Shown here: piece after piece, positions 1 through 64,000 of the stretch | Numbering within the stretch: position 1 is the first letter of the stretch | Layout of the letters: every line of letters begins with the position of its first letter | NCBI GenBank assembly: GCA_040754375.1 | Contig: JBFMCT010000001.1 | Location: 34,145-98,144 of the forward strand | Length of the DNA stretch: 64,000 bases | Reading direction: 5' to 3' | Origin: Actinomycetota bacterium | GTDB lineage: Bacteria; Actinomycetota; Acidimicrobiia; Acidimicrobiales; AC-14 | The notes under the pieces: model-generated | Seen by the model: only the letters and a program-made list of their open reading frames with translations | Database searches by the model: none | What the model was told of the DNA's origin: nothing | Position numbers and translations under genes: made by a program

Positions 1-62
1 GGGTGCGGGGCCGTTCCCCCCCCGCCCCCCGCGCGGGTTTGCGTCTGGAGGGGGGCTGGACG

Positions 63-1343
63 GTGATCGTCCGGTACCTGGACGAGGTCCGGGGGACGGA
101 GCGGGCCGTCGACGCCCCCACGTTCGTCAGCCACCGGCTGCTGTTGGCGCGCGACGGCACCGACTTCTCGCTCCACGACACGACCCTGCACGCCGGGACG
201 GTCACGACCATGGAGTACCGCCACCACGTCGAGGCCGTGTACTGCCTGTCGGGTGAGGGGGAGGTGGTCGAGCTGGCCAGCGGGCGGATGTGGGACGTCA
301 GGCCCGGCCTGCTCTACGTGCTCGACAACCATGAACGACACGAGTTGCGGGCCGCCACCGACCTACGCATGTTGTGTGTCTTCACGCCGCCACTGGTGGG
401 GAGCGAGGTGCACGACGACGAGGGCGTCTACCCGTTGCTGACCGAGGCCCGGGCGGCCGACCGCTACCCGACCAGGAAGTCGGACCGCCCCGCCTTGCTG
501 CCCCGCCTGGGCCCGGTCGTCCACCGCACCGGCGACGGCACCCCGCACGACGGGCCGCTCGGTCCTGACGATCTCGGGGCCTTCGAGAGGGACGGGTTCC
601 TCCAGCTGGCCGACCTGTTCGGCCCGGCCGAGGTCGCCGAGCTGCGGGCCGAGATGGAGGCCCTGGCCGTGCGCTCGGACCTGAGGGCTTCGGGGCGGGT
701 GGTGATCGAGCCCGCGGGCGAGGTCGTGCGCTCCGTCTTCGAAGTGCACCGGGCCAGCGAGCTGTTCGCCAAGGTGGCCTCCGACCCCCGCCTGGCCGAT
801 GCCGCCCGCCAGATCCTGGGGGGCGACGTCTACGTCCACCAGAGCCGGGTCAACTACAAGCCGGGCTTCGGGGGCGAGGGCTTCTACTGGCACTCGGACT
901 TCGAGACCTGGCACGCCGAGGACGGCCTGCCGGCAATGCGCACGGTCAGCTTCTCGGTGGCGTTGACCGAGAACCTGCCGGTCAACGGCCCGCTGATGAT
1001 CATCCCGGGCTCGCACCGCACGTTCGTGGCGTGCGTGGGCGAGACCCCGGCCGACCACTACCGCCAGTCCTTGCGCAGCCAGGAGATCGGCACCCCCGAC
1101 GACCACAGCCTGCGCCTGCTGACCGAGCAGGCGGGGGGGATCCGGACCTTCACGGGCGGCGCCGGGGGCGTGACGATCTTCGACTGCAACTGCATGCACG
1201 GGTCGTCGAGCAACATCTCGCCCCACCCCCGGTCCAACCTGTTCATCGTCTACAACAGCGTGGAGAACACCGCCGTCGAGCCCTTCTCGGCCCCCGGGCG
1301 GCGCCCTTCGTTCGTGGCCAGCCGGGACTTCACCCCGGTCTGA
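63..1343 (+). CDS. Ectoine synthase-ectoine hydroxylase fusion (EctC-EctD)
   Basis: A 426-residue two-domain enzyme for the last two steps of hydroxyectoine synthesis, in the cytoplasm. Residues 1-130 match ectoine synthase, a cupin that cyclises N-gamma-acetyl-diaminobutyrate to ectoine. The residues that bind metal in characterised EctC fall at E57, Y85 and H93, exactly the family numbering. Residues about 170-426 match ectoine 5-hydroxylase, an Fe(II)/2-oxoglutarate dioxygenase, with the WHSDFETWH motif giving iron ligands H277 and D279 and the distal ligand H379. A linker of about 35 residues joins them. The GTG start at 63 gives the usual EctC N-terminus (MIVRYLDEVRGT) and follows a GGAGGGGG ribosome site at about 47-56. 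ectA and ectB are presumably upstream, outside the window. EctC and EctD are normally separate proteins. No stop or frameshift is seen in the linker. Confidence 0.93.
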   Translation: MIVRYLDEVRGTERAVDAPTFVSHRLLLARDGTDFSLHDTTLHAGTVTTMEYRHHVEAVYCLSGEGEVVELASGRMWDVRPGLLYVLDNHERHELRAATDLRMLCVFTPPLVGSEVHDDEGVYPLLTEARAADRYPTRKSDRPALLPRLGPVVHRTGDGTPHDGPLGPDDLGAFERDGFLQLADLFGPAEVAELRAEMEALAVRSDLRASGRVVIEPAGEVVRSVFEVHRASELFAKVASDPRLADAARQILGGDVYVHQSRVNYKPGFGGEGFYWHSDFETWHAEDGLPAMRTVSFSVALTENLPVNGPLMIIPGSHRTFVACVGETPADHYRQSLRSQEIGTPDDHSLRLLTEQAGGIRTFTGGAGGVTIFDCNCMHGSSSNISPHPRSNLFIVYNSVENTAVEPFSAPGRRPSFVASRDFTPV

Positions 1344-1374
1344 CGCACGAGCGAGCAAGAACTACCTCCGCGGT

Positions 1375-2268
1375 TCATTGTTCCTCACTGTCATGGGTCT
1401 CACTGTTGGCTGTTCCGATGATCAAGGCGTCGTAGGCGGGGCCCAGGACTTCGCGGATGGGGCGGCCGCCGATCGTCACGTCCAGGGGCTCCAGCCCGTC
1501 GAGCACCGCGTCCGGGTGATCGGGGTCGGCGGGGCGCACGTCGCCGGCCGCGGGGACGAGGTCGCCACGAGCCGGCAACGCACCGCCGGCGAACGGCCAC
1601 CATGGTGCCACCTCGTCGACCGGGCCCGCCCCCGCGGCCCCCGCGGCCCCCGCGGCCCCCGCCCCGGGCCCGGCGAGCGGGCCGAGGACCTGCTCTCGGG
1701 ACCGGCCCCGCCATGCCAGCAGGAGCCACGGGTCGGCGTCGAGCTGGTCGGCGAACACGTAGAGGACGGCCGCGATGTGCTTGCACGGGTTCTCCCAGTC
1801 GGGGCAGCTGCACTCGGCCCGCACCTGCTGCCACGAGCCTGGGAACAAGGCCACGCCGGCCGTGGCGAACACGTCCTCCAGGTCGGTGGGGACCTCCCCG
1901 GCCAGCAGGCGGGCCACGAACCCGACCTTGGCCCGCATGGCGGAGTCGATGGCGTCCCACTGCGGGGGACCAGGCTCGGGTAGCGACACGGTGACCAGGT
2001 AGGGCGTGCGGCGCGAACCCTGGACCTGGGCGGCGATGGTGGCCGACCTGACCTCCAGCGTGAGCACCTGGCCGGAGCGGGCGTAGCGCCGGCCCCGCTG
2101 CATCCGGGCTCCCAGCCCGTAGGACTCCAGGACCTCGACGAAGCGCTTGGACCACCACGTCGACGCCATGGCGCCCCGCTGGCGCGACGTTGCCAGCCCG
2201 CCCTCGGCCGGCAACGGGACAGACGCCGGGTAGCGCTGCCAGGGGTCGTCCCACCGGCGGGGGGCCAT
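1375..2268 (-). CDS. SWIM zinc finger protein
   Basis: A 297-residue protein with a SWIM zinc finger in the middle: CSCPDWENPCKH gives the CxC...CxH ligand set. SWIM fingers bind DNA or protein, and in bacteria this family is typically encoded beside SNF2-type helicases, as here. The ATG at 2268 overlaps the stop of the upstream SNF2 gene (TGATG), so the two are translationally coupled and probably act together. The N-terminus (residues 1-50) is basic and has the W-rich GAMASTWWSKRF stretch often seen in this family. The C-terminal third has an Ala/Gly run from a GGC/GCC simple repeat. The exact DNA process (repair, remodelling of nucleoprotein) is not known from sequence. It ends 32 bases from the convergent ectCD gene. 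Confidence 0.88.
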   Translation of the reverse strand: MAPRRWDDPWQRYPASVPLPAEGGLATSRQRGAMASTWWSKRFVEVLESYGLGARMQRGRRYARSGQVLTLEVRSATIAAQVQGSRRTPYLVTVSLPEPGPPQWDAIDSAMRAKVGFVARLLAGEVPTDLEDVFATAGVALFPGSWQQVRAECSCPDWENPCKHIAAVLYVFADQLDADPWLLLAWRGRSREQVLGPLAGPGAGAAGAAGAAGAGPVDEVAPWWPFAGGALPARGDLVPAAGDVRPADPDHPDAVLDGLEPLDVTIGGRPIREVLGPAYDALIIGTANSETHDSEEQ

Positions 2269-4979
2269 CAGGCGCCCCCGCCTGAGCGCAGGGCGACCAG
2301 GTCGCGCAGTTCGTCGGTCGACAGTTCGGTGAGCCACTCCTCGCCCGTCCCCACGACCTTGCCGGCCAGTGCCCGCTTGCGGTTGATCATCTCGTCGATG
2401 CGCTCCTCGACCGTCCCGGCCGTGACCAGCTTGTGGACCTGGACCGTACGGGTCTGGCCGATCCGGTAGGCCCGGTCGGTGGCCTGGTCCTCCACGGCCG
2501 GGTTCCACCAACGATCGAGGTGGACGACGTGGGAGGCGGCCGTCAGGTTCAGCCCGGTGCCCCCCGCCTTGAGCGAGATCAGCAACAACTTGGGGCCGTC
2601 GGGGGACTGGAAGCGCCGGACCATCTCGTCGCGCACCGGCCGCCGGACGCGGCCGTGCAGCCACAGCGCCTCGGTGGCGAACTGGCGCTCGAGGTAAGGC
2701 GCCAGCAGCCCGCCCCAGGCCGCGAACTGGGTGAAGCACAGCACCTTGTCGCCCTCCCCCAGGATCTCCTCGAGGAGCTCCTCGGCCCTCGTGAGCTTGC
2801 CGGAACGGCCCCGCAGGGGGGACCCGTCGGCCAGGAACTGGGCCGGGTGGTTGCACACCTGCTTGAGGCGCAGCAGGCCGGCCAGCACGATTCCCCGCCG
2901 GTTCATGCCCTCGGCCTCGTCGGCGCTGGCCAGCAGGTCGTCGACGACCGCCTGGTAGAGGGTGGCCTGTTCCCGGGTCAGGGGGCAGTGGTCGACGGTC
3001 TCGATCTTGTCGGGCAGGTCGGTGATGATGGAGCGGTCGGTCTTGAGGCGCCGCAGTACGAACGGCCCGGTGACCCGGCGCAGCAGGGCGGTGGCCTCGG
3101 GGTCTCCGTCGCGCTCGATGGGCAGGGCGAACCGGTCGCGGAACTCGCGGGCCGAGCCCAGCAGGCCGGGGTTGAGCACGTTCATTATCGACCACAGCTC
3201 GCTGAGGCGGTTCTCGACGGGTGTGCCCGTGAGGGCGATGCGGCGTGAGGCCTTGAGCTGGGCCACGGCTCGGGATTGGGCCGCACCCGGGTTCTTCACC
3301 TGCTGGGCCTCGTCGAGGACCAGCCGGCCCCACTCCACGGCCCCGAGGTGGGCGGCGTCGCGCGCCACCAGCGAGTAGGTGGTCAGCACGGCGTCGTGGC
3401 CCGCGACCACCTTGGCGAACGACCGGCGCCCACTGTGGCGGCCGGCCCCGTGGTGCACGTGGACGCGCAGGGCGGGGCCGAAGCGGGCCAGCTCCCGCTC
3501 CCAGTTGCCGAGCACCGACACCGGGCAGACCACGAGCGTCGGCCCGGGGGCAGGGTCGGCCAGGACGGTGGCGATGAGCTGGGCCGTCTTGCCCAGGCCC
3601 ATGTCGTCGGCCAGGCAGGCCCCCAGGCCGAGCCGTCCGAGGAAGGCCAGCCACCCTGCCCCCCGCTCCTGGTACGGACGCAGCCTCCCCTCGAACCCCG
3701 GCGGCGTGGTCAGAGGAGCGACCGTGGCGTGCAAGGCGTCGTCGAGCACGGAGGCCAACCACCCGATCCCCGAGGCGTCCACGCCAACCACTTCGAGGTC
3801 ACCGTCCTGGCCCAGGTCGTCGAGCCCCATGCCCGCCCGCAGCAGGTCGTGGGCCGCCGCCTGGCCGGCGGTGCCGGCCGCCTCCAGCAGCTTGGCCACC
3901 TTGGCGGCGTCCACCTCGACCCACTGGCCCCGCACCCGGACGAGCTCGCGCTTGGCCTCCACCGCCCGGGCCAGCGTGGCCAGGTCGGCCTTGGTCAGCG
4001 TCCGGGTGCCCAGGGCCGCCTCCCACCGGAAGTCGACGATGGCGTCCATGCCGACTCCCCCCGGGGCCCCGCCCGAGGGCGAAGAGGTACCCGACCGGGT
4101 GGCTTTGGCCTTGAGCCCCAGCCGGGGACGGTGGGCCCACCATGAGGGCAGCAACATGGCGATGCCGGCGTCGTCGAGGGCACCGGCCCGGTGGGCCAGC
4201 AGGGTGAGGACGCCCCGGCCGTCGAGGGCCACGCCCGCGGGCGCGCCCTCGTCGAGGGCGGGCGCCAGCTCCGGGGCCAGGCGGGCCATGCGCCCCAGCG
4301 CGGTGAGGACCTCCTCGGTCACCGGTACCCCGAAGGGTGAGCGGCCGCCCCACACGTCGGCCAGGGGGACGACCAGGCTCGGCTCATCGCGGTCCTGGGC
4401 CAGCATCTCTACGTACCAGCGGTCACCCCGGGCCGGCTCCTGGACCCGCAGGCAGAGCCGGGCCCGGCCCTCGACCACGGCACCACTGCGGGCCCAACCG
4501 GCGACCGCCTCGGCCAGCGCCCGCACCTTGACGGGGTCAAGGGTGGCCGGCAGCCAAGGGTCGGCCGAGGTCAGCGAGCGGGCCCACGCCTCGGCCACCG
4601 CCGGCCTTCCTCCCCTCCGGGGCGACAGGGAGGCCCCGGCGTCGACCAGGCGGCCGCGGGCCATAGCGTCGACCGCCTCGGCCAGGCCGGTGGCCGCCCG
4701 CCGCTGGTCGGCCACCGAGGAGCCGGCGGCCACGCTGGCGACCAGCGAGCGGTGGGAGGCGGCCGGCAAGGGCCACCACCACGACCGCCCCCGCCCGTCC
4801 TCGTCGACCGTGAGCCCGGGCACCACGCGGCCCGCAGCCACCAGGGCGCGTGCCACGGCGTCGACTGCGTCCTGGTCGACGGTCTGGCCGCTGGCGGGGG
4901 GATGGGCGCTCGCCCCCGAGGGCCGGCCGCTCGGTGGAGGGGCCGTGGTCGTCTTCGTCGGGGACATTGGCGCCATCAT
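2268..4979 (-). CDS. SNF2-family DEAD/DEAH-box helicase
   Basis: A 903-residue ATP-dependent DNA translocase of the bacterial SNF2 (RapA/HepA-like) group. The N-terminal 390 residues look like the SNF2-associated region. The helicase core begins near LRPYQERG, followed by Walker A (DDMGLGKT), the DEAQ Walker B box (LDEAQQVKNP) and LTGTPVENRLSELWS. The second RecA lobe contains LISLKAGGTGLNL and the motif VI region DRAYRIGQT. It is predicted to move along duplex DNA and displace proteins. The start is uncertain: ATG codons at 4979, 4976 and 4967 are all in frame and none has a clear Shine-Dalgarno sequence. It is transcribed divergently from the lipoprotein gene at 5024 and is coupled to the downstream SWIM gene. 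Confidence 0.92.
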   Translation of the reverse strand: MMAPMSPTKTTTAPPPSGRPSGASAHPPASGQTVDQDAVDAVARALVAAGRVVPGLTVDEDGRGRSWWWPLPAASHRSLVASVAAGSSVADQRRAATGLAEAVDAMARGRLVDAGASLSPRRGGRPAVAEAWARSLTSADPWLPATLDPVKVRALAEAVAGWARSGAVVEGRARLCLRVQEPARGDRWYVEMLAQDRDEPSLVVPLADVWGGRSPFGVPVTEEVLTALGRMARLAPELAPALDEGAPAGVALDGRGVLTLLAHRAGALDDAGIAMLLPSWWAHRPRLGLKAKATRSGTSSPSGGAPGGVGMDAIVDFRWEAALGTRTLTKADLATLARAVEAKRELVRVRGQWVEVDAAKVAKLLEAAGTAGQAAAHDLLRAGMGLDDLGQDGDLEVVGVDASGIGWLASVLDDALHATVAPLTTPPGFEGRLRPYQERGAGWLAFLGRLGLGACLADDMGLGKTAQLIATVLADPAPGPTLVVCPVSVLGNWERELARFGPALRVHVHHGAGRHSGRRSFAKVVAGHDAVLTTYSLVARDAAHLGAVEWGRLVLDEAQQVKNPGAAQSRAVAQLKASRRIALTGTPVENRLSELWSIMNVLNPGLLGSAREFRDRFALPIERDGDPEATALLRRVTGPFVLRRLKTDRSIITDLPDKIETVDHCPLTREQATLYQAVVDDLLASADEAEGMNRRGIVLAGLLRLKQVCNHPAQFLADGSPLRGRSGKLTRAEELLEEILGEGDKVLCFTQFAAWGGLLAPYLERQFATEALWLHGRVRRPVRDEMVRRFQSPDGPKLLLISLKAGGTGLNLTAASHVVHLDRWWNPAVEDQATDRAYRIGQTRTVQVHKLVTAGTVEERIDEMINRKRALAGKVVGTGEEWLTELSTDELRDLVALRSGGGA

Positions 4980-5010
4980 GGCCGAGCGGCCACCGGCCGG
5001 CGCGGACCGC

Positions 5011-5016
5011 TACGGT
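5011..5016 (+). promoter_or_regulatory. Putative -10 element (TACGGT) of a leaderless gene
   Basis: TACGGT lies 7 bases before the ATG at 5024. The TANNNT form and this spacing fit transcription starting at, or one base from, the start codon, and no Shine-Dalgarno sequence is present. No -35 box is evident. This is an inference from pattern only. Confidence 0.4.
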
Positions 5017-5023
5017 CGGGGGG

Positions 5024-6082
5024 ATGAGAGCAACAGTGCCCATCCGGTGGGCGGGCGCCGTGCTCGCTCTGGTCCTGCTCGCCACGGCCTGCGGAGCAGA
5101 CGGGGGCCAGCGGGCGACCACCGACGACCCCCTCCTCGACGTCATCGAGAGCGGTCCGGGAGAGCGCACGGTCCAAGTGGTGAGCGCCGACCGGGTGCGA
5201 TTGTTCGGCACCCTCAACGTGCCGCCCTCGGCGGGCGACGGAGGGGCTCCCGGTGTCCTGCTCGTGCCCAGCACCAGCCCGGGCGACCGCAACGGCGTCA
5301 CACGGCCGACCGGTGACCCCGACAACATCGGGCGGGAGCTGGCCGAGACCCTGGCGGCGGCCGGCCTGGTCACCTACCGCTACGACGGCCGGGGCACGGG
5401 CGAGAGCCGGCTCGACGACGGTGCCACACGCAGCTTCGACGCGCTGGTGGCCGACGCCCGCGCCGCCCTCGACCTGCTGGCCGACCGGCGCGAGACCGGT
5501 GATGGGGGGTTCTCGGTCGTCGGTTACGGCCCAGGCGGGTTGGTCGCCCTGCGGCTGGCCGCGACTGACGAGCGGGTCCGCCGTCTCGTCCTCATCGGTG
5601 TGCCCGGACGGTCGCTGGTCGACGTCCAAGCGGCCGAGCTCCAGGCGGCCTACGGCCCCGAGTCGGCCGACGCCCTGCGGAGGATCGTGGCCGAGCTCGT
5701 AGCCACCAGAACTCTTCCGGCCCTCGACGCCATGCCCGCCGAACTGCGACCCCTCCTGCCTCCCGGGGAGGCTGCCTTCCTGGCCGACTTGTACTCGGTC
5801 GACCCCGCGGTCGACGCCGCTCGGGCCCGGGCCCGAGCCCTCATAGTCGTACCTCGAGACGGCAACCCCTACGAAGCCGACCGGCTGGCGGGGCTCATCG
5901 CCGGGGCCGAGGTGCTGAGGACCGACGGGGGCCCGACCATGGAGGTCCTCGGCCCGCCCCCGGACTCGGACCCGTCCGACCCCAACAGCCCGGTGCACGA
6001 CCACAGCACGACCACGCCGGTGATCGGCAGCGAGAGGGACCCGGAGGCCCTTGAGCGCCTCACGCGCTTTCTGACGGCCTGA
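5024..6082 (+). CDS. Alpha/beta-hydrolase-like lipoprotein lacking the usual nucleophile
   Basis: A 352-residue predicted lipoprotein. The N-terminus has a basic start, a hydrophobic stretch (AGAVLALVLLA) and a lipobox LATAC, so it should be lipid-anchored outside the membrane. The rest resembles alpha/beta hydrolases of the dienelactone-hydrolase/BAAT type: a YRYDGRGTGES stretch and a nucleophile-elbow region VVGYGPGGL. The elbow normally reads GxSxG, but here the serine position is glycine (GYGPG), so ordinary serine-hydrolase activity is doubtful. A downstream Asp (VVPRDGNP) and His residues are present. The ATG at 5024 is preferred over upstream in-frame starts because it gives a clean signal peptide and follows a possible -10 box. 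The gene is divergent from the SNF2 helicase. The substrate is unknown. Confidence 0.8.
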   Translation: MRATVPIRWAGAVLALVLLATACGADGGQRATTDDPLLDVIESGPGERTVQVVSADRVRLFGTLNVPPSAGDGGAPGVLLVPSTSPGDRNGVTRPTGDPDNIGRELAETLAAAGLVTYRYDGRGTGESRLDDGATRSFDALVADARAALDLLADRRETGDGGFSVVGYGPGGLVALRLAATDERVRRLVLIGVPGRSLVDVQAAELQAAYGPESADALRRIVAELVATRTLPALDAMPAELRPLLPPGEAAFLADLYSVDPAVDAARARARALIVVPRDGNPYEADRLAGLIAGAEVLRTDGGPTMEVLGPPPDSDPSDPNSPVHDHSTTTPVIGSERDPEALERLTRFLTA

Positions 6083-6166
6083 TCCCGAGGTCCCGCCAAC
6101 CTGACGACAGACGCGCGATATTGGCGCGGTTTGGGCTCATGCGGCGCGGGCTTGAAGGAGAGCGCG

Positions 6167-7129
6167 GTGCGTTGGGTACTGTCACGCCGTGTACCGCCTC
6201 CTCGTGCCGTCGGAACGGGTGGGGGCACGGCGTCCCAGGGCGACGAGGTCGTCCTGATGTGGCACTCGAGCACCGTGTCGGTGGTGCTGATGACCTACGC
6301 CGAGAAGGGCTCGATCCGCGAGACGATCGAGGGCTTCTACGCGACCGGGGTAGTCGACGAGGTCGTGGTCGTGAACAACAACGCCGAGCCCGGCACCCAC
6401 GACCTGGTGGCCGTGACTCGCGCCCGCCAGGTCCACGAGGGACGCCAGGGCTACGGCTGGGCCACCCGCCGAGGCCTGGCCGAAGCCACGGGCGACATCG
6501 TCGTGCTGTGCGAGCCCGACGGTACGTTCCTTCCCGGTGACATCTTCAAGCTGCTCGTCTACAGCGACGACTGCGACGTGGTCCTGGGCACCCGCACGAC
6601 CCGCGAGCTGCTGTGGCACGGCGCCAACATGGGCTGGTTCATGCGCTGGGGCAACTGGGGCCTGGCCAAGCTCATCGAGGTGCTGTTCGACACCAGCCAC
6701 CTGAGCGACGTCGGGTGCACATACCGGCTGCTAAGGCGGGAGGCCCTCGAACAGGTCCGGCACCGCTTCACCGTCGGCGGCGAGCACTTCGGTCCCGAGC
6801 TCATGCTCCTGTGCCTCACGGCCGACCTCCGGGTCGTCGAGGTGCCTGTCAACTACCTGCCCAGGGTGGGCGTCTCCTCGGTCACCGGCGACCTGGGCAA
6901 GGCCGTACGCCTGGGGCTACGCATGGCCGGGTTCATCGTGGCCTTCCGCCTGCGGAGCCTCGGACGTACCCACGGTCACCCGGGCAACCGCCGGATCGAC
7001 CGCGACGCCTGGCGGGTGGTGAGGATCCACGCCAACGGGCTGCTGCCCCACGTCGACGGCCGGGCCAGCGCCCCCGCGGCGGAGGCGGTCGTCGGTGGCC
7101 GGCGGGCCGTGGCCCCGCCCACGGGCTGA
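6167..7129 (+). CDS. Family 2 glycosyltransferase (DPM1-like)
   Basis: A 320-residue GT-A fold glycosyltransferase of family GT2. The catalytic domain starts with VSVVLMTYAE, has the nucleotide-binding region VVVNNN, and CEPDGTF in the position of the DxD-type acidic motif. DVGCTYRLLRRE is typical of dolichol/polyprenyl-phosphate sugar transferases. It probably transfers a sugar from a nucleotide donor to a lipid or glycan acceptor at the inner face of the membrane. The GTG at 6167 is chosen because GAAGGAG lies 6 bases upstream (6154-6160). An ATG at 6257 would drop 30 residues that do not resemble the family. Its stop overlaps the next gene, a multi-membrane-span glycosyltransferase, suggesting that the two work in one envelope glycan or glycolipid pathway. 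Confidence 0.85.
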   Translation: MRWVLSRRVPPPRAVGTGGGTASQGDEVVLMWHSSTVSVVLMTYAEKGSIRETIEGFYATGVVDEVVVVNNNAEPGTHDLVAVTRARQVHEGRQGYGWATRRGLAEATGDIVVLCEPDGTFLPGDIFKLLVYSDDCDVVLGTRTTRELLWHGANMGWFMRWGNWGLAKLIEVLFDTSHLSDVGCTYRLLRREALEQVRHRFTVGGEHFGPELMLLCLTADLRVVEVPVNYLPRVGVSSVTGDLGKAVRLGLRMAGFIVAFRLRSLGRTHGHPGNRRIDRDAWRVVRIHANGLLPHVDGRASAPAAEAVVGGRRAVAPPTG

Positions 7130-8958
7130 CCCTGGACCGCATCGCGCGGGCCGCCCCTCTGGCGGTGGTCGTGGCCGCCTTCGCCGCTTCGGTCGTGCTG
7201 CTGCCGCGCGCCGACGTGCCTATCGGCGACGACTGGGTCTACGCCCGGTCGGTGTGGACGCTGCTCGACGGCGGTGGGCTCGTCATCGAGGACGCATCGG
7301 TGGTCACCCTCGTGGCCCAAGTGGTGTGGGGCTCCCTCTTCGCATGGTTGTGGGAGCCGACGTTCGTGGCCCTGCGGTACTCCACCGCGACGGCCGCGGC
7401 CGGGGGCGCGGTAGCTGTCTACCTGCTGTGCCGCCTCCTCGGGGCGGGACGCAGTTGGGCGGCGGTCGGGGCCGCCTTGTGGTTGTTCAACCCGCTCAAC
7501 TACGTGCTGGCCAACAGCTACATGACCGACTCGACGTTCGCCGCCCTCCTGGCGATCGCGGCCTACTTCTACGTACGAGGGCTAGGAGGGTGGTGCCTAG
7601 GCCCTCCCCCGGCGGCCGAACGCCCCGTTCGCGGCTCGGCGACATCGCAGAGGTACAGGTCCGATGCAGGTCGGCCGCCCCGGCGCGCAGCGCCGAACGC
7701 GAAAGACACCACCCTGCTGGGCGTGGGCGTGGGCGTGGGCTGGGTGGTGGCCGGCTCGGCGGCCTCAGCCGTCGCCTTCCTGGTCCGCCAGCAGGGCCTG
7801 CTCATCCCGCTGGCGGTGCTCGCCTACCTGTGGCTCAGCCGGCGGTCGTGGGGCCGTGCCGGGCGGGCGCTGGTCGTCCCCGTGGCCGCCGTCCCGGCGT
7901 TGACCGCGGCCCTCTACTGGGCGTGGTTGGCGTTGTCCCACGGCGTCCCCGGCGGCCAGCGCATGTTCAGCGACGAGCTGTCGCTGATCTGGCGGGCCCA
8001 GACGCCACGGTTCCTGGGCGAGCTGGCCGCCGTCCAACTGCTCTACGCCGGGCTCTTCGTCCTGCCCGTGGCAGCCGCCGCGGCCCTGGCCGGGCCCCGC
8101 CTGGCCCGTGGCCTGCCACCCCGGGGGCGCCGCTGGCTGATCGTGGTGCTGGGGGTGGTGGCCACCGGTGCGCTGGCCTTGACCGTCACCGGCCGGTACA
8201 TGCCCTATGTGCCTCAGTACCTGGCTTCGTGGGGGCTGGGCCCGGCCGACGTCCAGGGCGGGCGCCCCGAGGTCGTGAGCGGCCTGTGGCTGTGGGTGCT
8301 CACGGCCGTGGTCGTAATGGCCACGGCGGTAGGCGCCGCGCTGGTGGTGCGCCGGCTTGCCGGGCCCGAGGCCCCCGGAGGGCCCGGGGCCGGCTTGTTG
8401 CTGGTGATGCTGGTGGCCCAGGCCGGGGGAGCGGTGCCCGCCTCCCTCCACTTCCAGAACCCGGGCGGGATCATGACGATCACCATGGACCGGTACCTGT
8501 TACCGCTGCTCCCACTGGCCCTGTGCCTGGCCGTGTGGGCCGCCGCCGGCCTGCGGGTGCCCTCTTGGCCGGCATGGGGGCTGGTCGCCGTCCTGGCCGT
8601 GGTGTCGGTGGCCGGGGCGCGGGACCTGCTCGTCCTCCAGCGCACGATCTGGGAGGTGGCCGCGGCCGCCAACCGGGCAGGCGTGGAGGACCGGTTCATG
8701 GACGCCGGCGCCCAGTGGAACGGCGAGCGCCTCCACCGGGACTTCGACGACCTACCGCCGCCCGACCCCGAGCGGGTCTGGTGGCTCAACCTGTTCGCCC
8801 CCCAGACCGACCCCCAGTACGTGGTGTCGACCCTGCCCCTGCCCGGTTACGTCGAGGTCAGCACGACCACCTACCGCACGTGGCTCCCACCCCGGGACAA
8901 CCCCCTGCTGTTCCTCCGCCGCGACGACGTGGCCCCGCGGCCCGGAGCTGCGCCCTAA
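7126..8958 (+). CDS. Polytopic membrane glycosyltransferase (GT39/ArnT-like) with in-frame repeat insertion
   Basis: A protein of about 610 residues with roughly 10-12 membrane segments, resembling lipid-linked sugar transferases of the ArnT/PMT (GT39) type. It has an early acidic pair in a loop (PIGDDW) and the stretch NPLNYVLANSYMTDSTF that recurs in this family. The start is uncertain. There is no ATG or GTG near the 5' end, and CTG at 7126 overlaps the stop of the upstream GT2 gene (CTGA), which would allow coupling. Residues about 153-198 are encoded by a complete 139-bp dispersed element (7582-7720). The frame stays open through it, and homology to membrane segments resumes immediately after (GVGVGVGWVVAG). 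The insert falls in a loop between two predicted membrane segments. Whether the protein is active is unknown. Confidence 0.75.
   Translation: MTLDRIARAAPLAVVVAAFAASVVLLPRADVPIGDDWVYARSVWTLLDGGGLVIEDASVVTLVAQVVWGSLFAWLWEPTFVALRYSTATAAAGGAVAVYLLCRLLGAGRSWAAVGAALWLFNPLNYVLANSYMTDSTFAALLAIAAYFYVRGLGGWCLGPPPAAERPVRGSATSQRYRSDAGRPPRRAAPNAKDTTLLGVGVGVGWVVAGSAASAVAFLVRQQGLLIPLAVLAYLWLSRRSWGRAGRALVVPVAAVPALTAALYWAWLALSHGVPGGQRMFSDELSLIWRAQTPRFLGELAAVQLLYAGLFVLPVAAAAALAGPRLARGLPPRGRRWLIVVLGVVATGALALTVTGRYMPYVPQYLASWGLGPADVQGGRPEVVSGLWLWVLTAVVVMATAVGAALVVRRLAGPEAPGGPGAGLLLVMLVAQAGGAVPASLHFQNPGGIMTITMDRYLLPLLPLALCLAVWAAAGLRVPSWPAWGLVAVLAVVSVAGARDLLVLQRTIWEVAAAANRAGVEDRFMDAGAQWNGERLHRDFDDLPPPDPERVWWLNLFAPQTDPQYVVSTLPLPGYVEVSTTTYRTWLPPRDNPLLFLRRDDVAPRPGAAP
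7582..7720 (+). repeat. 139-bp palindromic dispersed element, copy A (inside a gene)
   Basis: The left end ctaggagggtggtgcct and the right end agacaccaccctgctgg form a 17-bp terminal inverted repeat with 14 matches. An inner inverted pair lies around ggcggccgaac and ggtcggccgcc. The copy is inserted in the membrane glycosyltransferase gene and read in the frame that gives GLGGWCL, AAERPVRGSAT and GRPPRR. No clear target duplication is seen. It has the same length as copies B, C and E. Confidence 0.88.
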
Positions 8959-8959
8959 G

Positions 8960-9098
8960 CCGAGGGACCGATCCCCTTGGCGGTCGGCGCGCCGACCCGC
9001 CGACCGGCCGACCTGGCCCTTGCCTGACCTCTAGGTGGGACCGAGCCCCAGACGGGGCGGTCGGTCGCCCGGGAAGGGCTCGGGCACCCGCCACTTTG
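8960..9098 (-). repeat. Dispersed palindromic element, copy E (decayed)
   Basis: A diverged copy in reverse orientation, starting 2 bases after the stop codon of the membrane glycosyltransferase. The ends are weak (ccgagggaccgatcccc and its partner near 9082-9098), but the interior keeps the element's order. Read on the minus strand in the element frame, it still gives ATDRPVWGS and GAPTAKG without a stop. The length between the aligned ends is again 139 bp. Confidence 0.7.
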
Positions 9099-9112
9099 GG
9101 GGGGAACCAGGA

Positions 9113-9529
9113 TCAGGCTGGGGGCGGGCCCTCGTCGCCGTCGTCCCGCCGTACCTCCTGCTCCCGGCGCCGGAGGTCGGCCTCCCACGCCCTGAGGCGC
9201 TCTTCGTCGCCGGGGCGGGTACGGGGGACGAAATCCTCTCGGTCCTCGGGCCCGAGGGCCCGCCTCCGGGGTGGCGGAGCGGGCCGACGGCCGCCGGCGC
9301 CCGGCGCGCTGGCGGTGCCGCCGGGCCGCCACCCGGCGTAGAGGGGCCGGCCCACCGCCAACCAGACGATGGAACCGATGGTCGAGAACAACAAGACGAT
9401 CAGCAACCACGTCATCTTGGGCAGGTTCCTGATCAGCACCTCCTCCGACGAGATCACGTCGAGGATGCAATAGACCCACACCGCCAAGGCGATGAAACCC
9501 ACCAAACCGAGACCTGCGAAGCGGAACAC
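9113..9529 (-). CDS. PLDc_N-type small membrane protein
   Basis: A 138-residue protein with two membrane segments near the N-terminus (residues about 4-24 and 38-60) and a cytoplasmic, proline- and charge-rich tail. The segment WVYCILDVISS...LPKMTWLLIVLL...GSIVWLAVGRP matches the phospholipase D N-terminal (PLDc_N) family, short proteins widespread in actinobacteria with no known enzymatic role. The GTG start at 9529 follows a strong GGAGGGAGGGG ribosome site. The tail ends in an EAD-type helix rich in Arg and Glu that may form a coiled coil. It is probably a single-gene unit. The PLDc_N domain alone carries none of the HKD catalytic motifs of phospholipase D. Confidence 0.8.
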   Translation of the reverse strand: MFRFAGLGLVGFIALAVWVYCILDVISSEEVLIRNLPKMTWLLIVLLFSTIGSIVWLAVGRPLYAGWRPGGTASAPGAGGRRPAPPPRRRALGPEDREDFVPRTRPGDEERLRAWEADLRRREQEVRRDDGDEGPPPA

Positions 9530-9610
9530 GACCCCTCCCTCCCGCCGGGCGGCTCTGCCCGCCGGCCCATCGAGTGCCTCAATTCGCCCATATCGTTACC
9601 AGCTCGCGGC

Positions 9611-9631
9611 CCCGAGGGGCTTCTTCGGGGT
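9611..9631 (-). terminator. Possible hairpin after the methyltransferase gene
   Basis: On the minus strand, CCCCGA and TCGGGG pair across a 9-base loop, 11 bases past the methyltransferase stop. There is no clear T-tract, so it is only a weak candidate for intrinsic termination. Confidence 0.3.
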
Positions 9632-9641
9632 GGGGCGGTGG

Positions 9642-10442
9642 CTAATGCCGGGCGCCGGCCCGGCGGGCCACGACCACGTTGTGGGCGCACAGGCGGCGTA
9701 CGCCGGGCAGATGCTCGACCACCTTCTCGACCCCTGCGAAGGCGCCCAGCAGTGACCTCGGGGCGAAGTCGGGGACCAGGCCGAGCTGAGCCGAGGAGAC
9801 GACGCAGGCCCCGGCCCGCTCCAGCCCTCCGACGATCTCCGCCTCGGGCACGAGCCGCTCGTCACCACAGTCCTGGGGGACACGCTTCATCAGGTAGGGC
9901 CAGTAGGGGTTGCGGGGGTTGTGGTCCCAGATGAGCACGTGGCCCCCCGGGCGGGTCACCCTCACCATCTCGGCCAGCGTCAGGCGTACGGCCTCCGGGT
10001 CGATCACATGGTGGAGCACGGCCACGCAGTACACGAGGTCGAAGCACTGGTCGGGGAACGGCAGGGCCCCTTGGGCCACGGCCGCCGGGAGCCCCGGCCG
10101 GCGCTCGGACAGCACGTCGAGCATGCCCGCCGATGGTTCAGCCCCGTAAGCCCGGAACCCGGCCGCGGCCACCTTCTCGAGCAGGGCGCCGGTGCCGCAC
10201 CCGACGTCGAGGACCCGCCCGCCCACCGGTGCCCACTGGCGGACGGCGGCCACCCGCTTGCGGTGGTAGTGGCCCATCACGTGCGCGGGGATGGCGCCGT
10301 CGTAGTGGCCGGCGATCTCGTCGAAGTGGCTGTGCCGGTGCGCGTGCCCCCTCGGGGAACCTTGACCGTGGAGGGGCTCGCCCGGCGCCTCGCCGTGGTG
10401 GTCCCCGGCGGGCCGGTCGGTGCTGGCCGTCGAGCCCGTCAT
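9642..10442 (-). CDS. Class I SAM-dependent methyltransferase
   Basis: A 266-residue methyltransferase of the UbiE/Methyltransf_11 type. Motif I is VLDVGCGTGALLE (SAM binding), followed by an acidic motif-II region (YGAEPS), the post-motif FDLVYCVAVLHHV and a motif-III-like RPGGHVLIWDHN. The first 40 residues are His- and Gly-rich (HGEAPGEP, HAHRHSH) and could bind metal or simply be disordered. The substrate is unknown. The start codon is ATG at 10442, and GGAGGA is 9 bases upstream. It stands alone between the PLDc_N gene and the GerMN/two-component operon. Related proteins methylate lipids, quinones or small metabolites. Nothing nearby indicates which. Confidence 0.83.
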   Translation of the reverse strand: MTGSTASTDRPAGDHHGEAPGEPLHGQGSPRGHAHRHSHFDEIAGHYDGAIPAHVMGHYHRKRVAAVRQWAPVGGRVLDVGCGTGALLEKVAAAGFRAYGAEPSAGMLDVLSERRPGLPAAVAQGALPFPDQCFDLVYCVAVLHHVIDPEAVRLTLAEMVRVTRPGGHVLIWDHNPRNPYWPYLMKRVPQDCGDERLVPEAEIVGGLERAGACVVSSAQLGLVPDFAPRSLLGAFAGVEKVVEHLPGVRRLCAHNVVVARRAGARH

Positions 10443-10524
10443 GGTGGTCGTCCTCCCTGTGGCTGCCCTGGCGTGCCCCCGAGGTTAGGCGCGGCCGGCA
10501 GGCCCGATGGCGTGACCGCGGCGG

Positions 10525-11178
10525 TCACCGCGCCGGGCTGACGGCTACGTAGTCGAAGCGGCGCAGCGGCCCCGGGCGGAGGGCGCCATCGCCGGTGGGC
10601 ACCTCGACCGTCCGGCCGTCGAGGGCGAACGCCACCCCGCTCACGCCGGGAAGGCCTGTGAGGGTGTAGACGATCTGGGCGAGGGCCAGGACCTGCTCTT
10701 CACCCTCGACCTGCACGAAGGCCTCGTCCACCTCCACCAGGGGGACCCCGGCGGCCAGCGTCCCGGCCAGCCGGGCCGTGCCCGTGACCGCCGTTCGCAG
10801 GCCCTGGTCGCGCTCGGCCGCCGTCGGTCGGGCCAGGAGGGCTTCGATGGCCCCGTCGGCCAGGGGGAGGGCGACCTCGCGGTCGACGGGCTCCAGGCGG
10901 GATCCACGTACGAAGTAGACCTGGGCGGTACCCCGGCCCGGTCCCCGGGCCACGGGCGGGGCGTCGGACGGCACGGTGGCCGGCGTCCCGAGGTCGGCGG
11001 GGGCCACCGTGCGGGCCCGGTCGTCGACCGGCACACCGCACGCCACCAGCGCCCAGGCGACCAGACCGGCGACCACCCCGGCGACCGGAGAGCTGACCAG
11101 AGCCCCCACCGGGGAGGCGGGCCGCCGGCGCGGCCCGCTCCGCGGCTGGGACAGGGCCCCGGCCCGGGAGGCCGTCAT
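10525..11178 (-). CDS. GerMN-domain lipoprotein (LpqB-like partner of the sensor kinase)
   Basis: A 217-residue exported protein. The N-terminus is basic, then comes a hydrophobic segment ending in a lipobox-like LVAC near residue 47, so it is probably lipid-anchored. Residues about 85-210 form one GerMN domain: VYFVRGSRLEPVDREV, then a repeat-like second half VVEVPTGDG preceded by LTGLPGVSGVAFALDG. GerMN domains occur in LpqB, the lipoprotein that modulates the MtrAB two-component system of actinobacteria. Here the gene is the last of the response regulator-kinase-GerMN operon, and its ATG overlaps the kinase stop by 4 bases. It is shorter than LpqB and lacks the beta-propeller part. Sensing or modulating the kinase in the envelope is an inference from gene order. 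Confidence 0.8.
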   Translation of the reverse strand: MTASRAGALSQPRSGPRRRPASPVGALVSSPVAGVVAGLVAWALVACGVPVDDRARTVAPADLGTPATVPSDAPPVARGPGRGTAQVYFVRGSRLEPVDREVALPLADGAIEALLARPTAAERDQGLRTAVTGTARLAGTLAAGVPLVEVDEAFVQVEGEEQVLALAQIVYTLTGLPGVSGVAFALDGRTVEVPTGDGALRPGPLRRFDYVAVSPAR

Positions 11179-12587
11179 CGCTCGGCCTCGGGCAGCTCGA
11201 CGACGAACCGGGCGCCGCCCCCGGGCCGTTCAGCGGCGTACACCCGGCCCTCGTGGAGCCGAACGTGCTCGGCGACCAAGGAGAGGCCCAGGCCCGTGCC
11301 TTCGGCGTTGCCCCGCCGGCCGGCGGCCCGGCCCCGGACGAAGGGCTCGAATATGCGGTCGCGGTCCTCGGGGCCAACCCCCGGCCCGGCATCCTCCACG
11401 GCCAGCAGCACACCTCCCGGCCGGGCCTCGATGGACATCCTGACCACCCCACCACCGTGGGTCTGGGCGTTCTCGACCAGGTTGACGATCACCCGCTCCA
11501 GGCGCCGCTTGTCGACCCGTACGAGGAGGTCGCCGGCCGCGGGCTCGACGTGCACGGGCACCCCGGCGGCCTGGGCCGAGCGTAGGGCGTGGGCCACGAG
11601 TTCGTCGGGGCGGACGACCTCGAGGGTGACCTCGGCCGCCCCCGCACGGATGCGGGACATCTCCAGCAGGTCCTCGACCAGCCTCTGGAAGCGGCGGACG
11701 TCGCCGGCCAGCAGGTCGAGTGCCCGCCGGGCGCGCTCGGGCAGGTCGTCGCGCCGGGCCTCCAGCAACTGGACCGATGTCGACAGTGTGGTCAGCGGGG
11801 AACGCAGCTCATGGCTGACGGCCGAGGCGAAGCGGGCGTCGCGCTCGATGCGCTCGCCGAGGGCGGCGGTCATGGCGTTGAAAGCGTCCGACAGGGTGTC
11901 GAGGTCGGCGTCTCCCGTCGACCGCAGCCGGACGTCGAGGGACCCGGCCCCGACGGCGGCGGCCGCCTGGGCCGCTTCGGTCAGGGGCCGGAGAAGGCGC
12001 CCGCCGGCCCAAACGCCGACGCCCACCCCTCCGAGGGTGGTGATCAACGCGGCTGCTCCCAGGGCGTTGCGCAGGACCCGGAGAGTACGGTCGAGATCAT
12101 CGAGGGAGGCCACCTCGAAGTAGGCCCCGGCCTCACCCGCCAGGGGAAGGCCGACGGCCAGGTGAGGTTCGTCCCGGAGCCTGAACAGGCGGAGTACGGC
12201 GTCCCCGGCGGCCGCCCGCTCCCGCACGTCGGCGGGGATGTCGTCCCGACCGACCTGGAGGGTGGACGCGAACCACCGGTTCTCGTGGAGCACGACCGGG
12301 TGGGAACCAGCCGGCACCACCAGGGCCGACAGGAGGCGGGGGATGTCGGGCGCGGCGGCGTACAGCTCCGTGGCCACCAGCCCCGCCGCCGCCTGGCTGC
12401 GCCCCAGCACCGAGGCCTCGCGCTGGTCGAGAAGGTAGGTGCGGGCGAACTGGTAGGTGATGACCGCCAGCGACGCGCTGAGCAGCAGGGCGCCTCCCGC
12501 GAAACCGGCGACGACCCGCCGGCGCAGGCCCAGGCGGCGACGGCTCCCCCGGTCGGGCGGGGCCGTGGCGGCGTTCGGGGCGGTCAC
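11175..12587 (-). CDS. Sensor histidine kinase, MtrB-like
   Basis: A 470-residue membrane histidine kinase. Two membrane segments (about residues 25-47 and 175-196) flank an extracellular sensor domain of about 125 residues. A HAMP linker follows (about 197-250), then the dimerisation helix with phosphoacceptor H259 in SAVSHELRSP, and the ATPase domain with N box (NLVENAQTHG), G1 (VEDAGPGVG), F box (FEPFVRG) and G2 (GTGLGLSLV). It should phosphorylate the response regulator encoded just upstream. GTG at 12587 is preferred because it starts 10 bases after that regulator's stop. A start at 12638 would add 17 residues and overlap it by 41 bases. Its stop overlaps the GerMN gene. The order resembles mtrA-mtrB-lpqB. 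The signal is unknown. Confidence 0.9.
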   Translation of the reverse strand: MTAPNAATAPPDRGSRRRLGLRRRVVAGFAGGALLLSASLAVITYQFARTYLLDQREASVLGRSQAAAGLVATELYAAAPDIPRLLSALVVPAGSHPVVLHENRWFASTLQVGRDDIPADVRERAAAGDAVLRLFRLRDEPHLAVGLPLAGEAGAYFEVASLDDLDRTLRVLRNALGAAALITTLGGVGVGVWAGGRLLRPLTEAAQAAAAVGAGSLDVRLRSTGDADLDTLSDAFNAMTAALGERIERDARFASAVSHELRSPLTTLSTSVQLLEARRDDLPERARRALDLLAGDVRRFQRLVEDLLEMSRIRAGAAEVTLEVVRPDELVAHALRSAQAAGVPVHVEPAAGDLLVRVDKRRLERVIVNLVENAQTHGGGVVRMSIEARPGGVLLAVEDAGPGVGPEDRDRIFEPFVRGRAAGRRGNAEGTGLGLSLVAEHVRLHEGRVYAAERPGGGARFVVELPEAER

Positions 12588-12597
12588 GTCCCGCGGG

Positions 12598-13278
12598 TCA
12601 GGGCTGGAGCTTGTAACCGAGGCCCCGGACCGTGACAAGGTGGCGGGGCCGGGCCGGGTCTTCTTCGATCTTGCGCCGCAAGCGGCGGATGTGGACGTCG
12701 ACCAGGCGGCCGTCGCCGAAGTAGTCGTAGCCCCAGATGCGGTCGAGGAGGGCCTCGCGGGTGAGGAGGCGCCCGCCGTTGGTGGCCAGCTCGCACAGCA
12801 GCCTGAACTCGGTCTTGGTGAGCACCACCTCGTCGCCCCCCAGCCGGACGACCCCGGTGTCGGGTTGGACCTCCAGGGTGCCGAACCGGAGGACTTCGGC
12901 CGGGGCTTCGCCGGAGCGCACGCGGCGCAGGAGCGAGCGGATACGGGCCGACAGCTCCTTGACCACGTAGGGCTTGGTGACGTAGTCGTCGGCCCCGGCC
13001 TCGAGGCCGGCCACCACGTCGTGGCTGTCGGCCCGGGCGGTGACCATGATGATCGGGACGTTGCTCGTGCTCCGCAGGGTGCGGCAGAGATCGAACCCGT
13101 CGAGGCCCGGCAGCATCACGTCGATCAACACCAGCTCGGCGGGCCGCTCGGCGAACAGACCCAGGGCCTCCTCGGTGCTCTCGGCCACGGTCACCGAGTA
13201 CTCCTCGTCCTCGAGGGCGAGGCGCAGGGAATCGCGGATCCTCTCGTCGTCCTCGACTATCAGGAGCTGGGCGGCCAC
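12598..13278 (-). CDS. OmpR/PhoB-family response regulator, MtrA-like
   Basis: A 226-residue response regulator. The receiver domain (residues 1-115) has the acidic pocket E9, D10, phosphoacceptor D53 (LIDVMLPG), T80 and K102. The C-terminal winged helix (about 130-226) has the recognition region HIRRLRRKIEEDPARP and ends in VRGLGYKL. It is predicted to bind direct repeats and control envelope or division genes in response to the kinase encoded next. GTG at 13278 gives the normal short N-terminus (MAAQLLIVEDD). The longer upstream reading frame is rejected because its first 67 residues have no family resemblance. The promoter must lie in the 148-bp gap shared with the divergent site-2 protease gene. 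Confidence 0.92.
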   Translation of the reverse strand: MAAQLLIVEDDERIRDSLRLALEDEEYSVTVAESTEEALGLFAERPAELVLIDVMLPGLDGFDLCRTLRSTSNVPIIMVTARADSHDVVAGLEAGADDYVTKPYVVKELSARIRSLLRRVRSGEAPAEVLRFGTLEVQPDTGVVRLGGDEVVLTKTEFRLLCELATNGGRLLTREALLDRIWGYDYFGDGRLVDVHIRRLRRKIEEDPARPRHLVTVRGLGYKLQP

Positions 13279-13426
13279 GCCACCATGATGCCCTGGCCGG
13301 CCCCGGTCGCCAACGCGCGCCCTGCCGGGGCGCCATGTCACCGAACCGCAACCCGTCCCGCGCCGTGTTGTCGCACGTTGCGGGGGATGATCTACCCAGA
13401 GTTCCGCCCATCGGGAGGGGAGCGCT

Positions 13427-14560
13427 GTGGAAGAGAGCGTGCGGATCGGCAGGATCGGCGGGGTCCGCGTCGGGGCCAACTGGAGCCTTCTCGTGGTCTT
13501 CTGGCTGATCGCCTGGGGGCTGGCCTCGGGCCGCCTGCCGCGCGACTACCCGGGCTACGCCGACGGGGCCTACTGGGTGGCGGGCATCCTCACCGCCTTG
13601 GCGTTCTACGGCGCGCTGCTGGCCCACGAACTGGGCCACGCCCTGGTCGCCCGGCGCCAGGGGATCGAGGTCGACGGCATCACCCTGTGGCTCTTCGGCG
13701 GCGTCACGAAGATGAAGGGCGAGTCGGCTACCCCGGCGGGGGCGGCGTGGGTGGCGGCCGTGGGACCGGCCATCAGCCTGGCCGCGGCCGCCGGGTTCGC
13801 GGTGCTGGCCCTGGTGCTCGACCTGGCGGGAGCGCCTGCTCTGGTGGCTGGTACGGCCGGCTGGCTGGCCCGCATCAACGTCGTGCTGGCCGTGTTCAAC
13901 CTGCTCCCGGCTGCCCCCCTCGACGGGGGGAGGCTGCTGTCAGCCCTGCTCTGGAAGCGCCGGGGTGACCGGCTGGGGGCGGCTGTCAGTGCGGCCCGCG
14001 CCGGCCGGGGCCTCGGTTACTTGCTGATCGCGGCCGGCCTGCTGGGCGTGTCGGCGGGCGACGGCGTGGGAGGACTGTGGTTCGTGTTCCTGGGCTGGTT
14101 CCTGCTCATGGCCGCCCGGTCCGAGCAGATGGTGGCCGAGACCCGGTCGCACCTCGACGGGGTACGGGTAGCCGACGTGATGACGCCGGGCCCGGTGGTG
14201 GCCCCCGGCTGGGTCACGGTGGACGCCTTCTTGGAGGACTACGCCCTGCGGCACCGCTTCTCGTCGTTCCCCGTGGAGCGCTTCGACGGCGAGCTGGACG
14301 GCCTCGTGACCATCAACCGCCTCAAGGGCGTCCCCCGCGACCAGCGGGGGGCGGTCCGGGTGCTCGACGTGGCCTGCCCTCTGGCCGAGGTCCCCATCGT
14401 GCGCTCCGATGCCATGCTGCTCGACCTCGCCGGCCAGCTCTCGGGTTGCGCCGACGGCCGGGCCCTGGTCATCGACGACGGCCGGCTCGTCGGGATCGTG
14501 TCTCCCACCGACATCGCCCGGGCCGTCGAGTTGTCGGCCGCCCGCAAGGGCCATCCCTGA
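13427..14560 (+). CDS. Site-2 protease family membrane metalloprotease with CBS domains
   Basis: A 377-residue intramembrane zinc protease (M50B, SpoIVFB/Rip3-like). HELGH at about residues 67-71 gives two zinc ligands and the catalytic glutamate, and LDGG near 166 supplies the third ligand. About six membrane segments cover residues 15-230. The C-terminal 140 residues hold two CBS-like motifs (VADVMTPGPV and GRLVGIVSPTDIARAV), which bind adenine nucleotides in other proteins and may couple activity to energy state. The GTG start is preceded by GGGAGGGGAG at a spacing of 6-7 bases. It is divergent from the two-component operon. Such proteases cut membrane-bound anti-sigma factors or regulators. 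No obvious substrate is encoded beside it. Confidence 0.9.
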   Translation: MEESVRIGRIGGVRVGANWSLLVVFWLIAWGLASGRLPRDYPGYADGAYWVAGILTALAFYGALLAHELGHALVARRQGIEVDGITLWLFGGVTKMKGESATPAGAAWVAAVGPAISLAAAAGFAVLALVLDLAGAPALVAGTAGWLARINVVLAVFNLLPAAPLDGGRLLSALLWKRRGDRLGAAVSAARAGRGLGYLLIAAGLLGVSAGDGVGGLWFVFLGWFLLMAARSEQMVAETRSHLDGVRVADVMTPGPVVAPGWVTVDAFLEDYALRHRFSSFPVERFDGELDGLVTINRLKGVPRDQRGAVRVLDVACPLAEVPIVRSDAMLLDLAGQLSGCADGRALVIDDGRLVGIVSPTDIARAVELSAARKGHP

Positions 14561-14569
14561 CGGCGGAGG

Positions 14570-14920
14570 TCAGGTTCGGGGCCGGCCCTCCCCCCGGCGA
14601 TGGTGCTCGGCCAGCTCGTCGACGGAGGTAAGCGGGCTCAGTTCGGTGCCCGCCCGGTAGGCGGCCCGGCCCACCATGTGGGCCCCCACGGGGGCCGTGA
14701 CGAACTGGAGCACGATCACCAGGAGCAGCTTGGCCACGTCACCCCGGTTGTCGATGACGATGGCCGCGCCCGCCAGCACGAGCACGAGACCGAGCGTGGC
14801 CGGCTTGGTGGCCGCGTGCATGCGGGCGAACACGTCGGGGAACTGCTGGAGCCCGAGCCCGGCGGTGAGGCCCAGGGTGACGCCGGCGAGGATCAGGGCG
14901 GAGGCGATGGCTTCGGGCAT
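14570..14920 (-). CDS. mnhG: Mrp/Mnh antiporter subunit G (operon 1)
   Basis: A 116-residue protein with three membrane segments, matching MnhG/MrpG: GLQQFPDVFARMHAATKPATLG is the family signature. It is part of the multi-subunit Na+(K+)/H+ antiporter in the cytoplasmic membrane. The ATG at 14920 overlaps the mnhF stop (TGATG). It is the last gene of the seven-gene operon A-B-C-D-E-F-G and ends 10 bases from the convergent site-2 protease gene. Confidence 0.92.
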   Translation of the reverse strand: MPEAIASALILAGVTLGLTAGLGLQQFPDVFARMHAATKPATLGLVLVLAGAAIVIDNRGDVAKLLLVIVLQFVTAPVGAHMVGRAAYRAGTELSPLTSVDELAEHHRRGEGRPRT

Positions 14921-15180
14921 CAGGCTCCTCTCCGCTCGATGAACCGGGCCACGTTGACCGTGCCCACGAACCCGAGCAGAGCGGTCACCACGAGCACGTC
15001 GAGGAAGACGCCCGACCCGGTGCGGGCCGCCCCTACGGCGATCCCGCTGACGATCAGGACCAGGACGGTGTCGAGGGCCACGATGCGGTCGGCCAGCGAC
15101 GGGCCCCGCACGAGGCGGGCCAGGCACAAGAAGACGGCGACCGCCAAGATGGCGAAGGCCACGGTCGTGACAGTTGTCAT
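14920..15180 (-). CDS. mnhF: Mrp/Mnh antiporter subunit F (operon 1)
   Basis: An 86-residue protein with three membrane segments. The family core is visible as LVRGPSLADRIVALDTVLV and a C-terminal FIERRG. MnhF is a small essential subunit of the Mrp cation/proton antiporter. It overlaps mnhE by 4 bases at its start and mnhG at its end, consistent with tightly coupled translation and fixed stoichiometry. Confidence 0.93.
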   Translation of the reverse strand: MTTVTTVAFAILAVAVFLCLARLVRGPSLADRIVALDTVLVLIVSGIAVGAARTGSGVFLDVLVVTALLGFVGTVNVARFIERRGA

Positions 15181-15797
15181 GGCTGCCCTTTCTGGTCCGA
15201 CGGTCCCGATGCTGTCGACGGCCCCGCCGCGCCCGACGGGCCCGGCCCGGGCCCCTCGGCCGCCAGCAGGCCCTCGGCCGCGGCGACGGCGCGCTTGGTG
15301 CCGAACGCCCGGATGGCCAGGACCTCGAGGTACTGCACCTCACGGCGGACGGCTTCGATGTCATTGAGGTGGAGGACGTGGACGTAGAGAACGGTGGGGT
15401 CGTGGTGGACCTCGATGGTCAGGGTGCCGGGTGTGAGCGAGATGGCGTTGGCCACCAGGGTGGTGAGGGTGTCCGACACCCCCTTGATGGGGATGGCGAC
15501 CACGCCTTCGTTGATCCGGTTGCTGGGCGTGACCACCTCCCACAGGACGATGGCGCTGGCCTCCAACAGCTTCCAGGCGAAGTACACGACGAAGCGGGCC
15601 ACGGCCACCGGGCGGAACGCCCCGGGGGCGCCCCGCTCGGCCCGAGGGAAGAGCGTCACCAGTACCCAGCCCACCAGCACGCCGCCGGCCACGTTGGCGA
15701 CGCTGAACGACTCCCACAGGGCGACCCACACCAGGGCCAGCCAGCCGATCATCAGCGGCAGCGTGAAGGGGAGCGGCCCCTGGCGCCGGGGGCTCAC
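15177..15797 (-). CDS. mnhE: Mrp/Mnh antiporter subunit E (operon 1)
   Basis: A 206-residue MnhE. Two membrane segments near the N-terminus (LMIGWLALVWVALW and ANVAGGVLVGWVLVTLF) are followed by a third, then a soluble domain with the family signature ANAISLTPGTLTIEV and LYVHVL. The C-terminal 35 residues are an added Gly/Pro/Ser-rich tail not needed for the fold. The GTG at 15797 overlaps the mnhD stop (GTGA). An internal ATG 15 codons later is possible. It is a structural subunit of the antiporter complex, linking the D and F/G modules. Confidence 0.9.
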   Translation of the reverse strand: MSPRRQGPLPFTLPLMIGWLALVWVALWESFSVANVAGGVLVGWVLVTLFPRAERGAPGAFRPVAVARFVVYFAWKLLEASAIVLWEVVTPSNRINEGVVAIPIKGVSDTLTTLVANAISLTPGTLTIEVHHDPTVLYVHVLHLNDIEAVRREVQYLEVLAIRAFGTKRAVAAAEGLLAAEGPGPGPSGAAGPSTASGPSDQKGQP

Positions 15798-17350
15798 CGG
15801 CCCAGTACCGCCTCGATGTACGGTGCGGGGTCGGCCAGCACGGTGGCCGCGTCGACCGCCATGTCGTAAAGGGGCGCACCGGCCACGGCCACGGCCAGGC
15901 TGGCCACGATCAGCACCACCGTGGGTACTGTCATCATCGGGGGCAACGAGATGCGCCCGGCAGCCGCCACGGTGGCCGTCCCACCCGCCCCGGAGCCGAG
16001 CACGGTACCCGTCCCGGCCGCCCCCGGCCCGCCCGCGCCCGGCCCCCCCTCGCCAGGCTGGCCCCAGAAGGCGGCCGCCCAGATCTTGGTCATGGAGAAC
16101 AGGGTCAGCAGGCTGACAGCCAGGCTCACGGCCACGATCCCGTAGCGCTCGATCTCGACGCCGGCGTTGACGAGGGCCAGCTTGCCCACGAAACCCGACG
16201 ACGGGGGTACCCCGGCCAGGCTCAGGGCGGGCACCATGAACAGGACGGCCAGCAGTGGCGTTCGATGGAGGAGTCCTCCCAGGCGGCTGAGCGCGCCGGT
16301 GCCGGTGGCGTTCTCGATCAGGCCCCCGACCAGGAACATCGTGGTCTTGACGATGATCTGGTGGACCATGAACAGGATCGAGCCGGCCAGCCCGGCCACC
16401 GAGAACAGCCCGACCCCCATGATCATGTAGCCGATCTGGCTCACGATGTGGAAGCTCAGGAGCCGCTTGATGTCGTTCTGGGCGATGGCGCCGAGCACGC
16501 CCACCACCATGGTCAGCCCGGCCAGCACGAGCAGCACCGTCGATGGCCCGCCGTCGGTCGGGAACATGAGGGTCTGGGTGCGGATGATGGCGTACACCCC
16601 GACCTTGGTCAGCAGGCCGGCGAAGATGGCGGTGACGGGCGTCGGGGCCGTCGGGTAGGAGTCCGGCAGCCAGAAGAACAGCGGGAAGATGGCAGCCTTC
16701 ACCCCGAACACCACCAGCAGGAGCAGGCCCAGGCCGTGGCGCACGGGCTGGGGCAGCTCGCCGATGCGGCCGGCCAGGTCGGCCATGTTGACCGTCCCGG
16801 TGGCCGCGTAGATGAGGCCCACGGCCGTCACGAAGAACGTCGACGCCACCAGGCTGATGACCACGTAGGTCATGCCCGTACGCACCTGGTCGCGCCCCCC
16901 GCCCAGGGTGATCAGGACATAGCTGGCGCTGAGCATGACCTCGAAGGCGACGAACAGGTTGAACAGGTCGCCGGCCAGGAACGAGGCCGACACCCCGGCG
17001 GCCAGGATCAGGTAGACGGGGTGGAAGAAGAGCCGGTCGTCGGCTGTGCGGGGGCTGCCGATGGAGTACACCAGCACGGCCAGCACCACCAGGGCGGAGA
17101 CGACCAGCATCAGGGCGGCGAACATGTCGGCGACCAACGAGATGCCGATGGGCGCGGGCCACGCCCCCACCTGGATGGCGACGGGGCCCTGGTCGTTGAC
17201 CTGGACCAGGACGGCGACGGTCAGGGCCAGGCAGGCCACCAGGACCGAAACGCTCAGCGCCCGCTGGGCCTGGGGCCGGCGGTGCAGGACCATCGACAGA
17301 GCGGCCGCCAGCAGGGGCAGGGCCACGGGCAGGGTCACGAGGGACCTCAC
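15794..17350 (-). CDS. mnhD: Mrp/Mnh antiporter subunit D (operon 1)
   Basis: A 518-residue protein with about 14 membrane segments, homologous to the proton-pumping ND4/NuoM/NuoN subunits of complex I. Characteristic stretches are FVAFEVMLSASYVLITLGGGRDQVRTG, with the conserved membrane glutamate, IFPLFFWLPDSYPTAPTPVTAIFAGLLTKVG and the lysine-bearing KRLLSFHIVSQIGYM. It forms one of the two proton-translocating channels of the antiporter. The GTG start overlaps mnhC (GTGA). A Gly/Ala-rich cytoplasmic loop near residue 430-460 is longer than usual. The closest relative in the window is the mnhD of operon 2. Confidence 0.94.
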   Translation of the reverse strand: MRSLVTLPVALPLLAAALSMVLHRRPQAQRALSVSVLVACLALTVAVLVQVNDQGPVAIQVGAWPAPIGISLVADMFAALMLVVSALVVLAVLVYSIGSPRTADDRLFFHPVYLILAAGVSASFLAGDLFNLFVAFEVMLSASYVLITLGGGRDQVRTGMTYVVISLVASTFFVTAVGLIYAATGTVNMADLAGRIGELPQPVRHGLGLLLLVVFGVKAAIFPLFFWLPDSYPTAPTPVTAIFAGLLTKVGVYAIIRTQTLMFPTDGGPSTVLLVLAGLTMVVGVLGAIAQNDIKRLLSFHIVSQIGYMIMGVGLFSVAGLAGSILFMVHQIIVKTTMFLVGGLIENATGTGALSRLGGLLHRTPLLAVLFMVPALSLAGVPPSSGFVGKLALVNAGVEIERYGIVAVSLAVSLLTLFSMTKIWAAAFWGQPGEGGPGAGGPGAAGTGTVLGSGAGGTATVAAAGRISLPPMMTVPTVVLIVASLAVAVAGAPLYDMAVDAATVLADPAPYIEAVLGR

Positions 17351-17715
17351 CGCACGTCCTCCGGGTCGGGCCGGCTGCGGGCGATGCGCCGGTCCTCCAG
17401 GTCGTCCTCGACCTCGTCGTCATGGCGGAGCAGCCAGCTCCGGTAGGCCAGCGTCAGCAAGAAGGCGCTCACGCCGAAAGCGATGACGATGGCCGTCAGG
17501 GCGAGGGCCTGGGGGAGGGGGTCGGCGAAGCCAGCCGTCTCGCCTCCCGAGATGGGCGCCCGCCCGGCCCGGCCCCCGGCCATGAGCAGCACGAGGTTGG
17601 CGCCGTGGCCCATCATGGCCAGCCCGATGACGATCTGGGTCAGGTTGCGCTGCAGGAGCAGGTAGGTGCCCACGGCGTAGAGCGTCCCCACGACCAGGGC
17701 GAGCACGACGATCAT
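17347..17715 (-). CDS. mnhC: Mrp/Mnh antiporter subunit C (operon 1)
   Basis: A 122-residue NuoK-like protein with three membrane segments. The core is [29 protein letters not shown] and DPLPQALALTAIVIAFGVSAFLL, which carry the conserved glycine and acidic pattern of MnhC. A cytoplasmic acidic/basic tail follows (DDEVEDDLEDRRIA). The ATG at 17715 overlaps the mnhB stop (ATGA). It is the small partner of the D subunit in the antiporter membrane arm. Confidence 0.94.
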   Translation of the reverse strand: MIVVLALVVGTLYAVGTYLLLQRNLTQIVIGLAMMGHGANLVLLMAGGRAGRAPISGGETAGFADPLPQALALTAIVIAFGVSAFLLTLAYRSWLLRHDDEVEDDLEDRRIARSRPDPEDVR

Positions 17716-18194
17716 GCCCGCTCGCCCTTCTCGGCGCCCAGGGTGGTGAGGATGCCGAGGACGAGGCCCACCACGACCAGGTAGACGCCGATGTCGAAGG
17801 GCAGGGCGGAGGTGGCCTTGACCTCGCCCAGCAGCGGCACGTCGAGGGTGACCTTGCCGCTCTCGAGGAACTGCCCGCCCACGACCAGAGCGGCCAGGCC
17901 GGTCCCGACGGCCATGGTCAGGCCGGCGCCCAGCAGGGCGGTGGCCGACACGGGCATCAGCCGACCGAGGTCGTCCGTGCCACCCTCCACGTAACGCAGC
18001 ACGAAGGCGGCGCCCGCCACCAGGCCGCCCACGAACCCACCCCCAGGGGCGTTGTGGCCCGCGAACAGCAGGAACAGCGAGAACAGCAGGGCGGTGTGGA
18101 AGATGGCCCCCACGCAGGTGGCCAGGATGAGCGACGGCTCCTCCTCGCCGGGCCCGACGTGGTGGGGCCCGACCTTGCCGGGGCGGGCGGTCAC
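17712..18194 (-). CDS. mnhB: Mrp/Mnh antiporter subunit B (operon 1)
   Basis: A 160-residue MnhB with four membrane segments. The family signature [22 protein letters not shown] is present, with the usual PSLIL start of the domain. The start is GTG at 18194, overlapping the mnhA stop by 4 bases. In operon 2 of this window the same domain is instead fused to the end of MnhA, so this separate form is the more usual arrangement. Confidence 0.93.
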   Translation of the reverse strand: MTARPGKVGPHHVGPGEEEPSLILATCVGAIFHTALLFSLFLLFAGHNAPGGGFVGGLVAGAAFVLRYVEGGTDDLGRLMPVSATALLGAGLTMAVGTGLAALVVGGQFLESGKVTLDVPLLGEVKATSALPFDIGVYLVVVGLVLGILTTLGAEKGERA

Positions 18195-20491
18195 GGGGCC
18201 TCCTCCCGTTGCCGGCCGGCCATGACCAGGCTGGCTATGCCCAGGGCGGCCACGACCAGCACGGTGATCTCGCCCATGGTGTCCATGCCCCGGAAGTCGA
18301 CGAGGATGACGTTGACCACGTTGCGCCCGCCGCCCTCGGGCAGGGCCCGGGCCAGGTACTCCTCAGACACCGGGGGGGCCGTGCGCGACCCGGCGGCCAC
18401 CATCACGAAGAAGGCCACGAACACCCCCACGCCGGCCGAGAGCACGATGCGCCCCCGCTCCCGCAGCCGCCAGGGCTTGGGATCGAAGCGGTCGGGCAGG
18501 TGGCGCAGGACGAGCACGAAGATGACCAGGGCGAGGGTCTCGATGAGCAACTGGGTGAGGGCCAGGTCGGGGGCCCCCTGGATGAGGAAGAGGACGGCCA
18601 CGCCGTAGCCCACCCCGCCCAGGAAGAGCACGGCCGCGAAGCGGCCCCGGGCCGTGGCCGCCCCGGCCGCGGCCACCAGGACAAGGGCGGCGACCGCCAC
18701 CTGGAGGGGCGACTCCGCGAAGGTGAGCCCGTCGGGGAGCGAGGCCCCCCGGGCCAGGGCCACGGCCGGCAGGGCGACCATGGTCAGCAGGATGATGGCC
18801 AGGTAGGTGGGCAAGGAACCGTTCTGGACCACGCCGGTGAGGCGGGTGGCCCCGAGCACCAGGTTGCGGACCGAGCCTTCGTAGGCCCCCTGGGCGGTGG
18901 GCACGGCTGGTAGGTGGTCCTGGGCCCTCTCGACCCTCTCGCGGGCGAGGAACAGGGCCACGCCGAGGGCGATGGTGACCCCCGAGAGGGCCAGGGCGGG
19001 CGTGAACCCGTGCCACAGCACGAGGTGCACGTCGACCTCGGCCAGCAGTGACGCGGCCACGGCCTCGGCCAGCCCGGTCACCAGGACGGGGGCGAACCCG
19101 AAGAGCACCGTCAGGCCGGCCAGCAGGGCGGCGGGCGCCAGGAACTGCCACTTGGGCAGGGGCACCTCGGGCCCGATCCGAGGCCGGCCCGACGGTGGCT
19201 TGTCGGCGAAGGTCCCCCACAAGAAGCGGGCCCCGTAGGCGAACGTCAGGACCGACCCGGCCACGACTCCTATCAGGGTCAGCAGGCCGCCCAGGCCGTG
19301 ACCGTGGACGAGGGCCTCGTAAGCCGCCTCCTTGGTGACGAACCCCAGCAGAGGCGGTAGGCCGGCCATCGACGCCGCGCCCACGGCGGCTACCGCGAAC
19401 GTTGCGGGCATGCGCCGGCCGAGGCCCGACAGCTCCCGCAGGTCGCGGGTGTGGGCCTGGTGGTCGACGATCCCCACGACCAGGAACAGGGCGGCTTTGA
19501 AGAGGCTGTGGGCCAGCAGGAGGGCGCCGCCCGCGAACGACAGCTCGGGGTAGCCGGCACCCACCAGCACGACCAGGAACCCCAGCTGGCTGATCGTGCC
19601 GTAGGCCAGCACCAGCTTGATGTCGTGTTGGCGCAGGGCGCGGTAGCCCCCGACGAGCATGGTCGTGAGCCCCACCGAGATGACCACCGGCCGCCAGTAG
19701 CCGACGCCGGCCGCGAAAGCGGGGGCCAGCCGGGCGATCAGGTACACGCCCGCCTTGACCATGGTGGCCGAGTGCAGGTAGGCGCTCACGGGGGTCGGGG
19801 CGGCCATGGCGCCGGGCAGCCAGGGGTGGAACGGGGCCTGGGCCGACTTGGTGAACGCCCCCAGCAGGATCATGGCCAGGCCCCAGCTCACGGCCGTGCC
19901 CGACGGGGGGTCGGCCAGGATGGCCGACAAGGAGTAGGTGCCGGCCGCCTGGCCGAGCACCACGAAGCCCCCGAGCATGGCCAGCCCGCCCGCCCCGGTG
20001 ACCAGCATGGCGTGGAGGGCGGCCGCCCGGGCCGACGGCTTGCTGTCCTCGAAGCCGATCAGCAGGTAGGAGGTCACCGAGGTGAGCTCCCAGAAGACGT
20101 AGATGGCCAGCAGGTTGTCGGACAGGACGATCCCGAGCATGGCCCCGGCGAAGGCCGTCAGCGTGCCCGCGAACCGCCCCAGGCCGGGCCGCTCGGAGAA
20201 GTAGTACCGGCTGTACACCATCACGAGCACGCCGACTCCCGAGATCAGGCCGGCCATGAGCAGGGAGAACCCGTCCAAGCGCAGGTCGAGCGACAGCCCC
20301 AGGCCGGGGACCCACGAGAGCGGCTGGTCGACGGCGGTGCCGGCGACGACGCCCGACCACTGGGCCATCACCCAGGCGAACGTGGCCGCCGGGGCGATGG
20401 CGCACAGCCAGAAGACCTTCCGCCCGAGCCGGGCCCCGGCGGCCGGGGCGACCACGGCGATGGCGGCGTGGAGCGCGAGGAGGAGGACCAC
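18191..20491 (-). CDS. mnhA: Mrp/Mnh antiporter subunit A (operon 1)
   Basis: A 766-residue subunit with about 20 membrane segments, related to complex I NuoL. Residues 1-500 hold the proton-channel core: WELTSVTSYLLIGFED with the membrane glutamate, [33 protein letters not shown] and the discontinuous helix around HDIKLVLAYGTISQLGF. The C-terminal part (about 610-760) holds the DUF4040/MbhD-like and MbhE-like segments ([35 protein letters not shown]). It starts operon 1, with GTG at 20491. A promoter should lie in the 243-bp gap shared with the divergent cysteine-desulfurase-like gene, but no convincing box was found for this direction. Confidence 0.94.
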   Translation of the reverse strand: MVLLLALHAAIAVVAPAAGARLGRKVFWLCAIAPAATFAWVMAQWSGVVAGTAVDQPLSWVPGLGLSLDLRLDGFSLLMAGLISGVGVLVMVYSRYYFSERPGLGRFAGTLTAFAGAMLGIVLSDNLLAIYVFWELTSVTSYLLIGFEDSKPSARAAALHAMLVTGAGGLAMLGGFVVLGQAAGTYSLSAILADPPSGTAVSWGLAMILLGAFTKSAQAPFHPWLPGAMAAPTPVSAYLHSATMVKAGVYLIARLAPAFAAGVGYWRPVVISVGLTTMLVGGYRALRQHDIKLVLAYGTISQLGFLVVLVGAGYPELSFAGGALLLAHSLFKAALFLVVGIVDHQAHTRDLRELSGLGRRMPATFAVAAVGAASMAGLPPLLGFVTKEAAYEALVHGHGLGGLLTLIGVVAGSVLTFAYGARFLWGTFADKPPSGRPRIGPEVPLPKWQFLAPAALLAGLTVLFGFAPVLVTGLAEAVAASLLAEVDVHLVLWHGFTPALALSGVTIALGVALFLARERVERAQDHLPAVPTAQGAYEGSVRNLVLGATRLTGVVQNGSLPTYLAIILLTMVALPAVALARGASLPDGLTFAESPLQVAVAALVLVAAAGAATARGRFAAVLFLGGVGYGVAVLFLIQGAPDLALTQLLIETLALVIFVLVLRHLPDRFDPKPWRLRERGRIVLSAGVGVFVAFFVMVAAGSRTAPPVSEEYLARALPEGGGRNVVNVILVDFRGMDTMGEITVLVVAALGIASLVMAGRQREEAP

Positions 20492-20722
20492 GGCCGCGTC
20501 TATCGCCCGGCGGGCGGAGCGGCGGGGACAGGCAACCCGTGGCGCATGGGCGAAGGCCCGCCTCCCAGGGCCGCCGTCGGGGGGCCGGCGAGCAGCACGA
20601 TGGCCGATCGTAGCCGCCGCCGCCCGGGCGTCCGGCCCGCCCCGGCGCCTGCCACCTTACGGTTCGCGGCCAGTCCACCGACGAGGACGGGAGGGGCAGA
20701 CCTGAGCTGACGAGGCGCTGGG

Positions 20723-20728
20723 TAACCT
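20723..20728 (+). promoter_or_regulatory. Putative -10 element (TAACCT) of a leaderless gene
   Basis: TAACCT lies 6 bases before the GTG at 20735. It supports GTG 20735 as the start of the cysteine-desulfurase-like gene and therefore translation through repeat copy B. No -35 box was recognised. Inferred from pattern only. Confidence 0.4.
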
Positions 20729-20734
20729 CGGCGG

Positions 20735-22291
20735 GTGCCAGAGAACGCCGTGGGGGGTACGCCAGGAGACGGGTGCCTAGACCCTTCCTCGGCCGCCGAC
20801 CGCCCTGCCGGCGGTGAAGCCGATGTGCCAAGCCGCTGGTCAGGGCCAGGTCGGCCGCCTCGGCGCGGAGCGCCGACCGCGGAAGGCACCAGCCTCGTGG
20901 GGGCCACCGAACTGGTGGGCGACGGCCTCGAGGTCCCGTGCGTGGACGGACAGTCCCGCCGCTACCTCAACCTCGACGCGGCGGCGTCCACCAATGCCCT
21001 GGTGGCGGTGGCCGACCGGGTGGCCGAGTTCCTCCCCTGGTACTCCAGTGTCCACCGGGGGGCCGGCTTCAAGTCGAGGCGGGCCACCGACGCCTACGAG
21101 GCCGCCCGCCGGGCGGCACTGGCCTTCGCGGGCCGCGGCCACGGCGGGACCGGCGAGGGCACGGGCGACCACATAGCCATCATCTGCCGGAACACGACCG
21201 AGGCGGTCAACCATCTGGCCTACCGGTTGAGGCTGGCTCCCGACGACGTGGTGGTGACGACGGTCGTCGAGCACCACGCCAACCTGCTGCCCTGGGCCCG
21301 GCTGTGCCAGCGGCGGTTCGTCGAATGCGGGCCCGACGGCACGTTCGAGGCCGGGGCCGTGGCCGAGGCCATCGATGGCGGCCCCCGCCCCCGGCTGGTG
21401 GCGGTCACCGGCGCGTCCAACGTGACCGGCTGGGCTCCGCCCGTGGACGAGATCGTGGCCCTGGCCCACGAGCGCGGTGTGCCCGTGCTGGTCGACGGCG
21501 CCCAGCTGGCCCCCCACCGGCCCTTGCCGGCGTCGGCCGACTTCGTGGCCTGGAGCGGCCACAAGATGTATGCCCCCTTCGGGGCGGGGGTGCTGGCCGG
21601 GCCGCGGGACGCGTTCACCGAAGGGGACCCGTTCCTGGCCGGTGGGGGCGCGGTCGACCTCGTCGACCTCGACGAGGTGGCCTGGACCGACCCCCCCGAG
21701 CGGGAGGAGGCCGGTTCGCCCAACGTGATCGGGGCCGTGGCCCTGCACGCCGCCATAGACGAGATGGGCCGGTTCGGCTGGGACGCAGTGGTGGCGCACG
21801 ACGACCGGCTGGCCCGGCGGCTACGGGCCGGGCTGGCGGCCATCGACGGCGTTCGCCTGCTCGGGCCCGGCCTGGACGTGCCCACCCTGCCGCTGGCCAC
21901 GTTCACCGTCGAGGGGGCCCACCACGCCCTGGTGGCGGCCCGGCTCAGCGCCGAGTACGGCATCGGTGTACGCCACGGCTGCTTCTGCGCCCACCCGTAC
22001 CTGCTGCGCCTGCTGGGGCTGACGGCCGCCGAGACGGCCGAGTACCGGGACGCCGTGCTGCGCCACGACCGCCGCAACGTTCCCGGGGCGGTGCGGGCCA
22101 GCGCCGGGATCAACACGACGGCGGCCGACATCGACCGCCTGCTCTCGGCGGTGGCCGAGATCGCCGGCGGCGGCCCCCCACCCCTGCCCTACGTGCAGGA
22201 TCCCCGCACCGGCGACTTCTGGCCCGAGGGCGAGTCGCTCGGATGGTCGTCCGCCGACCGGGCCGTCGGCGCCTCCTGCGCCCGCGGCTGA
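20735..22291 (+). CDS. Class V aminotransferase, cysteine desulfurase (SufS)-like, with in-frame repeat insertion
   Basis: A 518-residue PLP enzyme of the class V fold. Family landmarks are EHHANLLPW (179-187), D254 and Q257 in VDGAQ, the PLP lysine K277 in SGHKMYAPFG, and a Cys-containing loop VRHGCFCAH (C416, C418) where SufS-type desulfurases carry the catalytic cysteine. The likely reaction is desulfuration or lyase chemistry on cysteine or a related amino acid, but no suf genes are adjacent. Residues about 10-55 are encoded by repeat copy B (20762-20900), read in the same frame as copy A. The family fold begins right after it (LVGDGLEVPCVDG). GTG 20735 is supported by a TAACCT box 6 bases upstream. 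A start downstream of the repeat cannot be excluded. Confidence 0.85.
   Translation: MPENAVGGTPGDGCLDPSSAADRPAGGEADVPSRWSGPGRPPRRGAPTAEGTSLVGATELVGDGLEVPCVDGQSRRYLNLDAAASTNALVAVADRVAEFLPWYSSVHRGAGFKSRRATDAYEAARRAALAFAGRGHGGTGEGTGDHIAIICRNTTEAVNHLAYRLRLAPDDVVVTTVVEHHANLLPWARLCQRRFVECGPDGTFEAGAVAEAIDGGPRPRLVAVTGASNVTGWAPPVDEIVALAHERGVPVLVDGAQLAPHRPLPASADFVAWSGHKMYAPFGAGVLAGPRDAFTEGDPFLAGGGAVDLVDLDEVAWTDPPEREEAGSPNVIGAVALHAAIDEMGRFGWDAVVAHDDRLARRLRAGLAAIDGVRLLGPGLDVPTLPLATFTVEGAHHALVAARLSAEYGIGVRHGCFCAHPYLLRLLGLTAAETAEYRDAVLRHDRRNVPGAVRASAGINTTAADIDRLLSAVAEIAGGGPPPLPYVQDPRTGDFWPEGESLGWSSADRAVGASCARG
20762..20900 (+). repeat. 139-bp palindromic dispersed element, copy B (inside a gene)
   Basis: The ends ccaggagacgggtgcct and aggcaccagcctcgtgg form a 17-bp terminal inverted repeat with 14 matches. 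It lies inside the 5' part of the cysteine-desulfurase-like gene. The element frame is used, giving GCLDPSSAADRP and GRPPRR, matching the peptide of copy A. The interior is more diverged than copies A, C and D are from one another. Confidence 0.85.
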
Positions 22292-22300
22292 CCCTGGCGG

Positions 22301-22319
22301 CCGGTCCCACCCGGACCGG
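22301..22319. terminator. Hairpin between convergent genes
   Basis: ccggtcc and ggaccgg form a perfect 7-bp stem with a 5-base loop, 10 bases after the stop of the cysteine-desulfurase-like gene. The next gene is convergent. With no T-tract on either side this is only a candidate two-way terminator. Confidence 0.4.
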
Positions 22320-22376
22320 TGTGCCGAACGCGCCGGACCTGGCGGGTTTCGCGCACCGATTGGTCGGGCGTGGCCG

Positions 22377-22898
22377 TCAGGCGGAGGTGAAAGTGGCGGC
22401 GCCCACCGTGAGGCCGGCCAGGAGGGCGGGGTCGAGGGTGCGTTCGAGCACGCCCACTACGAACCCCACGGCCCCCATGGGCAGCTCGACGGGCCCGTGG
22501 CCCCGGTCCGACCAGTAGACGGTGGGCCAGTCGTTGGGGCGGCCGTCGGTCCGCCAGCCGACCAGGCCTCCGCCGGCGACCACCCCCCAGGGCAGGAACC
22601 CACCGGGCTCGGGCCACACCGACCGTCCCGAACCGTTGCGCAGGGCCCGGCAGCGGGGTTCGATCAGGTCCATGAACGACTTGGAGGGGTCGAACGGCTC
22701 GATGAGGCTGATCACCCCGCCGAAGGTGCCCGATCCGTACTCCCGCACCAGCATGCGGTAGTCCTCGGGGGGCGGGAAGCCGTTGACGCTCGTGAACCGC
22801 TTCCAGTCCCCGTTGGCCCGCACGGGGTAGTCCGGTGGCTGGACAAGGTCGGTGAGGCGGACGAAGGCGGCGACCGACATCATGACGCCCGCGAGCAT
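22377..22898 (-). CDS. SMI1/KNR4 (SUKH)-like protein
   Basis: A 173-residue protein resembling the SMI1/KNR4 (SUKH) family: an early DWKRFTSVNGFPPPEDYRMLVREYGSGTFGG stretch corresponds to the family's conserved PxDyrxfl..yG core, followed by alternating aromatic beta-strand segments (GWRTDGRPNDWPTVYW). SUKH proteins often act as immunity proteins against secreted toxins, but many are housekeeping scaffold proteins, and no toxin is encoded nearby. Three in-frame ATG starts (22898, 22883, 22880) are possible, none with a strong ribosome site. It lies between the convergent cysteine-desulfurase-like gene and the hydrogenase locus, reading the same way as the latter with a 39-base gap. Confidence 0.6.
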   Translation of the reverse strand: MLAGVMMSVAAFVRLTDLVQPPDYPVRANGDWKRFTSVNGFPPPEDYRMLVREYGSGTFGGVISLIEPFDPSKSFMDLIEPRCRALRNGSGRSVWPEPGGFLPWGVVAGGGLVGWRTDGRPNDWPTVYWSDRGHGPVELPMGAVGFVVGVLERTLDPALLAGLTVGAATFTSA

Positions 22899-22937
22899 GC
22901 CAGGTACGCGGCCGGCCTGCTGCGTTGGCCCGAGGCC

Positions 22938-24317
22938 TCAGGGCGTGGTCGTGGCCCGGGCCCCGACCACGGTCAGGTCGTCGTCACGCCGCTCGTGGTT
23001 GGCGCACGCGCCCACGATGTGGCCGCACAGGGCTTCGAGCCCCAGGGGACCGGTGAGCGCGGCGTCGAGCAGCGAGGCCAGGCCCCGGGCCCGCGAGCGG
23101 TTCGGGCCGGTGACCAGCCCGTCGGTGTAAGCCAGCAGGGTCGCCCCCGGCCCCAGCTGGCCGGACACCTCCCGGCGGTGGCCGGCCCCGGGCGCGCCCA
23201 CGGGCGCGGTCAGTTGCTCGTGGAGGAACCGGCCGCCGTGCTCGTCGACGATCAGCGGGGGGCACATGCCGGCCGAGCACAGGCGGAGCTCGCCCGTGTC
23301 GGGCTGCACGACCATGTACACCAAGGCCGCGCCCTCTCCCCGGCCTGTGGCCGCCACGAAGCGGTCGAGGCAGCTCACCAGGCGGGCCGGGAACCGGCCC
23401 TCGATGACTACGTAGGCCGCCACCGCTACCCGCAGGTCGCTCTTGAGGGCGGCCGCCCCCACCCCGCACCCGGGGGCGTCGCCCACCACGATGCCCACGG
23501 CCCCGTGGTCGAGGGGGAACACGTCCCACCAGTCGCCGCCCCCGTCGAGGCCGATGGCCCACGGTCGCGAGCGCCCCACGACCTCGATCCCCTCGGGCCC
23601 GTCGGCCATCGGGCCCGGGCCCCGGCCCCTCTCGTGGGCCTGGGCGGCGCGGCGGCGCCCGGCGTAGTCGACCAGGGCGGCCAGGGCGGGCGAAGGCTCG
23701 GGTGGTCCCTCGTCAGGCGGGGCGGCCTCGGGAGGGGGCACCTCCTCGGCGAGCTCCTGGTCGCAGGCGCCCGCGTCACCGAGCTCCTCGCGCACGAGGG
23801 TGAGCACGGTGTCGAGGGAGCAGCCGACCTCCTCGCTGAACCCGGTGCCGAAGGAGCAGTCGGCCGGTTCGACCTCGATGAGGACGGTGTCAGCCGGCAG
23901 GGCGCCCCAGTGGCCCAGCACGGCCAGGGTGTGGTCGAGGTCACCGGCCCCGGCGATGGACTCGGCCAGGGCTTCGGCAACGCCCTCGGCCACCTCGGCC
24001 GGACCGGTCGTGGCGGGCGCCGGGTGGCCCAGGCGGCGGCACCGTACCGACCCGGGCACGCCCCCTCGGGCCGCCGCGCCCACCAGCACCAGCTTGGGGG
24101 GCTGGAGCTCGTCGACGCGGTGGAGGGCGAGGTGGGCGGCGTAGGGGAGGTCCTCGACGACCACCCCCGGGGGCCAAGGGAACGAGCTGAGGTAACGAAC
24201 GGCCTGGCGGCCGAAGTCGAGGTCCCGCCGGGCCCTGACCCCGAAGCCGGCCACCAGCGCCCGGCAGGATGCGACCTGGGGCCCGGCGGCAGCCGGGCCC
24301 CAGCCCAAGATGGTCAC
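22938..24317 (-). CDS. Hydrogenase maturation protease-like domain fused to SpoIIE/PP2C phosphatase
   Basis: A 459-residue fusion. Residues about 17-180 resemble [NiFe]-hydrogenase maturation endopeptidases (M52, HyaD/HupD), which trim the C-terminus of the large subunit. The start LVAGFGVRARRDLDFG corresponds to the family LVLGxGNxxxxDDGxG, and candidate nickel-sensing residues are D34, D56 and H129. A Pro/Glu-rich linker follows (about 185-210). Residues about 240-455 are a SpoIIE-type PP2C phosphatase with metal-binding acids in DGGGDWWD (D258, D262), VVGDAPGCGVG (D280), AYTDGL and RRDDDLTVV. It begins 7 bases after the hydrogenase large-subunit gene, so the two are almost surely cotranscribed. 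The GTG start is at 24317. The protease assignment is by motif and context. The phosphatase is clear. The target phosphoprotein is unknown. Confidence 0.78.
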   Translation of the reverse strand: MTILGWGPAAAGPQVASCRALVAGFGVRARRDLDFGRQAVRYLSSFPWPPGVVVEDLPYAAHLALHRVDELQPPKLVLVGAAARGGVPGSVRCRRLGHPAPATTGPAEVAEGVAEALAESIAGAGDLDHTLAVLGHWGALPADTVLIEVEPADCSFGTGFSEEVGCSLDTVLTLVREELGDAGACDQELAEEVPPPEAAPPDEGPPEPSPALAALVDYAGRRRAAQAHERGRGPGPMADGPEGIEVVGRSRPWAIGLDGGGDWWDVFPLDHGAVGIVVGDAPGCGVGAAALKSDLRVAVAAYVVIEGRFPARLVSCLDRFVAATGRGEGAALVYMVVQPDTGELRLCSAGMCPPLIVDEHGGRFLHEQLTAPVGAPGAGHRREVSGQLGPGATLLAYTDGLVTGPNRSRARGLASLLDAALTGPLGLEALCGHIVGACANHERRDDDLTVVGARATTTP

Positions 24318-24324
24318 GTCCGGC

Positions 24325-26205
24325 CTACTCGAACGTGCAGCCGCAGGAGTTGACCTCCCGCACGATCACGCCCTTGCCGGTGTCCATGTGGGTCGTGCAG
24401 GGCATGCACGGGTTGAGGCTGCGCACGGCCCGGAGCACGTCGATCCCCTTGATCTGGTCCTCGGGGACCGACTCCAGCAGGGGCGTGCCCACCACGCACT
24501 CCTCGTAGGGGCCGAGCTGGCCGAAGGCGTCGGTGGGCGAGGCGTTGAGGGTGGACGGGGTGGTGATCTGGTAGTTGACCAGCTTGCCCTTGTCCATCTC
24601 GATGTGGTGGACGAGAAAGCCCCGGGCCGCCTCCCAGAAACCGACCCCGATGCGGTGGTCCTTGGGGATCTTGAACGGGGTGTGCACCCTGGTCTCACCG
24701 GCCCGCCAGTACTCGAACGCCTTCAACAGGCAGTTCATGGCGATGGCCGAGGTCATGGCCACCACGTAGGCCCGTCCCCGGTTGCGCTCGAGGGCGTTGA
24801 GGGTGCGGGGCACCGACCAGAACAGCTCGGTCTCGGGCAGGGCGTGGCGGGGGAGCAGCATCTTCACCCCGTCGCCGGTCGCTTCGTAGAAGGGGTTCTC
24901 GGGCACCTTCTGGGCAAGGGCAGTGGCCCACAGCTGGCCGTAGGACCCTGTCTCGATCGACTTGCGGTCCCAGCGGGGGGCCGTGTCCCACGTGTAGCGC
25001 TCCCGGAAGTTGGTGGCCGTGGGCTTGGGGATGGTGGTCTTGTTCCACGGGTGGTAAGGCGACAGGGGGTTACCCAGGGGGTCGGTCTTGAACTTCTGGG
25101 GCCCGGTCTTGGTCCAGTCCTCGTAGAACGAGTGCTCGACGAACTCCTCGTAGCCCATGTTGATGTCGGTCAGGTTGGTGGTGACCAGCTTGCCGTCGAT
25201 GATCATCGAGGGCGTCGACCACCGGGAGTTGCCCCAGGTGTCGAGGTTGGCGTAGGTGGCGTCGTAGACCTTGGAGTTGTCGTAGATGCCGGTCTGGGCG
25301 ATGTTGACCGAGCGGGCGCCGACCTGCTCGTACTCGGGGTTGGCCTCCAGGAAGAAGTCGCAGATGTCGTCCCAGATGCGGGGGATGACCTTGGCGAAGT
25401 CGATGATCTTGCCCAGCTGGCTGTAGTACTCGTTGAAGCTCGACGTGGTGATGGTGGTGGACACCCCACCGGGGACCAGCGTCGAGGGGTGGGGGAACTT
25501 GCCGTACATGAGCATGCACATGATGCGCCCCACCCGGGTCCACTCGAGGGCCTCGAGGTAGATCTTGCCGGTCAGGGGGTTCATGGCGTCCATGATGTCT
25601 TTGATGGTCGTGTAGCCGTGGATGTCGGCGTTGGGGGCCAGGGTCTTCTCGGCCCGGGTGACCAGCTCGGGGTTGGTCACCGACACGATGGCGGTGGAGT
25701 AGTCCGGCCCGGCCAGCAGGCCCAGGTGGAGGGGCCGGTCGTAGAACATCTCCGCGCACTCGCCCAGGTTGCGGACCTCGACGCCCAGCGGCGGGGCACA
25801 GATGCCGAAGGTCTGCTCCAGGCCGAGAGCCGAGACCGAGGCGTGCACGCCACCGCACACCCCGCACGCCCGTGACGAGATGTCGATGGCGTCGCGGGGG
25901 TCACGGCCCTGCAGGATGATCTCGTAGCCCCGGAAGAGCATGGCCCGGGAGTGGCACTCCACGGCCTTGCGGTTCTCGAGGTCGAGCACGGTGTGGATGG
26001 CGAGGGCGCCGGCCACCCGGGTCATGGGGTCGATCGACCACTCACGCAGCCGGGGCGGGGCCGCCAACTGGGCGCCGGGGCCCGAACGCCGGCGCACGTA
26101 CCCCTTGCGCTGCCCGCCCGTCACGGCGTATGGCTCGGCCAGGCCTTCACGCAGGTGAGCCTTGCCAGTGGCATCGAACTCGATGGGAAGGTTCTTGAAG
26201 CACAT
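24325..26205 (-). CDS. [NiFe]-hydrogenase large subunit, group 1h-like
   Basis: A 626-residue hydrogenase catalytic subunit. The L1 motif RACGVCGGVH (112-121) and the L2 motif NPCMPCTTH (598-606) provide the four nickel-binding cysteines C114, C117, C600 and C603. The residue before the L2 cysteines is Asn, not the usual Asp. The 20 residues after H606 form the peptide normally removed by a maturation protease, and end unusually in NSCGCTFE. Overall sequence (LFRG..ILQGRDPRDA, NPLSPYHPWNK, NPCMPCTTH) recalls actinobacterial high-affinity uptake hydrogenases of group 1h. The ATG at 26205 follows GAGGGG at about 9 bases. No small subunit, Hyp or electron-transfer gene is in the window, although such subunits normally precede the large one. 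It is divergent from the regulator at 26279. Confidence 0.9.
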   Translation of the reverse strand: MCFKNLPIEFDATGKAHLREGLAEPYAVTGGQRKGYVRRRSGPGAQLAAPPRLREWSIDPMTRVAGALAIHTVLDLENRKAVECHSRAMLFRGYEIILQGRDPRDAIDISSRACGVCGGVHASVSALGLEQTFGICAPPLGVEVRNLGECAEMFYDRPLHLGLLAGPDYSTAIVSVTNPELVTRAEKTLAPNADIHGYTTIKDIMDAMNPLTGKIYLEALEWTRVGRIMCMLMYGKFPHPSTLVPGGVSTTITTSSFNEYYSQLGKIIDFAKVIPRIWDDICDFFLEANPEYEQVGARSVNIAQTGIYDNSKVYDATYANLDTWGNSRWSTPSMIIDGKLVTTNLTDINMGYEEFVEHSFYEDWTKTGPQKFKTDPLGNPLSPYHPWNKTTIPKPTATNFRERYTWDTAPRWDRKSIETGSYGQLWATALAQKVPENPFYEATGDGVKMLLPRHALPETELFWSVPRTLNALERNRGRAYVVAMTSAIAMNCLLKAFEYWRAGETRVHTPFKIPKDHRIGVGFWEAARGFLVHHIEMDKGKLVNYQITTPSTLNASPTDAFGQLGPYEECVVGTPLLESVPEDQIKGIDVLRAVRSLNPCMPCTTHMDTGKGVIVREVNSCGCTFE

Positions 26206-26264
26206 GTAGGCGCCCCTCTTCGGTCGGTTGCCCTGCAACATCGCATCTAAGTGACAAGAACGCC

Positions 26265-26270
26265 TAGTGT
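26265..26270 (+). promoter_or_regulatory. Putative -10 element (TAGTGT) for the hydrogenase-locus regulator
   Basis: TAGTGT lies 8 bases before ATG 26279, again suggesting a leaderless transcript. A near-palindrome GTTAGCAATGCTTAAC (26272-26287) covers the start codon and could be an autoregulatory site for the encoded helix-turn-helix protein. Both are pattern-based. Confidence 0.35.
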
Positions 26271-26278
26271 TGTTAGCA

Positions 26279-27421
26279 ATGCTTAACGACGGTGAGCGCC
26301 TGACGAGCGGGGTGGAGGACCTCGACCTGCTGCTCGACGGGCTCATCCTGGGCGACAACGTGGTCTGGGTGGGCGACGACGAAGACGTCGTCCGCCGGCT
26401 GGAGGACGCCCTGCTGGCCGAGTCGGTGCGGCGGGGCCAGCCGTGCTTCTACGTGGCGTCGGGGCTGGTCAACGATGCCCTCAAGCGCCGGCTGGGCCCG
26501 GGGGTGGTGGTGCTCGATGCCGGCGGGGGCGGTCCCTACGGCGACCCCGGGGTGCTGGCCACGGCCGTCATCGAGGGTTCCCGGGGTTCGCCGCCCGGGT
26601 GCGTGGTCGTCGACAACCTGGGGTCGTTCGCCCGGCGCTGGGGCCCCGACCGGGCAGTGGCCTTCTTCAGCCGGGTGTGCCCCCGCTTGTTCGACATCGG
26701 GGCACTGGCCTACTGGTGGGCCCCCAAGCGGGAGCTGACCCGATCGTCGCTCGAACGCATCACCCAGGTGACCCAGTGCGTGCTCGAGGTGTCCGGAGAT
26801 CACCTGCGGGTCATCAAGGCCGAGGGCCGCCCGCCCGGCGCCCAGGGCAGCCTCCAGCGGCTGCGGGTGGTCGACGGGGCCGTCACCCTGGAGGACGAGA
26901 TGGGCCTCGGGCGCCTGGGCCGGGGCCTCGAACGGTTACGCCGCGAGCGCAACCTGACCCAGAGCGACCTGGCCCGCTTCGGCCGGGTCAGCCCCAGCGC
27001 CATCAGCCAGGCCGAGGCCGGCAAGCGGGGCCTGTCCCTCGACACCCTGCTGCTGCTGTCCGACCGCCTGGGGGTCAGCCTCGACGAGCTGCTGTCGGCC
27101 TCGGCCGAGCCCGACTACGTGCTGGCCCGCCGCCCCCGGGCCTCGGGCAGCGTCCAGAAGGCCCTGCTCGACGACCCCAAGGCGGGCTTGCGGGCCTACC
27201 TCGTGCGCCTGGGCCCGTGGGAATCGGCTGCCCCCGAGATCCGCCACAAGGGCGAGGAACTGGTGCTCGTGGCCTCGGGCCTGGTGCAGGTCTCGATCGG
27301 TTCTGACACGCCCGTCATGCGGGCGGGCGACGCCGCCCTGGCCACCCGCACGGCCGTCTCGGGCTGGCGCAACCTCACCAACGACCCCGCCCTGCTCTTC
27401 TGGGTCCTGCGCGACGGCTGA
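26279..27421 (+). CDS. KaiC-like / XRE helix-turn-helix / cupin regulator
   Basis: A 380-residue three-part protein. Residues 1-200 look like a RecA/KaiC-type domain (SGVEDLDLLLDGLILGDNVVWV, VVVDNLGSFARRWG), but the P-loop is replaced by GDDEDVV, so ATP hydrolysis is unlikely. Residues about 215-275 are an XRE helix-turn-helix (LERLRRERNLTQSDLARFGRVSPSAISQAEAG). Residues about 300-380 are a small cupin (RHKGEELVLVASGLVQVSIG) that could bind a ligand. It is probably a transcription factor for the divergent hydrogenase genes, an inference from position. ATG 26279 is preferred because a TAGTGT box lies 8 bases upstream. GTG 26267 would add 4 residues but overlap that box. Confidence 0.78.
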   Translation: MLNDGERLTSGVEDLDLLLDGLILGDNVVWVGDDEDVVRRLEDALLAESVRRGQPCFYVASGLVNDALKRRLGPGVVVLDAGGGGPYGDPGVLATAVIEGSRGSPPGCVVVDNLGSFARRWGPDRAVAFFSRVCPRLFDIGALAYWWAPKRELTRSSLERITQVTQCVLEVSGDHLRVIKAEGRPPGAQGSLQRLRVVDGAVTLEDEMGLGRLGRGLERLRRERNLTQSDLARFGRVSPSAISQAEAGKRGLSLDTLLLLSDRLGVSLDELLSASAEPDYVLARRPRASGSVQKALLDDPKAGLRAYLVRLGPWESAAPEIRHKGEELVLVASGLVQVSIGSDTPVMRAGDAALATRTAVSGWRNLTNDPALLFWVLRDG

Positions 27422-27444
27422 CGCCGCAGTAGGTACCCGAGGGG

Positions 27445-27843
27445 TCAAACGCGGATGACCGACAGGCCGGGGACGCCGTCGTAGTCGTCGTCCTGGCTCA
27501 CCACCGGGATCCCCTCGGTGATGGCGGTGGCTGCGATCCACGAGTCGTTGAGCGGCATCCGCCGGCCGGCGTCGCGCAACGACAACCGGAGCGCGGCCCA
27601 CGTCTCGGCCACTTCACGGGTTATCGGCAAGGGATCGAGGGCCTCGGCCCAGCGCAAGGTCTGCAGCCGTTGAGCGCGAGCGTCGCCTTCGGCGGCGAGC
27701 ACGCCGAGCGAGAGCTCCCCGACGGTGACGACCGAGACCACTACTCGCTCGGGTGGTGCGCCGGTGATCGATCGATCCTGCTCCTGAGCGATGAACAGCG
27801 ACGTGTCCGCCAGCGCGAGGGCCGGCCGGTGCTCACCCGCCAT
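27445..27843 (-). CDS. PIN-domain toxin, VapC-like
   Basis: A 132-residue PIN-domain ribonuclease. The acidic active-site set is visible: D13 (LADTSLF), E43 (VGELSLGV), D100 (LNDSWIAATA) and D118-D120 (VSQDDDY). VapC toxins cut tRNA or rRNA and block translation unless held by their antitoxin. It overlaps the end of the upstream antitoxin gene by 11 bases, the usual coupled arrangement. Length and motif order are normal, so it is probably functional. The natural target is unknown. Confidence 0.92.
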   Translation of the reverse strand: MAGEHRPALALADTSLFIAQEQDRSITGAPPERVVVSVVTVGELSLGVLAAEGDARAQRLQTLRWAEALDPLPITREVAETWAALRLSLRDAGRRMPLNDSWIAATAITEGIPVVSQDDDYDGVPGLSVIRV

Positions 27844-28087
27844 CGGGATCGTCGGTCATGTCGCCGACGAGCTCGCGGAGCTGGCGGGCCAGGCCGGCAT
27901 CGGCGCGCGCCTTCTCCAGCCCCCGCTCGAAATCGTCCCAGGCGATGGACCGGGGCCGGGCCGGGAGGGGCGAGAGCTCGGCCACCGGCCGGCCGCTCAC
28001 GGTCACCCGAAGGCGCTCGCCGCCCTCGACCCGACGCAGAACGGCGCTCACGTCGTTGCGCAGGTCGCGGGCAGGTATGTCGGCCAC
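27833..28087 (-). CDS. Phd/YefM-family antitoxin, VapB-like
   Basis: An 84-residue antitoxin. The N-terminus IPARDLRNDVSAVLRRVEGGERLRVTVSGRPVAEL is the Phd/YefM DNA-binding fold. The C-terminal acidic and helical part (WDDFERGLEKARADAG) should wrap the PIN toxin. GTG at 28087 is preceded at 6 bases by TACGCT, suggesting a leaderless transcript. A perfect 18-bp palindrome covers the promoter (28096-28113), so the toxin-antitoxin complex probably represses its own operon. The pair may stabilise this region or respond to stress. Confidence 0.9.
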   Translation of the reverse strand: MADIPARDLRNDVSAVLRRVEGGERLRVTVSGRPVAELSPLPARPRSIAWDDFERGLEKARADAGLARQLRELVGDMTDDPDGG

Positions 28088-28095
28088 AACTAGAG

Positions 28096-28113
28096 CGTAG
28101 CAGTACTGCTACG
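28096..28113. promoter_or_regulatory. Palindromic operator of the toxin-antitoxin operon
   Basis: cgtagcagtactgctacg is a perfect 18-bp palindrome ending 8 bases upstream of the antitoxin start. It overlaps the predicted minus-strand -10 element TACGCT (28099-28094). Position and symmetry fit binding by the dimeric antitoxin. Confidence 0.7.
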
Positions 28114-28125
28114 TGACCAGGCTGT

Positions 28126-29298
28126 TCAGTGGGACGACGAGATCGCCGTCTCGTACACCTCGACGGTGCGGCGGGCGATGGCGGGCCAGGCGAACTCGGC
28201 CAGCACCCGGCGGCGGCCGGCCTGGCCGAACCGGCGGGCCTGGTCGGGGCCGGCCACCAGCTCGTTGACCCGGGCGGCCAGGCCGGCGGCCACGGCCTGG
28301 GGGTCCCCGGCGTCGTAGGGCACCAGCCAGCCCGTCTCGCCGTCGACGACGATCTCGGGGATGCCGCCCACGGCGGTGGCCACCACCGGGGCCTCGCAGG
28401 CCATGGCCTCCACGTTGACCAGCCCGAAGGGCTCGTAGACCGACGGGCATACGAAGGCCGCGGCATGGGTCAGCAGCTGTACGACCTGGGGACGGGGCAG
28501 GGCGTCGCGTACCCATACCACCTGGGCGCCCGGGCCCGACCGGCTGGCGAGGTCGGCCAGGCGGGCCTCGAGCTCGGCCCCCTCGGCCTCGGTGTCGGGG
28601 GCCGAGGCGCACAGGACCACGACCATGCCCGGGTCGAGCAGGGGCACTGCGTCCAGCAGGTGCCCGATGCCCTTCTGGCGGGTGATACGGCCCACGAAAA
28701 GGGCGTAGGGGCGCTCCGGGGCCAGGCCCACCCGATCGAGGGCCTCGGTCGACGGGTCGGGGTGATAGGCGTCGGCGTCGACGCCGTTGTGCACGACCAC
28801 CACCCGGTCGGGGCCCACGGCCGGGTAGGTGGCCAACACGTCGTCGCGCATGGCCCCTGAGACGGCGATCACGGCGTCGGCCGCCTCGATGGCCGTTCGC
28901 TCGCAGAAACGCGACACCTCGTAGCCGCCCCCGAGCTGTTCCTGCTTCCATGGCCGCAGGGGCTCCAGGCTGTGGCTGGTCATCACGTGGGGGATGCCGT
29001 GGCGCAGCTTGGCCAGGTGGCCGGCCATGTTCGTGTACCACGTGTGGGTGTGGACCACGTCGGCCCCGGCCACGGCCGCGGCCATCTGCAGGTCGACGGC
29101 GATGGCGCCCAGGGCCGGGTCGGCCCCGGGTGCCATCTCGTAGTTGCCGGCCACCAGCCCCGACGGCCGGGGCCGGCCGAAGCAGTGGACGCCGACATCG
29201 ACCAGCTCGGCCAGCTCGGCCGCCAGGTGCTCGACGTGTACCCCGGCCCCCCCATAGACCTCGGGCGGGAACTCACGGGTCAGCAGGGCTACCTTCAA
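28126..29298 (-). CDS. glgA: Glycogen synthase, GT4 type (GlgA/GlgM-like)
   Basis: A 390-residue family-4 glycosyltransferase of the actinobacterial glycogen synthase type. It starts [25 protein letters not shown], where the GGAGVH loop binds the sugar nucleotide. It has an AVSGAMRDD acceptor-side segment, [17 protein letters not shown] and the donor-binding [12 protein letters not shown]. It uses ADP-glucose, or makes maltose-1-phosphate from it, in the cytoplasm. The TTG at 29298 overlaps the glgC stop (TTGA), so the two enzymes are coupled. Reading frames starting further upstream run antiparallel through glgC and are rejected. GlgA versus GlgM (maltose-1-phosphate synthase) cannot be decided by eye. 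Confidence 0.9.
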
Positions 29299-30530
29299 GG
29301 GTGGGGGACCTGCTCGCCCTTGCCCAGCACGACGATGCCCCGCTCGCTGACGGTGAACCGCTCGCGGTCGCGGGCGGCGTCGACGCCGATGCGGGCGCCC
29401 GCGGGCACCACCACGTTCTTGTCGATGATGGCCCGGCGCACGACGGCCCCCGGCTCGACCACCACCTTGTGCATGATGACCGAGTCCTCCACCAGGGCCC
29501 CGGGCTGCACGTGCGCGCCGGGCGAGATCACCGACCCCCGCACCGTCCCGCCCGAGATGATCGAGCCGGCGCAGACCAGCGAGTTGATGGCCTGGCCGGT
29601 ACGGCCGTGGTCCTCGAGCACGAACTTGGCCGGGGGCAGGGGCGGGTTGGACGTGTAGATGGGCCACTTTTCGTTGTAGAGGTTGAACACGGGGTGGACC
29701 GATACCAGGTCCATGTGCGACTCGTGGTAGGAGTCGATGGTCCCAACGTCGCGCCAGTAGGCCCGGTCACGGTCGGTGGCCCCGGGTACCTCGTTGGTGG
29801 CGAAGTCGTAGTAGTGGGCCACCCCCTGGGACACGAGCATGGGCAGGATGCTGCCCCCCACGTCGTGGACCGACGACTCGTCGGCCGCGTCGGCCCGCAC
29901 GGCGTCGACCAGCACGTCGGTGCTGAACACGTAGTTGCCCATGGACGCCAGCACCGTGCCCGGTGCGTTCTGGAGGCCGCCGGCGTCGTCGGGCTTCTCC
30001 CAGAAGCGCCGGATGCGGGTGCCCTCGCCCGGTTCGAGCACGCCGAAGGCGCTGGCCTCGCCTTCGGGCACGGGGATGGCGGCCACCGTCACGCCCGCCC
30101 CCGAGACCATGTGCTGTTCGAGCATCTGGCGGGGGTCCATGCGGTAGATGTGGTCGGCGCCAAAAACCAGGATGTGGTCGGGCTGCTCGTCCCAGACCAG
30201 GTTGAGGTTCTGGTAGAGGGCGTCGGCCGAGCCCAGGAACCAGCGCGGCCCCAGGCGCATCTGGGCGGGCACGGGCGTCACGTAGTCGCTCAGGAGCGTC
30301 GACAGCCGCCACGTGCGGGAGATGTGCAGGTCGAGGCTGTGGCTCTTGTACTGGGTCAGCACGACGATGCGCAGGAAGCCACCGTTGGCCAGGTTGGACA
30401 GCACGAAGTCGATGAGCCGGTAGTGGCCGCCGAACGGGACGGCGGGCTTGGCCCGGTCGGCGGTCAGTGGGTGGAGGCGCTTGCCCTCGCCACCGGCCAA
30501 CACCATCGCCATCACCTTCCGAGCAGCCAT
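29295..30530 (-). CDS. glgC: Glucose-1-phosphate adenylyltransferase
   Basis: A 411-residue ADP-glucose pyrophosphorylase. The N-terminal Rossmann domain begins [27 protein letters not shown], with the allosteric and catalytic lysine positions, [10 protein letters not shown], and [10 protein letters not shown] for metal binding. The C-terminal left-handed beta-helix shows hexapeptide repeats ([29 protein letters not shown]). It makes ADP-glucose, the committed step for glycogen. ATG 30530 matches the normal N-terminus. No Shine-Dalgarno sequence is present, but TACCTT lies 6 bases upstream, and a perfect 14-bp inverted repeat covers the start and promoter (see 30523-30559). Confidence 0.95.
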
Positions 30531-30559
30531 GGCAGGAAGGTAATGCCTGCCATGGCTGC
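30523..30559. promoter_or_regulatory. Perfect 14-bp inverted repeat over the glgC promoter and start codon
   Basis: gcagccatggcagg (30523-30536) and cctgccatggctgc (30546-30559) are exact inverted copies separated by 9 bases. On the minus strand the spacer contains TACCTT (30542-30537), a candidate -10 box 6 bases before ATG 30530. Two arms flanking a -10 element look like a repressor or activator site. If transcribed, the same bases would form a strong hairpin hiding the start codon. Confidence 0.6.
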
Positions 30560-30581
30560 GGTGGTGGTGCCGCCCCGGGCC

Positions 30582-31583
30582 TCAGCGATTGGTTGGCCGA
30601 GCCGCCCCATGGGGCATCAGTGCCCCGGGCGGGACGACGCCCAGGCGGCCGCAGCGGTAGTCCTCCATGGCCTGGACCAGTTCCGCCCTGTCGTTCATGA
30701 CGAACGGCCCGTACCACGCCACCGGCTCGCGGATGGGCTGGCCGCCCAGCACGATCACGTCCAGGTCCTCGGCCGCAGGCCGGCCGTCACCGCCGCCGGG
30801 GCGGGCCCCGGCCACCAGCCGCAGGTGCCCGCCGGGGCCGAAGACAGCCAGTTGACCCGAGGCCAGGGGCCGGCCCTCGGGCCCGGCCGTGCCCGCGCCC
30901 GACATGACGTAGGCCAGTGCGTTGAACCCCTCCGGCCAGGGGAGGTCGAGCGCGGCCCCCGGTGCCAGCGAGGCGTGGACGAAGGCCATGGGCGTGTGCG
31001 TCGACCCCGGCCCGGCGTGGCCGGCCACGTCGCCGGCGATGACCCGCACGAGCGCGCCGCCGTCGGCCGAGGCGACCATGGCGGCCCGGGACCCGGCCAG
31101 GCTCTGGTAGCGGGGCGGTGACCACTTCTGGCGGGCGGGCAGGTTGACCCAGAGCTGGAGGCCGTGGAGCAGCCCTCCGCTGACCACCAGCTCCTCGGGT
31201 GGGGTCTCGATGTGCAAGATGCCCGCCCCGGCCGTCATCCACTGGGTGTCGCCGTCGGCGATGAGCCCGCCCCCACCGTGGGAGTCCTGGTGCTGGAACG
31301 CACCTTCGAGCATGTAGGTCACGGTCTCGAACCCGCGGTGGGGGTGCCAGCTCGTACCCCGGGGTTCGCCCGGCCCGTAGTCGACGGCCCCCATCTCGTC
31401 CATGTGGATGAACGGGTCGAGGGCTTCGAGGGGCGCCCCGGAGAACGCCCGGCGCACGGGGAAGCCCTCGCCTTCGAACCCGCTCGGGGCGGTCGTTACC
31501 AGGGCCACCGGCCTGGCGGCCGAACCGGGGCCGGGGAGGGGCAGGCGGGGAAGGCTCAGCGGGTCGGCAGTGGCGGCGGGCAT
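30582..31583 (-). CDS. Pirin family protein
   Basis: A 333-residue two-cupin protein of the pirin family. The metal-site motifs are FIHMDEMG, WHPHRGFETVTYMLEG (two His) and GILHIETPPEE, which gives the third His and the Glu. The second cupin (about 190-290) lacks a clear metal site, as usual. Bacterial pirins have been reported as quercetinase-like dioxygenases or as redox-linked regulators of metabolic enzymes. Which applies here is unknown. The ATG at 31583 has GGAG 7 bases upstream. It reads toward glgC but ends 52 bases from it, and could be cotranscribed with the glycogen genes. Its promoter region (31584-31675) is shared with a divergent small membrane protein. Confidence 0.9.
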   Translation of the reverse strand: MPAATADPLSLPRLPLPGPGSAARPVALVTTAPSGFEGEGFPVRRAFSGAPLEALDPFIHMDEMGAVDYGPGEPRGTSWHPHRGFETVTYMLEGAFQHQDSHGGGGLIADGDTQWMTAGAGILHIETPPEELVVSGGLLHGLQLWVNLPARQKWSPPRYQSLAGSRAAMVASADGGALVRVIAGDVAGHAGPGSTHTPMAFVHASLAPGAALDLPWPEGFNALAYVMSGAGTAGPEGRPLASGQLAVFGPGGHLRLVAGARPGGGDGRPAAEDLDVIVLGGQPIREPVAWYGPFVMNDRAELVQAMEDYRCGRLGVVPPGALMPHGAARPTNR

Positions 31584-31661
31584 TCGGGCGCTCCAGTGGT
31601 TGCGGTGTCAACTATCTGGTCTAAACCGCAGCACAGCCCTCCCTGTTCCGGGGCCCGCGCA

Positions 31662-31667
31662 TAGGCT
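31662..31667 (+). promoter_or_regulatory. Putative -10 element (TAGGCT) of a leaderless gene
   Basis: TAGGCT is 8 bases upstream of the GTG at 31676, in the same arrangement as several other promoters in this window. Pattern-based only. Confidence 0.35.
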
Positions 31668-31675
31668 GGGGAGCC

Positions 31676-32026
31676 GTGGCCCGTACCCGGCGCCTGCCTG
31701 CCGTACTGCTGGTACCCCTCGCGCTGGTCGCCGTCGTGGTGGCCGCCGACGTTACGGCGCGCGCCCGGCCGGAGGGCGTGCCCGAGACCAGGGCGGGAGC
31801 GGGTGCCCTCCTCCAGAGCCTCGAGCGGGAGATGGCCCTGGCGCCGGCCAAGCGGATGGCCGTCGAGCAAGGCTCCTCCCTGGTGGCGGCCGTGCTGGCA
31901 GCCGCCGTCGGCATGGCTGCCGCGGGTGCCGGATGGCGCCCGGCCTGGCCCGGCGTCGTCACCCTCCCGGCCACGCTCACCTTGGCCGTGCGCCCCCGCG
32001 GGCCGCCTGGCGCCTCGTGCTGCTGA
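31676..32026 (+). CDS. Small membrane protein, unknown function
   Basis: A 116-residue predicted membrane protein with an N-terminal segment (LPAVLLVPLALVAVVVAADV) and a second one near residues 68-86 (SLVAAVLAAAVGMAAAGAG), separated by a soluble stretch with a short helix (ALLQSLEREMALAPAKR). No family was recognised. It lies 62 bases upstream of the SecDF gene in the same direction and could be part of that transcription unit. The GTG start follows TAGGCT at 8 bases. The C-terminus is basic with a final Cys pair. Confidence rests on codon bias, position and membrane pattern only. Confidence 0.5.
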   Translation: MARTRRLPAVLLVPLALVAVVVAADVTARARPEGVPETRAGAGALLQSLEREMALAPAKRMAVEQGSSLVAAVLAAAVGMAAAGAGWRPAWPGVVTLPATLTLAVRPRGPPGASCC

Positions 32027-32088
32027 CCCCAGTCCTGTCCTCGTCCTGAACGCCGCCCCGCCGGGACGGCCCACCTGGAGGCTTCCCT

Positions 32089-34536
32089 GTGCAGCAAGTC
32101 CGTTGGCGCGCCATCGCCGTGTTGGCCCTCGTGGTGGGCGCCGTCGTCCTGATCGCCACCCAGCCGGCCCGCCTGGGGCTCGACCTCAAAGGTGGCACCC
32201 AGATCATCCTGGAGGCCCAGGACAGCGAGCGCCAGAGGGTCGACGGCGACACCGTGAACCGCACCCTGGAGGTGCTGCGCCGCCGCGTCGACGCCTTGGG
32301 GGTGACCGAGCCTTCGCTGCAGCGCTCTGGTGACCGGCGCATACTCATCGAGCTACCGGGAGTGGAGGACCCCGATGAGGCGGTGGACATCATCGGGCGT
32401 ACGGCCCAGCTGCGCTTCCACCCCGTGCTGGCGGGCGCACCAGAGCCCGACGACCTCGTGCTCTTCGCCGAGTCGGGCGAGCCCTTGCGCCTGGCGCCGG
32501 CGGCGGTGACGGGCGACGACGTGGCTACGGCCACCGCCCGGGTGGCGGGCGAGTTCGCCGTCACCTGGCAGGTCCAGGTCGACTTCCGGGGCGACGGCAG
32601 CCGTAGGTGGGAGACGCTCACCGGCCAGGCCGCCTGCGCCCCCCTGGGCGACCCGGCCCGGCGCATCGCCATCGTGCTCGACGAGGACGTGATCTCCAGC
32701 CCCGAGGTGGCGGCCGAGGTGAACTGCCCGCGCGGCATCAGCGGCGGGACGACGGTCATCACCGGCAACTTCTCCCAGGCCGAGGCCCGAGAGCTGGCCC
32801 TGCTGATACGAGCAGGCGCTCTACCGGTCCCGGTCGAGATCGTCGGCCAGACCACGATCGGGCCCACCTTGGGCAAGGCGGCCATCGAGGCGAGCATCAA
32901 GGCGGCCATCATCGGGGCGCTGCTGACGGCTCTCTACATGGTTGTGTACTACCGCCTGCTCGGAGTGCTGGCGGTGATCGCCCTCGGCGTCTACGGGGCG
33001 CTCAGCTTCGCGGTCCTACTCCTACTAGGGGCGACGCTCACGCTTCCGGGCATAGCGGGCTTCGTGCTCGCCGTCGGGATGGCTGTCGACGCGAACGTCC
33101 TCGTCTACGAAAGGATCAAGGAGGAGCACGCCGGGGGCGCATCGACGCGAGCCGCAGGCCGGAACGGGTTCCGGCGCGCCTGGAGCGCCATCGCTGATTC
33201 CAACGCCACGACGGTCATCGCAGCCATGTTGCTGTTCTTCTTCGCGTCCGGGGCCGTCAGGGGATTCGGTGTGACGGTCACGGTCGGGGTGCTCACGTCG
33301 ATGTTCACGGCCCTGGTGGTGACGCGGCTGATGGTCGACGTAGTGCTCCGCACCCGCCTGCGTAACCGGCCCCGCCTGCTGGGCCTCGAGGTCGGCGCCA
33401 GGTTGCGGACGTGGATCTCGACGGCTCGCCCGGACCTCATGCGCCACAGCGGCCGCTTCCTGGGTGCGTCGGGGCTGGCGGTGGTCCTCGCCATAACCGG
33501 GGTGGGAGTCAAGGGCCTCGACCTAGGGCTGGAGTTCTCCGGCGGGCGCCTCATCGAGTACCGGACGGAGCGACCGCCCGACCTCGACCTCGTCCGGTCG
33601 GAACTGGCTCGCGCTGGGTTCCCAAGGGCAGTCGTACAGGCTGCGGGAGACGCCCAGCTCACCGTCCGGATCGAGACCCTGACGCCAGAGGAGCAGTCGC
33701 GCGTGGTCGCTGCAGTCGAGGCGGTCGGAGGGCGGGCGGAGGTGATGCGCGACGAGTTCGTCGGGCCGACCATCGGCGACGAGCTCCGCCGTAAGGCGCT
33801 GATAGCGCTGGCGATCGCGCTGGCGGCCCAGTTGGCCTATCTCGCCGTACGCTTCAAGTGGACCTACGGAGCGGGTGCGGTAGTGGCGATGGTCCACGAT
33901 GTCCTCATCCTGCTCGGGTTGTTCGCTTGGCTGGGCAAGGACCTCGATGGCGTGTTCCTCGCCGCACTTCTCACGGTCATCGGCTACTCTGTTAACGACT
34001 CGGTCGTGGTGTTCGACCGCATACGCGAGTTGCGGCGCGCCCGGCCGAGGGAGCTGTTGCGGGTTGTGGCCAACGACGCATGCCTCCAAACCGTTCCTCG
34101 GACGATCAACACAGGGTTGGGGGCAATGTTCATCCTCGTCGTGCTGTGGCAGTTCGGCGGCGACACGCTCGCTGACTTCGCCTTGGCATTGCTGGTCGGC
34201 CTCGTCGTCGGGACCTATTCCTCCGTCCTTACAGCTACTCCCGTCGCATTGTGGCTGGAGAACCATTGGGGCTCGGGTGACCGTAGGCCACCACAAGCCG
34301 AGCGGGCCCAGCCAGCCTCCGCAAGCGCGCCCCTCGCGCAGGCGCGAAGCCACGGTCACCAAGGAGCGGACCCTGGTGGTGATGCCGACCGGTCCCGAGC
34401 CGTCGCCGTCCGGTCGCGCCCACCCACACCCCAGCGGCCGGTATCGCAAACCCGGCCCACGCCGGCCCGGCCGGCGGCGGCGGCACCCCGCCCGCGGAAG
34501 AACAAGCGGCGCAAGCCCGGTCGGAGGAGGAACTGA
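32089..34536 (+). CDS. SecD-SecF fusion protein
   Basis: An 815-residue fused protein-export accessory subunit that uses the proton gradient to help pull proteins out of the SecYEG channel. The SecD half (1 to about 445) has LGLDLKGGTQIILE, the periplasmic P1 domain, TIGPTLGKAAIEASIKA and the membrane motif GMAVDANVLVYERIKEE. The SecF half (about 450-745) has LDLGLEFSGGRLIEY, FVGPTIGDEL and GYSVNDSVVVFDRIREL. The last 70 residues are a basic Pro/Arg-rich tail. GTG 32089 follows GGAGG at 7 bases. In most actinobacteria secD and secF are separate genes next to yajC. Base composition changes inside this gene: line 32401 counts 45 GC of 60, and line 33961 counts 36 of 60. Confidence 0.93.
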   Translation: MQQVRWRAIAVLALVVGAVVLIATQPARLGLDLKGGTQIILEAQDSERQRVDGDTVNRTLEVLRRRVDALGVTEPSLQRSGDRRILIELPGVEDPDEAVDIIGRTAQLRFHPVLAGAPEPDDLVLFAESGEPLRLAPAAVTGDDVATATARVAGEFAVTWQVQVDFRGDGSRRWETLTGQAACAPLGDPARRIAIVLDEDVISSPEVAAEVNCPRGISGGTTVITGNFSQAEARELALLIRAGALPVPVEIVGQTTIGPTLGKAAIEASIKAAIIGALLTALYMVVYYRLLGVLAVIALGVYGALSFAVLLLLGATLTLPGIAGFVLAVGMAVDANVLVYERIKEEHAGGASTRAAGRNGFRRAWSAIADSNATTVIAAMLLFFFASGAVRGFGVTVTVGVLTSMFTALVVTRLMVDVVLRTRLRNRPRLLGLEVGARLRTWISTARPDLMRHSGRFLGASGLAVVLAITGVGVKGLDLGLEFSGGRLIEYRTERPPDLDLVRSELARAGFPRAVVQAAGDAQLTVRIETLTPEEQSRVVAAVEAVGGRAEVMRDEFVGPTIGDELRRKALIALAIALAAQLAYLAVRFKWTYGAGAVVAMVHDVLILLGLFAWLGKDLDGVFLAALLTVIGYSVNDSVVVFDRIRELRRARPRELLRVVANDACLQTVPRTINTGLGAMFILVVLWQFGGDTLADFALALLVGLVVGTYSSVLTATPVALWLENHWGSGDRRPPQAERAQPASASAPLAQARSHGHQGADPGGDADRSRAVAVRSRPPTPQRPVSQTRPTPARPAAAAPRPRKNKRRKPGRRRN

Positions 34537-34651
34537 CCTTGGCCCTCGGTTGGGCACACGCGGCCCTCGCACCTGACGGGCCGGCACCCGTCGCGGGTGA
34601 GGTCCCCGACCTGGTGAGCCGGTCAGGGGGCCTCGCCGGGATGGATCGCCG

Positions 34652-37465
34652 GTGACGGGTGGGCCGGGATGGGTGAGCACCCTGCTGGCGCTGCACCTGG
34701 CCGCCGCCTTGGCTGCCGTGCCCCTGGTGCGCCGGGCCGGGCCACGAGGCCTGCTCGTCCTGGCCGCCGTGCCGGGCGCGGTCCTGCTCTGGGTGGCGAC
34801 CACGGCCCCGCGGATCCTCGACGGTGCTCCCGTGGAGGAACGAATCGGCTGGGCACCCGACCTGGGGTTCGAGATCGCGGTCCGGGTCGACTCGTTCTCG
34901 CTGGTCATGGTGCTGCTCGTATCTGGGATCGGCGCGCTGATCTTCGCCTACGGCTTCGCCTACTTCGGCGAGCGGCCTGACCTCGGCCGCCTGGCCAGCC
35001 TCTTGATGGGGTTCTCGGGAGCGATGCTGGGCCTCGTCGTCACCGACAACCTGCTGGCCATCTTCCTGTTCTGGGAGGCGACCTCGATCACCTCCTACTT
35101 GCTGATCGGCAACGACGACCGGTCGGCCGCCGCCCGCTCCGCCGCATTGCGAGCACTACTCACCACCGGGGTCGGGGGCCTCGCCATGCTCGCGGGCTTC
35201 GTCCTGCTCGCCCAGGAAGCCGGGTCGTGGTCGCTGACCCAGATCCTTGCCGACCCCCCTCGCGGGGCAGTGGTGGAGGTCGCGCTGGTGCTGGTCCTGC
35301 TCGGGGCATTCACCAAGTCGGCTCAGGTGCCATTCCACTTCTGGCTCCCAGGGGCCATGGCCGCCCCCACCCCGGTCAGCGCCTACCTCCACTCCGCGAC
35401 CATGGTCAAAGCTGGCGTGTACCTCATCGCCAGGTTCGCGCCTCCCTTCGCCGAGGTTGGCGTGTGGAGGCCAATGGTGATCTCGGTCGGTCTTGCCACC
35501 ATGCTGCTCGGGGGTTGGCGAGCGCTGGCCCAGCACGACCTGAAGCTGCTGCTGGCGCACGGCACCACGAGCCAACTGGGCCTCCTGGTCGTACTGCTGG
35601 GTGCCGGTTACCCCGAGGCCACGCTGGCCGGCGTGGTTCTGCTGCTGGCCCACGGCGCGTACAAGGCGGCGTTGTTCATGGTCGTCGGCATCATCGAGAA
35701 GGCAGCTGGTACCCGCGACATCCGGAAGCTGACCGGCCTCCACCGGCCGCTGCGGACGACCCTACTGGTGGCGGCCGTCGCCGCCGGGTCGATGGCGGGT
35801 GTCCCACCCATGCTGGGGTTCGTCGCCAAGGAGGCGACCTATGAGGCGGCGCTCGGCTCGGGCCTCGCAATGGCAGGCCTCGTGGTCGCGCTGCTGGTGG
35901 CCGGTTCGGCCCTGACCTTCGCCTACAGCGCCCGCGCTTTGTGGGGGGCGTTCGCCCACAAGGGGCCCCTGGACCTCGAGGACGGGACGAGCGTCGGCCC
36001 CGTCTCGGGGGCCGGCCTGCGGCTGGTCCTGCCCGCCGCAGTGCTCGCTGCGTTGGCCGTCGCGCTCGGTGCTGCGCCGACGCTTGTCGAGGCCATCGTC
36101 GTCAGCGGTGCCCAGGCGATCGACCCGGACGTCCCCCCAGCCCATCTCAGGCTGTGGCATGGCTTCAACGCTCCTCTCACGCTCTCCGCCATCACGATCG
36201 GAGCCGGAGCCCTGCTGTGGGTGGCTAGGCATCGACTCGAGCGGCTGCAGCAGATGGTCCACGTCCCGCCCTCAGGTGCCCGCACCTTCGACCTGCTTCT
36301 GCGCAACACAGTCCGCGCCGCCGACCGCGTGACCGGCGCCCTCCAGACGGGATCGTTGCCCGTCTACCTCCTGATCATCCTCACCACGGTGCTCGTCGTG
36401 CCGGGCACGTTCCTGCTGGTCAGCCTCGACCTCCCGTCCGAACTGCTCCTTGTCGACCGGCCGGTACAGGTGGCAGTCGCCGCCGCCATGGTGGTGGCCA
36501 CCGTGGGGGCGATCCGTACCAGGCACCGCCTGGGGGCGGTGATGGCTGTCGGCGCCGTTGGGTACGGGGTCGCCGTGCTCTTCATCATCCAGGGCGCCCC
36601 CGACTTGGCCCTGACCCAGCTGATGATCGAGACCCTCCTGCTGGTGCTGTTCGTGCTCGTGCTCCGGCACCTGCCGAGGCGGTTCACCAGCGCCCAGACA
36701 GCGCTACCGACCGCTCCTCGAGCCGTCCTGGCGGTGCTGGTCGGTCTGTTCGCGGCGGTCTTCGCGATGGTGGCGGTGGGGGCGCGGCCCGACCTTGAGC
36801 CTGTCTCGGTCGAGTACCTGGCCCGCTCGCTCCCGGAGGCCGACGGGCGCAACATCGTGAACACGATCCTCGTCGACTTCCGGGCCTTCGACACGCTAGG
36901 GGAGATCGTCGTGCTGACTGTCGCCGGTCTCGGGGTGATCGGCCTCGTACGCGCCGCCAGCCGAGAGCGAGTCCCCCAGCCAACGCGCCCGGGGCCAATT
37001 CGCCAAGAACCATCGCTGATCCTCGACCGGGCTGTGAGGGCCCTGTTCCATACGGTCATCACGTTCTCGGTCGTGCTCCTGCTGATCGGGCACAACGAGC
37101 CGGGAGGCGGGTTCATCGGCGGCCTGGTGGCCGGCGCTGCTTTCATGTTGGTATACCTGGCCGGCGGTACCGGCCGGCTGCAGCGGGCGGAGCCCCTCAA
37201 CCCCGAGTTGTTCCTGGGCCTTGGGATCAGCCTGGCCGCCTTGGCTGGGCTCTTCGGTTGGCTCTCGGGGGGGGAGTTCCTCGAGGCGTCCCACATCTCG
37301 TTCGACGTTCCGCTACTGGGAGGGGTCAAGCTGGCGACTGTGCTGCTATTCGACGGGGGAGTCTACTTGGTGGTGGTCGGCTTGGTTGTGGCCCTGCTCC
37401 GCTCGCTCGGCCAAGAGGACGTAAGGGGAGGTTCGCCCCAGGCGTCGAGTGGGGCACCGCGGTGA
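34652..37465 (+). CDS. mnhA: Mrp/Mnh antiporter subunits A and B fused (operon 2)
   Basis: A 937-residue fusion. Residues 1 to about 765 are MnhA, with the NuoL-like core ([66 protein letters not shown]) and the DUF4040/MbhE-like C-terminal parts ([34 protein letters not shown]). Residues about 788-937 are MnhB ([35 protein letters not shown]). It opens the second Mrp operon. GTG 34652 is used, although an upstream ribosome site is weak. MnhA and MnhB are separate genes in operon 1. The codon choice is less GC-biased than in operon 1, suggesting a different origin rather than recent duplication. Confidence 0.92.
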
Positions 37466-37851
37466 TCGTCGCGTTGGTGCTCCTGGTGGGGGTGCTCTTC
37501 GCCGGAGGCACCTACCTGCTGCTGCAGCGCACGCTGACCCGCATCATCCTCGGGCTGTCCCTCTACGGGCACGCGGTGAACGTGCTGCTGCTGCTCAGCG
37601 GTGGCCGAGCCGGTCAGCCTCCGCTAGTCACCGACGGCCGCCCGACAGCCATGGCCGACCCCCTGCCCCAGGCCATGGCCCTAACCGCCATCGTTATCAC
37701 GTTCGGCATCTCCGCCTTCCTCCTCGCTCTGGCCTACCGGAGCTGGACCCTCACCGGTGGGGACGAGGCCGAGGACGATATCGAGGACCGGCGGATCGCG
37801 CGACAGGTCCGGGAGGAGGAGCTCATGCTGCTCGAGGAGGACCGCCTGTGA
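37462..37851 (+). CDS. mnhC: Mrp/Mnh antiporter subunit C (operon 2)
   Basis: A 129-residue NuoK-like subunit with three membrane segments: [29 protein letters not shown] and [30 protein letters not shown]. The cytoplasmic tail is acidic and ends in LMLLEEDRL. The GTG at 37462 overlaps the stop of the MnhA-MnhB gene (GTGA). Unlike operon 1, where mnhC overlaps mnhD, here a dispersed element and about 80 further bases separate them. Confidence 0.93.
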
Positions 37852-37859
37852 AAGGGGGC

Positions 37860-37998
37860 CTAGGAGGGTGGTGTCTAGACCCTCCCCAGGCGGCCGACCG
37901 CCCCGTTCGCGGCTCGGCGACACTGCAAAGGTGCTGTTCAGGGGAAGGTCGGGCGCCTCGGCGCTCAGCGCAGAACGCGAAAGACACCAGCCTCCCAG
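37860..37998 (+). repeat. 139-bp palindromic dispersed element, copy C
   Basis: ctaggagggtggtgtct (37860-37876) and agacaccagcctcccag (37982-37998) form the 17-bp imperfect terminal inverted repeat. The inner pair lies near ggcggccgacc and ggtcgggcgcc. It starts 9 bases after the mnhC stop codon and splits mnhC from mnhD. The element frame is fully open (GLGGWCL, AADRPVRGSAT), although nothing suggests translation here. It is the cleanest copy, and close to copy D. Confidence 0.9.
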
Positions 37999-38074
37999 CC
38001 AGGCTGGGGGCCCGCACCAGAGCCATGTGGCGCGGGCCTGCCCCGGCCCCACTTGCGATGGGTGATGAGGGTAG

Positions 38075-39571
38075 TTGAGGGTCCTCGTCCCCCTCCTCGT
38101 CGTGATGCCCTTGCTGGGGGCCGGCCTCTCCATGGCGCTGTGGCGCTTCGTGCGCATCCAGCAGGTGCTCGGGGTCGCCCTGCTGTCGGGCGGGCTGGCG
38201 GCCTCGCTCGCACTGCTTGCCCACGTGGTGGCCACCGGCCCAGTGGTCGTGCACCTCGGGGGCTGGCGCGCGCCCGTCGGTATCACGCTCGTGGCCGACG
38301 TGCTGTCAGTACTGCTCCTCTCGGTCGCCCTGGCCACACTGCTGGCCGTGTTCGTGTTCGCCATCGGCCAACCCCGCGCCGACAAGAGCGCGTTCTACTT
38401 CCACGCCCTCTACCTCGTCCTCGCCGCTGGCGTATCGGCCTCGTTCCTCACTGGGGACCTCTTCAACCTGTTCGTCGCCTTTGAGATCATGCTCGTGGCC
38501 AGCTACGTGCTGATCACCCTCGGAGGTCGACGTGAGCAGGTCCGCTCGGGGATCACCTACGTCGTCATCAACCTCCTCGCGTCCACCCTCCTCATCACGA
38601 CGATCGGTCTGATCTACGCGGCGACAGGCTCGGTGAACATGGCCGACGTGGCTGTACGTCTGGCCGAGGTCCCGGAGGGAGTCCGGAGGGCCCTCGGCGC
38701 GATGCTCCTGGTCACGTTCGGCATCAAAGCGGCGATCTTCCCCTTGTTCTTCTGGTTGCCAGACTCCTACCCGACAGCTCCTGCGCCGGTGACTGCGGTG
38801 TTCGCTGGCTTGCTGACCAAGATCGGCGTCTACGCCATCATCCGGACCCAGACCCTGTTGTTCCCCGGCGACGGGCCGTCGCCGCTCCTGCTGGCGGCCG
38901 CGGCCTCGACCATGGTCGTTGGTGTCCTTGGCGCCATCGCGCAAGACGACATGAAACGCATCCTGAGCTTCCACATCGTCAGCCAGATCGGCTACATGCT
39001 GTTCGGGCTGGGCCTCTACAGCGTGGCCGGCCTGGGAGCCGCGATCCTGTTCATCGTGCACCAGATCCCGGTGAAGACCGCGCTGTTCCTCGTGAACGGC
39101 CTGGTCGAGACCCTCACCGGGACCGCTGCTCTGCACCGGCTCGGGGGGCTGGTGCGGCGGACCCCGTTGACTGCAGCGTTGTTCATGCTGGCCGCTCTCA
39201 GCCTTGCCGGGATCCCACCCTTCTCAGGCTTCTTCGGCAAGTTGGCCCTCCTCGACGCCGGCTTGGCGGCGCGGGCCTGGACAGTCACCGGCATCAGCCT
39301 GGCCGTGAGCGTCCTAACCCTCTACTCGATGACGAAGATCTGGTCGAACGTCTTCTGGGGTGAGCCGGCTGAGCTGCCCCCGCTGGCGGTGGCCGCCGGC
39401 GAGGGGCCGTTGCGGGCACCGCGGTTGATGAACGCGGCGACTATCGGGCTGGTGGCCCTCACGTTGGCCATTGCCGTGCTGGCCCAACCCGTCTGGGAGT
39501 TGAGCGAGCGGGCAGCCCGCGACATTCTCGACCCCGCTGGGGTCTATCTCCGTGCGGTCCTGGGCCCATGA
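38075..39571 (+). CDS. mnhD: Mrp/Mnh antiporter subunit D (operon 2)
   Basis: A 498-residue proton-channel subunit related to NuoM/NuoN, with about 14 membrane segments. It shows FVAFEIMLVASYVLITLGGRREQVRSG, IFPLFFWLPDSYPTAPAPVTAVFAGLLTKIG and KRILSFHIVSQIGYML, closely parallel to the operon 1 protein. The best start is TTG at 38075, which gives RVLVPLLVVMPLLG. No ATG or GTG fits, and the ribosome site is poor. That may be a consequence of the repeat insertion, which removed the usual overlap with mnhC. Confidence 0.92.
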   Translation: MRVLVPLLVVMPLLGAGLSMALWRFVRIQQVLGVALLSGGLAASLALLAHVVATGPVVVHLGGWRAPVGITLVADVLSVLLLSVALATLLAVFVFAIGQPRADKSAFYFHALYLVLAAGVSASFLTGDLFNLFVAFEIMLVASYVLITLGGRREQVRSGITYVVINLLASTLLITTIGLIYAATGSVNMADVAVRLAEVPEGVRRALGAMLLVTFGIKAAIFPLFFWLPDSYPTAPAPVTAVFAGLLTKIGVYAIIRTQTLLFPGDGPSPLLLAAAASTMVVGVLGAIAQDDMKRILSFHIVSQIGYMLFGLGLYSVAGLGAAILFIVHQIPVKTALFLVNGLVETLTGTAALHRLGGLVRRTPLTAALFMLAALSLAGIPPFSGFFGKLALLDAGLAARAWTVTGISLAVSVLTLYSMTKIWSNVFWGEPAELPPLAVAAGEGPLRAPRLMNAATIGLVALTLAIAVLAQPVWELSERAARDILDPAGVYLRAVLGP

Positions 39572-40125
39572 TGTCCCACCTGGCCGCGGTGGCCTGGATT
39601 GTCGCCGTGTGGCTGATAGCCAGCGAGTCGTTCACTCGTCAGGGGGTGCTCGCCGGAGTGGTGGTCGCAGTTGTCGTGACCCGACTGTTCCACCTCGACG
39701 ATCGCGATAGCGAGGGGATCCGGTTCCGTCCCATCGCCGTCTGCCGGCTGGTGGCCTACTTCCTCATCAGGTTGGCCCGCGCCAACGCGCAGGTGGCGCT
39801 CGCCGTGATATCGCCGGGCCGGGTGCGGTACCGGCGGGCCATCGTGAGTGTGCGCGTGACGGACTGCTCGGAGACGATCGTCTGGTTCCTTGCCAACGCA
39901 GTGTCCTTGACGCCGGGAACGTCGATCGTCGAGGTCCGGTCCGGCCCTACCGTCTTCTACCTTCATGTCCTAGTGCTCACGTCCGTCGCTGCGGTGCGGC
40001 TGGAGGTGCTCGAGATGCAGCGTCGCCTCCTGCTGGCGTTCGGGCCCGACCAGGCGATCACCGAAGTCGAGCGCCAGATCCGCGAGTTGTCGATCGTTCA
40101 GCTCAAGGAGGGCCCGAGGCCATGA
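39568..40125 (+). CDS. mnhE: Mrp/Mnh antiporter subunit E (operon 2)
   Basis: A 185-residue MnhE with N-terminal membrane segments and the signature LANAVSLTPGTSIVEV followed by FYLHVLVL. It ends in a soluble domain without the Gly/Pro tail of the operon 1 protein. The ATG at 39568 overlaps the mnhD stop (ATGA). One sampled line in this gene (39661) has 37 GC of 60 bases, well below the window average. Confidence 0.9.
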   Translation: MMSHLAAVAWIVAVWLIASESFTRQGVLAGVVVAVVVTRLFHLDDRDSEGIRFRPIAVCRLVAYFLIRLARANAQVALAVISPGRVRYRRAIVSVRVTDCSETIVWFLANAVSLTPGTSIVEVRSGPTVFYLHVLVLTSVAAVRLEVLEMQRRLLLAFGPDQAITEVERQIRELSIVQLKEGPRP

Positions 40126-40385
40126 TCGTGATCACGACGTTCTGCTTGGCTGTGCTCGCCGTGGCCGGGCTCATCTGTGTCGCCAGCGTCGTCACCGGCC
40201 CTTCCGTCGCAAGGAGGGTCTTGGCCTTGGACACCTTCCTCATCGTGGTCGTGGTCGGCGTAGCCATAGGGGCGGTCCATACGCGCGACGGCGTCTACCT
40301 CGACGCGCTCCTACTGGTGGCCCTCGTTGCCTTCATCGGCACCACCGCGGTGGGGCGCTTCATCGAGCGGAGGGGGTCCCGGTGA
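40122..40385 (+). CDS. mnhF: Mrp/Mnh antiporter subunit F (operon 2)
   Basis: An 87-residue subunit with three membrane segments: VVTGPSVARRVLALDTFLIVVVVGVAIG and a C-terminal RFIERRG. It overlaps mnhE (ATGA) and mnhG (GTGA). It is a small essential subunit of the antiporter complex. Confidence 0.92.
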   Translation: MIVITTFCLAVLAVAGLICVASVVTGPSVARRVLALDTFLIVVVVGVAIGAVHTRDGVYLDALLLVALVAFIGTTAVGRFIERRGSR

Positions 40386-40762
40386 TGGTGGTCGAGGTGC
40401 TCTCAGGGGCGCTCCTCGTCAGCTCGGTGGGGTTCGTGCTGCTCGCCGCCGTTGGGCTACATCGCTTCGACGACGTGTTCTCGTGCGTGCACGCGGCGAC
40501 CAAGGCGGTGACCTTCGGTGTGTTGCTGGCGGCGGCTGGCACAGCCCTCGCCCTCGACCCCGGGACCGACACCGCGAAACTCGCGCTGGCGGCGGCGCTT
40601 CAGCTCGTCACGGCGCCGGTCTCGGCCCACCTCGTCAGCCGTGCGGCGTACCGATCGGGCACGGAGTTGAGCCCCTATACAGTCCTCGACCAGCTCGCCG
40701 ACGTTGACCTCGACCCGACCGAGGGGCCCGCCGACCCCAACCGACCCGCCAGTGGCGGGTGA
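40382..40762 (+). CDS. mnhG: Mrp/Mnh antiporter subunit G (operon 2)
   Basis: A 126-residue MnhG, with GLHRFDDVFSCVHAATKAVTFGVLL as the family core and a conserved YRSGTELSPYTVLDQL tail that parallels operon 1 (YRAGTELSPLTSVDEL). It is the last gene of operon 2. GTG at 40382 overlaps mnhF by 4 bases, and a following ATG is also possible. A 139-base gap separates it from the DedA gene. Confidence 0.91.
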   Translation: MMVVEVLSGALLVSSVGFVLLAAVGLHRFDDVFSCVHAATKAVTFGVLLAAAGTALALDPGTDTAKLALAAALQLVTAPVSAHLVSRAAYRSGTELSPYTVLDQLADVDLDPTEGPADPNRPASGG

Positions 40763-40901
40763 CAGGGCCAACGATAGCGAGGTGGCGCCCGACTAGGAGC
40801 GGCGGCCGAGCCTCTGGGCCTCGCCCGCTCGCAGCGCACCTCCCGACGAACATGCTCGTGGACCAGGACGCCCCCTCCGTGACCCCCTTCGGGACTGGCC
40901 A

Positions 40902-41516
40902 GTGCTGACCGACGTGGCGCACTGGGCGTCGGAGGTGATCGCCACCTTGGGCTATGTGGGCGTGGCCCTCCTAGTGGCGATCGAGAACCTCTTCCCACCG
41001 ATCCCGTCAGAGATGGTGCTGCCGCTCGCCGGGTTCGTAGCCGGGCGCGGCGACGCGAACCTCGTTGGCATGATCGGGGCGGCGACCACTGGCTCGGTCG
41101 TCGGAGCTTGGGCCCTCTACGGCGTGGCGGCCTGGATCGGGCCGGCCCGTTTGAGGGCCCTCGTGTGCCGGCACGGGCGTTGGTTCGGCGTGCGCGAGGC
41201 TGACCTTGACCGGGCCGAGGCCTGGTTCGACCGGCGAGGCCGGGCTGCAGTCCTCTTCGGCCGATGCGTCCCGCTGATCCGATCGATAGTGTCGGTGCCG
41301 GCCGGCTTCCGCAGGATGGATGTGGTCCCGTTCACCATCCTGACGGCTGTGGGCAGCACCATCTGGAACGCCGCGTTGATCGGGGCGGGCGCCGTGCTGG
41401 GTGAGCGCTGGGAGCGGGTCGGTGGCGTCGTTGGGCTACTGCAAGGGCTGGTCGTGGTCCTCCTGGTTGGGGCAGTGCTCGCCTTCTGTTGGTCGCGGGT
41501 CGTCCGGCAGCGTTGA
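40902..41516 (+). CDS. DedA family membrane protein
   Basis: A 204-residue DedA/SNARE-associated membrane protein. The amphipathic N-terminal helix is followed by AIENLFPPIPSEMVLPLAGF, the family's reentrant-loop motif, then FGRCVPLIRSIVSVPAGFRRM, which holds the essential arginines. DedA proteins have been linked to polyprenyl-phosphate and phospholipid flipping and to tolerance of altered proton-motive force, which would fit its place after an Mrp operon. The GTG start is at 40902, with a weak ribosome site. It is the last gene of the lower-GC stretch: line 41281 counts 38 GC of 60, and line 41641 in the next gene 48 of 60. Confidence 0.9.
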   Translation: MLTDVAHWASEVIATLGYVGVALLVAIENLFPPIPSEMVLPLAGFVAGRGDANLVGMIGAATTGSVVGAWALYGVAAWIGPARLRALVCRHGRWFGVREADLDRAEAWFDRRGRAAVLFGRCVPLIRSIVSVPAGFRRMDVVPFTILTAVGSTIWNAALIGAGAVLGERWERVGGVVGLLQGLVVVLLVGAVLAFCWSRVVRQR

Positions 41517-41605
41517 GTCGGCGGCCCCACGGGCCCAGCAGCCCAGCCGCCCAGCCGCCCAACGCCGCCCGGGTGATCTTCGACTCGGGCCCTGGCGGTG
41601 ACCGG

Positions 41606-42361
41606 TCAGATCCGGCGGGCGAGGATGTTCAGGCGCACGAAGTCGACCTCGGCGCCCACCAGGCGGGCGGCTACGGCCCCGGTGAACGCGGCCCGCTCGG
41701 GCCCGGGGAGGCCGGCCAGGTGCGTACGCAGCACGACGGTGGCCAGGAACTCCTCGAGCTCGGGACCGGTCAGTACCGTAGGCTCGGGCTGGAGCCACGT
41801 CCAGATGTCGCCGAACCCAGCGGCCCGCAGGCGGGCGGCCGTGGCCTCGGCGGTGGCGAAGTTGACCGGGCCCGGGCTCGCCCCCAGTTCGGCGGCCACG
41901 GCCAGAGCGGATGCGACGTTGCCGTGGCCGCCGCACTGGGCCACCAGCGCCCCGCCCGGGCGCAGGACCGACGCCAGGTTGGCGAACAGGGCGTCGTGGT
42001 CGACCACCCAGTGCAGTGTGGCGGTGGACAGGACGGCGTCGACCGGCGCGCCCACGACGGGGGCCAAGGGCTCGCCCAGGTCCGCTGGCAGCAGGGTCAC
42101 CCGGTCTCCCAACGCGGCCAGCCGGCGGCCCGCCTCGGCCAGCATGGCCTCCGAGGAGTCGACGGCCACGACGTGCCCGCGTGGGAGCCGGCGCAACACG
42201 AGCTCGGTGACCCGTCCGGTGCCGCAGCCGGCGTCGAGCACCCGCTCGTCCCCCCGGAGGTCGAGCCGTTCTACGACCGCTGAACCCCACCGGGTCTGGG
42301 GGCCAGCCACCCGGTCGTAGGCCGTCGCGTCCCAGTCCTCAGCCATCGTTGAGACGATCAT
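41606..42361 (-). CDS. SAM-dependent methyltransferase (Tam-like)
   Basis: A 251-residue methyltransferase. Motif I is VLDAGCGTGRVTELVL, then VVAVDSSEAMLAEA, VLSTATLHWVVDH and RPGGALVAQCGGHGN. The combination of TLHWV and QCGGHGN resembles trans-aconitate 2-methyltransferase (Tam) and relatives, though many such proteins act on other acids or lipids. ATG 42361 and ATG 42346 are both possible starts, and the latter gives a more typical N-terminus (MAEDWDATAYDRVAG). It is divergent from the secreted repetitive protein at 42526. Confidence 0.85.
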   Translation of the reverse strand: MIVSTMAEDWDATAYDRVAGPQTRWGSAVVERLDLRGDERVLDAGCGTGRVTELVLRRLPRGHVVAVDSSEAMLAEAGRRLAALGDRVTLLPADLGEPLAPVVGAPVDAVLSTATLHWVVDHDALFANLASVLRPGGALVAQCGGHGNVASALAVAAELGASPGPVNFATAEATAARLRAAGFGDIWTWLQPEPTVLTGPELEEFLATVVLRTHLAGLPGPERAAFTGAVAARLVGAEVDFVRLNILARRI

Positions 42362-42413
42362 GCCACCCGCCTGCGAGGACGCGCGCGTGGCACCACAAGG
42401 GACGGGAGGCCGG

Positions 42414-42419
42414 TATCAT
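42414..42419 (+). promoter_or_regulatory. Putative -10 element (TATCAT) of the repetitive secreted protein
   Basis: TATCAT, about 107 bases upstream of the ATG at 42526, is the best -10 candidate and would give a 5' untranslated region of about 100 bases. No clear -35 box is seen. Inferred. Confidence 0.35.
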
Positions 42420-42475
42420 CCCGCCCGCTGACAAGGGAAATCGAGGGCTGGGACCTCAATGGTCTCTCTTCATCC

Positions 42476-42501
42476 CCGGGCTGGCCGGCAGGCCGGCCCG
42501 G
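42476..42501 (+). promoter_or_regulatory. 5' leader hairpin upstream of a near-perfect ribosome site
   Basis: ccgggctggcc and ggccggcccgg form an 11-bp stem (one G-U pair) with a GGCA loop. About 8 bases further is aagggaggtgatt, almost fully complementary to the 16S rRNA 3' end, then ATG at 42526. The hairpin could stabilise the messenger or gate initiation. Confidence 0.5.
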
Positions 42502-42525
42502 AGCACGAAGGGAGGTGATTGAACA

Positions 42526-43722
42526 ATGATGAGTACAGCGAAGTTCCGCACACCTGCCCAGGTCGTCCTGGCCGCGTTCGGCGGTGCCCTGGCGGTGCTG
42601 GTCCTGCTCCTTTGGAGCGCGACCGCCGCCGGGGCCCAGGCCACGTCGGGAGACTCGGGCAGCTCCGGTTCGACCGGTGCGGCTACCGCCATAGGCAATG
42701 CCACCAGCTCGGCTACTTCGGGAGCGGGGGCGACCTCGACGTCCCAGTCGGGGCCCACGGGCAGCGCCAGCAACACGGTGGAGGTGGTCGCGGCCGGCGG
42801 CGACGGGGGCGGCGGCGGCGTCGCCGTGTCGGGCTCCGGCTCGGGCGGTGCGGCCGTCAACGTGCTTACGGCCCCCACGGCGTCGTCGACCGCGGTCGGC
42901 GGCTCCAGTGTGGCCGTGGGCAGTGCCGACGGTGGCCGCGGGGGGAGCTCGGACGTGGTGGTCAGCCCGTCGGCGACGACGGGCAGCTCGGGTGCGACCA
43001 GCGCCCAGGCCAGTGCCACCAACACGGGCAACACCGGTGACGCCACCTCCAGCGCCGTCTCCAACCCGGTTGCCGTGTCCGGCAACTCCGGGGCCACGGG
43101 GGCGACGGGGGCGGCCACCTCCAACCCGACCGCTACCAACCACGCCATCTTGGGTACGGCCGTCGCCATCGGCGGCGGGGCGACCTCGGGTGGTTCCGGT
43201 AGCTCGGGCAGCACGGGCCCGGCCACCGCCATCGGCAACGCCACCAGCGTCGCCGGTTCGGGGGCCACGGCCGCCGCTCTGTCGGCGTCGGGCCACACCG
43301 GCGTCAGCCAGAACGTGGTGGCCGGCGTCGGGGCCGGGGGCGGCGGCGGCCCGGGCGGCGTGTCCGTCCAGTTCGCCGGGCCGGGCGCACCGGCCGTCAA
43401 CGTGGTGCTCGCGCCGTCGGGCGCGGTCACCGCCGTGGGCGGCTCCAGCGTGGCCGTCGGCAGCTCCGACGGAGGCGCCGGGGGCACTGTGTCGGTTAGC
43501 TCCAACCCGACCTCCACCACCGGGGGATCAGGGGCGGCAACCGCCCAGTCGAGTGCGACCAACAGCGGCCACACCGGGAGCTCGTGGTCGAACGCCGAGA
43601 GCAACCCGGTCGCCCGTTCGGGCGGCTCGGGGGCCACCGGCCCGACCGGGCCGGCCACGGCCAGTCCCGTCGCTCTCAACTTCGCCATCCTCGGCACTGC
43701 GATGGTCTTCGGGACGTGGTAG
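42526..43722 (+). CDS. Secreted low-complexity repeat protein (Gly/Ser/Ala/Thr-rich)
   Basis: A 398-residue exported protein. An N-terminal signal sequence (about residues 11-38, VVLAAFGGALAVLVLLLW..AAGAQA) precedes a low-complexity body rich in Gly, Ser, Ala, Thr and Asn. The body is an internal duplication of about 170-190 residues. Each half opens with GSSGSTGxATAIGNATS, has a central AVNVxxAPxxxxTAVGGSSVAVGSxDGG, and closes with a variant of AILGTAxxxG. No anchor or sorting motif follows. The unusually strong ribosome site suggests high expression, as for a surface, sheath or spore-coat-like structural protein. This role is inferred. A second in-frame ATG lies 3 bases downstream. No family was recognised. 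Confidence 0.85.
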   Translation: MMSTAKFRTPAQVVLAAFGGALAVLVLLLWSATAAGAQATSGDSGSSGSTGAATAIGNATSSATSGAGATSTSQSGPTGSASNTVEVVAAGGDGGGGGVAVSGSGSGGAAVNVLTAPTASSTAVGGSSVAVGSADGGRGGSSDVVVSPSATTGSSGATSAQASATNTGNTGDATSSAVSNPVAVSGNSGATGATGAATSNPTATNHAILGTAVAIGGGATSGGSGSSGSTGPATAIGNATSVAGSGATAAALSASGHTGVSQNVVAGVGAGGGGGPGGVSVQFAGPGAPAVNVVLAPSGAVTAVGGSSVAVGSSDGGAGGTVSVSSNPTSTTGGSGAATAQSSATNSGHTGSSWSNAESNPVARSGGSGATGPTGPATASPVALNFAILGTAMVFGTW

Positions 43723-43800
43723 CGCCGTCAGGGAAGGCCCATGCAGGACCGCCCAGGCCCCGGTGCCGGGGTAGGGGCGAAAGCGCAAGGCGGTCGGAGG

Positions 43801-43834
43801 AGGGGGCTTCCCGGTGCCGGGACGGCCCCCTTCT
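43801..43834 (+). terminator. Terminator of the repetitive secreted protein
   Basis: agggggc pairs with gcccccT (43825-43831), and an inner tcccgg/ccggga stem with a TG loop continues it. TTCT follows. It lies about 80 bases after the stop codon of the secreted protein. Confidence 0.65.
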
Positions 43835-43869
43835 CGCGCGCCGTGCGGGCCTGTGGCAGGCTCGGGCCG

Positions 43870-44100
43870 GTGCCCAGGAGCCCAGAGGAACTCGACGATG
43901 ACGAGCGGGCCCGGCTGAGCCGCGCCCACCACCGGCTGCGCAACGCTTCCCAGGCGCTCGAGGCCCTGACGGCTACCCCCCGCCAGAGGGGCCGCTGGGA
44001 CCCCAAGGCCCCGACCGACGAGGCACTGGCCGGAGCGCGAGCCGAGCTACGGGCCGCCTGGGACGCGATGTGGGCGGCCGAGGCCGAGCTGCTGGGCTGA
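43870..44100 (+). CDS. Small helical protein, unknown function
   Basis: A possible 76-residue protein starting at GTG 43870 (PRSPEELDDDERARLSRAHHRLRNAS). It is highly charged and helical in appearance, with a coiled-coil-like C-terminal half (ARAELRAAWDAMWAAEAELLG). No family was recognised. It falls between the terminator of the secreted protein and the convergent AfsR-like gene. The upstream part of the open frame overlaps that terminator and looks non-coding, so the shorter start is used. Support is limited to codon bias and amino-acid composition. Confidence 0.45.
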   Translation: MPRSPEELDDDERARLSRAHHRLRNASQALEALTATPRQRGRWDPKAPTDEALAGARAELRAAWDAMWAAEAELLG

Positions 44101-44160
44101 CCCCCGGCGCCTTCGAGGGCCGGCCTCCCGGCCACCAGCCGGGCCACGCGGCTCAGCCGG

Positions 44161-47100
44161 TCAGGTGCCCAAGGCGGCCAGGGCCTCCGCCACCGCCTCG
44201 GTGAAACCCAGGCCCAGGCCCTCGGCCCAGGCCGCCGAGAAGGCGTCGTCCCCGAGCACCGACCTCACGGACTCGAGCTCGACCTCGTAGGTCGCGTGCT
44301 CATGGGGCTGGACGGGCGCACCCCAGGAGGCTCGCGCCGCGGACGCGGCGGCCAGCAGGCGGGCCCCGGTCGTGGCCCGGCCGGCGGCCGCCAGCGCCGC
44401 CCCCACGCCCTCGAGCCACTCGGCGCCCACCGGTCCGGCGGGAGGGGCCGCCCGGGCGGCGTCGGCGTAGGTGGCCGCGGCGCGCCCGAGGTCGCCGGCC
44501 CGCCGCTCGACCCGGCCCCGGTGGCCCAGCACGTGGGCCAGGGAGGCCCGGTCGCGCGCGGCCGAGGCGGCGGCCGCGGCCTCGGCCAGGTGGGCCTGGG
44601 CCGCACCCAGGTCACCGGCGGCCGCGTCGAGGTCGGCCAGGTTGAGCAGGGCGGCCGGAAGCCCTGAACGATCGCCCAGCTCCCGGCGCAGGGCCAGGCA
44701 CTGGGCGAAGCGGCCGCGGGCCTCGACCAGGTTGCCCTCGACGAGGGAGATGTGGCCCAGAGTGGACAGCGAGTCGGCCGCACCGGCGCGGTCGCCCAGG
44801 TCCTGGCGCAGGTCCAAGCTCTCGCGGTGGAGGGCCGAGGCCGCGGCCGTGTCGCCCTCCTGGTAGGCGAGGTCACCGAGCTGGGCCAGCACGTGGGCTG
44901 TGCCGTGGGCGTCGCCCATGGCCCGGCGGGCGTCGAGGGCCTGGCCGTACCAGGCCCGGGCCGCGGCCAGGTCGGCCGCGGAGTGGGCGACCCAGCCCAG
45001 GTTGGCCAGCGACGCCGCTACCAGGGTGTTATGGCCCAGCTCCCTCCCGGCGGCCAGGCTCTGGGCGAAGAGGTCGCCGGCGGCCGCCAGGTCGCGCTGG
45101 AGGGCGGCCACGCTGGCTAGACCGTGAACGGCCACGGCCCACCCCAGGCCATCGTCGCTTTGGCTGCGCAGGGCCAGCGCCGCCTCGAGGCGGGAGCGGG
45201 CCGCCGCGTAGTCGCCCTGGCGCAGGGCCAGGTTGGCGGCCGCGTTCTGGGCGCGGGCCGCCAACTCGGCAGGCGCCTCGCCCGCCGCACCCAGCGCGGC
45301 CCGCAGTAGCTCGCGGCCCTCGTCGAGGTGCCCCCTGACCTCCCAGTAGCGGCCCAGGGCCGTGGCCAGGCGCAGCGCACCCGTGGCCTGTGGGCCCGAC
45401 GACGGCCGTCCCGGCCCGAGGGCGGACGCCAACGCGGCCCGGAAGTTGGCGCTGTCGCTCTCCAGCTCGGCCAGCCACTCGGCCTGGCCGGGACCGTCGA
45501 GGTGGACCTCGGCGTGCTCGGCCCGCTCGACGGCCCAGGCCAGCAGGCGCCCCTCCAACCGGTCGCGCTCGGGGCCGGGGCCCAGCTTGGCCGCCGCGTA
45601 ACCCCTGACCGTCTCCAGCATCCGGTAGCGCAGACCGGAGGGCGAGCGCTCGGCCGTCACCAGCGATCGGCTCACCAGCGACCCCAACAGCCCGGCCATG
45701 TCCTCGTCGCCGGTGACCTTCTCGGCGGCCTCGAAGGTGAACGCCCCGGCGAACACCGACAACCGTGCGAACAGGTCCTGCTCGGGGCGGGCCAGGGCGT
45801 CGAAGCTCCAGTCGAGGGCGCCCTGCAGAGTCTGCTGGCGGGCCGGGGCGTTGCGCTCCCCCCGGGTGAGCAACGCGAAGCGGTCGTCGAGGCGGGCGGC
45901 GATCTGGCTGACGGTCAGCACGTCGGTGCGGGCAGCCGCCAACTCGATCGCCAGGGCCAGGCCGTCGAGGCGCCGGCACACCTCGGCTAGGGCCTCCTCC
46001 TCACCGGCCGGGCCGAGCCCTGGGGCGAACGTGGGGTGGGCCGAGGATGCCCTCACCCGGAACAGCCGGGCGGCGTCGCCCGCCGACAGTCCAGGCACGG
46101 GCCAGGCCCTCTCGCCGGCCACCCGCAGCGCTTCCCGGGTGGTGGCCAGCACGCGCACCCCCGGGCAGCGCTCCAAGAGGGTGGCGGCCAGCCGGGAGGA
46201 CGGCCCGATCACGTGCTCGCAGTTGTCGAGGACCACCAGGAGCTCGATCTCGCCCACCAGCGCGGCCAGGGCGGCGGGCGTCGGCCCCTCGGGGCCGAGG
46301 TCGGTACCCTCGAGGCCGAGGGCGGCGGCCGCCAGAGCTCCGACAGCCGCGGCGTCGGCGGCTTCGGCCAGGGGCACGAGCACGGCTGCGGCGCCCTCGG
46401 GGGGGGCCCACCGCCGGGCCACCTCGAGGGCCAGGCGCGTCTTGCCCAGGCCACCGGTGCCGACCAGGGTCACCAGGCGGTGGCCGGCCAGCAAGCCCTC
46501 CACCTCGGCCACCTCCCTCTCGCGCCCCACGAAGCTCGACAGGGCCAGGGGGAGCGGGCGGGGCGACACGTGGGGCCCGGGGCCGGGCACCGGTGGCCCG
46601 GCGGGGGCGGGCTGGCGGCCGGCGGCCGTGGCCGGGTCGGCACCGGGGTCGGCCAGCAGGGCCAGGTAGGCGTCCTCGGTCTGGGGCGAGGGCGCTACTC
46701 CCAGTTCCTCGGCCAGCTTGAGCCGGACCCGCTCGTAAGCCCGCAGGGCCTCGCCCCGGTTCCCGGCGGCGGCGTGGGCCCGGACGACCCGGAGGTGGGC
46801 CGACTCGCGCAGGGGCTCGATGGACACGGCCTCCTCGGCGGCGGCCAGCCCCTGGACCATGTCGCCCATGGCGGTGCAGGCGTCGGCCAGCAGCTCGAGG
46901 GCGGCGATCCGGACGGCCCGTAGGTCCTCCTGGCGCTGCTCGGCCCAGCGCCCGGCCGAGCCCGGCAGGAACTCGGCGGCCGTTCCCGATGCCGCCTCCG
47001 CGGCCGCGTCCCGGGCCCGGGCGGTGTCGCCCGCGGCTAGCGCCGTTTGGGCGTCGGACAGCCGCTGGTTCGCGACCTCGACGTCGATCTCGGTGCCGGG

Positions 47101-47403
47101 CGGCAGGAGGAGCTGGTATGTACCGAACCCCGACTCGAGCGCGTCCCGCCCGATGCCCGCCTCGTCGAGCCAGGCGCGCAGCTTGCTGATGACCACCCGC
47201 AGCGAGGTCTCCCAGGTCCGGGGCAGGTCATCGCCCCACAGGGCCTCGGCCAACTCGTCGCGGGCGGTGGGCCGGTCCCGGCCGAGCACGAGGTAGGCCA
47301 AGGCCAGCCGTCCGAGGCGGCCCATGCCGGTCGCTTCCACGAAGCCGTCGGCCACCCGCGCCCCCGCTCGACCGGTGAGCGAGATGCGGGGCGGCGGGTT
47401 CAC
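44161..47403 (-). CDS. AfsR/SARP-like STAND regulator with BTAD, NTPase and TPR domains
   Basis: A regulator of about 1080 residues. Residues 1-95 form an OmpR-like winged helix (GRLALAYLVLGRDRPTARDELAEALWGDD..SLRVVISKLR). Residues about 95-240 are the bacterial transcriptional activation domain (AAAEEAVSIEPLRESAHLRVVRAHAAAGNRGEALRAYERV). An AAA/NB-ARC-type NTPase follows, with Walker A VGTGGLGKTRLA, Walker B LLVVLDNCEH and RVLATTRE. The C-terminal 400 residues are TPR-like helices (LANLGWVAHSAADLAAARAWYGQALDARRAMGD). Such SARP/AfsR proteins activate secondary-metabolite or developmental genes in actinobacteria. GTG 47403 is the most plausible start but has no ribosome site, and upstream coding cannot be excluded. 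It is divergent from the LAATG surface protein, whose expression it might control. Confidence 0.88.
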   Translation of the reverse strand: MNPPPRISLTGRAGARVADGFVEATGMGRLGRLALAYLVLGRDRPTARDELAEALWGDDLPRTWETSLRVVISKLRAWLDEAGIGRDALESGFGTYQLLLPPGTEIDVEVANQRLSDAQTALAAGDTARARDAAAEAASGTAAEFLPGSAGRWAEQRQEDLRAVRIAALELLADACTAMGDMVQGLAAAEEAVSIEPLRESAHLRVVRAHAAAGNRGEALRAYERVRLKLAEELGVAPSPQTEDAYLALLADPGADPATAAGRQPAPAGPPVPGPGPHVSPRPLPLALSSFVGREREVAEVEGLLAGHRLVTLVGTGGLGKTRLALEVARRWAPPEGAAAVLVPLAEAADAAAVGALAAAALGLEGTDLGPEGPTPAALAALVGEIELLVVLDNCEHVIGPSSRLAATLLERCPGVRVLATTREALRVAGERAWPVPGLSAGDAARLFRVRASSAHPTFAPGLGPAGEEEALAEVCRRLDGLALAIELAAARTDVLTVSQIAARLDDRFALLTRGERNAPARQQTLQGALDWSFDALARPEQDLFARLSVFAGAFTFEAAEKVTGDEDMAGLLGSLVSRSLVTAERSPSGLRYRMLETVRGYAAAKLGPGPERDRLEGRLLAWAVERAEHAEVHLDGPGQAEWLAELESDSANFRAALASALGPGRPSSGPQATGALRLATALGRYWEVRGHLDEGRELLRAALGAAGEAPAELAARAQNAAANLALRQGDYAAARSRLEAALALRSQSDDGLGWAVAVHGLASVAALQRDLAAAGDLFAQSLAAGRELGHNTLVAASLANLGWVAHSAADLAAARAWYGQALDARRAMGDAHGTAHVLAQLGDLAYQEGDTAAASALHRESLDLRQDLGDRAGAADSLSTLGHISLVEGNLVEARGRFAQCLALRRELGDRSGLPAALLNLADLDAAAGDLGAAQAHLAEAAAAASAARDRASLAHVLGHRGRVERRAGDLGRAAATYADAARAAPPAGPVGAEWLEGVGAALAAAGRATTGARLLAAASAARASWGAPVQPHEHATYEVELESVRSVLGDDAFSAAWAEGLGLGFTEAVAEALAALGT

Positions 47404-47738
47404 GGGGAGGCTCTCGGCGGGATCGTTGGTGGCCAGAGTCTCGGCTGCCTCGACAGGCCACGGTTTGGAGTTCCCCCGACAGGGTAGTGAGGCGGCCGTG
47501 GGGCGCGGGTGGGGGACTGGGGCGGCTGCCGGAGATGGTCCTCGCCGGTGCATGGGCCCGGTGCTACGATCCAGGCGCCTCTAGGTCGGGTGGGCCAGGA
47601 AGCGAAAGGTCGCTCCTGTCCGGGACTGACGGCTACGCGCCGTCCGTCCCGGTCACGGGCCACCGGCCGCCGACGACGCTCTCTCCGTCCCCATCATGTG
47701 GTGAAGAGGTTCGGGTAGCGATCAAAGGAGCTGGTGGG
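47404..47738. other. 335-bp divergent intergenic region with structured leader
   Basis: This gap separates the AfsR-like regulator from the surface protein. It holds an extended -10 candidate (47562-47570) and, downstream of it, a leader of about 165 bases able to form several GC-rich stems, for example gacggc/gccgtc (around 47625-47645) and gcga/tcgc. AAAGGAG at 47725-47730 is the ribosome site. No known riboswitch class was recognised. Confidence 0.5.
47562..47570 (+). promoter_or_regulatory. Putative extended -10 promoter (TGCTACGAT)
   Basis: TG-N-TACGAT matches an extended -10 element and would start a leader of about 160 bases for the surface-protein gene. No -35 box is obvious. Inferred. 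Confidence 0.4.
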
Positions 47739-49517
47739 TTGAGGATGCGACGACATGCGGCGCTGATCGGCGTGATGGCGATGGTGGCGGCCCTGGCTGG
47801 CACCGGGCCGAGCCCGGTCGGGGCCCAGGCGGTAACCGACCAGGTCTTCGCCGGGTACGGGTCGGGGGCCACGATCAGCCTCAGCGCCCTCCAGCTGGGC
47901 CAGACCCAGGCGGTCAACGTCCAGGCGGCGGCGGCCGGGCAGTCCACGTTCAGCCAGGGCCTCCCCGGGGCTGGCCTGTTCAACGAGCTGGGTTACATCG
48001 TCCAGCCCGCGGGCACCCCCGGCAACGCCTTCGGGCGGGGCACGGGCCTGGAGCTGGGCCTGCTGACGCCCGACCCCAACCCCGACCCCAACCAGATCCT
48101 GCTGTCGGGCCTGGCCACGGCCAACGCCCCGCCCAGCAGCGGCCTCATCGAGCGCGAGATCGGCCCCATCTCGCTGGGCGGGCTCGCTTATGCCAGCCTG
48201 CTCAAGGGCTCGGCCCAGGCCACGTTCAACCCCAACTTCTGCCCCGTCGGGCGGCCCCTGTCGTTCGGCCAGGGTGAGGCCACCGGCCTCCAGCTCGTCG
48301 GCAGCGAGAACGGCGGCGGCCCGCTCAACAACCCGCTCGTCGGCTCGTCGCTCCCGGTCGACAGCAACGACCCCCGCAACGTGTCCCGCACCCGGTCGTT
48401 CACCTACCTCATCCCCAATGGCGACGGCACCTTCGGGGTCGTCAGCGAGACCCGGCAGACCATCGCCCCCGTCAGCCTGCTCGGTGGGGCGATCACCCTC
48501 GAGCTGCTCGGGGAGTGGGCCCTGCGGGCCATCGCCACCGGCAAGCCCGGCCCCGACGGTGCCCGGGTCGAGTACGCCCCTGTCGGTGCCGGCCCGACCA
48601 CCCCGGTCGTGAGCCTGACGATCGGTGGGCTGCCCACGGTCATCACCGCCCAGCAGCTGTTCGGGCCCGGCGGGTTCGACACCGGCCCGCTGCTCGGGGC
48701 CCTCAGCGGCCTGGTGGAGCTGACCATCGGCACGCCCGCTCGCCAGCTCGGCGGCAACGGCCCGGTCACCGACGCGGCCGACGGCACGGCGGCCGCCGGT
48801 GCGGTCGACGTGGTCACCCTCAAGGTGCTCAACCTGCCCCCGCTCCTGGTCGGCACCAACCTGGCCATCGGCCACATGGAGGCGGCCGCCTCCGCTCCTG
48901 CCGGGGGCGTCACCTGCGAGATCCCGGTCAGCAAGTCGGCCACGCCCAACCCGGTGGTCGCCGGCAACGACTTCACGGTGACGATCCGTATCCCCAGCGA
49001 CAGCGGCCTGTTCACCGAGCTGTTCGCCTGCGACCTGGTCTCCATCCGGGTCACCGACGAGCACGCCATCGAGAGCGGCAACCCGTCGTTCGTGCTCACC
49101 AGCGCCAGCGACGGCGGGGTGATCGGCGCCGACGGCTCGACGGTCACGTGGGACAACATCGGCAACTACACACCCGGTGACCCACCGATCGAGCTGACGG
49201 TGAGGGGACGCATCCCCGGCAACTCCGGTGACGGGGTGCTGCGCGACACGGCCAACGTCTCGGCCAGCCTCGGCAACTGCGAGGGCACGGGCGAGGGCGA
49301 CGAGGTCGTGGGCAGCGTCATCAACACGCTCAGCAACAACGCCACCATCGGCGGCTCGATCACCCTGATCGGGCCCAACGTCAGCCGCTCCGGCGTGCTG
49401 GCGGCCACCGGTGGCGACCAGGGCCTGCTGGTCCTGGGCGGGGCGCTCCTGCTGGGGGCGGTCGTCCTGCGGCGCACCCTGCGCCCCCGGGCCGTCCGGG
49501 CCCGCTCGCGGGACTGA
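47739..49517 (+). CDS. Cell-wall-anchored surface protein with LAATG sorting motif
   Basis: A 592-residue exported protein. It has a signal peptide (RRHAALIGVMAMVAALAGTG..GAQA), a long beta-rich, low-Lys extracellular part, and a DUF11-like domain (about residues 390-540: VSKSATPNPVVAGNDFTVTIRI, TVTWDNIGNYTPGDPPIELTVRG). It ends in a sorting signal: VLAATGGDQ, a hydrophobic stretch and RRTLRPRAVRARSRD. LAATG fits the LAxTG motif used by class E sortases of high-GC actinobacteria, so the protein is probably covalently anchored to the cell wall. TTG 47739 is chosen for its spacing from AAAGGAG (8 bases). ATG 47745 would shorten it by 2 residues. The function is unknown. No sortase gene is in the window. 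Confidence 0.85.
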   Translation: MRMRRHAALIGVMAMVAALAGTGPSPVGAQAVTDQVFAGYGSGATISLSALQLGQTQAVNVQAAAAGQSTFSQGLPGAGLFNELGYIVQPAGTPGNAFGRGTGLELGLLTPDPNPDPNQILLSGLATANAPPSSGLIEREIGPISLGGLAYASLLKGSAQATFNPNFCPVGRPLSFGQGEATGLQLVGSENGGGPLNNPLVGSSLPVDSNDPRNVSRTRSFTYLIPNGDGTFGVVSETRQTIAPVSLLGGAITLELLGEWALRAIATGKPGPDGARVEYAPVGAGPTTPVVSLTIGGLPTVITAQQLFGPGGFDTGPLLGALSGLVELTIGTPARQLGGNGPVTDAADGTAAAGAVDVVTLKVLNLPPLLVGTNLAIGHMEAAASAPAGGVTCEIPVSKSATPNPVVAGNDFTVTIRIPSDSGLFTELFACDLVSIRVTDEHAIESGNPSFVLTSASDGGVIGADGSTVTWDNIGNYTPGDPPIELTVRGRIPGNSGDGVLRDTANVSASLGNCEGTGEGDEVVGSVINTLSNNATIGGSITLIGPNVSRSGVLAATGGDQGLLVLGGALLLGAVVLRRTLRPRAVRARSRD

Positions 49518-49531
49518 GGTACTGCGGTGAC

Positions 49532-49568
49532 GAGGGGGGGAGGGGCTCCGGCTCCTCCCCCCCTCTTT
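49532..49568 (+). terminator. Intrinsic terminator of the surface-protein gene
   Basis: A perfect 12-bp stem (gaggggggga gg, 49532-49543, with its complement at 49554-49565) with a 10-base loop is followed by TTT. It lies 15 bases after the stop codon. Confidence 0.85.
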
Positions 49569-49707
49569 CGCGTCAGTAGGGCGGCGGCGACAACGGGAGG
49601 GGACGAGGGGTGACGGCACCGCCGTGGCTGGTCCCATGGCGGGTGAGGACGGGGACCGTCTCGTGCGGCCGTCGGGTTGGGGCAGGCCTCGTTCCCCTCC
49701 CTCCGGG

Positions 49708-51675
49708 TTAGTCGGGCGGGCGGGACCAGGGGGAGGCGGGGCGGGGAGCGGTGTCGCCGTTGGTGGCCGTACCGGAGCCATCGCCGTTGGCTGGGGGCAG
49801 GTTGCGCAGGTCGCCCAAGGCCCGGGGGGGCTGGCGGAGCCGGGCCACCTCGGGGCCGTCGCGGCCTTCGCCCAAGGACTCCATCAGGTTGGCGAAGCCA
49901 TCGCCCGTGATCTGCTCCTCGACCAGCAGGCGGTCGCGGATGGCCTCCACGCAGTGGGCCTTGCGCTGGAGCAGGCCCGTCACCTCGGCCCGGCAGTGCT
50001 CGAGGATGCGGTCGACCTCGCCCCGGAACTCGGGATCGGCCAGCAGGCCCGACAGGGTTTCTCCCCCCGGGCCCGACGGGGGGATGGCGCCGTACGAGAA
50101 CAGGCTCGGCCCCATCCCGTAGTAGGCCACCATCTGGGCGGCCCGCATGGTGGCCGCTTGGAGGTCCGAGCCCGGGCCGCTGGTGGTCGTGCCGTACCAG
50201 ACCTGCTCGGCGGCCATGCCGGCCAGGCTGACCTTGATGTCGGCCAGGATCTCCTCCCGGGTGCGGGAGAAGCGCTCCTCCAGCTCCATCGACACGACCA
50301 TGCCGAGGGCGTCCTCCCGCTTCTGGATGGTGATGACCGTCACCGACTTGGATGGGTCGCAGAACCAGCGGGCGACGGCGTGGCCCGCCTCGTGGATGGA
50401 GGTGGCCTCCTTCTCCCATGGCGTGTAGATCACCGGCTGCTTGAGCCCGATCTCGTCGGTGAGCATGGCCTGCCAGATGTCGTCGTAGGTCACCGCCTCG
50501 CGGCCGTCCTGGAGGGCGAAGATCAGGCCCTCGTTGATCACGTTCTTGATCCGGGCCGGGGAGTAACCCACGGTGGCGCTGGCCAGCTTGTCGAGGTCGA
50601 TCTCCTCGTGCCTGACCTTCTCGAGGTAGTAGGCGGCGATGTCCTTGCGACCTTCGGCCGTGGGGTTGCCCACGTGGATCTTGCGGTCGAAGCGGCCGGG
50701 TCGCAGCAGGGCGGGGTCGAGCACCGAGGCCCGGTTGGTGGCCCCGATGATGAGGATGTTGTAGATGGGGACCTTGGGCTTGACCCGCAGGGCCCGCTTT
50801 ATGTGGCGGAACCGGCGCTTGGGCAGCACGAGGCCGTCCATGTTCACCAGCAGCTCGTTGACCAGCATCGAGTTGGCCCCGCCCACCCCGCCCATGATGA
50901 AGCGGTCGACCGACCAGAAGTCGCGCACCGACCGGGGGACGAACGGGTCGTCGTAGGGCACCGAGCGGGCGCTGACCTGACCCCGGGACCCGGCCACGGC
51001 ATCGAGCTCGTCGATGAAGATGACGGCACCGTCGTAGTCCTTGGAGAGCCGGCGGGCCTCCCGGAACATGGCCTTGATCTTCATGTTGCCCACGCCCAGG
51101 AACATCGAGGTGAAGGCGCTGCCGTTGGAGTAGAGGAAGGGCACGTTGGTCTGGCCGGCGATGGCCTTGCCCAGCAGGGTCTTGCCGGTGCCCGGCGGGC
51201 CCTCGAACAGGATGCCGTGGGGTGGGTAGCCGCCCATGCGCCGGAACTCCTTGAAGCCCTCGAAGAGCTTCACCACCTCCTTGGTGGCGTCGACGATGGC
51301 CTTCTGGCCTCGGACGTCGTCGAAGGTCACGTCGTACTCGCCCGGGTAGATCGTGTAGCTCTGGCCCCGCGAGAGGTACCAGAACAGCCCGATGAACTGC
51401 ATGACGACGATGACGAAGAAGAACAGCATCATCATCAGCATCGGGAAGGCGGTGCGCAGGAACTCGGGGAAGAAGGCGCCGATTTCCCGCAGCGACTCGG
51501 CGGGCCCGGGCCGCACCTTGAGCTGCACGAGCTGGCCGGTGATGCTGTCGCGCACGATGCGGTCGTAGCCCTGGAGCCACGAGAAGGCGAAGAACGCCAT
51601 CAGCACGATGCTGGCCATGACCAGGGCGACCCTGAACGGCCGGGGAAGGCGGAACCTACGTCTCTTGCTGGCCAT
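49708..51675 (-). CDS. FtsH-like membrane AAA+ zinc protease
   Basis: A 655-residue FtsH-related protease. Two membrane segments (about 14-34 and 75-97) enclose a short outer loop. The AAA module has Walker A GPPGTGKT (159-166), Walker B FIDELDAV (220-227) and the SRH with ATNRASVLDPALLRPGRFDRK. The protease part has HEAGH (428-432) and D504 in GPGSDLQAAT as the third zinc ligand. Between Walker B and the SRH there are about 45 more residues than in standard FtsH, including a Gly-rich VGGANSM stretch and a basic KRRFRHIKRALRVKPK. It is therefore probably a distinct paralogue rather than the housekeeping FtsH. It should degrade membrane or short-lived proteins. It is divergent from the yjbQ-like gene. 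Confidence 0.92.
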   Translation of the reverse strand: MASKRRRFRLPRPFRVALVMASIVLMAFFAFSWLQGYDRIVRDSITGQLVQLKVRPGPAESLREIGAFFPEFLRTAFPMLMMMLFFFVIVVMQFIGLFWYLSRGQSYTIYPGEYDVTFDDVRGQKAIVDATKEVVKLFEGFKEFRRMGGYPPHGILFEGPPGTGKTLLGKAIAGQTNVPFLYSNGSAFTSMFLGVGNMKIKAMFREARRLSKDYDGAVIFIDELDAVAGSRGQVSARSVPYDDPFVPRSVRDFWSVDRFIMGGVGGANSMLVNELLVNMDGLVLPKRRFRHIKRALRVKPKVPIYNILIIGATNRASVLDPALLRPGRFDRKIHVGNPTAEGRKDIAAYYLEKVRHEEIDLDKLASATVGYSPARIKNVINEGLIFALQDGREAVTYDDIWQAMLTDEIGLKQPVIYTPWEKEATSIHEAGHAVARWFCDPSKSVTVITIQKREDALGMVVSMELEERFSRTREEILADIKVSLAGMAAEQVWYGTTTSGPGSDLQAATMRAAQMVAYYGMGPSLFSYGAIPPSGPGGETLSGLLADPEFRGEVDRILEHCRAEVTGLLQRKAHCVEAIRDRLLVEEQITGDGFANLMESLGEGRDGPEVARLRQPPRALGDLRNLPPANGDGSGTATNGDTAPRPASPWSRPPD

Positions 51676-51782
51676 CAGGCCTCCCTGGTGGAGGATGGTT
51701 CGCCCAAGTATCGCTGGTGGGCGCGCTGATCGTCATCATTGTCACTGGCCCCGGGTACTTCTGCGTGCGAAGGAGCAACACC

Positions 51783-52184
51783 TTGTTCTCGACGGTTCTC
51801 GACATCGACACGTCCTCGGCCTCGACCGTCGACCTCACGGCCAGGGTGGCCGAGTTCGCCCGGTCCCGGGGCGACGGGCTCCTGCACGTCTTCGTCCCCC
51901 ACGCCACCGCCGGACTGGCCCTCATGGAGACGGGGTCGGGCTCGGAGGGTGACCTGGTGGCCGCCCTCGAGAGCCTGCTGCCGCGCGACGGCCGCTACCG
52001 CCACCGCCATGGTTCGCCCGGCCACGGGGCCGACCACGTGCTGCCCGCCATCGTGAGCCCGTCCATGGTCCTGGCCGTGGAGGGGGGCCGGCTGGTCCTC
52101 GGCACCTGGCAGTCGGTTGTCCTCGTCGACCTCAACGCCGACAACCCCCGGCGCCAGGTGCGTCTCACGTTCCTGGAAGGTTGA
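51783..52184 (+). CDS. YjbQ family protein (UPF0047)
   Basis: A 133-residue protein of the YjbQ/UPF0047 family. The conserved histidines and acids are visible in VFVPHATAGLALME, YRHRHGSPGHGADHVLPAI and GTWQSVVLVDLN. The family forms trimers with a metal-like His cluster and has been linked to a weak thiamine-phosphate synthase activity, so the true substrate is uncertain. TTG 51783 is chosen because AAGGAG lies 7 bases upstream and the length then matches the family (130-140 residues). The upstream in-frame GTG codons would add residues not found in relatives. It overlaps the end of the convergent flippase-like pseudogene by 20 bases. Confidence 0.88.
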   Translation: MFSTVLDIDTSSASTVDLTARVAEFARSRGDGLLHVFVPHATAGLALMETGSGSEGDLVAALESLLPRDGRYRHRHGSPGHGADHVLPAIVSPSMVLAVEGGRLVLGTWQSVVLVDLNADNPRRQVRLTFLEG

Positions 52185-53078
52185 CGTCGGGCCGGGCCCC
52201 TCGGCCCGACAACCGCCGGGCCCCCGACGCCAGGGCGGCCCCGGCCGCGTCGGCGGCCACGAAGGCCAGCCGGGCCACCAGGGCCACGGCCACCGCTTGG
52301 CCGTCGGGCAGAGAGGTGGCCGCGGCCACGAACACGGCCTCGCGTACCCCGATCCCTCCTGGTGCCCCGACAGCCACGAAGCCGGCCAGCCACGCCGGGG
52401 CAGCGGCCAGCCCCACCGACCACAGGTCGGCCGAGGGGGCCACGGCCCGGGCCAGCGCGGCCGTGGCCAGCCCCACCAGGGCCCAGGCCGCGGGGCGGCC
52501 GAGCCCAGGCGGGCCAGCACGGGGCCGGTGAGCCGAGGGTGGAGCGCCACCAGCCCGGCGGCCGCAGCCACCGCAGCCACCGCGACCCAGCCTGGCGACA
52601 ACTCGGCCTCGGCCCCGGGGCCACCGGCTGGTCCGTTCCCCAGGGCGCCGGACAGACGGGCCGCGGCCCATAAGGCGGCCACGGCCGCGCAGGCCAGGTA
52701 GAGGGCGGCCAACGACAGTCCCACCCCGGCGTAGGCCGTGCCCCGGGGCAGGCCAGCCCGGCGGGCGAGCTCGGCCCGGCCCACGAGGGCCCAGACGGCG
52801 CCGGGCACGTACTTGCCCATCTCGCCCTGGAAGTAGAGGGTGAGCGTGCCCGAACGGCTCAGCGGGGGCCCGACCAGGGATTGGGCGGCCCGCCACGGCC
52901 AGGCCATGGCCACCATGGCGGCCAGGGCGAGGGCGGCCCCCAGGGCCAGCCACCCCGGGCGGGCCGAGGCCAGGGCCTCGGAGGCCGCGTCCCAGTGGCC
53001 GGCCAAGGCGCGGGCCACGAAGAACGCCCCGGCCATGGCCGCGCCCAGGCCCAGCCACCGCGCCCGGCCCCCGGTCAC
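52165..53078 (-). pseudogene. Frameshifted flippase-like (LPG_synthase_TM/UPF0104) membrane protein
   Basis: The gene begins at GTG 53078 and encodes multiple membrane segments with the family motif YFQGEMGKYVPGAVWALVGRAELARRAG. Near 52490-52512 homology leaves this frame at ARLGSAA and continues in another frame from GRPAAWALVGLATAAL to the stop at 52165, including GAPGGIGVREAVFVA, the second conserved motif. The first frame then runs on as a Trp/Pro-rich shadow. A single missing base explains it. Intact relatives (about 300 residues) act in lipid or lipid-linked sugar translocation, which would fit the neighbouring glycosyltransferase. It may be a true pseudogene, a sequencing or assembly error in a GC-rich run, or less likely a programmed shift. 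Confidence 0.75.
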
Positions 53079-53184
53079 CGCCCACCCCGGCCCGCCACGT
53101 CACCGGTCCACGGGTGACGCGAGGACCGCCAGGACCAGGTCCAAGGAACGGTGGCCGGCCCTCGACCCGGTTCCCGGGCCTCGC

Positions 53185-53251
53185 CTAGGCCGGAGCACCA
53201 GGCGCCGGGCGTAACGGCGCCGGGCGCCGAGGGCCTCCGGCCAGGGCCTAG
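53185..53251. repeat. Imperfect 67-bp palindrome in an intergenic gap
   Basis: ctaggccggag (53185-53195) pairs with ctccggcc...ctag (53235-53251), with further self-complementary ggcgccgggcg/ggcgccgggcg-type runs inside. It lies in the 212-bp gap upstream of the flippase-like gene. It does not align with the 139-bp element beyond the ctag ends. Confidence 0.45.
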
Positions 53252-53290
53252 TCCGGGGGAGAGGCGGCCCGCGCTCGGCCCGCTCACCGC

Positions 53291-53947
53291 CTAGGCCGGG
53301 GCGCCCGGTGCCGGTCCCACGGGGCCCGGTGCCGGGGAGGTGCGGGCCAGGACCATGGTCCACGGGAGGGGCTGCCAGTGCCCCACAACCTCGAGGTGGC
53401 GACCGACGGTGGCCACGAAGGACCGGCGGCCCCAGTGCTGGAGGTGCCCGGGGGTGTTGCCCCAGGCGGCCACGTAGCGGCCGCGGGCGAGGTTGCCGGC
53501 CCGCCACAGCGGCTCCCGGGGTACCGACAGCAGCACCCGGCCCGAGGCCACCCGGGCGATCTCGGCCAGGGCGGCGGCCGGTTCGGGGAGGTGCTCGAGC
53601 ACCTCGATGGCCAGCACGAGGTCGAAGCGGCCGTCGGGGAAGGGGAGCCGGGTGGCATCGGCGAACGTGCCCACCAGCCCCCGTGACCGCCAGTGGGCCA
53701 CCAGCGTGGGGTCGCAGAGGTCGACGCCCACGACGGCCGACGATACGAACCGGCGGGCCAACCGGTCGGCGATCATGCCCTCGCCCGTGCCGATCTCCAG
53801 CACCCGGGTGGGCGGCGGCCCGGCCAGGGCCTGGTCGAGGCAGGCCAGGAAGCGGGACACGAGGCGGCGTTCGAGCCCGTGGGTGCTCTGGTACTTGTCG
53901 TAGGTGTTCCCGGTGGGCACCGCGCTCCGGGGCGGCGCCGGCGTCAC
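53291..53947 (-). CDS. SAM-dependent methyltransferase
   Basis: A 218-residue class I methyltransferase. The N-terminus contains YDKYQSTHGLERRLVSRFL, then motif I VLEIGTGEGMIADRL, VGVDLCDP, the post-motif FDLVLAIEVLEHLPEP and VLLSVPREPLWRAGN. This pattern is common in methyltransferases encoded beside envelope glycan genes. The GTG at 53947 overlaps the stop of the upstream glycosyltransferase (GTGA), so they are coupled. The last 25 residues are Pro/Ala-rich. The substrate is probably a lipid-linked or cell-surface glycan component. That is inference from context. Confidence 0.85.
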   Translation of the reverse strand: MTPAPPRSAVPTGNTYDKYQSTHGLERRLVSRFLACLDQALAGPPPTRVLEIGTGEGMIADRLARRFVSSAVVGVDLCDPTLVAHWRSRGLVGTFADATRLPFPDGRFDLVLAIEVLEHLPEPAAALAEIARVASGRVLLSVPREPLWRAGNLARGRYVAAWGNTPGHLQHWGRRSFVATVGRHLEVVGHWQPLPWTMVLARTSPAPGPVGPAPGAPA

Positions 53948-54855
53948 GGGCGGGCCGGGTCGATCAGGTCGGCTGGTTTGGTGGTCGTGACGACCAGATC
54001 GGCCAGGAGCCCCACCACGAAGACCTGGAGGGCGGCGAACAGGATGAGAAGCGTGTTGGTGGCCACCCGGAAGGGGTGGGCGATCAGGTCGAAGCCCAGC
54101 TTGGCCGTACCCAGGGCGAGGAGGGCCAGGCCCAGGGGTACGAAGATGCGCAGCGGCTGCCAGGCCATGATGAGGCGGACGACCTGCTGGAGGTAGCGGT
54201 AGGTGTCGCGCCGCCAGTGGAACTTCGAGCGCCCGGCCCGCACGCCGTACTCGATGGGCAGGTACTTCACCGAGTAGCCGTTGAGCAGGAAGGCCATGGT
54301 CATCGTGCTGACGCACGAGAACCCCCGGGGCAGCAGGTGCAGGAACTGGGCGGCCACCTCCCGCCGGAAGGCCCGGAACCCCGAGTTGAGGTCGGGGATG
54401 GGTTCTTCGGCCAGATAGCCGGCCAGCTTGCGCATCGACCACTTGGCCGCCACCCGGGCCGTCTTGTGGGTGCCCTTCTCCTGCAGGCGGGCCCCGACCA
54501 CCTGGTCGTGACCCTCGAGCTCGGCCACCAGGCGGGGGATGTCGTCGTTGGGGTAGGTCATGTCGACGTCGGTCCAGACCACCACGCGGCCCCGGGCCGC
54601 CTTGGTGCCCGCCCGGCGGGCCGCGCCCGTCCCCCGGTTGGAGGCGAAGCGGATCAGCGTGATCCCCTCGACGGGCTCCAGCTCCTGGGCCGACCCGTCG
54701 GTCGAACCGTCGTCCACCACGATGAGCTCGAAGGTGTAGGGCGACGCCTCCAGGGCGGCGCGGATGCGCTTTAGCTCCTGGCCCAGGTGGCCCGCCTCGT
54801 TGTAGACGGGCAGGACCACCGAGACGTCGCAGCGGTCGTCCGCGCTACCTGCCAT
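53944..54855 (-). CDS. Family 2 glycosyltransferase with C-terminal membrane anchor
   Basis: A 303-residue GT2 enzyme of the polyprenyl-phosphate glycosyltransferase type. The catalytic domain has VSVVLPVYNEAGHLG, LIVVDDGSTDGS, and VVVWTDVDMTYP as the DxD motif. PDLNSGFRAFRRE is typical of dolichol-phosphate mannosyltransferases. Two C-terminal membrane segments follow (about 235-255 and 267-290). It probably loads a sugar onto a polyprenyl phosphate at the inner membrane face. ATG 54855 is preferred: TATCGT lies 8 bases upstream, indicating a leaderless transcript. TTG 54864 would add three residues and overlap that box. It is coupled to the methyltransferase and divergent from the membrane protein at 54882. 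Confidence 0.88.
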   Translation of the reverse strand: MAGSADDRCDVSVVLPVYNEAGHLGQELKRIRAALEASPYTFELIVVDDGSTDGSAQELEPVEGITLIRFASNRGTGAARRAGTKAARGRVVVWTDVDMTYPNDDIPRLVAELEGHDQVVGARLQEKGTHKTARVAAKWSMRKLAGYLAEEPIPDLNSGFRAFRREVAAQFLHLLPRGFSCVSTMTMAFLLNGYSVKYLPIEYGVRAGRSKFHWRRDTYRYLQQVVRLIMAWQPLRIFVPLGLALLALGTAKLGFDLIAHPFRVATNTLLILFAALQVFVVGLLADLVVTTTKPADLIDPARP

Positions 54856-54863
54856 CCGGCTCA

Positions 54864-54873
54864 ACGATACGCT
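54864..54873. promoter_or_regulatory. Overlapping divergent -10 elements
   Basis: acgatacgct contains TACGCT on the plus strand (54868-54873), 8 bases before GTG 54882, and TATCGT on the minus strand (54869-54864), 8 bases before ATG 54855. The two boxes share the central TA. This arrangement suggests one bidirectional promoter for two leaderless transcripts. Confidence 0.5.
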
Positions 54874-54881
54874 TCGCTCGG

Positions 54882-57035
54882 GTGCAGGTCACGGACGCCA
54901 CCGGCCGCGTTCGGGAACGCTGGGGAGCGGCGACCGTTCTCGACGTCTCCGACGTTTCGCGCGACGACGGAGTGAGGCTGGCCGTGCTGATCGGCATGGT
55001 CGCCGGCTTGGGCGCGCTCCTGGGCGCGTTCGTGAGCACCAGCGGGTTCGTCGGGTCCGACTTCTTCAGCTTCCGCGACGCCCAGGAGGGCCTGTCGCTG
55101 GGGTTCCTGACCCGGCCCGTGTTCGACCACTTCGTGCCCGGCCACCGCCTCGGTTTCTGGGCGGTGGGGGCCATCTCGCCCTTCGACTTCGGCCTGACCA
55201 CGGCCGTGGTCGTCGCCGTGTTCATGGCCACCCTGCTGGTCTTCCATCGCCTCATGGCCGAACTGTTCCGCCCCGGCCCCGGGCCCATGCTCCTCACCCT
55301 GTTCTACGGGGCGTCAGCCGTTCACGTGGGGACGGGCCAGTGGTGGTCGGCGGCGTTGAGCCGTATGCCCTCGATGCTTTTCGTGCTCCTCATGTTCCTC
55401 ACCTACCTGCGATGGCACCGGTCGGGCAACCGGACGGCGCTGGCCGGCTCGGTGCTTTCCCTGGCGGCCGCCCTCTCCTTCTCGGAGGACGCGGCCGTGG
55501 CCCTGGTCGTGCTCGTCGCCCTCCGGGTGCTCCTGGTGGACAGCGCCACCCCGGTGATGACCGCGGCCCGGGCGGCGCTGAGCGAGTGGCGGGTGTGGAT
55601 GCTCTACCTGGCTCCCATCCTGGTCAGCTTCATCGGCGTGACGGCCCAGACGACCGCCGCAGGCGGGGCGTCGCCCTTGGGCAATGCCGGCCGTTACCTG
55701 GGGGCGGCCTGGTTCCACGGGTTCACCCCCGCGGTGTTCGGCCAGTACGTCAACCACGGCCCGCTCACGGGCGTCGAGATGGTCATCGTGGTGGCCAGCC
55801 AGGCTGCGCTGGCCGCCCTGGTGGCTTGGACGGTTCGGCGGCGGAAGGTGGCGGGGCGGGGGTGGTTGTTCTTCGCCGTCGGCTTCGCCGTGACCCAGTT
55901 GCCGGTGGCCCTGGTCCGCACGGTCATATTCACGCCCGAGCTGGTGGCCCACCAGTACCGCTACTACTCCCAGACCATCGCCTACTTCGCCATCGCCCTC
56001 GGCTTCGCCTTTCTCCCGGTGCGCAACGGCGGACCGTCGGGGGCCGCCGTCGCGCCGGGCCCGGCCGGCGAGGACACCGGCGAGGACACCGGCGAGGACA
56101 CCGGCGAGGACACCGGCGAGGACACCGGCGAGGACACCGGCGAGGACACCGGCGAGGAGCTCGATCCCGAGCTCGACGCCGAGCTCGACGCCGAGCCTGA
56201 CGACGGTACGGGCGCTGGCGCGGGCGGCGGCGGGCGCCGGGCTCGGGCTGGTGCCCCGAGGTGGGCGCTGGTCGCGGGGCTGGCCACGGTGGCCACGCTC
56301 TACGTGGCGGCGTCGGCGTGGATGGGGGCCAGGGTCATGCACGAGTTCGTCGGGGGCCGGTCGGGCCGCTACCTGGACGCCCTACGGGCCGACGTCTCCC
56401 TGGTGACGTCCCAGCCCGGCCGGGCGGTGGTCATGGACGGCGACCTGCCCGGGGCCATGATCGACCGCATCTACGCCCCGGCCAACCGCCTCAGCTTCCT
56501 GCTGCCCCTGCTGGGCTACGACGACATCATCGGCACCTCGGGCGACCGCGTGCACCGGGTGCTGGCCAACGGGCGCCTCGAGCAGGTGGCGTTCACCCCC
56601 CTGGTGGGCGGGCCGGCCACCGAGCTGCTGGCCTCCGGGCGGCTGGCCACGATGCCCGCGGAGGCGGCCAACGTCTCGGAAGGGGCGGTGTGCGTGCAGT
56701 CAGGCGAGAAGGCCCCGGCCATCGGGTTGTTCCCCCTCGTCCCGGTGGGCGACGGCGAGTGGTACCTGAGGATGAACTACACGGTGAGCACGTCGGTGCC
56801 CGGCCTGGAAGGGCCGCGGGTCCTGCCCGGGCGGGTCCTGGTGAACCACGGGGAGGGTTTCGTCGACGCCGCCGACCCCCGCATCGGCTTCGTGGCCGGC
56901 CGCTCGGAAGCGGTCGTCTCCTTGGGCCGGGCCGGGTTCACCACGGTGGTCGTGATCCCGCCGTCGCGCTCGCGCCTGTGCATCAGCGAGGCCACCATCG
57001 CCCTGATCGTGCCCCAGGGGCGGGTGCGGGGCTGA
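54882..57035 (+). CDS. Large polytopic membrane protein with GEDT tandem repeat
   Basis: A 717-residue protein with about 10-12 membrane segments in residues 25-385 and one more near 460-480, then an extracytoplasmic domain of about 235 residues. The general layout (SFRDAQEG, FDHFVPGHRLGFW, HRSGNRTALAGSVLSLAAALSFSEDA) resembles uncharacterised actinobacterial envelope proteins related to PMT-type glycosyltransferases. No exact family was recognised. Between the last grouped segment and the next lies a loop with seven GEDT repeats and an acidic stretch (ELDPELDAELDAEPDD). The GTG start follows TACGCT at 8 bases. It is divergent from the glycosyltransferase operon and probably works in the same envelope pathway. 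Confidence 0.8.
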   Translation: MQVTDATGRVRERWGAATVLDVSDVSRDDGVRLAVLIGMVAGLGALLGAFVSTSGFVGSDFFSFRDAQEGLSLGFLTRPVFDHFVPGHRLGFWAVGAISPFDFGLTTAVVVAVFMATLLVFHRLMAELFRPGPGPMLLTLFYGASAVHVGTGQWWSAALSRMPSMLFVLLMFLTYLRWHRSGNRTALAGSVLSLAAALSFSEDAAVALVVLVALRVLLVDSATPVMTAARAALSEWRVWMLYLAPILVSFIGVTAQTTAAGGASPLGNAGRYLGAAWFHGFTPAVFGQYVNHGPLTGVEMVIVVASQAALAALVAWTVRRRKVAGRGWLFFAVGFAVTQLPVALVRTVIFTPELVAHQYRYYSQTIAYFAIALGFAFLPVRNGGPSGAAVAPGPAGEDTGEDTGEDTGEDTGEDTGEDTGEDTGEELDPELDAELDAEPDDGTGAGAGGGGRRARAGAPRWALVAGLATVATLYVAASAWMGARVMHEFVGGRSGRYLDALRADVSLVTSQPGRAVVMDGDLPGAMIDRIYAPANRLSFLLPLLGYDDIIGTSGDRVHRVLANGRLEQVAFTPLVGGPATELLASGRLATMPAEAANVSEGAVCVQSGEKAPAIGLFPLVPVGDGEWYLRMNYTVSTSVPGLEGPRVLPGRVLVNHGEGFVDAADPRIGFVAGRSEAVVSLGRAGFTTVVVIPPSRSRLCISEATIALIVPQGRVRG
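56067..56150 (+). repeat. 12-bp tandem repeat (7 perfect units)
   Basis: Seven exact copies of ggcgaggacacc, plus a partial eighth (to 56158), encode GEDT repeats in a cytoplasmic or external loop of the membrane protein. Units are a multiple of 3, so gain or loss of units keeps the frame. Confidence 0.97.
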
Positions 57036-57036
57036 C

Positions 57037-57174
57037 CTAGGAGGCTGGTGTCTTTCGCGATCGGCGCTTCGCGCCGAGCGGCCGACCTGCCCCTGACCAG
57101 CACCTTTGCAATATCAACGAGCCGCGAACGGGGCGGTCGGCCGCCTGGGGAGGGTTTAGCCACCAGCCTCCTAG
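57037..57174 (-). repeat. Palindromic dispersed element, copy D
   Basis: ctaggaggctggtgtct (57037-57053) and agccaccagcctcctag (57158-57174) form the terminal inverted repeat with one mismatch, the best-preserved pair of the family. The length is 138 bp, one base shorter than the other copies. Oriented in reverse, it begins 2 bases after the stop codon of the membrane protein and ends 22 bases before the convergent HAD gene. The interior matches copy C (AADRPVRGS, LQRC on the minus strand). Confidence 0.9.
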
Positions 57175-57196
57175 TCCCCCTGTCGAGACCGGCCGG

Positions 57197-57910
57197 TCAA
57201 AGGTGGCCGAGGACCTCGGCCAGCGTGCGGGCTCGGGGAAAGGGCCCGGGCGCAACCTGGCCGCCGGTGCCTTGGCCGGTGCCTTCGCCGGTGCCTTCGC
57301 CGGTGCGGCAGAGGTGGACGGGGCGGATCCCGGCGGCCGCCGGGCCGATCACGTCGGCGAGCCAGGTGTCGCCCACGAACAGGGTGTCGGCCGGGGCCGC
57401 GCCGCAGGCCGCCAGGGCCGCCTCGTAGATGCGGGGGTGGGGTTTGCGGGCCCCGGCCCGGGCCGACGTGACGGCCACGTCGACCAGCCCCGATAGCCCG
57501 CATGTGTCGAGGGCGACGTCAAGGTCCCAGTCCCAGTTGGAGCACACGGCCACCGTCACGCCTAGGTCCCGCAGCGCCGACAGGGTGGTTGGGGCGTCGT
57601 CGTAGGCGGCCAAGACGTAGTCCTTGGAGGCCACCAGCAGCGCGTCGCTCACCGCCTCGAGGCGGTCGGGCCCGGCCCCGCACCCGGCCGCCAGGGCACG
57701 CCAGCGGGCACGTTCCCAGGCCACATAGCGGTCCCGGTCGGCCGAGTGGGGGCCGTGGTCAGCCCCGTCGGCGCCCTCGTGCTGCCAGCGGGCGAAGGCG
57801 GCCGGGTCGAGGGCCAGACCGTGGCCGGCCAGCACCTCGGCCGGCCCCGGGCCCCACGACAGGGCCCTCGCCAGGGTCCCGAAGAAGTCGAAGAGCACGG
57901 CCCTGACCAC
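57197..57910 (-). CDS. HAD-family hydrolase
   Basis: A 237-residue HAD-IA hydrolase. Motif I is VLFDFFGTLA. It departs from the usual DxDGT in that the second Asp is replaced by Phe (DFFGT), as in some non-phosphatase HADs. Motif II is VAVCSNWDWD, motif III is the lysine in RKPHPRIYEAAL, and motif IV is TLFVGDTWLADVIG. The substrate may be a phosphate ester or a haloacid-like compound. The C-terminus has a short GEGT/GQGT repeat built on 12-bp units, resembling the GEDT repeat of the neighbouring gene. The GTG at 57910 follows TACAGT at 7 bases, so it is probably leaderless. Confidence 0.87.
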   Translation of the reverse strand: MVRAVLFDFFGTLARALSWGPGPAEVLAGHGLALDPAAFARWQHEGADGADHGPHSADRDRYVAWERARWRALAAGCGAGPDRLEAVSDALLVASKDYVLAAYDDAPTTLSALRDLGVTVAVCSNWDWDLDVALDTCGLSGLVDVAVTSARAGARKPHPRIYEAALAACGAAPADTLFVGDTWLADVIGPAAAGIRPVHLCRTGEGTGEGTGQGTGGQVAPGPFPRARTLAEVLGHL

Positions 57911-57917
57911 CGCGTCG

Positions 57918-57923
57918 ACTGTA
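57918..57923 (-). promoter_or_regulatory. Putative -10 element (TACAGT) of the HAD gene
   Basis: On the minus strand TACAGT is followed by 7 bases and then the GTG start of the HAD hydrolase at 57910. Pattern-based. Confidence 0.4.
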
Positions 57924-57977
57924 CGAGCCTGGTGGTCGCACGCGGGCGGGCGGGGACGGCCGGGTGAAGGGCGGCGG

Positions 57978-57983
57978 TACGAT
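57978..57983 (+). promoter_or_regulatory. Putative -10 element (TACGAT) of the ccdA-like gene
   Basis: TACGAT lies 7 bases before ATG 57991, supporting that start over GTG 57964 and suggesting a leaderless transcript for the CcdA/TlpA operon. Confidence 0.45.
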
Positions 57984-57990
57984 CGGGTCG

Positions 57991-58710
57991 ATGAGGGGCC
58001 TGCTGTTCCCGTTCGTGGCGGTGGTGGCAGGCGCCATCTCGTTCAGCTCGCCGTGCGTGCTGCCCCTTGTCCCCGGTTACCTCTCCTACGTGGCCGCCCT
58101 GCCCGTGGGCGAACTGGGGGAGCGCCAGGCCCGCAGGCTGACGCTGAAGGCCACCCTGCTGTTCGTGGGCGGCTTCACGACCGTGTTCACCCTCCTGGGG
58201 GTGAGCGCCGGGGTGGCCGGCAGCCTCCTGCTGCGCAACCGGGACTCGATGATCCAGGTCTTCGGGGTGGTCATCATCGTGCTCGGGCTGGTCACCGCGG
58301 GCGTGCTGAGGGTGCCCGTCCTCCAACGGGAGCGGCGCATCGACATGGCCCGGGTGCCCCGGGGCCCGGCGTGGGCCTTCCCCATGGGCATGGCCTTCGC
58401 GGCCGGTTGGGTGCCTTGCATCGGGCCGGTGCTGGCCACCATCCTGGCTACGGCCAGCGCCAGCGGCACGGCCGCCTGGGGAGCTGTGCTGCTCGTGCTC
58501 TACTCGATCGGCCTGGGCATCCCCTTCGTGCTGATCGGGCTGGGCTACAACCGGGCCCAGCGCTCGGTCGACTGGTTGAAGCGCCACGGGCGCACCGTCG
58601 AGGTGGTCGGGGGCTCCATGTTGGTGCTGGTCGGCGTCCTGTTCGTCACCGGCCGCTGGGACCCCCTGTTCCGCCCCCTCCAGCGCTGGTTCACCAACTG
58701 GCCGATATGA
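57991..58710 (+). CDS. ccdA: Cytochrome c biogenesis protein CcdA
   Basis: A 239-residue membrane protein with six predicted segments. The two redox cysteines are in the expected places: C22 (SSPCVLPLVPGYLS) and C143 (WVPCIGPVLATIL). CcdA carries electrons from cytoplasmic thioredoxin across the membrane to outer thiol-disulfide proteins, here most likely the TlpA-like protein encoded next. ATG 57991 is favoured because it gives the normal N-terminus (RGLLFPFVAVVAGAISF) and follows a TACGAT box at 7 bases. Its stop overlaps the next ATG (ATGA). Confidence 0.93.
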   Translation: MRGLLFPFVAVVAGAISFSSPCVLPLVPGYLSYVAALPVGELGERQARRLTLKATLLFVGGFTTVFTLLGVSAGVAGSLLLRNRDSMIQVFGVVIIVLGLVTAGVLRVPVLQRERRIDMARVPRGPAWAFPMGMAFAAGWVPCIGPVLATILATASASGTAAWGAVLLVLYSIGLGIPFVLIGLGYNRAQRSVDWLKRHGRTVEVVGGSMLVLVGVLFVTGRWDPLFRPLQRWFTNWPI

Positions 58711-59300
58711 GCGACGCCAACGGCCCCACCGCCCCAACCCGCCCCGGCCGCCGCCTGCGCGCCCGGTGGGTGGCGGCCGCCGCCGGTGTCCCGGTGGCGG
58801 TGCTGCTCGTGGTCCTGGCCCTGAGCGAGCCCGCCGGGGTGAGGGCCGCCAACTCGCCCCTGCTGGGCAAGCCCGCCCCCGCCCTGGCCGGCGAGACGAT
58901 CGACGGTGACGCCGTCAGCTTGGCCGACTACCGGGGCCGCTGGGTAGTGGTCAACTTCTTCGCCACCTGGTGCGTCCCGTGCGTGCGCGAACACGACCAC
59001 CTCATCGCCTTCGACGAGCGCCACCGCCGGCTGGGCGACGGGGCCGTCGTGGGTGTGGTCTACGACGACAGCGCCGAGGCCGTCCGCCGCTTCCGCGACC
59101 GCGAGGGTGGGCAGTGGCCCATGCTCGTCGACCCCCAGGGCCGTTTGGCGCTCGAGTTCGGCGTGGCCGGGGTGCCCGAGTCCTACCTGGTGAGCCCCGA
59201 CGGCACGGTGGCCGCCAAGCTGATAGGGGGTGTCACCGCCGCCGGTCTGGAGGACATCCTGGCCAAGGTGTCCGCCGGCACCGCCCCCTCTCCCCGGTAG
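58707..59300 (+). CDS. TlpA/ResA-like thiol-disulfide oxidoreductase
   Basis: A 197-residue membrane-anchored thioredoxin-fold protein. An N-terminal segment (residues about 21-40) anchors it, then the AhpC-TSA/Redoxin domain follows with GKPAPALAGETIDGDAVSLADYRGRWVVVNFFATWCVPC. The active site is W88-C89-V90-P91-C92, and the cis-Pro loop is GVAGVPESYLV. It should reduce apocytochrome c or other exported disulfides with electrons from CcdA. It is translationally coupled to ccdA. Confidence 0.93.
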   Translation: MSDANGPTAPTRPGRRLRARWVAAAAGVPVAVLLVVLALSEPAGVRAANSPLLGKPAPALAGETIDGDAVSLADYRGRWVVVNFFATWCVPCVREHDHLIAFDERHRRLGDGAVVGVVYDDSAEAVRRFRDREGGQWPMLVDPQGRLALEFGVAGVPESYLVSPDGTVAAKLIGGVTAAGLEDILAKVSAGTAPSPR

Positions 59301-59418
59301 GCCCTCGGGCCCGCCAGGTCGAGGCCGGCGGGATGGGGAGCGCCGGAGCGGCCCATGGGCGCCCGGCCCGCCCTTCGTCCCGCTCGCCGGCTCAAGGAGC
59401 GCACGGCGCGAGCCGATC

Positions 59419-60318
59419 ATGGGGGCCATGGGAGCTCCAACGACGCGTCTGGGCGGGCAGGCGGTCATCGAAGGGGTCATGGTGCGCTACGGGCCCCGCT
59501 GGGCGGTGGCCGCCCGCCGGCCCGACGGCCGGGTAGCCACCCATGAAGGTGTGGTCCCGGCCTGGGCCGCGGCCCTGCGCCGGGTGCCGGTGGCCCGGGG
59601 CACGGTGGCCCTGGCGTCCACGGTGGGCCTCGGCCTGAAGGCCCTGTCGTGGTCCCGCTCGGTGGCCGACGGCGGCCAGCCGGCCTCGAAGGGCTCGGTG
59701 GTGGCCGCTGCCAGCCTGAGCGTGGCCGTGTTCGTTACGATCTTCGCCCTGGCCCCGGCGGCCGTGGCCCGGGCGGTGGCCGGCCACGGCGGGGTGCTGT
59801 TCGCCACCGTCGAGGCCGTGGTGCGCCTGGGCTTGTTCGTGGGTTACGTGGCCGCCATCGGGCGCCTGCCGGGCATCCGGCGGACATTCGAGTACCACGG
59901 GGCCGAGCACCAGGCCATCGCCGCCGCCGAGGCGGGCGACGAGCTGACTCCCGAACGGGTCAGTCGCTACAGCCCCCGCCACGCCCGCTGCGGGACCGAC
60001 TTCCTGGTGCTGGTGGCGGTGGTAGCCGTGTTCGCCTTCGCCCTGGTCTCGCCCGCCTCGTGGTGGCTGCTGGCCGCCAGCCGGGTGCTGCTGCTGCCGG
60101 TGGTGGCGGGCGTGGCCTACGAGGTCCTGCGGGTGTCCGACCGGCCGGGGGTGAGCCGCTGGCTGCGGCCCGTCATGGTGCCGGCCATGGCCGTGCAGCG
60201 GCTTACGACCCGCGCGCCCTCGCCCGACCAGGTCGAGGTGGCCATCGTGGCCGTCCAGGCGGCTCTGGCCGGGGCCGTGCCCGGCGCCGGTCAGACCTCG
60301 ACGCCGCCTACTGCTTGA
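59419..60318 (+). CDS. DUF1385 (YqhQ-like) membrane protein
   Basis: A 299-residue protein of the DUF1385 family. The N-terminal signature RLGGQAVIEGVMVRYGPRWAVAARRPDG and the later FEYHGAEHQAIAAAEAG..LTPERVSRYSPRHARCGTDFL are characteristic. There are about four or five membrane segments (around 90-115, 130-150, 195-240). The biochemical function is not known. The GAEH and RCGT motifs with His and Cys could bind metal. Two in-frame ATG codons, 59419 and 59428, are possible starts, without a good ribosome site at normal spacing. It lies alone between the ccdA operon and the convergent ATPase pair. Confidence 0.88.
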   Translation: MGAMGAPTTRLGGQAVIEGVMVRYGPRWAVAARRPDGRVATHEGVVPAWAAALRRVPVARGTVALASTVGLGLKALSWSRSVADGGQPASKGSVVAAASLSVAVFVTIFALAPAAVARAVAGHGGVLFATVEAVVRLGLFVGYVAAIGRLPGIRRTFEYHGAEHQAIAAAEAGDELTPERVSRYSPRHARCGTDFLVLVAVVAVFAFALVSPASWWLLAASRVLLLPVVAGVAYEVLRVSDRPGVSRWLRPVMVPAMAVQRLTTRAPSPDQVEVAIVAVQAALAGAVPGAGQTSTPPTA

Positions 60319-61054
60319 CGATCAGGTCGGCCAGCTCGCTGACGGCGACCATGGCCGGTGAGCCGGGGTCGGCGTCCATGGGGGCGACGCCCAACTGGTC
60401 GGCGTGCTCGACGGCCGGGTCCTCGGGAACCGTGAACATCTCGTCGGTGCCCAGGGCGGCGGCCACCCGGGCGGCGTCCTCGGCCGTGAGCGAACGGTTG
60501 GCCACCCCGATGATGCGGGTGACGCCCAGCTCCTGGGCCACGACCACGGCTCGGCGGGCGATCTCGACCGACTTCTCGCTGCCCTCGCTCACGGCCAGCA
60601 CGACGTCGTTGGCCCCGGGCTTGGCCCAGATGAGGTCGTTGAGGCCGGCCTCGAGGTCGGCCACCACCACCCGGTCGGTGTCGGCCAGCTCGCCGAAGAA
60701 CTGCCGGGTGGTGTTGTGCGACCCGCAGCACAGACAGGCATCGGACGGTCGCTCGATCTTGCCGGTGGCCACCAGCCGGATGCCGTCGGGGGCGTCCACC
60801 CCGTAGTGGTCGAGCAGGTCCTCGGCCAGGGGCTTGGGGTCGTTGTGGGTGTGCCCGGCGTCGAGCAGGGCGTTGAGGATCGGCTTCATGTGCTCGACCG
60901 TCTCACGGTCGACCCCCAACGAGATGCCGAGGTTGGGGTTGGGGTCGGCGTCGACGGCCACCACCGTGTGGCCCCGGCGGGCCAGGCTGCGGGCCAGGGC
61001 GCCCGAGATCATGCTCTTGCCCGACCCTCCTTTGCCACAGATCGCGATCCTCAT
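60308..61054 (-). CDS. CooC/MinD-like P-loop ATPase
   Basis: A 248-residue SIMIBI-class ATPase. The deviant Walker A is GKGGSGKS (residues about 7-14), with the signature lysine, followed by VVAVDADPNPNLG and DLEAGLNDLIW. A CLCCGSH cluster near residue 110 resembles the metal-binding CxC of CooC, the nickel-insertion ATPase for carbon monoxide dehydrogenase. No CODH gene is in the window. The role could be metal-centre maturation or another metalloenzyme. The ATG at 61054 overlaps the stop of the second ATPase gene (ATGA). The gene's 3' end overlaps the convergent DUF1385 gene by 11 bases. Confidence 0.87.
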   Translation of the reverse strand: MRIAICGKGGSGKSMISGALARSLARRGHTVVAVDADPNPNLGISLGVDRETVEHMKPILNALLDAGHTHNDPKPLAEDLLDHYGVDAPDGIRLVATGKIERPSDACLCCGSHNTTRQFFGELADTDRVVVADLEAGLNDLIWAKPGANDVVLAVSEGSEKSVEIARRAVVVAQELGVTRIIGVANRSLTAEDAARVAAALGTDEMFTVPEDPAVEHADQLGVAPMDADPGSPAMVAVSELADLIVKQ

Positions 61055-62130
61055 GCGTGAACCTCCTGGGATGTGTTCCGGCGGTGGGTGAGCTGGTTTC
61101 GGGTGAACTGGGCGACCAGCGATTCGATGGCCGCGATGGTGGGTGAACCGGGGCAGGCGTCGAGCGGTGACAGGCCCTGGCGCTCGGCCTCGGCCACCTC
61201 GGGGTCGAAGGGGACCCGGATGTGGGGGGCCAGGCCCGGGTGGTCGGGCTCGTCGCGGAAGCGGTTGGCGACCACGGTGGTCGTGCGGCCCTCGCCCACC
61301 ATAGGCAGCAGGCGCCGGGCCGTCATGGCCGACCGCCAGGCCGGGCCGGTCACCACGATCACGTCGTCGGAGAAGGCGTGGTAGCGCTCGAAGGGCGTGG
61401 TGGGGCCGGCCTCCAGGTCGCCGATCACGTCCCAGGCCGGCTCCCCGAAGCCCAGCAAGGTCTGGACGAGGGCCACCACCGTCTTCTTGGCCGAGCTCTT
61501 GTCGGTCTCGCCGATCTTGCCCAGGCCCGTGACCGCCACCCCGTCGGGGCCGGCCACCGTGTACTTCTCGACCACCTCCCGGGGCAGCAGGCCCGACCGC
61601 AGCTGCCAGCCGTAGGCCGCGCCCGGGTTGCGCTCGAGCACCTCGTCGGGCAGGGCCACGTCCTGGCCGTTGAGGCCGATGCTGTAGGCCAGGCCGGGGT
61701 TTACGTCCATGTCGGCGGCCAGCACCCGCCGGCCCTGGCGGGCCAGCAGGCGGGCCATCGTCGAGGAGATCACGGTCTTGCCCGAGCCCCCCTTGCCGAT
61801 GATGGCGATCCGCAGCCCCAGCCGGCTGCGGGCGTCGGCCAGCTCGTCGGCCTCAACCCCCTGGAGGCGGGCCCGGGCCTCCTCGGCGTGGTCGCGCAGG
61901 CGGGTCTCGTGGGCTTCCAGCATGTCGTTGATCCCGGTGAACCCCCGGCTGCGCTGCCAGGTCGCCAGGTGGCGCAACAACGAACCGGCCTGGCGCTCGA
62001 CGGCCAGCCACCCCAGGGTGTCGTCGGCCCGCCCCACCAGGTCGTCCATGACCGCCGTCTGCCGGCCCAGGTTGTCGGCCGCCCACGCCTCCCGCCTGAC
62101 CCGCCGCGCGTCACGCTCGGCGTCGTCCAT
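61051..62130 (-). CDS. Second CooC/MinD-like ATPase with N-terminal helical domain
   Basis: A 359-residue protein. The first 105 residues are helical and charged (ERDARRVRREAWAADNLGRQ, ETRLRDHAEEARARLQ). Then comes a SIMIBI ATPase with GKGGSGKTVISS, VLAADMDVNPGLAYSIG and WDVIGDLEAGPTTPFERY. Unlike its downstream partner it lacks the CxC cluster. Both proteins end with the same kind of segment (DACPGSPTIAAIESLV here, DADPGSPAMVAVSELADLIV there), suggesting an ancient duplication and perhaps a heterodimer. ATG 62130 follows AAGGTGGGAG. The longer open frame upstream has no family resemblance. Confidence 0.86.
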   Translation of the reverse strand: MDDAERDARRVRREAWAADNLGRQTAVMDDLVGRADDTLGWLAVERQAGSLLRHLATWQRSRGFTGINDMLEAHETRLRDHAEEARARLQGVEADELADARSRLGLRIAIIGKGGSGKTVISSTMARLLARQGRRVLAADMDVNPGLAYSIGLNGQDVALPDEVLERNPGAAYGWQLRSGLLPREVVEKYTVAGPDGVAVTGLGKIGETDKSSAKKTVVALVQTLLGFGEPAWDVIGDLEAGPTTPFERYHAFSDDVIVVTGPAWRSAMTARRLLPMVGEGRTTTVVANRFRDEPDHPGLAPHIRVPFDPEVAEAERQGLSPLDACPGSPTIAAIESLVAQFTRNQLTHRRNTSQEVHA

Positions 62131-62297
62131 CTCCCACCTTCTTGTTCGTCGGCCGGCCGCCCTCGGCCAGTCTAACGACCCCGCCGCCCCTCGGCCCGGC
62201 CGCGTACGAAGAAGATGACCTTCCACGGTGGCCAGCGGTCGCGGCGACGCTGGGGAGGCGGCGAGCAGTGCCGCTCCTTCCTCACCCCTGAGGTGCC

Positions 62298-62717
62298 TTA
62301 GCCAGGCCCCACCCGGCGGCCGGAGACGCGGCTCGGGACCAGCCGCATCCAGTGGGAGCGGTCACCGGGCGCCCACGGCGTCACTTTGAGCTCGCGGACC
62401 CGGGAGACCAGCGTGCCCTCGTCGTAGCCGGTGACCTCTTCGAGCCGTCCGGTGACCAGCACGCTCCAGCCGGAGTTGGTGTCGAGGTCCCAGGAGTCCA
62501 GCTGGAAGCAGGCGGGGGAGCCCGCGCCCATGCGCAGCTTGAGGCCGGGCCCCGTCCGGAAGACCGGAGCCTCGCCGTCGAGGGCGTAGTTGACCGTCAG
62601 GATCACCGGCTGACCGTGATCGACGATGCCGATCCGCCCAAGCCGCCCCGCGGCCAGCAGCCGCAGGCACTCGTCATAGTCGAGCATCTCCAGCCCACCC
62701 TGGTCGACGAGCCTCAC
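62298..62717 (-). CDS. Pyridoxamine 5'-phosphate oxidase-like flavin-binding protein
   Basis: A 139-residue split-barrel protein (PPOX/Pyridox_ox_2 type). The pattern LDYDECLRLLAAGRLGRIGIVDHGQPVILTVNYALDGEAPVFRTGPGLKL..MGAGSPACFQLDSWD and SGWSVLVTGRLEEVT is typical of actinobacterial members that bind FMN or F420 and reduce or sense small molecules. GTG 62717 is chosen: AAAGGGG lies 5 bases upstream, and it overlaps the stop of the zinc-ribbon gene (GTGA). The exact substrate is unknown. Confidence 0.87.
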   Translation of the reverse strand: MRLVDQGGLEMLDYDECLRLLAAGRLGRIGIVDHGQPVILTVNYALDGEAPVFRTGPGLKLRMGAGSPACFQLDSWDLDTNSGWSVLVTGRLEEVTGYDEGTLVSRVRELKVTPWAPGDRSHWMRLVPSRVSGRRVGPG

Positions 62718-62965
62718 GGTCGCCCCTTTGACGACGACGCCGTGCGGTGGCGTGGGGCCGTGCACTGGTCCCGGGACGGGCAGCCCGGACAGGTGAGCGG
62801 GTTCATCTGGCTGACCCAGTCGCGCTCGCCGTGCCAGCAGCACCCACAGTTGGGGCACAGGAAGTTGGTCTGCTCGCCCACCGGGACCGGCTGGAGCGTG
62901 CCGTTGCGGCACTCGGGGCACGGCCCGACGAGACCGGCCAGCCAGCGCAGGGCCACGGCATCCAC
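62714..62965 (-). CDS. Small zinc-ribbon protein
   Basis: An 83-residue protein with three cysteine pairs: CPEC (16-19), CPNCGCCWH (37-45) and CPGC (59-62). This suggests one or two zinc ribbons. The rest is short and basic at the end (APRHRTASSSKGRP). It may be a nucleic-acid- or protein-binding adapter. No named family was recognised. The GTG at 62965 is the start, and it is coupled to the PPOX gene by a GTGA overlap, so both are probably cotranscribed. Confidence 0.7.
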   Translation of the reverse strand: MDAVALRWLAGLVGPCPECRNGTLQPVPVGEQTNFLCPNCGCCWHGERDWVSQMNPLTCPGCPSRDQCTAPRHRTASSSKGRP

Positions 62966-63055
62966 GGTCCGATCATCCTGGGTTCGGGGCTGTAGGCCCA
63001 GGGCCGATGGTCCCGATGTCCGGGCGCCGAAGGTCTCGTTCCCTCCGTGGAGGAA

Positions 63056-63394
63056 CTAGGCCGGCGGTGCGGGGCGACCGGCCCGTTCGGTGAGCAGGGG
63101 CATCAACTGCTGGCGCCACGTCTCGATGTCGACCGTACCGGCGGACAGGCCTCCGTCGTCGAGGTCCGGGCGGTGGACCTGGGGCGGCAAGGCGGGGTCG
63201 TCGAGGCGGGCACCCACGACCTGCTCGAACGCGCTGTGGAGCATGGCGGCCGCGTCCGCGGGGTCGTCGGGGACCGCGACCTCGGCCAGGAGCGCCCGCA
63301 TGGCTCGCCAGACGGCGGGGTCGCCCCGCAGCCCCCATTGGGCCGGCTCGGGCACGAACAGGTCGGCCAGGGGGCGCCCAGCCGGCTGGGTCAC
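63056..63394 (-). CDS. Hypothetical protein
   Basis: A 112-residue soluble protein of unknown function (starts TQPAGRPLADLFVPEPAQWGLRG, with a helical middle DPADAAAMLHSAFEQVVGARL). It is acidic and Pro-rich, with no signal peptide, membrane segment or known motif. The GTG start is at 63394 and the ribosome site is weak. It reads in the same direction as the VOC protein upstream (60-base gap) and the zinc-ribbon gene downstream. The first half (PEPAQWGLRGDPAVWRAM) has a pattern seen in small ATPase-neighbour proteins, but this is not enough for a call. Confidence 0.6.
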   Translation of the reverse strand: MTQPAGRPLADLFVPEPAQWGLRGDPAVWRAMRALLAEVAVPDDPADAAAMLHSAFEQVVGARLDDPALPPQVHRPDLDDGGLSAGTVDIETWRQQLMPLLTERAGRPAPPA

Positions 63395-63454
63395 GGGCCC
63401 GGCTGGCGATGGTGGCCCGCACGCGCCGGCCGGCCGCGGCGGTCAGAGGATGGG

Positions 63455-63871
63455 TCAGCCATCGGTGGCGGGGCCGTCGACGCCGACCATCCAGGGGGTG
63501 CCGAAGCGGTCGACGCACATGCCGAAGGCGGGTGACCAGAAGGTCTCGCCCAAGGGCATGGTCACCGAGCCCCCGTCGGCCAGGGCGTCGAACACCCGGC
63601 GGGCCTCGCCGGGGCTGGTCGCGCTGTAGCTGACGGCCATCCCGCGAACCCCGTCGAAGCCACCGGTGGGGTCGTCGGAGGCCATGAGCAGGTGGCCCTC
63701 GAAGGTGAGGGCACCGTGCATGACCAAGTCGGCCTGCTCGGGCGGCGGGGGCTGGTCGCCCGGCATGTCCGCCATGCTCATCACCGACAGCTCACCGCCG
63801 AAGATCTCCTGGTAGCGCCCAAGCGCCTCCCGGCAGTTCCCCCCGAACATCAGGTAAGGATGAAAGGCCAT
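63455..63871 (-). CDS. VOC family protein (PhnB-like)
   Basis: A 138-residue glyoxalase/bleomycin-resistance fold protein of the PhnB/3-demethylubiquinone-methyltransferase-like type. It shows PYLMFGGNCREALGRYQEIFGGEL, VMHGALTFEGHLLMASD, AVSYSATSPGEARRVFDALADGG and FWSPAFGMCVDRFGTPWMVG. It lacks a complete set of classical metal ligands visible by eye, as in many PhnB-like proteins. ATG 63871 follows AGGAGG at 7 bases, a strong ribosome site. The upstream extension of the frame is not used. The function is unknown. Confidence 0.9.
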   Translation of the reverse strand: MAFHPYLMFGGNCREALGRYQEIFGGELSVMSMADMPGDQPPPPEQADLVMHGALTFEGHLLMASDDPTGGFDGVRGMAVSYSATSPGEARRVFDALADGGSVTMPLGETFWSPAFGMCVDRFGTPWMVGVDGPATDG

Positions 63872-64000
63872 CTGCTTCCTCCTCTGCGCTCCACGGCGAC
63901 CGCTCGCCCGCCGTTCTACCGCGCCGTCGACGGCTCGTCGAGACCGCTGAACCTCCACGGCCTGACAGGGGAGTGGCGGGCGCTCAGCCGACCTGGGCGG

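Follow-up and report, generated by a model that had tools for sequence, protein, structure and literature searches.

In-frame copies of a 139-bp repeat, probably an IS1182-type MITE, in protein-coding genes of a GC-rich actinobacterium

A complete repeat element lies in the frame of a membrane protein gene

Within a 64,000-nucleotide stretch of an Actinomycetota genome (referred to here as the window), the reading frame of a membrane protein gene runs through a whole copy of a dispersed repeat. The copy occupies positions 7582 to 7720 on the forward strand (139 nucleotides [nt]), corresponds to positions 1 to 139 of the family consensus, and contains no stop in the host frame. It begins with CTAG (7582 to 7585), probably the left copy of a duplicated target, and ends with CTGG (7717 to 7720), which we interpret as the decayed right copy. 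The GC contents of the three codon positions are of the coding type on both sides of the element (0.62/0.52/0.91 upstream and 0.74/0.57/0.97 downstream), in agreement with the original prediction that the gene frame passes through the entire element. The predicted in-frame addition was also correct, but not its size of ∼46 residues: 139 nt minus the 4-bp CTAG duplication gives a net gain of 135 nt, or 45 codons. Likewise, the frame assigned to the gene (7126 to 8958) is right except for its start, given that position 7126 holds a CTG rather than ATG, GTG, or TTG and that the first standard in-frame start is a GTG at 7165. The host gene is thus given here as 7165 to 8958 on the forward strand, although translation could also begin at a CTG, at 7126 or 7132.

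The membrane protein has matches at an E value of ≤1e-12 in only 2 of the 297 other sampled genomes of the order, namely, G027 and G233 (G000 denotes this genome, other G numbers denote related genomes, and L numbers denote loci). Both orthologues align with its residues up to 154 and from 205 onward, 15 to 18 nt separating the two pieces, and the insertion site, which reads YVRG-[insert]-GVGVGVGWVVAGSAA here, reads YVRGFAREGAGRWVVAGSAA in G027. The element is therefore absent, exactly, from both of the orthologues, as had been foreseen. Directly upstream of the membrane protein gene lies a GT2 glycosyltransferase gene (6131 to 7129, forward strand; PF00535), and in G027, too, the membrane protein gene is immediately preceded by the end of a GT2-like frame, a shared gene order that supports orthology. 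The earlier description of the host as a membrane glycosyltransferase rests on this neighbor and on a Pfam PMT match below the threshold (E value of 0.011; 15.7 bits versus a cutoff of 22.7 bits), and we refer to the gene as probably GT-C/PMT-like. The insert (residues 153 to 198) follows the hydrophobic stretch TFAALLAIAAYFY and stands just before a hydrophobic peak at residues 202 to 220, supporting the proposed location between membrane segments. In a charge-hydropathy plot, the composition of the insert places it on the side of disorder. A structure prediction of the membrane protein alone, made with no alignment, reached a mean pLDDT of 44 and was set aside as too poor.

The element belongs to a short family with CTAG ends

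The element is a member of a 139-bp, non-autonomous repeat family that contains no transposase gene and is present in dozens of copies in the 3.5-Mb genome. A blastn search with the window element gave 37 matches in its own genome (best nonself E value of 2e-41), and a 139-position profile derived from 23 copies gave 49 matches at an E value of ≤0.01 (about 45 in a rounder count), with fragments and two antisense self-matches among the 49. Within the window, a blind search for repeats placed family copies at 7579, 20759, and 37857 and an inverted one at 57036. The window copies outside the membrane protein gene comprise a diverged copy of 139 nt that precedes a SufS-like gene (L029; 20762 to 20900, forward strand), a 139-nt copy between genes (L006; 37860 to 37998, forward strand), and a 138-nt copy with perfect CTAG ends, also between genes (L011; 57037 to 57174, reverse strand). 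An old, diverged copy directly downstream of the membrane protein gene (8965 to 9096, reverse strand) was matched by the profile (G000:C1:43109-43240; E value of 2.8e-12).

Oriented copies have in common sharp 17-bp terminal inverted repeats (CTAGGAGGCTGGTGTCT and AGACACCAGCCTCCTAG). Among 25 fairly complete copies the length ranges from 133 to 145 nt, with 139 nt (8 copies) and 138 nt (7 copies) being the commonest values. Most intact copies carry CTAG at both ends and have no further flanking bases in common, which fits a 4-bp target duplication. In the DNA repair protein RadA, one of the hosts described below, relatives have a single Leu at the insertion site, and the protein of this genome has one Leu on either side of the insert. 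We infer that CTAG was duplicated as the target at each site. Of 397 genomes of the order, this one alone has the exact-end pattern, and the profile, used with stricter filters, found the family in 3 of the 397, showing that it is nearly confined to this genome.

Two further arrangements were observed. At G000:C26:47292-47607 (L002 and L022), two head-to-tail copies, one of them rearranged, have a CTAG in common and look like the product of one copy inserting into an end of its neighbor. At G000:C35:11383-11461 (L026), a short form of about 79 nt has an internal deletion and both ends intact.

The ends of the element are those of IS1182-family insertion sequences

In a scan of the genome collection with the 3′ end motif of the element, which gave 10 loci, relatives of one transposase lay beside the motif in 6. 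Locus L068:2908-4914, in another genome, is a complete insertion sequence (IS) that is bounded on either side by the ends of the element, CTAG included in each case, and that encodes an IS1182-family transposase (NF033551; 318.6 bits versus a cutoff of 270 bits). Given that the ends of the element also bound IS1182-family insertion sequences, the 139-bp element is best read, on its sequence, as an IS1182-type MITE, which would be mobilized in trans. In this genome itself, IS1182 was seen only as subthreshold fragments, with no intact IS carrying the ends of the element, and three of its loci scanned for these ends held the known MITE copy alone. Short-read assemblies often lose such elements.

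The 4-bp duplication has parallels within the IS1182 family, of which ISPse1 is described with 16/16 inverted repeats and a 4-bp direct repeat (PMC3281130). Elements of the L068 and ISPse1 type encode a transposase, whereas the 139-bp element encodes none, and the terminal sequence of the IS1182-family element at L068 is the same as that of the 139-bp element. In Methanosarcina acetivorans, IS1182-related MITEs of 160 and 169 bp, listed together with ISMac2, occur in 14 and 7 copies, and one of them has 4-bp direct repeats (PMC3852290). These are likewise short and attributed to the IS1182 family, but their host is an archaeon, and the accessible part of PMC3852290 describes no translated insertions, the words “coding” and “in-frame” being absent from that text.

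The element is found in frame in four different genes

The gene context was examined at 46 loci (30 + 16), with L031, L165, and L169 being from relatives, and with genes called by a simple codon-usage caller. The element lies in frame in four genes, breaks one gene, and is intergenic or at gene ends at most of the other loci. The four in-frame copies add about 43 to 45 residues to each predicted protein, and their frames differ: two are +0, one is +2, and one is antisense. L026, L029, and L197 were also considered as in-frame copies and were rejected for want of a coding score on one flank (5, 1, and −2, respectively).

One of these hosts is radA (G000:C2), where the copy follows RAERL and adds 43 residues. 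Forty relatives were searched, and in all 36 with a strong match, the alignment with the RadA of this genome breaks between query residues 135 and 177. The multiple alignment took 27 of these 36, leaving out seven plus L124 (G015) and L133 (G007), and the segment is absent from all 27: two residues stand there in 26 relatives and seven in the remaining one. No second radA was seen in this genome, and its RadA scores above the curated RadA cutoff (461.5 versus 403 bits). RadA shows no accelerated evolution, with a terminal branch of 0.31 versus 0.37 for the family member G003 and a similar mean identity to 19 outgroups (0.592 versus 0.579 for G003). The radA gene amounts to a natural experiment in the tolerance of a conserved ATPase domain for 43 additional residues.

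A class I methyltransferase gene (G000:C57) has an in-frame copy, read in a different element frame from that in radA, that is absent from all eight aligned orthologues, and the alignment with a paralogue at G000:C63 also breaks at the element. In the fourth host, a large protein with no Pfam match (G000:C13), an old antisense copy begins with LGGWCLSR, and its 43 residues are absent from all three aligned orthologues. This protein evolves at a normal rate, its identity to the orthologues being 0.63 to 0.68 versus 0.68 to 0.71 among them.

The gene-breaking copy is 138 nt long (L007; G000:C2:95617-95752) and splits a DUF222/HNH gene out of frame. Since the main 138-nt group has a one-base deletion other than the one in this copy, the gene may have been broken after the insertion rather than by it. 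This copy is located between two IS1182-like transposase fragments of opposite orientation (C2:94510-94692 and C2:96637-96996). Other copies lie just upstream of an mshA-like gene (L003), of prfA (L016), and of the SufS-like gene of the window (20762 to 20900), close enough to affect the leaders of the downstream genes. The product of the gene at L003 resembles the mycothiol protein MshA and scores below the MshA family cutoff; together with the named records in which the ends of the element recur, this gene indicates an actinobacterial host.

The CTAG target limits the reading phase and can supply stop codons

In coding DNA, two readings of CTAG are possible, CTA|G and NCT|AG, the third phase, C|TAG, being barred because TAG is a stop. 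Exactly the four frames that are thereby permitted (two phases in both orientations) are open in the consensus element. However, all four are also open in 40% of simulated interiors, so that composition alone can account for this and a special openness of the consensus is not significant. Since the openness is partly compositional, the phase rule accounts for the tolerance of insertions but does not show that they were selected for. Selection for coding is also opposed by the recent 138-nt group, whose copies are not frame neutral.

At L005, L010, L017, L018, and L025 and at L031 (G003), the terminal CTAG of the element, intact or decayed, forms the end of a called flanking gene. At L017 and L031, the CTAG at the element end serves as the stop of both convergent neighbors. 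As CTAG contains a stop on both strands, an insertion there leaves both genes whole. The Pfam domains of the scanned genes at L005, L017, L018, and L031 run to or near their C-terminal ends, and for this reason the docked stops at these loci look like natural ones. A bolder interpretation is that CTAG targeting makes the element intrinsically compatible with genes and that the family has been molded toward adding loops to proteins or docking on stop codons, which we regard as doubtful. If it were true, duplication of the target would preserve a stop on one or both strands, and the family would steadily supply new protein segments in a GC-rich lineage.

The insertions are probably tolerated as protein loops

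Taken together, we think it very probable that an IS1182-type MITE inserted at CTAG, in frame, lengthening the predicted proteins, and was tolerated there as a loop. The target would be duplicated on insertion, so that a 139-nt copy contributes a net 135 nt, a multiple of three. Insertion into a gene would then add ∼45 proline- and arginine-rich residues to the translated product with no truncation, because the consensus is open in the permitted frames of both orientations. Copies would persist where an extra, presumably unstructured loop is tolerated, as in the membrane protein, RadA, the methyltransferase, and the large protein.

The insertion could also be real in a membrane protein gene that is a decaying pseudogene with its frame still unbroken, perhaps together with the methyltransferase gene. 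The membrane protein gene indeed lacks a standard start codon at the orthologous position, its product is slightly less identical to the orthologues (0.42 and 0.38) than these are to each other (0.48), and the methyltransferase has the paralogue at G000:C63, in which the element alignment is absent. We nevertheless consider such decay unlikely, since the membrane protein frame is open and flanked by coding-type GC despite six substitutions in its element copy that are found in no other aligned copy, and since the evolutionary rates of RadA and the large protein are normal. In the membrane protein gene, a stop would result from about 2.7% of random changes, so that the absence of stops is a weak indication of selection on its frame.

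It is much less probable still that expression of the genes involves removal or skipping of the element, by RNA processing or by ribosome bypassing at a hairpin, leaving a mature protein with no insert. An intact copy has the potential for a strong, long hairpin as DNA (z score of −5.7), as this reading would favor, but the window copy folded as RNA is no better than its shuffles (z score of −0.84), and an Rfam search of the window gave no match. Moreover, all four intragenic copies are open and have net lengths that are multiples of three, neither of which skipping would need; the second point is only suggestive, as the net length is a multiple of three in 12 of the 25 fairly complete copies anyway. 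That the segment is an ordinary lineage-specific insertion or domain with its own function, a notion favored by its in-frame state alone, can be practically dismissed, given that the same DNA is found in unrelated genes in differing frames and orientations and also between genes and that the aligned relatives of all four hosts have no such segment.

Comparison with known in-frame elements

The best-known cases of selfish DNA in frame within genes come from Rickettsia and Wolbachia, and weak selection in small populations could account for them. A search of the literature on IS1182 with MITEs and on MITEs in actinobacteria or Acidimicrobi- returned no title describing this element, which is not proof of absence.

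Rickettsia palindromic elements (RPEs), of about 150 bp, are described as lying in frame in unrelated genes and lengthening their proteins (PMC10969869). Like the 139-bp element, they are palindromic repeats in frame in several unrelated genes, but they form ten families in AT-rich intracellular bacteria, whereas here a single family occupies a GC-rich actinobacterium. The 139-bp element differs further in its CTAG target and in ends that connect it with IS1182. Its likeness to the RPEs is one of behavior. Wolbachia palindromic elements (WPEs) offer a second comparison, with WPE-like sequences in frame in addA, addB, and priA (PMC4224334). Their presence in recombination genes parallels the insertion in radA in a different host group, and no transposon partner or target is named in the accessible part of PMC4224334. 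By analogy, the 139-bp element would work as RPEs and WPEs do, adding a defined transposon partner family, a target rule, and an unusual host. Given the CTAG target rule, in-frame survival is easy, and its occurrence in a 3.5-Mb GC-rich actinobacterium suggests that such insertions can be sought wherever CTAG-targeting elements meet GC-rich genes.

Other repeats in the window

Two further repeats were observed in the window. Positions 16160 to 19879 and 35285 to 39262 are 72 to 81% identical in inverted orientation and are probably paralogous gene clusters, and positions 56053 to 56182 hold a tandem 12-bp repeat with units CCGGCGAGGACA.

Follow-up and report, generated by a model that had tools for sequence, protein, structure and literature searches.

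The window, the 64,000-nucleotide stretch of DNA that was analysed, comes from a soil-type actinobacterium and contains, on its minus strand, a gene whose product joins a domain with the fold of the M52 hydrogenase maturation proteases to a SpoIIE/RsbU-type PP2C phosphatase. The reading frame extends from 24317 to 22938, 459 codons with a GTG start and without interruption, and exactly 7 bases separate the stop of the hydrogenase large-subunit gene (24325) from its start, the spacing given in a preliminary description of this DNA. The features of the locus are the following, with the evidence for each in parentheses.

22938..24317, minus strand: fusion gene of 459 codons, encoding a pseudo-M52 domain, a linker and a SpoIIE/RsbU-type PP2C phosphatase (open frame; Pfam, NCBIfam, AlphaFold2 and Foldseek)
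23775..24269, minus strand: pseudo-M52 domain, residues 17-181 (hhalign probability of 97.5% against true M52; ten best Foldseek matches all M52; ligand columns)
24219-24221, 24078-24080 and 23949-23951, minus strand: M52 ligand positions of the fusion protein, L33, G80 and G123, respectively (alignment columns)
23631..23690, minus strand: linker helix of low confidence, residues 210-229 (AlphaFold2 secondary structure, pLDDT 50-59)
22950..23591, minus strand: SpoIIE/PP2C phosphatase domain, residues 243-456, with GGD262, GD280, TD399G and D446-D447 (Pfam; Foldseek to 3ke6; motifs)
24325..26205, minus strand: [NiFe]-hydrogenase large subunit, 626 aa from the ATG of MCFKNLP (Pfam NiFeSe_Hases, E=2.9e-63; alignment; start position)
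26265..26283, minus strand: operator-like sequence AGCATTGCTAACAACACTA between the regulator and large-subunit genes (only match in the genome)
26267..27421, plus strand: divergent regulator with a KaiC/MEDS-like N-terminus, HTH_3 and cupin (Pfam; tblastn)

The hydrogenase large subunit and its surroundings

The likely start of the large-subunit gene is the ATG of MCFKNLP at 26205. Its product possesses both CxxC motifs of the NiFe-cofactor site (RACGVCGGVH and NPCMPCTTH) and, after CTTH, a C-terminal tail, MDTGKGVIVREVNSCGCTFE (NPCMPCTTHM...CTFE); other full-length copies of the 626-aa family also have both motifs and a tail. HofG is the best PDB match, but assignment to typical group 1h (HofG/Hhy) was rejected, as the genome encodes a separate HofG-like copy together with a small subunit (contig C21) that is only 42% identical to the window copy. 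The window large subunit belongs to a distinct 626-aa family, possibly of HydDB group 1l. No small-subunit gene is present at the window locus, where the divergent regulator stands in that place; small subunits are likewise absent from the other fusion loci with upstream sequence (L037, L038, L040 and L059), at each of which tblastn places an HTH-cupin regulator in the same position. L040 and L137 carry the operator-like sequence in the corresponding position, but the motif does not constitute independent evidence because it was read off these same loci. A scan for promoters and terminators gave nothing above chance.

Further large-subunit copies in the genome of the window are encoded on contigs C5 (91% identical over 290 aa) and C63 (98% over 91 aa), and two small-subunit fragments lie at the ends of contigs C29 and C64; another genome, G029, has four full-length large-subunit copies plus fragments. 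Contigs break inside large-subunit genes, as expected for repeats, so these copy numbers are minima. Dispersed, very similar 626-aa copies, several without small-subunit or accessory genes, occur in G029, G220, G079 and the window's own genome (loci L130-L143). One of those in G029 (L133:3389-6314; contig C52, about 115.4-118.3 kb) is followed at once by a sigma-70 factor gene, with no pseudo-M52 gene, about 8 kb from the fusion locus of that genome.

Just downstream of the fusion gene is a SUKH_6 (SMI1/KNR4-like) gene (22377-22898, minus strand), which is absent beside the other fusions with scanned neighbours. No conserved downstream partner of the fusion was found, nor any STAS or anti-sigma gene linked to the fusion module. 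Elsewhere in the window, an Mrp/Mnh-type antiporter-like operon, judged from translations only, occupies 14920-20491 (minus strand), and a separate single-gene fusion of Mrp/MBH subunits (Pfam Proton_antipo_M, MbhD, MbhE and MnhB) occupies 34652-37465 (plus strand).

The two halves of the fusion protein

SpoIIE is the only Pfam family matched by the fusion protein (residues 271-454), and none reaches its cut-off on the pseudo-M52 domain. The relationship of the N-terminal half to hydrogenase maturation proteases, proposed in the preliminary description, is borne out by more sensitive comparisons. Its match to NCBIfam TIGR00072, 'hydrogenase maturation protease' (E=7e-9), scores 35.8 bits, below the curated cut-off of 47.45, and its phmmer match among PDB sequences, to the hydrogenase maturation peptidase 5ttx, is weak (E=0.032); profile-profile comparison by hhalign of 13 N-terminal and stand-alone homologues with four true M52 proteases gives a probability of 97.5%. 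The AlphaFold2 model of residues 1-200 (pLDDT 81.9, pTM 0.75) has the M52 alpha/beta fold, and hydrogenase maturation proteases take all of the top ten places in its Foldseek comparison with the PDB (TM 0.65-0.72 on target); the absence of such a structural match, named earlier as the result that would refute the proposal, was therefore not observed. In the model of the full protein (27-row alignment, mean pLDDT 78.8), Foldseek aligns the N-terminal half with 5ttx, 5zby and 1cfz, and the C-terminal half with RsbU, RssB and SpoIIE structures.

The fold is retained without the ligands of the peptidase. In HybD, the proposed metal ligands are Glu16, Asp62 and His93 (PMC2670836). In an alignment of 57 pseudo-M52 family members with 20 true M52 proteases, some of the latter near-identical, that come from comparable loci, these positions are Leu33, Gly80 and Gly123 in the fusion protein, so that none of the three carries the Glu/Asp, Asp and His of HybD. 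Across the family the columns are L in 55/57, G in 55/57 and G in 56/57, whereas all 20 true proteases have D, D and H. Judged by these columns, the N-terminal half is a pseudo-protease with an M52 fold that is not expected to cut. The residues D34, D56 and H129, earlier put forward as candidate metal ligands, are indeed present and conserved (54/57, 57/57 and 52/57, respectively), but in columns other than those of the M52 ligands, where true M52 proteases mostly have G, E and R; together with D32, E55, D126, D128, E148 and E150, they appear to mark a different conserved surface or site. Processing of the adjacent large subunit by the fusion protein, also suggested earlier, is not supported, given the loss of all three ligands from essentially the whole family and the presence of two true M52 proteases encoded outside the window in the same genome, one of them on contig C5. 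TIGR00072 labels some pseudo-M52 members as proteases, and family models thus name proteins of this kind 'hydrogenase maturation protease' though cutting is not expected of them.

The C-terminal half is a full-length SpoIIE domain (Pfam E=2.4e-30, profile positions 2-190 of 192), related to Rv1364c by both structure (3ke6, Foldseek E=2.3e-15) and sequence (phmmer E=5.6e-14), and it contains every metal-ligand motif of PPM phosphatases, as expected of the complete phosphatase announced in the preliminary description. One metal ligand has been lost in five of the six fusions, at two different positions: K or N replaces D280 in the L037, L038 and L039 fusions, and A replaces D399 in those of L059 and L060. 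In five SpoIIE relatives that are not fused, GGD, GD and TDG are intact (the fourth motif was not caught there by a simple pattern). The window copy, 44-50% identical to the other fusions in this domain, is sister to L059 and L060 in the tree, and the losses fall in two different sub-clades. Because the window copy is complete and the losses are divided in this way, phosphatase catalysis is probably ancestral, retained in the window copy and lost at least twice elsewhere with the domain still in frame; the enzyme is thus apparently still active in the window copy and probably inactive in the relatives.

Homologous fusions and the stand-alone domain

Five further open-frame fusion genes, 45-49% identical to that of the window, were found in four other genomes.

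G220:C213 (L058): full fusion, Acidimicrobiales MAG10
G220:C28 (L071): full fusion, same genome as G220:C213 (Acidimicrobiales MAG10)
G029:C52 (L061): full fusion, Acidimicrobiia nzgw84
L059: full fusion, bin labelled Rubrobacter LC3_4
L060: full fusion, Actinomycetota 0707_bin12

All lie directly behind a large-subunit gene, as the preliminary description had proposed to check, and in a tree with 53 other sequences the six fusions group as a single clade (support 100/96). A frame artefact or a chimeric assembly is ruled out by these homologues, and since they are open frames in other genomes in the same position, the arrangement is more than chance; the domain fusion is confirmed as real and conserved. 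On the tree, it is shown to have arisen once, in Acidimicrobiia-related Actinomycetota. A sixth homologue (G079:C39, L040:1394-2767) is truncated, its homology being lost after about 115 residues, and a second fusion copy, at L039:7300-8658, is missing an internal stretch of its pseudo-M52 domain. Pairwise NG86 estimates, which are rough because dS is high, give dN < dS in both domains and a nearly free linker. Ten genomes of the window's family include three with a full fusion (the window's own, G029 and G220) and one with a truncated fusion; therefore, the trait is patchy. The fusion count is a lower bound, as alignment-based search patterns would not match the window protein and equally divergent members can be missed.

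The pseudo-M52 domain also exists alone, as a protein of about 170-190 aa; many Acidimicrobiia encode it, and so do some Actinomycetota outside that class. The genome of the window has such a gene on contig C5 (L005:958-1509), and about 50 other loci in Acidimicrobiia hydrogenase operons have one beside a true M52 gene. The gene order in the complete operons that were read is small subunit, large subunit, pseudo-M52, NifU-like protein and true M52, and the small-subunit gene is present wherever upstream sequence was covered. In Mycobacterium smegmatis, the NifU-domain proteins HucE and HhyE, encoded in hydrogenase operons, are needed for H2 uptake (PMC6883350). The occurrence of the stand-alone domain in operons with a true M52 gene implies a role that is linked to hydrogenase and is not that of a peptidase; the pseudo-M52 protein thus appears to work beside the true protease, not instead of it.

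Proposed function, alternatives and known systems

RsbU-like phosphatases are driven by diverse N-terminal sensor domains, which act via a linker that brings the catalytic domains together as dimers (PMC12143880), and cleavage of the large-subunit tail marks completed insertion of the cofactor (PMC12134894). Our preferred reading, with a probability of roughly 0.45, is that of a partner-switching phosphatase whose sensor or docking domain is a hydrogenase-binding pseudo-protease. On this reading, an accessory domain of the hydrogenase system, already devoid of peptidase activity, would have been fused once to the phosphatase, keeping its ancestral recognition of the large subunit from the adjoining gene, probably as the precursor with its C-terminal tail; homology and gene order are what point to this binding. 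Binding or release of the large subunit might then signal through the linker to the phosphatase, presumably in that direction, and the phosphatase, if active, would dephosphorylate an anti-anti-sigma (STAS) partner, its likely substrate, tying hydrogenase maturation to gene expression. The sensor-phosphatase reading is weakened by the linkers of the fusions, which are short, diverged and of low confidence, by the lack of any STAS or anti-sigma gene found linked to the module, and by the absence of one phosphatase ligand from five of the six fusions, so that catalytic signalling is not conserved. We regard as doubtful the bolder version in which the phosphatase pathway takes its input from the large-subunit copy, which has no small subunit of its own, the pseudo-protease reading its cofactor (or H2/nickel) status, as a class apart from the regulatory hydrogenases.

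The main rival, favoured by the ligand losses in the relatives and in our estimation a serious possibility, is a non-catalytic assembly factor, in which the pseudo-protease, together with a PP2C domain that now serves only for protein binding or dimerisation, would hold or escort the large subunit and the ligands of the window copy would be an ancestral remnant. Each of two separate sub-clades has lost a ligand (D280 or D399) from a domain that is still in frame and has dN < dS, which is consistent with such a scaffold, as is the commonness of the pseudo-M52 domain without a phosphatase, but a neutral remnant would be unlikely to keep every ligand at 44-50% identity. The possibility that repeated duplication left the extra large subunits and the fusion as decaying copies that now do little or nothing seems improbable: these genomes do have many large-subunit copies, several without small-subunit or accessory genes, and the truncated fusion of L040 and the internally deleted one of L039 look like decay, but six long fusion frames remain open at about 50% divergence with dN < dS in both domains, catalytic motifs persist in every full-length large subunit examined, and the position of the regulator is conserved. 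An active M52 protease joined to a phosphatase, with D34, D56 and H129 as an alternative metal site, is very improbable; the fold, the strong conservation of D34, D56, D126, D128 and H129 and the cleavable tail of the adjacent large subunit would suit it, but the ligand columns speak against it, and true M52 genes are present both in the same genome and downstream in the stand-alone operons. Thus, of the protease-phosphatase fusion first described, the joining of two halves, the M52 fold, the SpoIIE-type phosphatase and the position behind the large-subunit gene all stand, but the protease is a pseudo-protease.

M52 proteases act as the checkpoint at which a finished hydrogenase is released. 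That these operons keep a version dead throughout its family next to an active one suggests that hydrogenase maturation involves a non-catalytic function so far unrecognised, and with the SpoIIE-type fusion, partner-switching signalling gains an N-terminal domain of a new kind. The occurrence of the fusion beside hydrogenase genes in relatives is a hint that hydrogenase assembly and cell signalling may be connected in a way not yet described, and raises the testable question of whether gene expression in these bacteria is adjusted to the state of hydrogenase maturation. A search of a library of PMC papers found no report joining a hydrogenase maturation protease to SpoIIE, and a broader search gave nothing relevant; the arrangement is apparently undescribed, as had been supposed from the outset.

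The fusion protein resembles the M52 endopeptidases (HybD 1cfz, HycI 2e85 and 5ttx) in its fold, in the start of the glycine-rich motif and in the adjoining of its gene to hydrogenase genes, and differs in the replacement of all three ligands, the encoding of true M52 proteases besides and the attached phosphatase. With the RsbU, SpoIIE and Rv1364c phosphatases (3ke6, 5ucg) it shares the catalytic domain, the metal-ligand motifs and the layout of N-terminal domain, linker and phosphatase, but a hydrogenase pseudo-protease takes the place of a PAS, GAF, receiver, HAMP or RsbT-binding bundle domain. The stand-alone pseudo-M52 proteins (e.g. L005:958-1509) have the same domain directly after the large subunit; unlike the fusion, they are without a phosphatase and have NifU-like and true M52 genes downstream in their operons. 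The H2-sensing regulatory hydrogenases of groups 2b and 2d embody a similar idea, that of a hydrogenase subunit feeding a signalling protein, but their large subunits are without a C-terminal tail (PMC12134894), whereas that of the window has a tail and no small subunit beside it, and its putative output is a PP2C phosphatase.

Follow-up and report, generated by a model that had tools for sequence, protein, structure and literature searches.

A divergently arranged pair of genes encoding a [NiFe]-hydrogenase large subunit (LSU) and a regulator (REG), often accompanied by a gene for a fusion protein with a PP2C half, is a conserved cassette that coexists with an operon encoding a small subunit (SSU) and an LSU of the same clade. 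We read the locus as the source of a conditionally expressed alternative LSU, a partner for the operon's small subunit in the organism's own uptake [NiFe]-hydrogenase, and consider the chances of this reading to be evenly balanced. The cassette lies in a window of 64,000 nucleotides (the whole stretch of DNA analysed; contig JBFMCT010000001.1, positions 34,145 to 98,144) from the 3.5-Mb genome of a soil/groundwater-type actinobacterium (Table 1). Its position in the interior of a 221-kb contig and its recovery in independent metagenome-assembled genomes (MAGs) rule out an assembly chimera.

Table 1. Features of the cassette (positions are those of the window)
Feature	Position	Strand	Basis or remark
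Fusion protein, 459 aa, HybD/HycI-fold half and RsbU/SpoIIE PP2C half	22938..24317	-	TIGR00072, PF07228; AF2 model
PP2C (RsbU/SpoIIE) domain of fusion	22941..23624	-	GGDWWD, GDAPGCG, YTDG and RDDD intact in window copy, not in all homologues
HybD-fold domain of fusion	23766..24266	-	Stand-alone homologue lacks the three HybD-type Ni-ligand positions
[NiFe]-hydrogenase LSU, 626 aa, paralogue of operon LSU	24325..26205	-	PF00374, 2.1e-63
LSU L2 motif NPCMPCTTH (C600, C603)	24388..24414	-	
LSU L1 motif RACGVCGGVH (C114, C117)	25843..25872	-	
LSU/REG divergent promoter region	26206..26278		Strand not applicable
Candidate REG operator TTAGCAATGCTTA	26273..26285		11-base motif in 8/8 REG-LSU gaps; one other 13-base site in the genome
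REG, KaiC-like domain without Walker A, XRE HTH and cupin	26267..27421	+	
REG XRE HTH	26927..27091	+	PF01381, 1.8e-14
REG Cupin_2 domain	27200..27406	+	PF07883, 1.9e-8

The LSU stop codon is separated from the start of the fusion by 7 bp, and because of this spacing the two genes are probably carried on one transcript. The divergent LSU and REG genes are spaced by about 60-70 bp from start to start, with both GTG 26267 and ATG 26279 possible as the REG start; a sigma-70 promoter scan of the LSU/REG intergenic region gave no match. Immediately 3' of REG (27445-28087, minus strand) is a PIN-domain/antitoxin-like pair that looks VapBC-like by eye only.

All four nickel cysteines noticed in the preliminary description are present in the LSU, in the two motifs listed in Table 1, and the PF00374 match is above the cut-off. 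By analogy with known [NiFe] large subunits, C-terminal cleavage presumably occurs after His606. The label "group 1h-like" was too loose: the LSU does adjoin group 1h, but it sits in a separate sister clade, with 42-44% identity to group 1h references and to the genome's own group 1h-like copy (contig C21) as against 68-91% within the clade. Identity across the order is 68-80%; the window LSU is 91% identical to the operon LSU on contig C5 and 77-80% identical to those of other genera. The best solved relative is a group 1h HhyL, HofG of C. necator (PDB 5aa5; E 2e-152, nearly full-length alignment), whose L1 and L2 cysteines are identical to those of the window LSU. Apart from its low overall identity, the window LSU differs from group 1h in its N-terminus (MCFKNLPIEF), its CMPCTTH motif and its CGC tail, and the organism has a separate group 1h operon as well.

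The clade stands next to group 1h and is probably of the group 1l type, which it resembles in reported taxonomic spread. Group 1l (HylSL) has been described from desert and Antarctic soil actinobacteria and others, spanning Actinobacteriota, Chloroflexota, Bacteroidota, Proteobacteria and Deinococcota (PMC9561532, PMC7677003, PMC10305171), and the operon members of the present clade come mostly from actinobacterial MAGs, plus one Chloroflexi MAG. The group 1l papers found differ in containing no orphan LSU cassette.

The LSU was originally described as an orphan. This is true of the locus, where no SSU, hyp or electron-transfer gene adjoins the LSU in the window, and the missing small-subunit gene sets it apart from a complete uptake hydrogenase locus. 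It is not true of the genome. A PF01058 search had suggested a genome without a small subunit; this was wrong, as C29 and C64, when queried with the clade's own SSU, each proved to carry an N-terminal SSU fragment at a contig end, the two being identical where they overlap. A PF00374 search found, besides the separate group 1h-like pair (SSU and LSU) on C21, two further window-type LSU copies, one cut off where C5 begins and the other where C63 ends. The C5 copy is followed by genes for PROT1 (HybD-like), a NifU-like protein, a DUF protein and HupD, and in about 40 MAGs the clade LSU sits in a normal SSU-LSU-PROT1-NifU-DUF-HupD operon. A matching small subunit elsewhere and relatives with an ordinary operon are what the preliminary description had named as counting against its own proposal of a sensor, and both have largely been found; the SSU fragments and the operon argue for an alternative subunit. 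Near-identical SSU-LSU repeats are probably where the assembly broke. Near the C29 fragment are hypC- and hypD-like genes (L115:3177-4708), with a CooC-like ATPase gene and PadR-like regulator genes between.

The gene set recurs in other genomes. REG lies directly beside an LSU in at least six other MAGs (G004, G006, G008 (twice), G111, LC3_4 and 0707_bin12), often with the fusion, which is present in G004, G008 and LC3_4, broken in G006 and absent from the G008:C58 and G111:C12 loci. The REG-LSU arrangement with its palindrome (see below) spans several genera and at least two families.

The window and operon LSUs have remained almost the same protein, and their DNA identity is mosaic: successive segments of the window gene are 100, 95, 79, 80, 88, 95, 97 and 100% identical to the C5 copy. 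Such a within-genome mosaic points to gene conversion. In the LSU tree, the window copy groups with C5 (100/100) and G111:C12 with C90 (100/98), and a single clade of REG-linked LSUs is rejected (AU p=1.3e-5), which rules out these LSUs as an old separate subfamily. The fused PROT1 domains, in contrast, form one clade (100/99), as do the LSU-linked REGs with moderate support (83/87). The pattern of tree and identity is most simply read as an old cassette with an LSU overwritten again and again by another copy, whether that of the operon or a different one; it would look no different if the LSU had been replaced independently on repeated occasions. This discordance and the mosaic both favor the alternative-subunit reading.

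Constraint on the orphan LSUs is also unrelaxed, which again favors an alternative subunit. All full-length REG-linked LSUs have 626 aa, no stop codons or frameshifts were found in REG-linked LSUs, and dN/dS values of 0.12-0.22 indicate purifying selection (the codon-based comparison leaves out the pair YX2b35/YB1_3, which is out of register). Breaks at operon-invariant sites mostly number 1-5 of about 230 and are no more frequent in orphan LSUs than in operon LSUs; the window LSU has 7/235 and its operon copy 7/107. With constraint like that of operon LSUs, the orphan LSUs give no sign of lost contact with a small subunit.

As first described, REG combines a divergent KaiC-like domain with an XRE (HTH_3) domain and a Cupin_2 domain. 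The KaiC fold is present, with GDNVVWVGDDEDV where a Walker A motif would read GxxxxGK[ST]. The folds and the HTH-cupin order recall KaiC/MEDS-type degenerate RecA domains and PuuR-type XRE-cupin regulators, but REG has all of these domains in one chain, lacks the Walker A lysine, and has an LSU gene or gdhA as its neighbor. The palindromic motif TWAGCNNYGCT occurs in 8/8 REG-LSU gaps, with 1-2 copies per gap; because it was derived from the gaps themselves this count is descriptive, and independent testing comes from the LSU-less genomes and a whole-genome scan. In 586 kb of scanned loci, nearly all other matches fall immediately upstream of REG in LSU-less genomes, the rest being one upstream of gdhA (G128) and one that is unexplained (G052). 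The window organism's genome has just two sites of the 13-base form, one of them in the REG-LSU gap (a control pattern gave one match per strand), and the palindrome is absent from the operon and solo LSUs examined, a distribution that also favors conditional use of an alternative subunit. In several LSU-less genomes REG adjoins the glutamate dehydrogenase gene (gdhA). The palindrome is therefore probably the REG operator, and REG most likely regulates both itself and the LSU promoter. REG homologues (41-46%) at L099-L105, in genomes without a clade LSU, belong to an unstudied regulator family; several lie beside gdhA and a TraR/DksA-like gene, and some have the same palindrome upstream.

The fusion was described as a maturation protease joined to a phosphatase, and both folds are indeed there, although "maturation protease" can stand here for the fold and not for an activity, as the nickel-ligand positions of that half are gone. 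The profile matches are TIGR00072 (7e-9, below the cut-off) and PF07228 (2e-30), and the AF2 model matches HybD (1cfz) over residues 18-184 with Z 17.0 and the RsbU domain of Rv1364c (3ke6) over residues 232-458 with Z 25.8. HybD/HycI endopeptidases (1cfz, 5ttx, 5zby) bind nickel through Glu/Asp, Asp and His; alignment to 5ttx places Leu, Gly and Gly of the stand-alone PROT1 there, and the fused domains, aligned to the stand-alone proteins, lack the ligands at the same positions. A separate HupD in the operon retains Asp, Asp and His. Close to the lost positions, RDLD is invariant and DLDH nearly so, and the protease-like half may therefore hold some other metal site. The PP2C half of the window copy has the fold and the acidic metal-site motifs, and differs from RsbU/Rv1364c-type phosphatases in having a protease-like fold as its input domain, not a PAS or response-regulator domain.

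Under the alternative-subunit reading, a metabolic signal would lead REG to repress or activate the cassette through the palindrome. Maturation of the LSU would fall to the Hyp proteins of the genome and the operon's true HupD-type endopeptidase, after which the LSU would pair with small subunit expressed from the operon. In the fusion, the protease-like half would be a diverged copy of the protein encoded 3' of the LSU in the operon, and could bind the LSU and couple its assembly state to PP2C partner-switching output. In this scheme, we infer the LSU-SSU pairing, the operator binding and the PP2C output. Several points weigh against it: the SSU is not encoded alongside the LSU, the adjoining regulators would suit a sensor too, the fusion is missing from two cassettes and broken in a third, the organism's own SSU-LSU core is unassembled across its repeats, and gene conversion can be neutral and is no proof of a shared partner.

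The preliminary description favored a sensor or a regulatory paralogue. A paralogue it is, in a recurring and locally regulated set apart from the operon, but the reasons given for a sensor are not supported. Asn598, in place of Asp before the L2 cysteines, is found in the genome's own operon copy, and the NSCGC tail is not odd because it is invariant or nearly so in the operon members of the clade; odd residues are ruled out as marks of a sensor, since operon copies have them too, and LSU constraint is unshifted. An H2 or redox sensor is unlikely. It would have a matured LSU, unpaired with a small subunit, bind the HybD-like half and thereby control the PP2C, with REG setting the level and a partner-switching sigma-factor cascade as output, and it deserves attention because an RsbU-type phosphatase is fused here to a fold associated with LSUs. 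The conserved cassette, the single origin of the fusions, the lack of a linked SSU and the intact acidic motifs of the window PP2C all fit it. However, some cassettes have no fusion, three homologues have Asn or Lys for the acidic residue of the second PP2C motif, L132 has TAG instead of TDG, and the relatives of REG adjoin gdhA rather than hydrogenase genes. We consider improbable the form in which an LSU without an FeS subunit senses H2 or assembly state and gates the PP2C through a catalytically dead maturation-protease fold, with a degenerate-KaiC regulator setting the level. The known group 2b sensors (HupUV/HoxBC with HoxJ) likewise place a hydrogenase subunit close to signalling proteins, but they are SSU-LSU pairs with a histidine kinase; the window LSU is of the group 1 type, and its locus has a PP2C fusion and an XRE regulator with no SSU or kinase gene, placing it outside group 2b.

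It is doubtful that the cassette LSU is simply one of a set of role-less duplicates, scattered in the genome and homogenized by gene conversion, that happened to land beside REG. Copy positions do vary, and solo LSUs without partner genes exist: three in G004 (L045:17464-19341, L047:7383-9260 and L048:7478-9355, full-length with no hydrogenase gene or REG alongside) and one each in G111 and nzgw85. Against this, REG, LSU and palindrome have stayed together across genera and families, and the REG-linked LSUs are intact and under purifying selection. Clade LSUs outnumber SSUs in some genomes of the order, with counts blurred by contig ends.

Orphan small subunits that have no LSU in their vicinity also occur in G018, G074 and G111 (L120:6209-7411, L198:7138-8364 and L197:7602-8789). 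They are 64-67% identical to the clade SSU (the SSU comparison leaves out row OP_G008, which was read in the wrong frame), retain all the conserved cysteines, and lie at the same conserved site, flanked by a divergent PAS-GGDEF-EAL gene on one side and miaB on the other; G074 and G111 have solo LSUs as well. An ORF in G111 (L200:7552-8172) joins a PAS-like start to an SSU fragment and may be a pseudogene or a chimera.

A new reaction carried out by the LSU on its own or as a homodimer (storing H2, buffering or serving the Hyp proteins as a chaperone decoy, for example) would fit the lack of a linked SSU and the retention of the four nickel cysteines and C-terminal tail, but is very unlikely, given residue constraints equal to those of SSU-bound LSUs and the fact that we know of no [NiFe] large subunit that is active without an FeS subunit.

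The component families of the cassette are already known. A literature search limited to open-licence papers, and hence weak evidence, found no paper on the cassette itself and nothing relevant on hydrogenases with orphan LSUs, gene conversion or protease-SpoIIE fusions. Bacteria that oxidize atmospheric H2 are abundant in soils, and little is known about how their enzymes are tuned. If an FeS-less LSU did prove to be a sensor, it would be a new kind of hydrogenase-based signalling. If the alternative-subunit reading is true, a cassette supplying an extra catalytic subunit under a private regulator would amount to subunit swapping in a [NiFe]-hydrogenase, with gene conversion appearing to keep the cassette LSU exchangeable for that of the operon. 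The cassette is also a warning that counting large-subunit genes, as is commonly done to mark H2 oxidizers, gives too many enzymes in these lineages.
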